Shown here piece by piece: positions 1 through 20,601 of a stretch of 20,601 bases of DNA; the first letter of the stretch is position 1; the number at the start of each line of letters is the position of its first letter. The stretch lies in the IMG/VR virus record IMGVR_UViG_3300035698_004444, positions 1 to 20,601 of that record; one strand, given 5' to 3'. The stretch comes from a virus. The notes under the pieces were generated by a model that saw nothing but the letters and a program-made list of their open reading frames with translations, was not told the origin of the DNA and did no database searches. The position numbers and the translations under genes were made by a program.

Positions 1-1730
1 GGGAATGTTCCTGTTATTTCCGCAAAATCCGAATGTACAGCCGTGTCGCCGCGCCCTAACATACCAATCCCATTATACCCACATGAATAAACCGTTCCTG
101 CGTCGTCTATCGCATAAGCACAAACGGAGTTATAAGTCCTTCGACTACCGAACGCAAATATTTTTGCCACGGTAATGGTGCTCGTGACAAAGTATTCAAC
201 GCGTGTGAAAACTGATCTATTGACTAAATCATTATGGCCACCTGATCCATAAGTGGCATTAATGCCGCATGAATATAGCCAGCCATTTGTTGCTAGTGCA
301 TATGCCTGGCCGCTTGTGAAAACCAATTCTGCTATCGTCACGCCAGCGGGTAGCGCCGGGGAAAATCCAGCCAACCCAACGGCGAGCGTAGATGGAGAAA
401 TTTTACCCCTACCAAGTACACCATTAGCCCCATATCCCCAACTAGCTATTTTTCCGTTTGATAGTTTAACCATCATATTTGCACCAGTGATCGATTCACC
501 ACGGTTTTTAGGAAATGAAGCCACCGTAACTACATCGCTTTCACCTGATTGGTTTAAGATCACCCAATTAGTGCCATCATCACGCACCATTAAAAACTGA
601 CCATTGTTTACAATGCCATCAACCAATGCACCACCCTGGCCATATTGTTTCAATGGCTTTGCCCCGGTTCCGTCGTTCAGTGTATTGGCCCCGGTAGATC
701 CTGCAGCGTGCGCTTTAATATTATAGAATTCTGTTTGTACATTGCTAGCCACCGTGAAGGCCGGCACCGTTCCTGCTGTATTAAAAACAGTGATTTCGTT
801 ATCTAATATATCGAATAAGTCTTCTTTTGTGGGCACCTCGTCATTGTTTTCCCATCCGGTTGTATAGGGATCATTTGGCACTGACTGATCAGCGCTGAAT
901 GTGTTTGCCGTTGCAAGGCCAGGCACCACCAAATTGTCTCGACTGGTTTGCTTGTTGGCCAAGTCTGCCAGGTTTTCTGTTGTGACCATATCACCGAAGC
1001 CGGCACCTGCTGCGCCTTTCTGTGCAAGCACATCCCAATAAGTTACATTCGGCGGTGTGTTGCCTGTCGTGTCACCTTTAGCCAGGTAAGATGAACCACC
1101 CGACTGCACCGCGTCATTTTGCACGTAAGCTGTGCCGCCAGCGTAATCACCACGCCAATTGATTTTTGCGACATTCGCCGAAGCTGCAGCAGCGGTTGCT
1201 GCAATCGCAGCTGCAGTGGCCGCGTCGGTTGCTGTGTCAGCATCGGCAGCTGCCAACAACAATGCTGCAGGATCTAATAAGTCAGAAGTTTCTAAGCCGT
1301 CGGCGCCAGCATTCCAAACAATTGCACGACTGGCCACCGGGGCCGGAAATGTCAAATCAACGCCTGGCATTACTTCTGAAAATGCAAAAACTTTTGATAA
1401 ATGATATTGCAACTGCTGCAGCATAAGCACTGTATTGTCGAGATCATCGTCCAGCACTTCTGCAATCAGTGCACCATTTGTTTGATAATCAGTTAATCGT
1501 CTGAAAGTGATATCGCGGAAGATCTTGATTTCTGTCAGATTGGCAGGGGCCGGCGTGATGTTGATCGATCCCGCATTGTCACCAATGCCTGACGCCGTGA
1601 ATGCAGCATTAACGCCATCAACCGTGACCGCTAGATCATCGATACTTAACGCCCTAAATGGGAATGTGAAGTCTTCGGTTATCCCGTTACCTGTATATTT
1701 GATAAAAGGTGTTTGCACTTGTACTGTCAT
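1..1730 (-). CDS. Tail fibre protein with T7 gp17-like N-terminus and RCC1-type repeats (3' end outside window)
   Basis: The frame is open from the ATG at 1730 to base 1, giving 576 codons with no stop, so the C-terminus lies beyond the left edge. GAGGA sits 7 bases before the ATG, and only 14 bases separate it from the large terminase stop. Residues 1-105 resemble the T7 gp17 N-terminal domain that anchors fibres to the tail (KYTGNG, DFTFPF, then an IFRDITFRR strand). Residues 145-190 are Ala-rich and probably form a coiled stalk. Residues 192-238 look like a small carbohydrate-binding-type module (W192, GDTTG, YWDVLA, KG). From about residue 400 there are RCC1-type propeller repeats with the [WC]G.N/A.G.LG.G signature at W431, C488 and C550, spaced 57 and 62 residues. 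The likely role is host receptor recognition. Anchor homology is strong; the receptor is unknown. Confidence 0.9.
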   Translation of the reverse strand, partial: MTVQVQTPFIKYTGNGITEDFTFPFRALSIDDLAVTVDGVNAAFTASGIGDNAGSINITPAPANLTEIKIFRDITFRRLTDYQTNGALIAEVLDDDLDNTVLMLQQLQYHLSKVFAFSEVMPGVDLTFPAPVASRAIVWNAGADGLETSDLLDPAALLLAAADADTATDAATAAAIAATAAAASANVAKINWRGDYAGGTAYVQNDAVQSGGSSYLAKGDTTGNTPPNVTYWDVLAQKGAAGAGFGDMVTTENLADLANKQTSRDNLVVPGLATANTFSADQSVPNDPYTTGWENNDEVPTKEDLFDILDNEITVFNTAGTVPAFTVASNVQTEFYNIKAHAAGSTGANTLNDGTGAKPLKQYGQGGALVDGIVNNGQFLMVRDDGTNWVILNQSGESDVVTVASFPKNRGESITGANMMVKLSNGKIASWGYGANGVLGRGKISPSTLAVGLAGFSPALPAGVTIAELVFTSGQAYALATNGWLYSCGINATYGSGGHNDLVNRSVFTRVEYFVTSTITVAKIFAFGSRRTYNSVCAYAIDDAGTVYSCGYNGIGMLGRGDTAVHSDFAEITGTF

Positions 1731-1744
1731 TTTATAGTCCTCAA

Positions 1745-3394
1745 TTAATCCACATCAACTTCAACGATGCCCTGGTTTGGTCGCCATAGTTTACTTGTTT
1801 CCACTATCGATTTATCGACTATTTTTCCGATACGCACTGGCGTTTGCAATATACCGCCTGATCCTGCATCAATATAATCGTCGTCTTGATTTTTAACTAA
1901 CGGGTTAAATCTGCGCATTTGATCAAAAGCTGGCGACTTAATAACTGAAATATGCGCCCATAAATGGCCCGTTTGCAGCGGCGCCTCGAACGCCTCTAGG
2001 ATCCTAATCTGTTTATTGCCACTTACCTGGTGATCAGTCACGCCACAACCAGTGCCACTTAATGCACGCCTTAGAATTGGTGGCACAAAACCACCAACCC
2101 CGTTGGTTTCAACAACCACCTGCGGTATCTGTAATTTTTTGACAAGCTGCGATATACGATAACATTGGCCGCTGTTAATCTCGCCTTTATTGTTAAAGCC
2201 GGCAAGATCCCCCATTAACGCTTCAACAAAGTGCCAGTAGTAATTGCCTTTCAGATCTGTAAGCATTACCGAAAATACTGAATCGTCCGATGTTATTTTT
2301 CCTAGTGCACAATCCCAATAAGCCACCATGCCATAAATCTGCTGACGTCCAAGCCACATCGTCACCTCGCCGTTAGCCTGTTTGATTTCAGGCTGCACGT
2401 CGTATGGGATCATACGCTCGGGATCAAGGCGTGATTCTGTGACCGGTTTCGCTTCTAATTGATATTGAGAATCCCAGGCATTTAACGTTCTAGTTTCTTT
2501 GCGGCGCTGCTCAATATCCAACCTGGTGAACCGTTCCGGCCAAGCGCATTCTGCGCAGATATCTATCGCCACGCCAGGCGGTGCAGAAAATACTACTTCA
2601 TTTTCATCGACTTCATAATCTTTGCCTTCGACTAACATTCGCGCAAATTTATGGATGCCGGCAATCACATATAAACCATCATCACCTGGGATAAAATCAA
2701 ACTTATAACGCAAGCTTTTTTGCGTGCGTTCGTATCTTTTCATATGCTCAAATAGTGGTATTTTTAGCAGCGCGGCGCCACCTTCTATTTGTTCCAGGTA
2801 AATTGAATCGTATGTGTGCGGGGTGCCGACATAAGTTTTTTGACCACCAGGCACTAGAATGTGCGTGACGTCTTCCATTTTAGTTCTTAGATTTTGCCTG
2901 GCATCAGGGGTTTTAATGTTCTTTGGCACTTCAACATCATCAAAATCCGCGTTATCAGTTCGGGATCCCGTGGCGTTAGAGTTCACGCCAACCGCTTCAA
3001 TACTTGGATTTCGTGCATCGATCGAACCATTCACCCAAAATGATAATGCACCGGGCTTTTTAGGCAGCATACCAACGCAAAGCGGGTGCCGTTTTAAAAC
3101 GTTCAAGGTGTCACGCGTCAGCTTGCCGGCCAGCTTGTCATCAGCGGCATATATAAGAGATCTATTAGCGCGATCTTTGTATAGTGTGTAAGCCTTCCAC
3201 ACCGCATAAATTGTGGACTTAGCAGCGCCACGAAAAACCATTAAAACCCGCACCGGATCCTGGCAGGAATCTAACCACAAGCAAATGCGCACGTGTAACA
3301 GGGGCACTGTCCAATGCATCACCTTTGCCCACATCACGAAAAACGTTAAAAAAGTTACATCTTGATTATCGTTTTCCATGCGTGCTGCGCTCAA
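1745..3394 (-). CDS. Terminase large subunit (packaging ATPase and nuclease)
   Basis: This is the DNA-packaging motor, which docks on the portal, pumps DNA into the procapsid and cuts the concatemer. The ATPase half shows a Walker A-type loop RGAAKST at residues 55-61, in which Ala replaces the last Gly, a Walker B-like segment ending in FDDVEV near 151-156, and a coupling motif YVGTPH at 188-193. The RNase H-fold nuclease half shows the three acidic positions expected for metal binding: D361 in YWDCALGK, E429 in VVVETNG, and the DDDYID cluster at 504-509. The first codon used here is TTG with AAAGG five to six bases upstream. An ATG five codons later (3379) is an alternative but lacks a well-placed ribosome binding site. 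The gene overlaps the end of the small terminase gene. The length, about 549 residues, is normal for T7-like large terminases. Confidence 0.95.
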   Translation of the reverse strand: MSAARMENDNQDVTFLTFFVMWAKVMHWTVPLLHVRICLWLDSCQDPVRVLMVFRGAAKSTIYAVWKAYTLYKDRANRSLIYAADDKLAGKLTRDTLNVLKRHPLCVGMLPKKPGALSFWVNGSIDARNPSIEAVGVNSNATGSRTDNADFDDVEVPKNIKTPDARQNLRTKMEDVTHILVPGGQKTYVGTPHTYDSIYLEQIEGGAALLKIPLFEHMKRYERTQKSLRYKFDFIPGDDGLYVIAGIHKFARMLVEGKDYEVDENEVVFSAPPGVAIDICAECAWPERFTRLDIEQRRKETRTLNAWDSQYQLEAKPVTESRLDPERMIPYDVQPEIKQANGEVTMWLGRQQIYGMVAYWDCALGKITSDDSVFSVMLTDLKGNYYWHFVEALMGDLAGFNNKGEINSGQCYRISQLVKKLQIPQVVVETNGVGGFVPPILRRALSGTGCGVTDHQVSGNKQIRILEAFEAPLQTGHLWAHISVIKSPAFDQMRRFNPLVKNQDDDYIDAGSGGILQTPVRIGKIVDKSIVETSKLWRPNQGIVEVDVD

Positions 3395-3743
3395 ACTTAC
3401 CTTTTGAATCTTTTGACTGTAGCTTTTTCATCAAGTCATCGGCTTGCTTTTCACAGGCTTTGATATCCTGATCTAGTTCGTCGGCATCATCTACCGCCGC
3501 AGCGCCAACACCTGCAGCACTATTTTTGCGCACAACATCAACCAAGTTATTAATGCGCATGATCAGCGATATTGTAGCCACCCCGTTTTTTTTGTGCCAG
3601 TATCGATCACCGCGAATTTTAGAATCTTGCTGATCGATTGGTATCTGACTGCCAGGCCATTGATCCGGATCTATTTCCTTAATGGCCACGTCAGTTAATT
3701 TTTCGCTTAGATCCTGCAAGCTTTTGTGTTGGTCTTCACGCAT
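3366..3743 (-). CDS. Probable terminase small subunit
   Basis: A 126-residue protein encoded directly upstream of, and overlapping, the large terminase gene, which is the usual place for the small subunit that recognises phage DNA and hands it to the motor. The sequence has a charged helical N-terminus (KSLQDLSEKLTDVAIKEIDP), a central DRYWHKKNGVATISLIMRI segment resembling those of podoviral small terminases, and a Lys/Asp-rich helical C-terminus. The frame can be extended upstream to 3821, but AAGGGG lies about seven bases before the ATG at 3743, and the upstream part overlaps the C-terminal codons of the preceding gene and reads as Cys/Arg-rich noise. The stop of the preceding gene is 14 bases before this start. 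The call rests more on position and length than on a diagnostic motif. Confidence 0.72.
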   Translation of the reverse strand: MREDQHKSLQDLSEKLTDVAIKEIDPDQWPGSQIPIDQQDSKIRGDRYWHKKNGVATISLIMRINNLVDVVRKNSAAGVGAAAVDDADELDQDIKACEKQADDLMKKLQSKDSKGKFERSTHGKR

Positions 3744-3757
3744 AACATACCCCTTAA

Positions 3758-6223
3758 TTATTGGCCAAATGCGCCGGCAAAATCCGGTGCACGATCCGGC
3801 GCACTTTCGCCAGGGTTCCACCAGTATTTCGTGCCATAGTATTTGTAAGAATTAGATTTTACTCGATTCAAATAGCCTGGTGACAAACTTTCTTGTAAGT
3901 CATCAAGCACTAAATGCCGAACCGCTGCCCTGGCATACCATAAATTGACAAAAGGCGTATTAGATCGGCCGAACCTTACCAACTCGGCCCCCATGTTTGA
4001 TCGTTCGCCACGTAAAACCTGGCCAGCATTTCCGATCGTTAAGTCGGCCGCGTCAACAACACTGCCAAACACCGGCCCAACTAAGCCGCCATAATTAGAT
4101 TGACCGCCACGCCCTTCACCACTTAGGCCAGTATAAAGGATATCGCCGTATATTCCAAAGCCGCCGCCCTGGGCCATCGCTTTGCCCCAAAATTTTGGAT
4201 CTGTCATATCAGCTGGATCACTACCAACGGCCAGCGATTTAAGCTGCGTCGATAATGCACCAAAGCCAACAAGGCCAACCATTAACCCGACACCATACCC
4301 AGTGCCACCACTTTCGCCATTGTAGTCAAGTGCGCGACGTATATGACGATTAGCCATTGCCAGTGGAAATGATTTGAATAAGCTTAAATGGCGCATGAAT
4401 TCGCCTGATAGTGTGCCTTTTTGTGTGCCGCCGCCAAGACTTGCACGTGTTGTGAGATCCGGCGTTGTGATTGCATATTCTGATTCATCAACAATAAAGC
4501 CAAGCAGCCTGGCCACGGCTTCATCGCGCATTCGATTTGGATCTACATCTAACCCGCTAGACTTGCCAAACTCAAACAGCACGTGATCAGGAATGTTGCG
4601 AATTGAATCCGGTGTTAGCATCTTGCTGCCGCGCCAGTCTTCGGCGATTGCCTTCTGCCATACTTTGTATGTATCGATCGTCACGCCTTGAAACTTCAAA
4701 CGATGCCTATCTTTAACGTTTAAATTTTGCCACGGCGTATCTTTCATTTTACCAAGCGATCCCATCATTGAGATCTGAAAACCGCGTTTTAGCGAATCAG
4801 TCCACTTGTTGATTAATGAGAGTTTATTTGTAGCATGTGTGAGTTTTGACGTCCATCCCTGGGCCATATTGCCGTCAGCGAACCGTGACATATCTTGGAT
4901 AATTGAATCAGTCACCAGCCCTGTTACATTTGCATAGTGTGTGTAATCTTTACCAAATGCTTTGATTGACGTGGCCAGCGTTCTAAAAATAGGCAAATTG
5001 TGGTATTTGCTTGTCGCCATTAGCGTTGGAATATCATTGATAGAACTCAATATCACGCCCTGCAGTTTATTAGCTACCGTTAAATTGCGAAGGCCCTGGT
5101 TAATTTCTGCCATTTTCGGGCTTACGGCTTGATTATTTTCGTTAGTCAGTACGCGATAAAGCGAATTAAGATCAGCATAAGCAGCGCCAACCAATGATAT
5201 TTTTCCATCGTGCTGCAGTGCCATATCATGAATCAACTGATAACCAGCTTTTGAGTTTGGGCCGAGTTCCTCAACCACGCCAATATTACGACTTAGTGCA
5301 TTTACATGGCCCTGCATTGAATCATATAACGAACCTTTACCAAACGATTCATGATAAGCCAGCCAGGCGCTATCGTCTTTAAAATGCAGTTGACGTGACT
5401 GGCTGCCACGATTAGCCAGTGACGATCCAAACTGCACCTTGCCTGGTTCAAGTTTATTCAAGCCACCAGTGGCAAGCGTTTGATACACTTCACCAAGCAT
5501 TTTATTGAATTCAACATCGCTCAATCGTTCGCCCATGCCGTCCACATAGCGACTTCGATCCAGTTTGTTGCCAATGGCAGCCACCCATTGTTCAGGCCCC
5601 GCTTTTAAGATCCGCACCTGATCGTGTGATTGTGGTATGTAGCCATAATCAAGCTTTCCAATATCGCCGCCGCTTCTATTAAAACGCTGCCGCATTTTCT
5701 CGATCGTTTCTAACCAGGCTTTTGCACCTTTCTTTGCCACCGGGTTTTTGCTATCACGGCCAAATATTTCGGTGATAAAGTCGCGGTTTGATTTTGGATT
5801 GTCTAGTAAACCAAAGAATCTAGGTTCAGCTGATTGGATTGCATCAAACATCAAACTAAAGTTTTCATGCGCCACGCCGTTCACATATGCACTCGCCTGG
5901 TTTAGTATGCGCTCAACAGCATTGGCCCCCGTGGTGCCCTGGTTTGTTTGTTCTGTAAAGCGTTGACTAAGTTTTCCCTGGGCTACAATGCCAAGCGCAA
6001 CCCGCTGCGCCTTCATTTGGGTGTCTGCAATAAACTGTTTTGCGCTTGCTTCTGCTGCTGCATTTAATCGATCTGACATACCCATGCCTTGCCAGGCGTT
6101 TGGATCCTCTTTGGCGATCCTGGCCATGTTGTCACGGATCCGCTTTTCTATGCCTTCGGCTTCACCTGTTTTAAGTTTACGGCCAATGGCCTGGCTTACT
6201 GCGTCGATGCAATCTTTTTTCAT
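3758..6223 (-). CDS. Large internal virion / DNA ejection protein
   Basis: An 821-residue protein between the polyvalent ejection protein and the terminase genes. The N-terminus (CIDAVSQAIGRKL, then KRIRDNMARIAKEDPNAWQ) and the C-terminus (LWYARAAVRHLV, then SPGYLNR and a YWWNPGE...RAPDF tail) match my memory of a widespread family of large phage internal proteins with no known enzymatic motif. It is mostly helical, with one clearly hydrophobic Gly-rich segment at about residues 642-661 (GYGVGLMVGLVGFGAL) that could enter a membrane. With its two upstream neighbours it probably forms the internal core that leaves the capsid with the DNA and helps build the channel across the host envelope; this is inferred from position. 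Its ATG overlaps the previous stop by one base (TAATG), and AGGACGGG lies just upstream. Confidence 0.75.
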   Translation of the reverse strand: MKKDCIDAVSQAIGRKLKTGEAEGIEKRIRDNMARIAKEDPNAWQGMGMSDRLNAAAEASAKQFIADTQMKAQRVALGIVAQGKLSQRFTEQTNQGTTGANAVERILNQASAYVNGVAHENFSLMFDAIQSAEPRFFGLLDNPKSNRDFITEIFGRDSKNPVAKKGAKAWLETIEKMRQRFNRSGGDIGKLDYGYIPQSHDQVRILKAGPEQWVAAIGNKLDRSRYVDGMGERLSDVEFNKMLGEVYQTLATGGLNKLEPGKVQFGSSLANRGSQSRQLHFKDDSAWLAYHESFGKGSLYDSMQGHVNALSRNIGVVEELGPNSKAGYQLIHDMALQHDGKISLVGAAYADLNSLYRVLTNENNQAVSPKMAEINQGLRNLTVANKLQGVILSSINDIPTLMATSKYHNLPIFRTLATSIKAFGKDYTHYANVTGLVTDSIIQDMSRFADGNMAQGWTSKLTHATNKLSLINKWTDSLKRGFQISMMGSLGKMKDTPWQNLNVKDRHRLKFQGVTIDTYKVWQKAIAEDWRGSKMLTPDSIRNIPDHVLFEFGKSSGLDVDPNRMRDEAVARLLGFIVDESEYAITTPDLTTRASLGGGTQKGTLSGEFMRHLSLFKSFPLAMANRHIRRALDYNGESGGTGYGVGLMVGLVGFGALSTQLKSLAVGSDPADMTDPKFWGKAMAQGGGFGIYGDILYTGLSGEGRGGQSNYGGLVGPVFGSVVDAADLTIGNAGQVLRGERSNMGAELVRFGRSNTPFVNLWYARAAVRHLVLDDLQESLSPGYLNRVKSNSYKYYGTKYWWNPGESAPDRAPDFAGAFGQ

Positions 6224-9200
6224 TATCCCGTCCTATTAAAACAAATAACAGCGGCATTAAACGCCTGGCTTTCCAGTTCTGCTTCGGCCACTGCGTCGTC
6301 AGCAATTTCGATCGCTTCTTTTACTGTCACTTCGCGGCCATCATCCATCGTGTATTTCATGTTTGGATTAAGTTCTGCCACCGCGTCAGCTGCTTGCATT
6401 TCAGGGGTTCCAAATAATTCGGTGTTACTTGGTGCCTCGTTTTTCATGCGTTGTGATTCAACTGAATCGGCGATAAGATCTTGCGCCAAAGGTGGCGCGT
6501 CGTCAAGCAGTTGGCCTTGCCGTGGATCCCCTAAGTCATCAACCGAGTTCACAAACTGATTGATCATATCTGCGATTCGTTTTGGCGCCCTGGAATTTTC
6601 CTGTAAACCAATCAATAAATTGTTTAATTCAGGTGTCATTTCAAAGTCAAACATGTTTTGCTGCGCCAGGTATTGTTCAACACTGTAACCTTTTGCCCGC
6701 ATATCTGAAAATTCACGCACGGCTTTTACCAGTTTAGGTGCGATATCAATCGGATATCTACCACCATCGCTGATCATTTCACGCAGCCTGGCCACTGCAG
6801 GTGCGGCCCTTAACATGCCATTCATAATGTTTTTGATGTTGGTGTCTGTACTTTCTGCCATCATGCCAACCACTTCACTATCGCCATAAGCTTTGGCAAA
6901 CACTGCATTTTTAATACGTGTTTCACCTTGTTGTGATAACTTGCCATCAGGGCCGATCATCGCCCCCTGTTCTGTTGGGGCTACCGTGTCATTCATAAAG
7001 TTTTTAACAAAAATATTACTTGCTCGAAAATTGATTGTACCGTCATCGGCAGCCACCATGCCATCAAGACTGTTAATTCTGCCGGCATCAGATCTTGCCT
7101 GTTCTACCACTGACATTGTGGCCACCCCGGCTTCGTTGGCTAATCGTGCAAATTCTGCGCGATCTGCATCGGCATTGCGCAAGCGCACCAGGATAGGGTT
7201 TTTTAATTGGGATAGTTCAGTCTGATCAAGGCCAAAACGTTTGGCATTATCATTCAACCATTCGCGATAACCTTCCGCTTTGCCGCCTTCATAAGCCCGA
7301 CGTAGTGCAATTGTTCGCGCGTTGCCTGATTCCACGATGCCGTCAGTGCCAACAATAGGGGCGCCGTCCGATATCTTTGCCGATTCTGCCAACAATTCAG
7401 GATTGATGTTGTTTGCAATGCGTGTGATCTGCGCCTCGCTTGCATCCCGGGTGCGATCACGTGGCTGCAATTCAGCTGGGAAATTTGGATTTTTTGCCAG
7501 GTTATTGTCGTGCGATGAAATCAGTGTAGAATCTTCAACTACGGCGAATTGAGTTTCAACAGCATCACCTCTTTCTGTGTATGATGTTGACTTGTGCCCC
7601 ATAAGGTTTTTATGTATAATATCCGTGAAAGGAGTATCAATAATGAATTTCCCACCTGACACTAAACTATTTGATGTTGAAGGCGTGCCCGTATCTTTAG
7701 ACAAAGATTGGGTTTGTTTAGCCTGGGATGGCCCCGAATCACGTCCATTTAACATAGGATCTGCCAGGCGCAATGGCACTTTAATATCTGAACGTGCTTT
7801 CAATGAATTAGTAACTTCTGCCCAAGCAGCATCATAGATTTTAATTTGTGCTTCGCGTGATTTCTTTAAAATTTCCACTTCTTTTTTAGTAGGTTTACGG
7901 CCTGTAGCTTCTAGTTCGCCCTCTAAGGCGCGTGTAGTTTCATAGATTTTATGGGCTTCATCTTTTGCTTTCAACATTTGCGGGAAGTTGATCTGCAATT
8001 CTGCCACCTGTCCATCGCCTAAATCAATATTCATTTTAATATCGCGATAACCGTCGTCACTCACCGGTTTTGAATCAGGCTGCAACGCATTGCGCAGCTT
8101 TTTCAATTCGCCGAATTTATCCTGCGCACCAGCCAGGGCGCTTTGCGCTTCGTCAAGCCCTTCAATCACGATCGTCGCACGATTAAGATCTTTGATTTTT
8201 GTTACATCGCCTTTATATTCGGTAATTATTTTTTCAGTCGCGCGATCAACCCCTTTTAATTCATCAGGAATTAACGGCTTTTGTGTGATCCCGGCTTCCG
8301 CTAGTATCGCGTTAATACCATCATCAAACTTTTGCTTCACTGCTGCAGCTGCTTCGTATTGCTGCGCTAGATCCTCGATAAATTGTTCCTGCAAGTCAAC
8401 ACGTTCGGCCAGGTGATTGCGCACGGTGTTGCCAGCATTATCAACAGGCACGCCATTTAATGCAGAATCAAGGCCGTCAGATAACACCTTGTCACTATAT
8501 GGCTGCTTGCCATTCTCATGCTGAATAATGGCTGCAGTAATCTTTTTCAATGTTTCAGGATTGTGCAAATTGATTTGGGTTTCACGTGAAACGCCAAGCG
8601 CTTTGGCCACAATGCCAGCATAGGCGCCTGTATCATTTTCGCTAGGTGGTGCCCATCGATTAATGATTTCATCAACAGTATTTAAGCCGTGTTTATCCTG
8701 GTAAGTAATTAAGTTTTTACCAAGTGCACGGATCCCCGATTGTGGGGTGTCAAACGCCGCAAAACGCTCGTCGTTGCTTTCAATCTGCCCACGCCATTGC
8801 GTGTTATCTGCCACAATATTGCCAGGGTTATTATTGCGAATACCACGTGATTCACGAATGAATGTTGCGCCCTGTATATTTTGATTCACATTAACTTGCT
8901 CGCCTCTTGCTAGCTGCATGATCGTTTCTGCTAGCGCGTCCTGGTGGATCTTATTTGATTTACCATCAACCGGAATGCCTGGTCCCGTTTCATTTTGCGC
9001 GTCGTTTGCTTTGCTTTCAACTAGCGCAGCATCAACCATATTGCGTGCGCCAGGGCCACGCGCTAAACCAAAGAATGCAGCCCCTAGAAGGGTGTCGATC
9101 GTCACTGCAGTGGCATCAAATGCGTTGTATTGCTGTGCCTGGGCTTCATAGCCATTGCTTGACAATAATTCTTTTGTGCCTTTACGCGACGCAACGCCTA

Positions 9201-9777
9201 AACCAACATTGACGCCAACGGATAGGCTAAAGTCTGCGATCCAGTTTTTAACGAATCTTGCTGCCGGTATAGTGGAACCAACGCCCAAAACTGCAGCATC
9301 GATCAACCCTTTTTTGGCAGCCGTTGATTCGTCGATGCCTTCATCTTGTGCTAACAGTTTGCTTGAATCGTAAGCCGGGGCACCTGCAAACATACCAGCC
9401 ATAAGCGGGCCACCTGCTGCTGCACCCATCGCAGTGCGTGGCAAGATATCAGCCAAAGGGCCAAGCACCTGACCAGCCATGCCGGTTGTTTGTGGATCCA
9501 CTTGTAATGGTTTAATTTTTTCAATCAGATTGACTTCGCGTTCAGTTTCGCGCTTTTCTCTTTCAGCGTCCGGCAAATGAATTTCGCTGCCACCAATGGC
9601 GCCGCCGATCTTGTCAAGAGTATATGCGCCCTGCATTAAACCCGATTTTGTACTGTCGTAAATTTGGCCGCCTAAGTTTTCAGTGAATGAAGGTTCCGGC
9701 GCTTCTGTTTCTAGCTGCATGGAATCAGCCATGTTTTTTATTGACGTGATATCAGTGACACCATTTAACCATTTCAT
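6223..9777 (-). CDS. Polyvalent ejection protein: transglycosylase-like, RelA/SpoT-like and DdrB/ParB-like domains
   Basis: A 1184-residue protein at the T7 gp16 position. Residues 105-245 hold several hydrophobic Gly/Ala-rich stretches. Residues 305-440 look like a peptidoglycan hydrolase domain (GIRNNNPGNI at 312-321, then FDTPQSGIRAL), as expected for an ejected protein that locally opens the cell wall. Residues 505-625 look like a RelA/SpoT-type nucleotidyltransferase fold: KIKDLNRATIV with D530, DDGYRDI with Y577, VAELQI with E593, and KDEAHKIYE. A polar linker (about 665-728) leads to residues 730-900, which match the DdrB-like ParB superfamily domain (TERGDAVETQFAVVE, LQPRDRTRD, GIVESGNART). 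The C-terminus (NPNMKYTMDDGREV...AAVICFNRTG) resembles tails of phage large polyvalent proteins. The start overlaps the preceding stop as ATGA. Structural role is likely; activity of the two inner domains is inferred. Confidence 0.85.
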   Translation of the reverse strand: MKWLNGVTDITSIKNMADSMQLETEAPEPSFTENLGGQIYDSTKSGLMQGAYTLDKIGGAIGGSEIHLPDAEREKRETEREVNLIEKIKPLQVDPQTTGMAGQVLGPLADILPRTAMGAAAGGPLMAGMFAGAPAYDSSKLLAQDEGIDESTAAKKGLIDAAVLGVGSTIPAARFVKNWIADFSLSVGVNVGLGVASRKGTKELLSSNGYEAQAQQYNAFDATAVTIDTLLGAAFFGLARGPGARNMVDAALVESKANDAQNETGPGIPVDGKSNKIHQDALAETIMQLARGEQVNVNQNIQGATFIRESRGIRNNNPGNIVADNTQWRGQIESNDERFAAFDTPQSGIRALGKNLITYQDKHGLNTVDEIINRWAPPSENDTGAYAGIVAKALGVSRETQINLHNPETLKKITAAIIQHENGKQPYSDKVLSDGLDSALNGVPVDNAGNTVRNHLAERVDLQEQFIEDLAQQYEAAAAVKQKFDDGINAILAEAGITQKPLIPDELKGVDRATEKIITEYKGDVTKIKDLNRATIVIEGLDEAQSALAGAQDKFGELKKLRNALQPDSKPVSDDGYRDIKMNIDLGDGQVAELQINFPQMLKAKDEAHKIYETTRALEGELEATGRKPTKKEVEILKKSREAQIKIYDAAWAEVTNSLKARSDIKVPLRLADPMLNGRDSGPSQAKQTQSLSKDTGTPSTSNSLVSGGKFIIDTPFTDIIHKNLMGHKSTSYTERGDAVETQFAVVEDSTLISSHDNNLAKNPNFPAELQPRDRTRDASEAQITRIANNINPELLAESAKISDGAPIVGTDGIVESGNARTIALRRAYEGGKAEGYREWLNDNAKRFGLDQTELSQLKNPILVRLRNADADRAEFARLANEAGVATMSVVEQARSDAGRINSLDGMVAADDGTINFRASNIFVKNFMNDTVAPTEQGAMIGPDGKLSQQGETRIKNAVFAKAYGDSEVVGMMAESTDTNIKNIMNGMLRAAPAVARLREMISDGGRYPIDIAPKLVKAVREFSDMRAKGYSVEQYLAQQNMFDFEMTPELNNLLIGLQENSRAPKRIADMINQFVNSVDDLGDPRQGQLLDDAPPLAQDLIADSVESQRMKNEAPSNTELFGTPEMQAADAVAELNPNMKYTMDDGREVTVKEAIEIADDAVAEAELESQAFNAAVICFNRTG
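7592..7620 (+). promoter_or_regulatory. Sigma70-like promoter candidate on the plus strand inside the polyvalent gene
   Basis: TTGTGC at 7592-7597 and a perfect TATAAT at 7615-7620 are separated by 17 bases, the optimal spacing. Only the TTG of the -35 hexamer matches consensus, so strength rests on the -10 hexamer. It points away from every other gene in the window and lies just upstream of a good ribosome binding site and a 64-codon frame. A chance match inside coding DNA cannot be excluded. Confidence 0.3.
7643..7837 (+). CDS. Candidate antisense small gene (64 codons), hypothetical
   Basis: The plus strand opposite the linker and nearby coding part of the polyvalent gene carries a 64-codon frame starting with ATG at 7643. 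AAAGGAG at 7628-7634 is eight bases before the ATG, and a promoter-like TTGTGC/TATAAT pair lies immediately upstream. The predicted product starts MNFPPDTKLFDVEGVPVSLD and continues with KDWVCLAWDGPE and GSARRNG; it has balanced composition, reads like a small soluble protein and is not recognised. The frame remains open further upstream to 7577. Because antisense frames without stops are frequent in this DNA, the frame alone means little; the aligned promoter, ribosome binding site and start are what make it worth listing. If real, its transcript would be antisense to the ejection protein mRNA. Confidence 0.25.
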   Translation: MNFPPDTKLFDVEGVPVSLDKDWVCLAWDGPESRPFNIGSARRNGTLISERAFNELVTSAQAAS

Positions 9778-11834
9778 TTTTTAATTACCCCGCTAACACT
9801 GCCATCGTTAATCATTAACATGATCGGCTTGCCGTCTTTACCCGCTTGCACCTTGCTGCCATTCATGATCACGTATGCGTCATCAAGGCCAGGCGCTTGC
9901 ATGATTGGCATGTCTTCAAGCACTGATTTAGCATAACCACTGCTTTTGGCCGCTTCTGTTAGCGCTAGATCTAATTTAGTGTTGAACGTGTCTTCACCCA
10001 TACCATACGGGGTGATGACCTTCACACCATTCACTTTAGTCACGCCACCTGTTGCCAGGGCGATCGCTTTTTCTGCCAGTTCTGTTTTCGCTGCACTCTT
10101 GTCACCTGCTTCGTGTCGCACTTCCTCGCTAGCTGCCATGCCAGCATAGATCGCTTTAAACGCATTAAATGCTTGAATGCGTTGTGGTGATCCGTTCGGA
10201 ATTGCATTGCCGATAAGATTTTCAAACTCCGTGGTAAAGGCTTGTTCTGTTGGCATGATCACTGATTTATCGGCCAGGATCCTTTCGCCATCTAAGATGG
10301 TTTTCGCCACGTCACGGCCATCGGTGCCACGCAGATCATGAAACTTTGCCATGCCGGCTAGCATTAACATGCCTTTATCCGCAGCCACCGCTTTTAATGC
10401 AGATCCGTAAGCGTTTGAATCAGGCGATGTTTGTGCCAAAACGCCCAATATGGCCAGTTTTGTTTCATCATCAGCTTTACTTAAAACGACTTTCATGGAT
10501 TCTGCTTCTTGTGGTAGCCACGGGTTTAGTGTCACTTCATGGCCATACCTGTTTTTCAATGCCTGTACTGTTGTGAAACGGTCTTTCATTTGGCCAATAA
10601 TCCCCGATTGTCCAGTCGCCATGCCTTGAATATCAAGCGGCTGCACTACTTCACCAGTTCTGTTTTGATTGAAAATCAACGGATCCTCTTTCAACAGTTT
10701 CACATTGGCATTTATTGCAGTTGCTATGCGTTTGACGTTCGCTTGCTTTTTAAGATCGCCACCATTGTTGGCAAGATCTTGTTCTTTACCTTGTAAAAAC
10801 TGCATTTGGTTTTCGATCGGCTGCCTTAATACTTGTTGAACTTCGTTTTCGTCTTTAACAAATTGCTTAAACTCTTTTTCAAACGGCGTGCCTTTGACTG
10901 TCTGATCCCACGTAAGCCACTGCTGCGGCGTCGCAGGAACCCCGCTGGCCACTTGCTTGCTAATCTCGCCGATCGCACGTTCAGCGGACGCGTCTGCTTT
11001 GTCAGCGGCATGTAGGGCGCGATTATCTAGCTTATCTATATGTGAATCTAATGATTTTAGTAAACTGGTCCGTTTGCTTGCATCCAGCTTATCGTGATAA
11101 AGGCCATCGGGTGCCGTCAATTCATGGCGCATGGCTTGCATAGCGATTCGATCGTCAGATACGGCCATCACTTGCTGCGCTGCCGAGTTATACCAGTTAT
11201 TATCTTTAAATGTCTGCATTGTTTTTTGCAATTGATCGTCAGGCATCCCCGCTTTTTTGGCCAATACTGTCAATGTGTCTGCCCGGGTGTTTAAATTCTC
11301 GATATCTGCACCAGGCAAGCCGGCAAGTTTTTGCATCTTTTCAAGCGCTACACCGAATTGATTTTTATAATCCGTTTGCATCGCCTTTGTTGACGCCCTT
11401 CCCACGGCAGCTTTGGCGCTAAAGTCCACACGTTGAATGCCTCGATTATAGGTTTCTGTTAATACTCTATTTCTGCCCGACGGTTTAAATTTTGGCCCGT
11501 CCTGTAATCGCTTTTGCAATACTGTTTCAGCCTCGTTGTAATGCACGGCACCCGACGCGATATCGTTTTCAAGCGTTGTCGTCGTTTCTTTGACATAAAT
11601 TTCATGATCTAGCGTTGCATTAGCTGTTTGCGCCTGTTCTAAATCATCATCTAGCTTTTGTTTTTGTGCTGCTTCTACGGCATTTTGATGATTGACGGCA
11701 AGCCCTGCATTAGCAACAACTACCCCGGCCGTGGCTGTGGCATTCTCAACTTCACCAGCACGGCCAACAGGCTGCGCACCCTGGAACACTTTAATATCAT
11801 TACTTGCGCCTGGTCTTATGTTAGCGATTTTCAT
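9774..11834 (-). CDS. Internal virion core protein, gp15-like
   Basis: A 686-residue, highly charged and mostly helical protein with no signal peptide, no clear membrane segment and no enzyme motif that I recognise. Its place between the gp14-like gene and the large transglycosylase-bearing gene, and its size, match the T7 gp15 position; gp15 forms part of the internal core and of the tube ejected across the periplasm. Long helical stretches rich in Ala, Lys, Asp and Gln (for example residues 45-95 and 265-300) fit a tubular or coiled assembly. The start overlaps the preceding stop by one base (TAATG), and the 3' end overlaps the next ATG as ATGA, so it is probably translated by coupling. The function is assigned from gene order, not from a conserved motif. 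Confidence 0.68.
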   Translation of the reverse strand: MKIANIRPGASNDIKVFQGAQPVGRAGEVENATATAGVVVANAGLAVNHQNAVEAAQKQKLDDDLEQAQTANATLDHEIYVKETTTTLENDIASGAVHYNEAETVLQKRLQDGPKFKPSGRNRVLTETYNRGIQRVDFSAKAAVGRASTKAMQTDYKNQFGVALEKMQKLAGLPGADIENLNTRADTLTVLAKKAGMPDDQLQKTMQTFKDNNWYNSAAQQVMAVSDDRIAMQAMRHELTAPDGLYHDKLDASKRTSLLKSLDSHIDKLDNRALHAADKADASAERAIGEISKQVASGVPATPQQWLTWDQTVKGTPFEKEFKQFVKDENEVQQVLRQPIENQMQFLQGKEQDLANNGGDLKKQANVKRIATAINANVKLLKEDPLIFNQNRTGEVVQPLDIQGMATGQSGIIGQMKDRFTTVQALKNRYGHEVTLNPWLPQEAESMKVVLSKADDETKLAILGVLAQTSPDSNAYGSALKAVAADKGMLMLAGMAKFHDLRGTDGRDVAKTILDGERILADKSVIMPTEQAFTTEFENLIGNAIPNGSPQRIQAFNAFKAIYAGMAASEEVRHEAGDKSAAKTELAEKAIALATGGVTKVNGVKVITPYGMGEDTFNTKLDLALTEAAKSSGYAKSVLEDMPIMQAPGLDDAYVIMNGSKVQAGKDGKPIMLMINDGSVSGVIKK

Positions 11835-12304
11835 TATTGAACCCCTTGTGACGTGCGCCAGCCTTTATAAATGCTCGCACCACCTTGAATTAATGTTGAA
11901 CCTGCATTGAGCATTGAGGCGTTTTTTGCGTTGCTTCCCGCTGTTTCAAAATTATCGGCCTGGCTATTTGCTCGCCGCTGCGCATTGCCGCCGTTCATTA
12001 TCTCGATCAGTGCGTCTTCCTCGTCGTTTTTCTTAATTTTGCTGTTAATTTCAACCGACGTGCCGGCATCAACATCGACACCGCTTGCCGATAGATTTGC
12101 CCGGGCTTCACCTTGCTTTTGTCGCGTGGCTTTGCGAATACGATCAGCACGCACTTTGGCTGCGCTTGCTTCCTGTCTGCCTTCCTCTCGCTGTTGATCT
12201 GCCTGGTATTCATATTGCGCGGCCTGGGCATTACCAGCCTGAATCGTGCTATATGCTGAAACGGCCGTGCCGATTGCTGCGACTGCCAATGCTGGATTAC
12301 ACAT
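11834..12304 (-). CDS. Internal virion protein, gp14-like
   Basis: A 156-residue protein starting MCNPALAVAAIGTAVSAYST, a short hydrophobic helix behind a Met-Cys start typical of gp14-type internal virion proteins, which insert into the outer membrane during DNA ejection. The rest is a Gln/Glu/Arg-rich helix (about residues 25-75), a Gly/Ser/Asp turn region (ASGVDVDAGTS) and a second Ala/Asn-rich helix. The frame can be extended to 12490, but the extension has poor composition and lies within the upstream gene. GAGAGGA precedes the ATG at 12304 at a good distance, and this start gives an eight-base overlap with the stop of the acetyltransferase-like gene. Assignment rests on the N-terminal pattern plus gene order. 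Confidence 0.75.
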   Translation of the reverse strand: MCNPALAVAAIGTAVSAYSTIQAGNAQAAQYEYQADQQREEGRQEASAAKVRADRIRKATRQKQGEARANLSASGVDVDAGTSVEINSKIKKNDEEDALIEIMNGGNAQRRANSQADNFETAGSNAKNASMLNAGSTLIQGGASIYKGWRTSQGVQ

Positions 12305-12761
12305 GTTTAATTCCTCTCTCGAAATACTGAAAACCAAGTTTACAATGTTCTTTTTCATTGATCTTAAAGCCAAGCCATTTAAGCCATGTTTTTGCGACGG
12401 CATTGTCTTTATGCACATAATTGAATAGCTTTTTAGGGTATAACTTTTGCATTTCAGCAACTTCACCCCTGCAGCCGCGCACAAATTCACGCGAAAACTG
12501 CATGATCTTATCTGTTGCTAGCATCCACACCACGCCTTCCCCTTCTTTGTGTGTAGGTGTTACCCCGTATATCAAAGCGGCTTCATCATCGATCACGGCC
12601 ACCCGGCACCAAGTTGAATCTTGATAGCCTTCAATCACCATGATCGCTGGCCGAATGTCTAATTTATACGCGTGTAGTTCATCGATATCGCCCTGGCGTA
12701 AATTATGCGCCACGTGGCGTGCGTCTTCGATTGTTGCTTCACGTATGGTGATGTTATCCAT
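12297..12761 (-). CDS. GNAT acetyltransferase-fold protein, gp13-like
   Basis: A 154-residue protein with features of the GNAT fold: an N-terminal ITIREATIEDARHV strand-helix, a central VVWMLATDKI strand, and a C-terminal helix-loop VHKDNAVAKTWLKWLGFKI that matches the usual N..a..wL.klGF ending. A GNAT-like protein between the tail nozzle gene and the gp14-like gene is the usual T7-like arrangement, where gp13 is needed for assembly of the internal proteins; whether it acetylates anything is unclear. The frame extends to 12821, but the ATG at 12761 fits the fold start, and its first codons overlap the nozzle gene stop by eight bases. GAAGGG lies about 11 bases upstream. Confidence 0.8.
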   Translation of the reverse strand: MDNITIREATIEDARHVAHNLRQGDIDELHAYKLDIRPAIMVIEGYQDSTWCRVAVIDDEAALIYGVTPTHKEGEGVVWMLATDKIMQFSREFVRGCRGEVAEMQKLYPKKLFNYVHKDNAVAKTWLKWLGFKINEKEHCKLGFQYFERGIKHV

Positions 12762-14919
12762 TAACAGTGACCCTTCGCATGATTGACTGGATGTGCATAG
12801 GCAACGGTTGATCTTGTACAATCGTCACGACACCTGGACTTTCTTTATCCCACCCGGCTAGTTTAACTTTTTTGATGCCGGTGTACGGTTCTATTACCTG
12901 ATCCATTAGATCGCCAAATCGCCTGTATGGAATGCGAACCCCGTTAATGGTGCACCCTAGCGTATTTTGTACTTTTACCACGGCTTCCGAAGTGCGCACG
13001 TTTTTCCCTTGACTAGATCCTGTTTGGCCACTGACTTCAATTGGTAGCGTTTTGATTGTTGTTACATAAGGCAGTCCGATTGTAATGCTACTAACCGTGT
13101 AAGGTAAGGTAATTTGACCGCCACTTACAATAAAACTGCCATAGACATAATTATCACCAACGGCCACCACGGTTTTGCCGTTCAAATGGTCTAATCCAGT
13201 CCACACCGTTGCAGGAATCTCGCTTGTGCCTTCGATCGCGCTATCCATCAATACGCCTGGCTTAAAGTATTCAATATATTTTTTGATCACGCCATTAATA
13301 TCACGATCCACCACAATCCAAGTCTGCTGGATCCCTTCGATCGGTATAGTGCCAACTGATTTATAATCGCCGTCCGTTTGCTGCCTGGCCCAACCGGTTA
13401 CATTTTCAGATCTATCGATCGTAATTGTCGCCATATCGCCAGTAGCAAGCACGGCATACATTAAGCGATCAGGATCCTTTTGGAAACTAATATCAGTAAT
13501 GCCTAAACCTGCTATGTGATCCGCTATTTTTGATACATCGATCACGTCAAAGCCATCAATTTCAATCTTATAGCTTGCCGTTAATAATCGTTTTTTTGAT
13601 CGGCTTACATAATAAACTTCGTTATCAATTTTAATCGGCCTTACATCGCAGCCGCCATCGTCGGTTTGCGATCTGATTTGCACGTTTGTTGGTGTGATTG
13701 GCTTTTCTACGCCGCCACTAATAGAGAACACACCGCCGGATCCGATCGTCAGCATTTGACGGATATCGATCATATGTACGATCTGATCTTGTGACGATGC
13801 AATGTTAAACAAAAAGCCGTCATCATCATTGGTGCCCATTTGGAAATTAGTCAATTCACCTGTACGTGTGCCAGTAAATGATTGCGGGTATCTTGTTGAA
13901 CCACCTAAAAACCAACGCTGCTGATGTAGCAACCCGGTGCGCGGATAGCCAAGCGTTGCACTCCATATGCTGCTATTCAATGACCAGGCTAATTTTGGCG
14001 ATGCCGCTGCCGACGTTAGTGATTCTTTTACAATAGCCGTGACCACCTGATCTGTACTAATGCCATTAATCAATAAAAGGCCACCATTAACACGAACATA
14101 TTTGCCAATATCTGCGGTGCGCCACCCTGCTGCACCTAACGTTAAATTCACTTGTGTGCCAATCACTGCAGCGGTTGAAGGTGTGCATGTTGTTTGCGGT
14201 GAAACGTCTAGTTTCCAATCACCTGCAGAAATCGCCACGTTATCAAACGCCATCGTCACATTGACGTCGATCGATGTTGTTGAATTAACTGCAGTGACTT
14301 CGCCCAGGCCTTTACCCGATACTAAAAAGCGGCCCACGTCACTGGCCAAAAATGTCGCCCCCACAACGGTGGCCGTGCGTGCACCAACTGCAACACTGGA
14401 CAATGTGAGGGCTTCCGCTGGCACTAGCCCTAGTTCATCAAACGGTTCGACTTTAATCGGGGCATTAGCAATAAACCAATCAATATCGCCAAAACGTTGC
14501 AATCGCTGCGGGTATACCGTTTCGCATTCAATGAACATGGTGTCTGCGGATTGTTGAAAAGATAACTGACGCAGCACTGTTTCACTGTATGGCGTAACAA
14601 TTTCATACGGCACGCCTGGTGATGTTTCTAATTGCGCATTATTTTTAAATACACGCATATATAAATGACCGAATTCAAGCATATAAGATTGATCGGTATT
14701 GTAAGAAAACGGCACTAGAATCGTGTCTTTATCATCAAACTTGGCAGCTGCAGCAAATAAAGAACCGTCGCGATTGACTGCGCCGCCATAAATTAACGGG
14801 TATCCGTTTGTGATTTCCGCTGCAGCATTGTTATAGCGATCAATGTCTACCCTGCCGTATAATTTCGGGCTAAACTCGCCGGCGGTAAAGTTTGTTTTTA
14901 ATGCGCTAATATTGGGCAT
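12754..14919 (-). CDS. Tail tubular protein B / tail nozzle
   Basis: A 721-residue protein directly after the tail tubular A gene. The N-terminus (FTAGEFSPKLYGRVDIDRY, then NGYPLIYGGAVNRDG) is the conserved opening of podoviral nozzle proteins; the family forms the distal end of the short tail tube and closes it before ejection. The rest is beta-rich with repeated Thr/Val/Gly strands, as expected for a propeller and platform. It is close to the T7 gp12 length of about 794. The start overlaps the previous gene by 14 bases and the end overlaps the next start by eight. No enzymatic domain or unusual insertion was recognised. Confidence 0.88.
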   Translation of the reverse strand: MPNISALKTNFTAGEFSPKLYGRVDIDRYNNAAAEITNGYPLIYGGAVNRDGSLFAAAAKFDDKDTILVPFSYNTDQSYMLEFGHLYMRVFKNNAQLETSPGVPYEIVTPYSETVLRQLSFQQSADTMFIECETVYPQRLQRFGDIDWFIANAPIKVEPFDELGLVPAEALTLSSVAVGARTATVVGATFLASDVGRFLVSGKGLGEVTAVNSTTSIDVNVTMAFDNVAISAGDWKLDVSPQTTCTPSTAAVIGTQVNLTLGAAGWRTADIGKYVRVNGGLLLINGISTDQVVTAIVKESLTSAAASPKLAWSLNSSIWSATLGYPRTGLLHQQRWFLGGSTRYPQSFTGTRTGELTNFQMGTNDDDGFLFNIASSQDQIVHMIDIRQMLTIGSGGVFSISGGVEKPITPTNVQIRSQTDDGGCDVRPIKIDNEVYYVSRSKKRLLTASYKIEIDGFDVIDVSKIADHIAGLGITDISFQKDPDRLMYAVLATGDMATITIDRSENVTGWARQQTDGDYKSVGTIPIEGIQQTWIVVDRDINGVIKKYIEYFKPGVLMDSAIEGTSEIPATVWTGLDHLNGKTVVAVGDNYVYGSFIVSGGQITLPYTVSSITIGLPYVTTIKTLPIEVSGQTGSSQGKNVRTSEAVVKVQNTLGCTINGVRIPYRRFGDLMDQVIEPYTGIKKVKLAGWDKESPGVVTIVQDQPLPMHIQSIMRRVTVNG

Positions 14920-15502
14920 AGCCTACACCTAACCTTGCTTTTAACAATCTCTCGTCGCCAACCATTTCCGGTGGATCCTCGACGCCATCGACGGCGCGTG
15001 CGGTTCTTAAAAAGTCTTGCAAGGCCTTTTGTGCTGCTGCTTCTTTGGTTGTTGATTCAGTGACACTGTACGCAAACGCTGCGATCATGGCCAATTCCAT
15101 TGCTTCGACTAGCATTGCATCCCAGGTTGCCTCGTTGTAATTTTTATAAATGTATCGGATCCGCAAAGGCGCTTCGTCGCATAAGATCTGCCGCCCTTCT
15201 ATTTTATAATCCGGTTCCTGATATCGTTGACCTACTTGCAAAATACGCAGCTGATCTGCTGGCATTTCAAACGTGTTGGAAAAATCAAGCTGCAGCGGCA
15301 CTTCTAGCACTGGTAGTGCTGCCAATATTGCACGCTTTACTGCACAATTCCAGGGGTGTGATCTTAGCATGGCATCGCGTTGCGTGTAGTACAGCACTGC
15401 AAGATCGTCTATTTTGGTGTTTTCCTCAAAGCTTGATATTGATTCCTCACCAAGTCTAACGAGGGCATTTGATACGATTGTGGTTTCAGATACGATCTGC
15501 AT
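14906..15502 (-). CDS. Tail tubular protein A (head-tail adaptor), gp11-like
   Basis: A 198-residue protein with the family hallmark MLRSHPWNCAVKRAILAAL at about residues 40-58, followed by the strand FEMPADQLRILQV. T7 gp11-type proteins form the ring between the portal and the nozzle and hold the fibres. The C-terminal half (AMELAMIAAFAYSVTES onwards) is the helical bundle usual in this family. AAAGG lies shortly before the ATG at 15502. The gene begins just after the terminator-like hairpin that closes the capsid unit, and its end overlaps the nozzle gene by 14 bases. Confidence 0.88.
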   Translation of the reverse strand: MQIVSETTIVSNALVRLGEESISSFEENTKIDDLAVLYYTQRDAMLRSHPWNCAVKRAILAALPVLEVPLQLDFSNTFEMPADQLRILQVGQRYQEPDYKIEGRQILCDEAPLRIRYIYKNYNEATWDAMLVEAMELAMIAAFAYSVTESTTKEAAAQKALQDFLRTARAVDGVEDPPEMVGDERLLKARLGVGYAQY

Positions 15503-15515
15503 GATTTCAACCTTT

Positions 15516-15544
15516 AATTAAAAACAGGGGCGCAAGGCCCCTGT
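15516..15544 (-). terminator. Rho-independent terminator after the decoration gene
   Basis: Read on the minus strand there is an 8-bp GC-rich perfect stem, ACAGGGGC pairing with GCCCCTGT, with a 5-base loop CTTGC, followed directly by TTTTTAATT. This is a standard intrinsic terminator. It separates the capsid and decoration genes from the tail and ejection genes, the position of T-phi in T7, and would let only part of the transcripts continue. Confidence 0.85.
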
Positions 15545-15574
15545 GGTTTACTTCATTCCGCACAGGGCGACTAA

Positions 15575-16036
15575 TTAATCAAGAGTATACGCTACTCTTA
15601 AAGTATATTTAGCCCCTGCTGTTAGCGTTGCCCCTGCGACTGTTGAAATCAGCTTGCAGTTATTAGTTGCTGCTGTTGAATCGTCATCGGTTTGGAACTC
15701 CGCACCTGCTGCTTGTGCTGCTTGTGGAACCGCAACCCCTGCAGAAGTAACACCAGTCGCGGCTAAATGTCGTGCTGCTGCTGCTGCGTCGCCTAAATTA
15801 AGCGTTTGCGATGCACCGCCGGCAGAAAAACTTAACTGCGACATATGGCCGATAATGTTGGCGCCTTTTGGTAATGATCCCCAGGTGATTGTCTCGCCAA
15901 TAACGGGCATACCCGATGCCGGAATAGTAATACTTGATTGAAAAATACGAACGCGGCCTTTATGTAGGTTTACGCGATTCTTTACTGGTGGCGTTGCTTC
16001 TAAATTTGCCTGAATACTTGCGACTTGTGAAGTCAT
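15575..16036 (-). CDS. Probable capsid decoration (cement) protein
   Basis: A 153-residue Ala/Gly/Thr-rich beta protein immediately downstream of the major capsid gene. It contains the pattern GRVRIFQSSITIPASG, GETITWGSLPKGANIIG, TLNLGDAAAAARHL and a final KYTLRVAYTLD strand, which I associate with small proteins that sit next to podovirus capsid genes and stud the capsid surface (cement-type, as in phage BPP-1). There is no signal peptide or membrane segment. AGGAG is about nine bases before the ATG. A terminator-like hairpin lies on each side of the gene, so it should be made at high level with the capsid protein. The cement role is inferred from position and composition. Confidence 0.7.
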   Translation of the reverse strand: MTSQVASIQANLEATPPVKNRVNLHKGRVRIFQSSITIPASGMPVIGETITWGSLPKGANIIGHMSQLSFSAGGASQTLNLGDAAAAARHLAATGVTSAGVAVPQAAQAAGAEFQTDDDSTAATNNCKLISTVAGATLTAGAKYTLRVAYTLD

Positions 16037-16086
16037 AATTGTTTACTCCTAAAATTTGTTAAATGAAACTAACCTTTTGTAACATT

Positions 16087-16111
16087 AACAAGAGGGGCCA
16101 ACCTCGGCCCC
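16087..16111 (-). terminator. Possible weak terminator or processing hairpin after the capsid gene
   Basis: On the minus strand GGGGCC (16111-16106) pairs perfectly with GGCCCC (16099-16094) across a six-base loop, followed by TCTTGTTA. The U-tract is broken, so read-through is likely. It may instead protect or separate the 3' end of the capsid mRNA from the decoration mRNA. Confidence 0.5.
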
Positions 16112-16127
16112 ACTCACTATTTATCGC

Positions 16128-17015
16128 TTATGATTCTAAGCAAGATATTTCAACTACGCCAGCGTCTTCTAAACGAACAGCTGCCAACGATTCACGCGCA
16201 TACACTTGTACACTCATGTTTTTGCCTGGCAATGTATCGATACTTGAAACAACATCTTTACCAATACCAAGCGCCATGCAGCCTTTAGAGAACGCAATAC
16301 AAAAGCGATCGTCGCCGACTTTAGGCAAGCGTTCTGTACGCACGAATTTGAAACCTAAGAACGTGTCAACTTGACCCTGCACCAACGCTTTAACATTGTT
16401 GTAATCAACTGACTTGATTTCTGTCGTGCCTAACAAGTTAGTTAATTGGCGGGTAGTCACTGCGATCACGCGTTGTGGTGTTGGCACGCCTTGACCTGAT
16501 TCATCCATCATTGGTTCGTCAACTTCTGCAGCATCCATAATTTCTTTAGCGCTTAAAAGTTTTGCTAGCGTTAAACCAGCGGCCCCAACTGCAATTTTTT
16601 GTGCTGACGGTAAAGCGATTGTGCCGGCACCAGTACGTGCAATGCCACGCGCTGCAGCGATGATGATATCGTCTTTTTTACGATTCAATGCTGCAACACC
16701 TAAACCAACATAAGGCGATGTAGGATCAGCAAGCATTTTAATTTTGTCCATTTCATCAACAAGATCAGCCCATCCTTTATCAGCTAGATCTAACCAGCGA
16801 CGTGAATGCGGTGTGTTGACGTATTGTGTATCACTGTGACGTGAATCAATGTCATAGGCTTCTGTTGCGCCTAAACGTTCAGTGGATTTTGATGCCCCAA
16901 CAATGCCAGATTCTAATTGTACAAAGCCTTGCAAACGTGATTTACGTTGTTGAGACAAAATGTGAAAATTAGAGCTAAATTGCTGTACGAAATTTTCGGT
17001 AACTGTAAAACTCAT
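16128..17015 (-). CDS. Major capsid protein (HK97-like fold expected)
   Basis: A 295-residue protein located between the scaffold gene and a decoration-type gene. The N-terminus (ENFVQQFSSNFHILSQQRKSRLQG) is the typical opening of the capsid family found in BPP-1-like and related podoviruses. Further features are a central LDLADKGWADLVDEMDKIKMLADPTSPYV region, an Ala-rich helix (IIIAAARGIARTG) and a C-terminal P-domain-like end (FCIAFSKGCMALGIGKDV...VQVYARESLAAVRLEDAGVVEISC). AGGAG precedes the ATG at a good spacing, fitting high expression. It lacks the long N-terminal delta-type extension, in agreement with a separate scaffold gene. The 185 bases upstream hold a duplicated element. Confidence 0.92.
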   Translation of the reverse strand: MSFTVTENFVQQFSSNFHILSQQRKSRLQGFVQLESGIVGASKSTERLGATEAYDIDSRHSDTQYVNTPHSRRWLDLADKGWADLVDEMDKIKMLADPTSPYVGLGVAALNRKKDDIIIAAARGIARTGAGTIALPSAQKIAVGAAGLTLAKLLSAKEIMDAAEVDEPMMDESGQGVPTPQRVIAVTTRQLTNLLGTTEIKSVDYNNVKALVQGQVDTFLGFKFVRTERLPKVGDDRFCIAFSKGCMALGIGKDVVSSIDTLPGKNMSVQVYARESLAAVRLEDAGVVEISCLES

Positions 17016-17052
17016 GATAATAACTCCTAAAAGGTTAAATAATGTTACTGCC

Positions 17053-17077
17053 TTTCAGGGTGTCCGTCACCGGGCCT
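17053..17077 (-). repeat. Copy 1 of duplicated two-part element
   Basis: TTTCAGGGTGTCC (17053-17065, plus-strand reading) followed after six bases by GGGCCT (17072-17077). The 13-base part is identical in copy 2. Within this copy GGTG and CACC can pair across five bases. It ends about 37 bases before the capsid start codon. Confidence 0.7.
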
Positions 17078-17089
17078 GGATATACGATT

Positions 17090-17115
17090 CAGCTAATCAG
17101 GCTATTAATCAGCTG
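17090..17115 (-). other. Hairpin between the two repeat copies
   Basis: As minus-strand RNA, CAGCUGAU pairs with AUUAGCUG (eight pairs, one G-U) around a ten-base loop. It lacks a U-tract, so it is not a terminator; it could be a processing or stability element of the capsid mRNA. Confidence 0.45.
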
Positions 17116-17124
17116 CTCCGAGCA

Positions 17125-17156
17125 TTTCAGGGTGTCCTTGCGCTACCAAAGGGCCT
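17125..17156 (-). repeat. Copy 2 of duplicated two-part element
   Basis: TTTCAGGGTGTCC (17125-17137, plus-strand reading) is followed after 13 bases by GGGCCT (17151-17156). The offset from copy 1 is 72 bases for the 13-base part. The spacer to GGGCCT is seven bases longer than in copy 1. Confidence 0.7.
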
Positions 17157-17200
17157 ATGCCAGCAATGATAGCGCGTATTAAAATCGATTTCTCGACTAT

Positions 17201-18082
17201 TTAGTGCTTTTGTTGATATTTACGTGAGTAGTGTGCCGTTACTTTGGCTTTGACTTCCTCATGTTTTGGATCGTTAGGGTTCCAATAGGCCTCACTTTTT
17301 TGCATTGCCTCGACTGTTTCATCGCCCAAGACTGAACCCATTGGCGGGATATCCTCTTTAATTTCACGCCCGATATTAGCAGCGAACGCAATGAAGTCAG
17401 GATCTTCACCGAATTTTCGTTCAAGGTTGATCATGCTGCCACGTTTGGTTTGATCGCCTGGGTTTGCATAAGAAGAAGCGCCACGCCAGGCTGCGTTCAA
17501 GTTCTTTTGATACGTTTTCTGATCAGGCCAAATTTCACGTAATGCGTTTTGTGTGTCCTCTTGTGACATTTGTGCGTCGCTACCTTGCACCTGCCCCAAT
17601 GATTCTAAGTGGCGGCCGACTGCATATTCAAATTGCTTTTGTGTAAAACCTAATTCATGCGCTTTGACTTTGAAGTCTTTGTAATCGTCGTCTTCGTCAG
17701 GCTTCCATTGATCTTTTAGATCGTCAGGCACCTCGAAGGTGTACTCGTCGGCAGTCTTTGGCCGCACGCCATCGGTGCCCATACGTGTTTCAAGTGCTTT
17801 GAATGCGTCGGCTTGCTTCTTAGCGGTAGCCTCTACATCGATTTCACCCGCTTCGTTTTTAACCTGGTATTTTTCAGGTGCCCAATGTTCACCTGCTTCC
17901 CCTTTTTCACCAGTTTCGCCGGTTGCTTCGCCTTCACCCTGGGCACCTTGGCCCATTGTTGAACCTTCACCGCCTTCACCTTCATCGGATTTATCGCCCG
18001 CACCTTCGTCGCCACCGCCTTCGCCATCTACTGCACACATTGGCATAAATCCAGCTAACAAAAATCTAAGTAAATCGTTCAT
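17201..18082 (-). CDS. Capsid scaffolding protein
   Basis: A 293-residue, strongly acidic protein directly upstream of the major capsid gene, the standard place for a scaffold that guides procapsid assembly and then leaves. After a short hydrophobic start (MNDLLRFLLAGFMPMC), residues 17-65 are almost entirely Gly, Glu, Asp and Ala and must be disordered. The remainder is charged and helical, with segments YTFEVPDDLKDQW, ELGFTQKQFEYAV and ALREIWPDQKTYQKNLNAA that recur in podoviral scaffolds, and a basic C-terminus (AHYSRKYQQKH) suitable for capsid binding. AAAGGAG lies ten bases before the ATG, whose first bases overlap the previous stop as ATGA. No protease domain is visible. Confidence 0.88.
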   Translation of the reverse strand: MNDLLRFLLAGFMPMCAVDGEGGGDEGAGDKSDEGEGGEGSTMGQGAQGEGEATGETGEKGEAGEHWAPEKYQVKNEAGEIDVEATAKKQADAFKALETRMGTDGVRPKTADEYTFEVPDDLKDQWKPDEDDDYKDFKVKAHELGFTQKQFEYAVGRHLESLGQVQGSDAQMSQEDTQNALREIWPDQKTYQKNLNAAWRGASSYANPGDQTKRGSMINLERKFGEDPDFIAFAANIGREIKEDIPPMGSVLGDETVEAMQKSEAYWNPNDPKHEEVKAKVTAHYSRKYQQKH

Positions 18083-18579
18083 TGTTTTTTAACTCCTTTA
18101 GGGTAGATATAAATATCAACATTTTCCAGGCTTTGCAGTTCATCAATCGCTTTTTTACCACTCACATTAAGCAATGCACGCCCGGTTTTTGTTGGTTGCT
18201 TACGCATTAACTGCCCCGTGATAGCTGGATCCTTTAAAAAGCTGACTGCAGAATACACAATCATGCTGCCGAATCCCGTCATATCACTAGCAGATTCAGC
18301 AATAATAAACCTTTCAGGGCTTATTGTCTTTGCTTTTGCACGTTTTACCGTTATGCGTTGGCGTTTTTTTCTATTTTCAGGATCGAATAGATTTGGCTTG
18401 TTGCGATGATCGCCATAGTCAATGACAAAATTTTCATCGATCGTGCCTGAATTGGCAGTGTATTGACCAGGGGCCGGGGGTTCTACTATAACGGGATCGC
18501 CTTCATACCAAAACCCGTCGGCCCAAAATGTTTCAGTCCAAAATCCTGACTTCCAAAAGCCGTCAATAGATAAACTCAT
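18079..18579 (-). CDS. Virion-associated protein with GFW-repeat N-terminus, function unknown
   Basis: A 166-residue protein between the duplicated-domain protein and the scaffold. Its first 26 residues contain four FW pairs (GFWKSGFWTETFWADGFWYEG), a short aromatic repeat with a four- to six-residue period that I have seen at the ends of small phage structural proteins. A Pro-rich linker (VEPPAPGQY) and a very basic patch (ENRKKRQRITVKRAKAK, about residues 68-84) follow, then a mixed alpha/beta C-terminal half. The basic patch could contact DNA or an acidic partner such as the scaffold. The gene begins two bases after the previous stop and overlaps the scaffold start by four bases. No family is recognised. 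A head-completion or connector role is possible from position only. Confidence 0.6.
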   Translation of the reverse strand: MSLSIDGFWKSGFWTETFWADGFWYEGDPVIVEPPAPGQYTANSGTIDENFVIDYGDHRNKPNLFDPENRKKRQRITVKRAKAKTISPERFIIAESASDMTGFGSMIVYSAVSFLKDPAITGQLMRKQPTKTGRALLNVSGKKAIDELQSLENVDIYIYPKGVKKQ

Positions 18580-18581
18580 GA

Positions 18582-20183
18582 CTAAGCGCCCATAGGTGTG
18601 CCGCTGCCATCACCAACCAAAGTGGTGCCATTTACAGATTGTATATTCACATCGACTTCGTTGGCTTTTGTGAAGACAAATTGATCTGTTTTAGCTTTGA
18701 TATCAGTAATGCCGTCATTGTCTGCGGCCGTATAACCTGACGTGGCCAACCTGGTTGATATTGCAGCATCAATCCTGGCAAGTTCTGTCGTCAACTCGGT
18801 TCTAACTGCAGTGGCAATGGCTGCCAATTCAAGCGATGGAAGATCAAGGTTAGTGTTAATCAATGTCACGATTGCGTCGATCATTTGCTGACCGTCACCC
18901 TCGTTCAACAATGCGGCCTCAATTTGTGCAGTCGTAGGCACCGCTGCAGTAACTTGTGCCGCTGATAGGTTATTCAATGCCGCTAATGTCGCCGGCAATG
19001 TTGTGCCAGTGTCTACAAGCACGGCATCGACATTGTTATCAATTGTGCTTAGTTGTGTGTCAAGGTTAGCAGTAGCCAATCCAAGCGCGGCCCGTGTTTC
19101 AGAAGCCGTTAAACCACTACCAGCACTAATGCTAGATATTGCAGCATCTAAATAATCACCAACGATTTTCCCGGCTGTACCAGAACCATAAGATCCAGGC
19201 AGTGAAGTTGTCCACGGATCGCCAGCACTTGACGCGCCATCTAGTAATAGATCTAAACGGCCACCATTCACCCAGTCGCCTTGTAATTCGTTTGTATCTG
19301 CCAATATTGCAGTAATATCGCTATTCGCTGGCGCTGTATAACCTGCAGTAGAAAGTCGTGTCGTGATCGCAGCATCAATTCTGCCCAATTCTGTGGCTAA
19401 TTCGGTGCGCACTGCAGTCGCGATCGCTGCTAATTCTAATGATGGTAAATCAAGATTGGTATTAATTAACGTCACAATAGCATCGATTAATGCCTGGCCA
19501 TCGCCTTCATTCAACAATGCCGCTTCTATCTGCGCCGTTGTTGGCACTGCAGCTGTTACTTGCGCAGAAGATAGATTGTTCAATGCTGCGATCGATGCCG
19601 CTGTCGCTTTGGCCGCTAGTTGCGTGTCTATGTTTGCACTAGCAATGCCGATCGCTGATCGAATACCTGTAGCATCTAACGGTGCCACGGTTAAACTATA
19701 ACCAGTTTTGCCGATATTCCAATTGCCTTTACCGTCAAGGGATCCCGCAGAAAATTTAGCGGCTGTAAAAGCACTTGAAGCGATCGCCGCTGCCGTCAAT
19801 GTGTTTGCAGCCATTGCCCCTGTACTAGCATCGATCCGGCCACTGACTAATGCAGCCGGCAATCTGCCACTAATTGCGGCGAGTAATGTATTGTTATCAG
19901 CTGATTGAGGGAAGGTTGTGTAAAGCTGCACTGTTGCATTTAATCCGCTGGAATGCACGAATGTAAAAGCGATATGATCGTCGTTTGTTTCAGCCTGGGC
20001 CGGTGCATATGACCAGTAACCGTTGCCTTTATGCGTACATGCACCGGATCCAACAGATCCAGCTGCTTGCGTTCCGTTATCACCTGTCACGTAAATCGTG
20101 CACGTGCCCGTTGTGATAGGCGCCCCGTCAGCTGACGCTAACAATTGAATGCCAACAAATTGGCCCGATACGTTCTTTTTCAT
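18582..20183 (-). CDS. Probable structural appendage protein with duplicated domain
   Basis: A 533-residue Ala/Thr-rich protein. Residues 1-93 form a beta-sandwich-like domain ending in GNGYWSYAPAQAETNDDHIA and VQLYTTFP, a module common at the N-terminus of phage appendage and fibre-like proteins. The rest consists of predicted short helices and two 93-residue repeats (199-291 and 401-493), preceded by related segments RSAIGIASANIDTQL and RAALGLATANLDTQL. A final beta region (NEVDVNIQSVNGTTLVGDG) resembles tails of such proteins. AGGGG lies nine bases before the ATG, which overlaps the previous stop as ATGA. No membrane segment or enzyme motif is seen. It may be a capsid or collar fibre encoded within the head module. 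Confidence 0.65.
   Translation of the reverse strand: MKKNVSGQFVGIQLLASADGAPITTGTCTIYVTGDNGTQAAGSVGSGACTHKGNGYWSYAPAQAETNDDHIAFTFVHSSGLNATVQLYTTFPQSADNNTLLAAISGRLPAALVSGRIDASTGAMAANTLTAAAIASSAFTAAKFSAGSLDGKGNWNIGKTGYSLTVAPLDATGIRSAIGIASANIDTQLAAKATAASIAALNNLSSAQVTAAVPTTAQIEAALLNEGDGQALIDAIVTLINTNLDLPSLELAAIATAVRTELATELGRIDAAITTRLSTAGYTAPANSDITAILADTNELQGDWVNGGRLDLLLDGASSAGDPWTTSLPGSYGSGTAGKIVGDYLDAAISSISAGSGLTASETRAALGLATANLDTQLSTIDNNVDAVLVDTGTTLPATLAALNNLSAAQVTAAVPTTAQIEAALLNEGDGQQMIDAIVTLINTNLDLPSLELAAIATAVRTELTTELARIDAAISTRLATSGYTAADNDGITDIKAKTDQFVFTKANEVDVNIQSVNGTTLVGDGSGTPMGA
18705..18983 (-). repeat. Internal protein repeat, copy B (residues 401-493)
   Basis: Encodes a 93-residue repeat beginning AALNNLSAAQVTAAVP. 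It differs from copy A at 12 of 93 residues, only three of them within the first 64. The DNA differs at 33 of 126 bases in the stretch compared by eye, almost all at third codon positions. Confidence 0.9.
19311..19589 (-). repeat. Internal protein repeat, copy A (residues 199-291)
   Basis: Encodes the partner repeat beginning AALNNLSSAQVTAAVP, offset from copy B by 202 residues. The repeat includes a conserved block INTNLDLPSLELAAIATAV followed by RTEL, likely two helices used for assembly. Confidence 0.9.
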
Positions 20184-20601
20184 GATAATACCCCTATTAA
20201 ACTATTGCTACCTTTTGCCCAGGCAGGTTCAAAGCCGCCGCCCGCCGCTGCGGCCCTAATAACATGACACTGTGCATACCACAATACAGAACTTTGTGAC
20301 CACTCTATGTTTTGACCTGAACCTGTGGTTGCTCGATAACCATACGCAGATACTACGTTAGCCACTGCGGTAAAATCTACTTCCGATGTTTCAGTGTAAT
20401 CACATGAGATATTAGCAGCTGACGTGTTTCCTGTTAGCGCACTGCCTGATATTAGGTTTCCGCTGGCCGTGGTGGTTGTTGGTGCCACTAGAGGACTAGC
20501 GCTAGTACCTGTAGCAGAATTGGATCCTTCTGTTGGCGTGGTTTGGTCTACGCCTGAGTAACTTTCTACATCACCTGATTGTGCATAGGTTTGCGATGCG
20601 A
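20180..20601 (-). CDS. C-terminal end of an unrecognised, probably structural, protein (5' end outside window)
   Basis: The frame is open from the right edge to a TGA ending at 20180, giving about 139 visible residues. A GTG at 20488 could be read as a start, but the same frame continues upstream without a stop and with the same Ser/Thr/Gly-rich composition (QSGDVESYSGVDQTTP, TSASPLVAPTTTTASGN), so the true start is beyond the edge. The visible end has two Cys-containing strands (AANISCDYTETS, VLWYAQCHVIRAAAA) and ends GSNSLIGVLS. The stop overlaps the next ATG by four bases, placing it in the same coupled operon. No family was recognised; a virion protein is likely from composition and neighbours. 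Confidence 0.7.
   Translation of the reverse strand, partial: ASQTYAQSGDVESYSGVDQTTPTEGSNSATGTSASPLVAPTTTTASGNLISGSALTGNTSAANISCDYTETSEVDFTAVANVVSAYGYRATTGSGQNIEWSQSSVLWYAQCHVIRAAAAGGGFEPAWAKGSNSLIGVLS

Follow-up and report, generated by a model that had tools for sequence, protein, structure and literature searches.

RCC1-type propellers and phage tail fibers

RCC1, UVR8, the RLDs of HERC1/2, RPGR and BLIP-II are seven-bladed propellers with cellular functions; RCC1 proper is a Ran exchange factor, and the binding of Ran and nucleosomes would be unexpected in a phage. The tail fiber of phage T7, gp17, has an N-terminal anchor domain and is encoded in the late operon, and its C-terminal end is formed by a pyramid and an Ig-like tip, not by a propeller. 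In SCOP, fold b.69 is the seven-bladed propeller. The RCC1/BLIP-II group is superfamily b.69.5 of that classification (PMC3797127), and propeller lineages vary in blade number (PMC9218822). RCC1-type domains of phages are already known by name and are mostly called regulators of chromosome condensation. Such proteins were detected in the virions of W70 (PMC11370258) and GAP32 (PMC5259590), and a DNA-ordering role has been suggested for the RCC1-type protein of phAPEC6 (PMC7247149). A literature search retrieved no paper combining RCC1, phage, virion and propeller, and no eight-bladed RCC1 propeller in the titles, abstracts and passages covered; an earlier mention of eight-bladed forms might still exist elsewhere.

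Here we describe a T7-like tail fiber with what appears to be an eight-bladed RCC1-type propeller, which probably serves as an exchangeable receptor-binding head. This propeller shares RCC1 repeat sequence and blade fold with the cellular proteins listed above, and the fiber resembles T7 gp17 in its N-terminal anchor domain and in the late-operon position of its gene. What is new is the eight-unit count, its conservation across unrelated phages in both fiber and tail proteins, and the contrast with the stand-alone phage proteins.

A tail fiber gene shared by two virus records

The window, that is, the whole stretch of DNA analyzed, is one entire virus record of 20,601 bases, the left edge of which cuts the tail fiber gene. 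As the preliminary description stated, the minus-strand reading frame runs for 576 codons from the ATG at 1730 to the edge without a stop. A protein search with the fiber retrieved one record that starts inside the gene, IMGVR_UViG_3300035698_012097 (locus L002; 15,298 bases). The first 127 bases of this record are identical to window bases 127-1 on the minus strand, and its final 91 bases match the opposite window end exactly. Because both ends overlap exactly, the two records were joined into what appears to be a single phage genome of about 35.7 kb; the join is based on the exact match of assembled contigs at their ends, not on reads. Neighboring contigs from a de Bruijn assembly with k = 127 share exactly 127 bases. 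The tetranucleotide correlation between the two records is r = 0.93, against a median of 0.40 for the other loci, and a search of viral_contigs with a 58-base overlap pattern for any other continuation of the fiber gene returned only IMGVR_UViG_3300035698_012097. The assembly break falls inside RCC1 unit 3, perhaps owing to strain differences at that place.

The preliminary description had proposed to follow the gene leftward, with an incomplete propeller as one conceivable outcome. The frame in fact continues past the edge, uninterrupted by a stop or a frameshift, until the stop at 1014-1016 of the second record, so that the propeller is not truncated and the joined fiber comprises 535 + 337 = 872 residues. 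The features discussed below are as follows (window coordinates unless L002 is named).

3..1730, ending at 1014-1016 of L002, minus strand: tail fiber gene, first 576 of 872 codons (open reading frame and exact overlap)
1..127, no strand: 127 bases shared exactly with the start of IMGVR_UViG_3300035698_012097 (sequence identity)
1407..1730, minus strand: gp17-like anchor, residues 1-108 (phrog_1640; Pfam below cut-off)
1170..1268, minus strand: Ala-rich stalk, about residues 155-187 (sequence)
1002..1169, minus strand: CBM5/12-like module, residues 188-243 (phrog_5073; Pfam CBM_5_12 below cut-off)
537..1001, minus strand: residues 244-398, linker or end of the shaft, without a known family (profile searches)
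516..533, minus strand: strand VVTVAS, residues 400-405, proposed closure of blade 8 (aligned with strand 109-112 of the L008 model)
315..485, minus strand: RCC1 unit 1, about residues 416-472 (unit profile)
126..314, minus strand: RCC1 unit 2, about residues 473-535 (unit profile)
3..125, minus strand: RCC1 unit 3, first part, residues 536-576 (unit profile; rest in L002)
3-1013 of L002: remainder of RCC1 unit 3 and units 4-8 (unit profile)
1745..3394, minus strand: terminase large subunit, upstream neighbor of the fiber gene (phrog_38, E 2.5e-71)
12754..14919, minus strand: tail protein in gp12-like position, short-tailed-phage context (phrog_376, E 7e-172)
14906..15502, minus strand: tail protein in gp11-like position, short-tailed-phage context (phrog_394, E 7e-44)

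The joined genome encodes a portal, major head protein, internal virion proteins, terminase, fiber, endolysin and spanin, together with two tail proteins in the gp11 and gp12 positions. By this gene content, including the matches to phrog_394, phrog_376 and the portal family phrog_332, the phage is classified as a T7-like short-tailed phage. A search for a single-subunit RNA polymerase gave no match, but as the control likewise matched nowhere, this negative carries no weight. Two other proteins of the window were noted. A 1184-residue internal virion protein (6223-9777, minus strand) combines a lytic-enzyme-like stretch (phrog_873) with a ddrB-like ParB domain (E 1.1e-38), and a 533-residue protein of no known family (18582-20183, minus strand) contains a long near-identical internal repeat, AAVPTTAQIEAALLNEGDGQ...LPSLELAAIATAVRTEL, present twice.

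Domain architecture of the fiber

All the parts named in the preliminary description, namely a gp17-like anchor, an Ala-rich stalk, a small carbohydrate-binding-type module and RCC1 repeats, are present in the fiber in this order, with a linker ahead of the propeller. Residues 1-109 match the tail-protein family phrog_1640 (E 4e-19) and weakly match the T7 tail fiber N-terminal domain of Pfam (PF03906; E 0.00097, 19.3 bits, below the curated cut-off of 25.2), so that the assignment to the gp17 N-terminal domain comes through phrog_1640. Residues 188-243 match the tail fiber family phrog_5073 (E 3e-10), and their score against Pfam CBM_5_12 (E 0.0035, 17.8 bits) is below the curated cut-off of 26.2; the module is therefore denoted CBM5/12-like only, with a putative sugar-binding function. 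No phage matches were found for residues 299-399. The C-terminal part resembles RCC1 far beyond chance: the RCC1-like domain is matched at residues 419-563 (E 3.5e-10), the UVR8 propeller is matched by the continuation (E 1.4e-31), and the RCC1 repeat family PF00415 reaches 81.3 bits (cut-off 21.7; E 7.6e-23). The fiber ends in an RCC1-type propeller rather than in a tip of the gp17 type.

With this arrangement, the gp17-like domain would attach a presumably trimeric fiber to the tail, the Ala-rich stalk and the small carbohydrate-binding-type module would follow behind this anchor, and the C-terminal part would form an eight-bladed RCC1-type propeller, the last blade of which would be completed by the strand just ahead of blade 1. 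The propeller is most likely the receptor-binding part, a rigid disc that would dock onto a host surface molecule and that might be swapped or diversified as a unit behind the conserved anchor.

Eight RCC1 units and the predicted fold

The preliminary description recognized at least three RCC1 repeats in the window and, assuming the usual seven blades, expected at least four more outside. The window indeed contains three, the third cut by the edge, and five more precede the stop beyond it, so the total is eight and the expectation of seven blades is not borne out. This count was obtained with a one-unit profile whose training set was limited to repeats of Clostridioides, Brevibacillus and Synechococcus phages, and which is hence independent of the family to which the fiber belongs. 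An iterated profile also counts eight, although it is not independent because it includes units from the eight-unit family and from the window phage itself. When the iterated profile was applied to the collected loci, 82 of 87 complete viral RCC1 proteins with a length of 300-460 residues had seven units and 43 of 52 viral proteins with a length of 460-700 residues had eight; most bacterial RCC1 proteins had seven, 14 or 21. The tallies are of loci and partly include near-duplicates. The first profile reports seven units in some members of the eight-unit family, in which a terminal unit falls below the threshold and the alignment retains all eight blocks.

For structure prediction, we used a complete relative, a 554-residue protein of locus L008 that consists of a CBM-like module and a propeller and is about 33% identical; 42 sequences were used. 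The model (pLDDT 89, pTM 0.80) shows, from residue 123 onward, eight strand groups, the first seven with four strands and the eighth with three, and the strand 109-112, ahead of blade 1, would supply the missing fourth strand of blade 8 (8 x 4). A separate model of the window phage's fiber, limited to the C-terminal part (pLDDT 83.5, pTM 0.85), comprises five four-stranded blades and a final three-stranded one, for which VVTVAS would be the corresponding N-terminal strand. The blades of both models are arranged as in RCC1-like structures, so that the propeller fold anticipated in the preliminary description is indeed predicted. The best fold matches of both models are solved RCC1-like chains, with Z scores for the HERC2 RLDs of 35.6 (L008) and 32.5 (the window phage's part). 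The solved RCC1-like chains align with about 340-360 of the ~446 propeller residues of L008. Predicted viral structures with better coverage of L008 include the fibers of phages Littlefix and PollyC (TMq 0.68 over ~500 columns); for jumbo-phage RCC1 proteins, such as that of GAP32, the TMq is about 0.50. With the complete relative as a guide, the partial model suggests a closed eight-bladed ring in the window phage's fiber as well.

An ordinary seven-bladed RCC1 propeller, with the eighth unit lying outside the ring or acting as a linker, appears unlikely. It is true that units 1 and 8 have the lowest scores in the fiber sequence. The solved RCC1-like chains among the fold matches listed are presumably all of the seven-bladed kind, and no eight-bladed RCC1 chain is known among them, an absence that is no proof of nonexistence. 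In addition, a surplus blade can stay unfolded in engineered propellers (PMC9218822). However, both weak units are retained in all 31 complete module-plus-propeller homologs that were aligned and also in the Helicobacter prophage proteins, the L008 model has a single strand pattern across the eight units at high confidence, and the predicted PollyC and Littlefix fibers align with it over about 500 columns. Because eight units are counted and eight strand groups are seen in the model of the relative, we classify the domain as a probable eight-bladed variant homologous to RCC1 rather than as a canonical RLD. An eight-bladed form is thereby indicated in a superfamily known through seven-bladed structures.

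Related fibers and exchange of the C-terminal head

The preliminary description held that propeller tips are unusual on the fibers of short-tailed phages, a view that the relatives do not support. The same plan is found in cultured Pseudomonas phages with propeller fibers, namely PollyC, SeaP1-4 and Littlefix, and a large family of siphophage-like contigs has a related plan. The fibers of PollyC and Ppr_SeaP1-4 (phrog_4219) likewise belong to short-tailed phages and consist of an N-terminal anchor, a stalk and a C-terminal RCC1-type propeller. They are 863-900 residues long and have eight units by eye; the unit profile finds 6-9, with eight in SeaP4 and nine in SeaP1 owing to a duplication. 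In contrast to the window fiber, they have a long coiled stalk in place of the CBM-like module and an anchor of another subfamily, and their propellers show only distant similarity to that of the window phage. Littlefix (Schitoviridae), also a short-tailed phage, encodes a tail protein, gp88, with a C-terminal RCC1-type propeller of similar size; unlike the window fiber, this protein has 1365 residues and a different N-terminal part.

Comparison of these fibers reveals exchange of modules. Relative to SeaP2, the anchors of SeaP1, SeaP3, SeaP4 and PollyC are 99-100% identical and the stalks 82-96% identical, whereas identity in the propeller is 91% for SeaP3, 68% for PollyC, 37% for SeaP1 and 36% for SeaP4. 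SeaD1, isolated on the same P. protegens strain as the SeaP phages, has a 75% identical anchor and a different C-terminal part without a propeller. PollyC and the unrelated N4-like Littlefix, both isolated on Pseudomonas sp. CT12, have related propellers. A conserved anchor combined with a diverged or replaced propeller, and with a propeller shared by PollyC and Littlefix, is what would be expected of a receptor-binding head that is exchangeable; variation or exchange of the terminal part was found among SeaP1-4, PollyC and SeaD1, not among near relatives of the window phage. No receptor of the SeaP phages is named in the passages retrieved from the paper reporting them (PMC11888443). With the SeaP, SeaD, PollyC and Littlefix phages in culture, the question of the receptor can be addressed directly in laboratory pseudomonads, and cultured phages thus provide a precedent for the present fiber.

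Among the other relatives, the anchor and the module-plus-propeller are encoded by adjacent genes in the L021 contig, which carries tail genes of short-tailed phages, and by one gene in the window. The CBM-like module also precedes the propeller in L008, L009 and L021. In siphophage-like contigs, the propeller protein is encoded among tape-measure and tail-tip genes. The eight units of these siphophage-like tail proteins (L008, L009, L083-L101) and of the Helicobacter prophage proteins correspond one-to-one to those of the window fiber, and the siphophage-like set also has the CBM-like module ahead of the propeller. These proteins differ from the window fiber in lacking a gp17-like anchor and in being separate short proteins of a long-tailed tail module. 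The RCC1-type proteins of the jumbo and V5-like phages (GAP32 Gp1, phAPEC6, W70) are, in contrast, small stand-alone propellers, often in several copies, and their size class is that with seven units.

A function in ordering or condensing DNA, as implied by the name of the domain and its database category, seems extremely improbable for the present protein. Such a function is what the authors propose for phAPEC6 (PMC7247149), and the families phrog_4219 and phrog_7220 are labeled regulator of chromosome condensation, under DNA metabolism. However, the domain is fused to a fiber anchor, its gene lies between terminase and lysis genes, and in siphophage-like contigs it is found among tail genes. 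Because the SeaP2 fiber matches phrog_4219 end to end (E 4.6e-301), this family is, judging from the alignment, a fiber family at least in part, and its label is misleading. Proteins filed as DNA-condensing regulators thus become candidate receptor-binding heads, a point of relevance to their annotation and to the prediction of host range. More generally, we lean, if only slightly, toward the view that unrelated tailed phages (T7-like, N4-like, siphophage-like and Helicobacter prophages) share a dedicated eight-bladed RCC1 branch that serves them as an exchangeable head for receptor binding. This fold variant would have no solved example so far and is mostly labeled regulator of chromosome condensation or hypothetical protein.

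Variation within the head

The preliminary description suggested receptor binding through loop variation. In a close family of 19 members, the loops taken together do not exceed the strands in variability (difference 0.04 bits, p = 0.53), and faster evolution of loops than of the core was rejected. Variation is instead centered on the outer half of the blade, which comprises strands C and D with the intervening loop (p = 0.0002), and strand B is the least variable (p = 0.0018), all p-values taking positions as independent. The observation in the preliminary description is confirmed, and its interpretation is partly supported. If binding drives the variation, the candidate surfaces would be the rim together with one face, not the whole set of loops.

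The CBM5/12-like module could be the main receptor-binding part instead, with the propeller as a structural cap, a trimerization aid or an accessory protein-binding platform, which we consider rather improbable. The module is found in L021, L008 and many further relatives besides the window, and in the close family no blade exceeds it in variability (0.97 bits compared with 0.49-0.90 for the most variable blades). Nevertheless, the propeller of the PollyC and SeaP fibers follows a long coiled stalk, SeaP2 has no CBM_5_12 match, and it is the propeller that diverges in these fibers; the module also precedes many other fiber tips. The propeller accordingly stays the preferred candidate for the receptor-binding head.

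A search of the window and of G001 for a diversity-generating retroelement gave no reverse transcriptase match. In the L008 phage (IMGVR_UViG_3300002060_000050, G002), two adjacent reverse-transcriptase-like pieces below the Pfam cut-off are located at 36938-37412 (locus L247), and no template repeat was found between these pieces and the propeller gene of that phage.

Other propeller arrangements

Several further arrangements were observed among the collected loci. The fiber of Pseudomonas phage Ppr_SeaP1 (L013) contains, in the propeller at residues 648-721, an exact tandem duplication of 111 bases (37 codons), perhaps a blade under amplification or an assembly effect. Very long frames with ~50 or more RCC1 units, that is, strings of propellers, are present in the viral contigs L043, L060, L063, L068 and L152. 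Finally, L030, L031, L103, L106, L109 and L166 contain paired adjacent genes, each encoding an eight-unit propeller protein of ~550 residues, and these adjacent proteins may form a composite tip.

What the first reader, a model, noticed from the sequence alone, without database searches (positions are those of the whole stretch)
7903..8265. RelA/SpoT-like nucleotidyltransferase domain inside an ejected phage protein
Residues 505-625 of the 1184-residue ejection protein show the ordered pattern of RelA/SpoT-type synthetase folds: R512-x3-K516 and EYKGD, KIKDLNRATIV (D530 at the magnesium-ligand position of RelA), DDGYRDI (G576-Y577-R578), VAELQI (E593 and Q595, the EIQ motif position), then KDEAHKIYE. 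The key Asp and Glu are kept. If active, the virion would deliver an enzyme that makes an alarmone-like nucleotide or pyrophosphorylates a target such as tRNA at the moment of infection. A non-catalytic binding role is also possible.
Basis: partly seen in the sequence, partly recalled or inferred. Interest (0 to 1): 0.75.

Follow-up and report, generated by a model that had tools for sequence, protein, structure and literature searches.

The report
Alarmone-synthetase domain in phage ejection protein
A short-tailed phage carries, inside a protein that is probably shot into the host together with its DNA, an intact-looking enzyme domain of the family that makes stringent-response nucleotides and some bacterial toxins; such domains in phage particles were known elsewhere, but this one sits in a different protein, has an unusual active-site motif and has no neighbouring antidote gene in the known sequence.

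Summary
Residues 505-625 of the 1184-aa protein (window 7903-8265, minus strand) lie in a RelA/SpoT synthetase domain of about residues 465-665 (7783-8385). The window domain alone finds the (p)ppApp-making toxin Tas1 (phmmer E=5e-9). A profile of 17 phage homologues finds Tas1 (2e-18), then RelA and small alarmone synthetases. The AlphaFold model (pLDDT 86) matches Tas1 best, and all 40 PDB hits at E<=0.001 are RelA/SpoT enzymes. K508, K516, D530, G576, Y577, D579 and E593 are invariant in all 23 domains compared, so decay is unlikely. The carrier is an epsilon15 gp16-like ejection protein (N-terminal domain, lysozyme-like domain, RelA/SpoT, DdrB-like ParB). In relatives this slot holds zeta-toxin, ADP-ribosyltransferase-like, transglycosylase, ParB or RelA/SpoT domains. 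Most likely it is an injected pyrophosphokinase acting on purine nucleotides at the start of infection; activity, product and effect are inferred. The base-recognition motif GYRDIK fits neither the guanosine (SxH) nor the adenosine (GxN) signature, so the product is open. RelA/SpoT domains in phage polyvalent proteins were predicted in 2017, and MuF-linked Apk2 enzymes have been proven: a new variant of a known kind.

The parts
6223..9777 (-). 1184-aa epsilon15 gp16-like ejection (internal virion) protein carrying the domain
   Evidence: ORF; lies between gp15-like and gp17-like genes; same cassette in Alcaligenes phage Piluca annotated epsilon15 gp15/gp16/gp17-like
8878..9777 (-). N-terminal region aa 1-300, shared with gp16-like proteins of Pseudomonas, Klebsiella, Acinetobacter and Alcaligenes phages
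   Evidence: phrog_1145 at aa 83-312; phmmer matches in L044-L047
8434..8856 (-). Lysozyme/transglycosylase-like domain, aa 308-448
   Evidence: phrog_873 'endolysin' 1.4e-60 and phrog_7182 'tail injection transglycosylase' 1.6e-20; in Klebsiella phage BUCT711 the same domain is in the neighbouring gp15-like protein
7783..8385 (-). RelA/SpoT-type synthetase domain, aa 465-665
   Evidence: Tas1 match, AlphaFold2 model pLDDT 86, pTM 0.81, Foldseek PDB hits all RelA/SpoT
8230..8256 (-). Putative ATP-binding motif K508-x3-R512-x3-K516 (syn1)
   Evidence: K508 and K516 invariant in 23/23 domains, R512 in 20/23
8179..8190 (-). D530-x-x-R533 (syn2; D = magnesium ligand position, R-A-T as in adenosine-type enzymes)
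   Evidence: D530 23/23, R533 22/23; aligned with Tas1 D-x-x-R-x-T
8035..8052 (-). G576-Y577-R578-D579-I580-K581 (syn3, base recognition); D579 invariant in place of S (guanosine type) or G (adenosine type)
   Evidence: G576, Y577, D579 23/23; K581 K/M/N/L/Q; signatures from PMC12226406
7987..8001 (-). E593-L-Q595-I-N597 (syn4)
   Evidence: E593 23/23, Q595 22/23; Tas1 has E-I-Q-V-N
7939..7968 (-). A604-K605-D-E-A-H609-K-I-Y612-E613 motif
   Evidence: A604, K605, H609, Y612 invariant in 19/19 virion proteins of A6
7672..7779 (-). Conserved but unfolded tail aa 667-702 (VPxRxADxxxNxRGxxxSxA...TGxPSTS) shared with three unrelated carriers of the domain
   Evidence: A5 alignment; pLDDT below about 50 in the second model
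7177..7572 (-). DdrB-like ParB domain, aa 736-867 (homology extends to about aa 1095)
   Evidence: PF18763 1.1e-38; homology to phage P1 DdrB
9774..11834 (-). 686-aa epsilon15 gp15-like internal virion protein
   Evidence: phrog_992 5.5e-49; matches the gp15-position proteins of L044, L045, L047
3758..6223 (-). 821-aa epsilon15 gp17-like (pilot) protein
   Evidence: phrog_684 1.8e-226; matches the Piluca 'pilot protein'

Best explanation
The domain is a catalytically competent RelA/SpoT synthetase of the fast toxin/exported type (Tas1/Apk1, Apk2, EAS), carried as enzymatic cargo in an epsilon15 gp16-like ejection protein. Steps: (1) the protein is packed in the head and leaves it ahead of or with the DNA (inferred from homology and synteny); (2) its lysozyme-like domain helps to open the peptidoglycan and the chain reaches the cytoplasm (inferred); (3) the domain binds ATP through K508/R512/K516 and R533 and magnesium through D530/E593, and moves a pyrophosphate to the 3'-OH of a purine nucleotide held by Y577, giving (p)ppApp, (p)ppGpp or both (fold and residues shown; reaction inferred); (4) a few copies draw down the host ATP or GTP pool or raise an alarmone signal in the first minutes, weakening host transcription, translation and ATP-dependent defence, alongside the DdrB-like ParB domain that accompanies the incoming DNA (inferred). 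That it belongs to the RelA/SpoT synthetases: about 0.97. That it is an active pyrophosphokinase: about 0.8. That the acceptor is a free purine nucleotide: about 0.75. That the purpose is an early action on the infected cell: about 0.55.
For: Tas1 is the only significant single-sequence PDB match (E=5e-9) and the best profile match (2.3e-18), followed by RelA and SAS enzymes. AlphaFold2 model pLDDT 86; Foldseek best hit Tas1 (1.4e-7), next the exported synthetase SaEAS, then SAS1/SAS2, SpoT and Rel; all 40 hits at E<=0.001 are RelA/SpoT enzymes. Catalytic residues invariant in 23 divergent domains across unrelated virion proteins. The Apk1 fold uses equivalent residues for ATP binding (R124/R330, E182, Q184 in SaEAS/Apk1 numbering; PMC12691689). 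In relatives the domain gene is followed by a small gene and a RelA/SpoT-type HD hydrolase (12 of 19 records), the layout of apk2-iapK-aph1, in which the synthetase is proven to make (p)ppApp and the two partners are immunities (PMC12226406): such a pairing makes sense only if the synthetase is active. Cargo logic: the same ejection slot holds other toxin-like enzymes in relatives. Dose: at the published Apk1 rate of 180,000 per min, 4-12 copies would turn over a 3-5 mM adenylate pool in roughly 1-8 min (12 copies as for phage P22 gp16).
Against: No activity, virion or infection data exist. The syn3 motif GYRDIK differs from both characterised signatures, so another acceptor, or reduced activity, is possible. 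No hydrolase of the HD_4 family is encoded in the 20.6 kb held, and no small gene lies between the flanking genes, so the producing cell would have no visible protection late in infection; the record is a fragment. Strong early depletion of ATP or GTP would also harm phage replication. The dose estimate borrows the rate of another enzyme.
Confidence: 0.68

Rival explanations
1. Polymorphic toxin of the Apk2 sort, aimed at killing: the virion delivers a lethal dose to cells that do not carry the phage or prophage, while producing or lysogenic cells are protected by immunity proteins encoded elsewhere in the phage. The chemistry is the same as in the best explanation; the purpose differs.
For: Apk2 toxins of temperate phages are bactericidal and come with iapK and aph1 immunities (PMC12226406). 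PHB04-like relatives have the same three-gene layout.
Against: No immunity gene adjacent in the window or near its closest relatives L002, L010, L011, L012 (gene lists). A phage that needs its host alive for replication gains little from killing it at injection. Whether this phage is temperate is unknown.
Confidence: 0.17
2. RNA-directed enzyme: pyrophosphorylates the 3'-CCA end of tRNA, as FaRel2 and CapRel do, and stops host translation at infection.
For: The toxSAS group contains both kinds of enzyme (PMC11782079 abstract), and the acceptor-site motif of this family (GYxDxK/M) matches neither nucleotide signature.
Against: By fold the nearest structures are nucleotide-acting enzymes (Tas1, SaEAS, SAS), with the tRNA enzyme CapRel far down (E=4.1e-3, rank 49). 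By sequence no tRNA-acting toxSAS was hit. The relatives' HD hydrolases fit nucleotide or tRNA products alike, so they do not decide.
Confidence: 0.1
3. Non-catalytic domain: a fold kept for nucleotide or DNA binding or as a structural segment of the ejection channel.
For: It sits in the middle of a structural protein, with no partner gene, and the window copy falls below Pfam detection alone.
Against: All catalytic positions are kept while the rest of the sequence has diverged to 20-40% identity, also in copies that reached the same slot by another branch (L037, L039). Most gp16-like relatives lack the domain, so the channel does not need it.
Confidence: 0.05

Closest known systems
Tas1 (Apk1), type VI secretion effector that makes (p)ppApp
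   Same: Best sequence and structure match; same order K-x3-R-x3-K, YKGDxTKIKDLxRxT, GY, E-(I/L)-Q-(V/I)-N
   Different: Delivered by a T6SS PAAR protein with a neighbouring immunity protein; syn3 is GYSGVN against GYRDIK here; here the domain is internal in a phage ejection protein
Apk2, MuF-linked adenosine 3'-pyrophosphokinases of temperate phages (PMC12226406)
   Same: RelA/SpoT synthetase domain in a phage head-associated protein; relatives of the window domain show the same synthetase / small gene / HD hydrolase order
   Different: Carrier is a MuF protein with the toxin C-terminal; here an epsilon15 gp16-like protein with an internal domain, no partner genes found, syn3 D-x-K instead of G-x-N
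RelA/SpoT domains in phage polyvalent proteins (Iyer et al. 2017, PMC5512222)
   Same: Multidomain injected protein combining lysozyme, DdrB-ParB and RelA/SpoT domains; they predict an alarmone-like shut-down of the host
   Different: [quoted passage not shown] the held text does not mention an epsilon15-type ejection protein or an active-site variant
Exported alarmone synthetases (SaEAS, VpEAS/RelV; PMC12691689)
   Same: Second-best structural match (SaEAS); no immunity gene; acts away from the producing cytoplasm
   Different: Sec-exported single-domain proteins; SaEAS makes both alarmones, VpEAS only (p)ppGpp
Bordetella phage PHB04 gp034 and relatives in IMG/VR
   Same: Homologous domain (33-36% identity) with the same GYRD motif
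   Different: Gene next to the portal gene, with a 70-79-aa gene and an HD hydrolase gene downstream

Membership tests
RelA/SpoT (RSH) synthetase superfamily | Significant sequence relationship to known synthetases | tested here: met
   Tas1 5e-9 single, 2e-18 profile; RelA and SAS about 1e-3 by profile; PF04607 in 13/17 homologues, not in the window copy alone
RelA/SpoT (RSH) synthetase superfamily | Synthetase fold | tested here: met
   Model pLDDT 86; all 40 PDB hits at E<=0.001 are RSH enzymes
RelA/SpoT (RSH) synthetase superfamily | Catalytic residues: basic ATP-binding set, Mg-binding Asp and Glu, base-stacking Tyr | tested here: met
   K508, K516, D530, Y577, E593 invariant in 23/23
RelA/SpoT (RSH) synthetase superfamily | Pyrophosphokinase activity | not testable with these tools
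   Needs purified protein
Apk (adenosine 3'-pyrophosphokinase) toxins | syn3 GxN adenosine signature | tested here: not met
   Window has DIK (D579, K581); D579 invariant across the family; signature from PMC12226406
Apk (adenosine 3'-pyrophosphokinase) toxins | syn2 R-x-T | tested here: met
   R533-A-T
Apk2 MuF toxins | N-terminal MuF domain and C-terminal toxin domain | tested here: not met
   No MuF domain in Pfam; domain is internal
Apk2 MuF toxins | Adjacent iapK and aph1 (HD hydrolase) genes | tested here: not met
   No HD_4 in the 20.6-kb record; flanking genes overlap or abut. Met in PHB04-like relatives for the hydrolase; the small gene is iapK-like by position only
Phage polyvalent proteins (Iyer et al. 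2017) | Several effector domains in one virion-associated, injected polypeptide | tested here: met
   Lysozyme-like, RelA/SpoT and DdrB-ParB domains in one gp16-like protein; injection itself not tested
Epsilon15 gp16-like ejection proteins | Homologous N-terminal region and position between gp15-like and gp17-like genes | tested here: met
toxSAS acting on tRNA (FaRel2, CapRel) | Activity on tRNA 3'-CCA | not testable with these tools
   Fold similarity to CapRel is weaker than to nucleotide-acting enzymes

The most novel reading that the evidence does not exclude
The gp16 slot of epsilon15-like ejection cassettes is an interchangeable bay for injected toxin-like enzymes (alarmone synthetase, zeta-toxin kinase, ADP-ribosyltransferase, ParB), and the synthetases in it and in related phage head proteins form a separate catalytic class (GY-x-D-x-K/M) with its own acceptor or product, used at the moment of entry without a neighbouring antidote.
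Probability: 0.3. Interest if true: 0.78.

Novelty: new variant of a known kind. Interest (0 to 1): 0.56.

Why it matters
Alarmone-type enzymes are known as bacterial stress signals, as T6SS toxins, as anti-phage toxins (CapRel) and as MuF-linked phage toxins. An ejection protein that brings such an enzyme in at time zero would turn the same chemistry into an offensive act of the virion, and a defined domain with defined dead mutants makes that directly testable. The swapping of this domain with zeta-toxin or ADP-ribosyltransferase-like domains in the same slot suggests that short-tailed phages use ejection proteins as a delivery bay for enzymes, much as polymorphic toxins are used by secretion systems. 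The invariant Asp in the base-recognition motif marks a group whose product is unknown.

Tried and rejected
Pfam, NCBIfam and PADLOC on the window protein or domain alone gave no RelA/SpoT match; the weak hits (DarA_N, V-ATPase G, TnpB, ZorA) are below cut-off and rejected as helix-composition noise. A seven-sequence alignment was too divergent for pattern scans. Both genome-contig scans found no relative; these scans rely on short patterns, so this does not show absence from bacterial genomes. One row of A3 (the PHB04 row) was typed with one wrong letter; A3 served only as a search pattern, and all structural and conservation work used A4 and A6, made from DNA references. Rejected: chance resemblance (E-values, fold), pseudo-domain (conservation), coordinate or frame artefact (unbroken ORF). 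The 70-79-aa proteins of PHB04-like phages were tested for likeness to solved immunity proteins and gave nothing, so calling them IapK-like rests on position and size. The second model, with the conserved tail included, showed the tail as disordered, so an autoinhibitory role could not be seen. A paper defining (p)ppApp-hydrolase signatures was not held. A literature search for RelV residue data gave nothing.

Full report
What was claimed. The stretch 7903-8265 is exactly those residues, on the minus strand; the plus strand is closed by stops. The window is a 20,601-base IMG/VR virus record and a fragment.

Is it real? Yes. The domain alone, by phmmer against all PDB sequences, finds one significant match: Tas1, the (p)ppApp-making T6SS effector, E=5.1e-9, aligned over YKGDxTKIKDLxRxTI(V/I) and E(L/I)Q(I/V)N. 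With 16 homologues from IMG/VR added (A4), the profile finds Tas1 at 2.3e-18 and, as the next seven hits, E. coli RelA chains and small alarmone synthetases at about 1e-3 to 2e-3. Thirteen of the 17 members hit Pfam RelA_SpoT on their own; the window copy does not. The AlphaFold2 model has mean pLDDT 86 and pTM 0.81. Foldseek against the PDB puts Tas1 first (1.4e-7), then the exported synthetase SaEAS, SAS1/SAS2, SpoT and Rel; all 40 hits at E<=0.001 are RelA/SpoT enzymes. TM-scores are moderate (0.55 by query length for Tas1), as expected at 23% identity.

Are the active residues kept? Over 23 domains (phage and bacterial, 20-42% identity to the window for the phage ones) K508, K516, D530, G576, Y577, D579 and E593 are invariant, R533 and Q595 are kept in 22. 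In the 19 virion proteins of A6, K508, K516, D530, R533, G576, Y577, D579, E593, Q595, A604, K605, H609 and Y612 are all invariant. In SaEAS the corresponding D121 is essential and R124, E182 and Q184 are ATP-binding positions (PMC12691689), with the same spacing as D530-R533 and E593-Q595.

What does it act on? Known signatures (PMC12226406): guanosine enzymes carry AVR in syn2, SxH in syn3 and IR in syn4; adenosine enzymes carry RYT, GxN and YH. The window has R-A-T in syn2 (adenosine-like), Q-I-N in syn4 (as in Tas1), but D-I-K in syn3, which fits neither. D579 is invariant through this whole group and position 581 is K, M, N, L or Q. Swapping syn motifs in Apk2 did not switch its specificity, so motifs alone do not settle the product. 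The fold is nearer to nucleotide-acting enzymes than to the tRNA-acting CapRel (rank 49). I take a purine nucleotide as the likely acceptor and leave open A, G or both.

The carrier. Pfam finds DdrB-ParB at 736-867; PHROGs find an N-terminal family at 83-312 and a lysozyme/'endolysin' family at 308-448. Related phages with annotation identify the cassette: in Alcaligenes phage Piluca the genes are noted as epsilon15 gp15-, gp16- and gp17-like, the last a pilot protein, and the three window genes 9774-11834, 6223-9777 and 3758-6223 match them in order. So the RelA/SpoT domain sits in a gp16-like ejection protein. Ejection itself is inferred from this homology.

A cargo bay. Piluca and Acinetobacter phage TPWB-05 have N-terminal region, SLT transglycosylase and DdrB-ParB but no RelA/SpoT. 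Pseudomonas phage Shamal and Klebsiella phage BUCT711 have shorter gp16-like proteins; in BUCT711 the lysozyme-like domain is in the gp15-position protein. Among IMG/VR relatives found through the gp17-like protein, the gene just upstream carries RelA/SpoT in L037 (with a weak, sub-threshold ART-PolyVal match) and L039, zeta toxin in L033 and L034 (PF06414, 7e-40 and 5e-38) and DdrB-ParB in L042. L012 has the same neighbourhood (a 693-aa gene before and a gp17-like gene after) but with ParB before RelA/SpoT, the reverse of the window. L010 has RelA/SpoT then ParB as in the window. In the tree the window domain groups with L002 (fused to a portal protein) and L010 (support 94/94), while L037 and L039 form a separate pair (100/100); the deeper forks are weak. 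The domain thus seems to have moved between virion proteins and to have entered this slot more than once.

Antidotes. In 12 of 19 IMG/VR records with the domain, all close relatives of Bordetella phage PHB04, there is a RelA/SpoT-type HD hydrolase (HD_4). Gene by gene, the order is synthetase, a conserved 70-79-aa protein, hydrolase, with overlapping or abutting starts and stops. This is the layout of apk2-iapK-aph1 in temperate phages, where the synthetase is proven to make (p)ppApp and both partners protect (PMC12226406). The small proteins have no match in the PDB or Pfam, so their role is by position only. The window record has no HD_4 gene and no room for a small gene next to the carrier; nor do the records of L002, L010, L011 and L012 have HD_4. 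All are fragments or of unknown completeness.

How it would work. P22 injects about 12 copies of its gp16 (PMC8402733 abstract). Apk1 runs at 180,000 turnovers per minute (PMC12691689). If the window enzyme were as fast, 4-12 copies would convert an adenylate pool of 3-5 mM in 1-2 fL within about 1-8 minutes, ignoring resynthesis. So a virion dose could matter without new synthesis. Against this, the phage needs host energy. Either the enzyme is slower, is short-lived, or is tuned to a smaller pool such as GTP, or its benefit (host shut-off, blocking of ATP-dependent defence) outweighs the cost. Late expression in the producing cell is also unprotected as far as seen; folding within the long chain, packaging, or the lateness itself may limit harm. 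These points are inference.

Prior knowledge. Iyer and colleagues (2017, PMC5512222) described RelA/SpoT domains in phage polyvalent proteins and MuF fusions and proposed an alarmone-like host shut-down; they also noted DdrB-ParB fused to lysozyme domains in Acinetobacter prophages. MuF-linked Apk2 enzymes are biochemically proven (PMC12226406). BFVD already holds homologues of the same architecture, for example A0A6J5KIV2 (1129 aa, 36% identity, 'DdrB-like'). My searches of open-access papers found no report of such a domain in an epsilon15-type ejection protein, which is not proof that none exists. Hence: new variant of a known kind. What is new here is the carrier, the interchangeable slot, the invariant D in syn3, and the synthetase/small gene/hydrolase operon in PHB04-like phages.

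Noticed in passing
L004 8071-10336 (Bordetella phage PHB04 gp034-gp033-gp032); likewise L013, L016, L017, L019, L020, L022, L025-L027: Conserved three-gene operon next to the portal gene: RelA/SpoT synthetase-domain protein, 70-79-aa protein (IENEGALFRGPAR...), HD_4 hydrolase; resembles apk2-iapK-aph1. gp034 and gp033 are annotated hypothetical, gp032 as metal-dependent phosphohydrolase.
   Followed up: partly
L033 3389-6715 and L034 3394-6672: Zeta-toxin kinase domain (PF06414) in the gp16-position protein of related podovirus contigs.
   Followed up: partly
L028 4966-7671: RelA/SpoT domain and a polyvalent-type inorganic pyrophosphatase (InPase, PF18823) in one 902-aa protein.
   Followed up: no
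L011 5839-7929: RelA/SpoT domain in one open frame with a topoisomerase IB domain, just downstream of a portal-like gene.
   Followed up: no
L002 2447-6970 and 8313-10202: A 1507-aa open frame joining a portal protein, the RelA/SpoT domain and a weak, sub-threshold metallopeptidase match; a NUDIX domain fused to DUF2213 is encoded close downstream and could act on the alarmone.
   Followed up: no
window 7672-7779 (aa 667-702); also L010, L011, L012: Tail motif VPxRxAD...TGxPSTS follows the RelA/SpoT domain in four otherwise different proteins, is predicted disordered, and has no known role.
   Followed up: partly
window 6223-6300 and C-termini of the gp16-position proteins in L033, L034, L037, L039: By eye, these cargo-bearing gp16-position proteins end in a similar acidic helix followed by a Cys near the C-terminus (ICFNRTG, CMGRAA, CMRGKGV, CMGA, CIGGRNA): possibly a packaging signal.
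   Followed up: no
L005 4723-5511 and 5731-6555 (Photobacterium sp. DA100, pDA100): Two tandem unannotated RelA/SpoT synthetases with apparent signal peptides, resembling the exported RelV/VpEAS type, and sharing the GYRDLK motif.
   Followed up: no
L006 5863-6800 (Deinococcus sp. QL22 plasmid): Stand-alone RelA/SpoT synthetase followed by a 78-aa protein in an overlapping frame, possibly a toxin-antitoxin pair.
   Followed up: no
window 3-1730, minus strand: Tail-fibre-like protein cut by the window end; the N-terminus looks like a T7 gp17-type anchor and the later part like RCC1 repeats, by eye only.
   Followed up: no
window 12297-12821, minus strand: Small protein between tail and internal virion protein genes; at the same place relatives have an annotated acetyltransferase. 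No Pfam match here.
   Followed up: no
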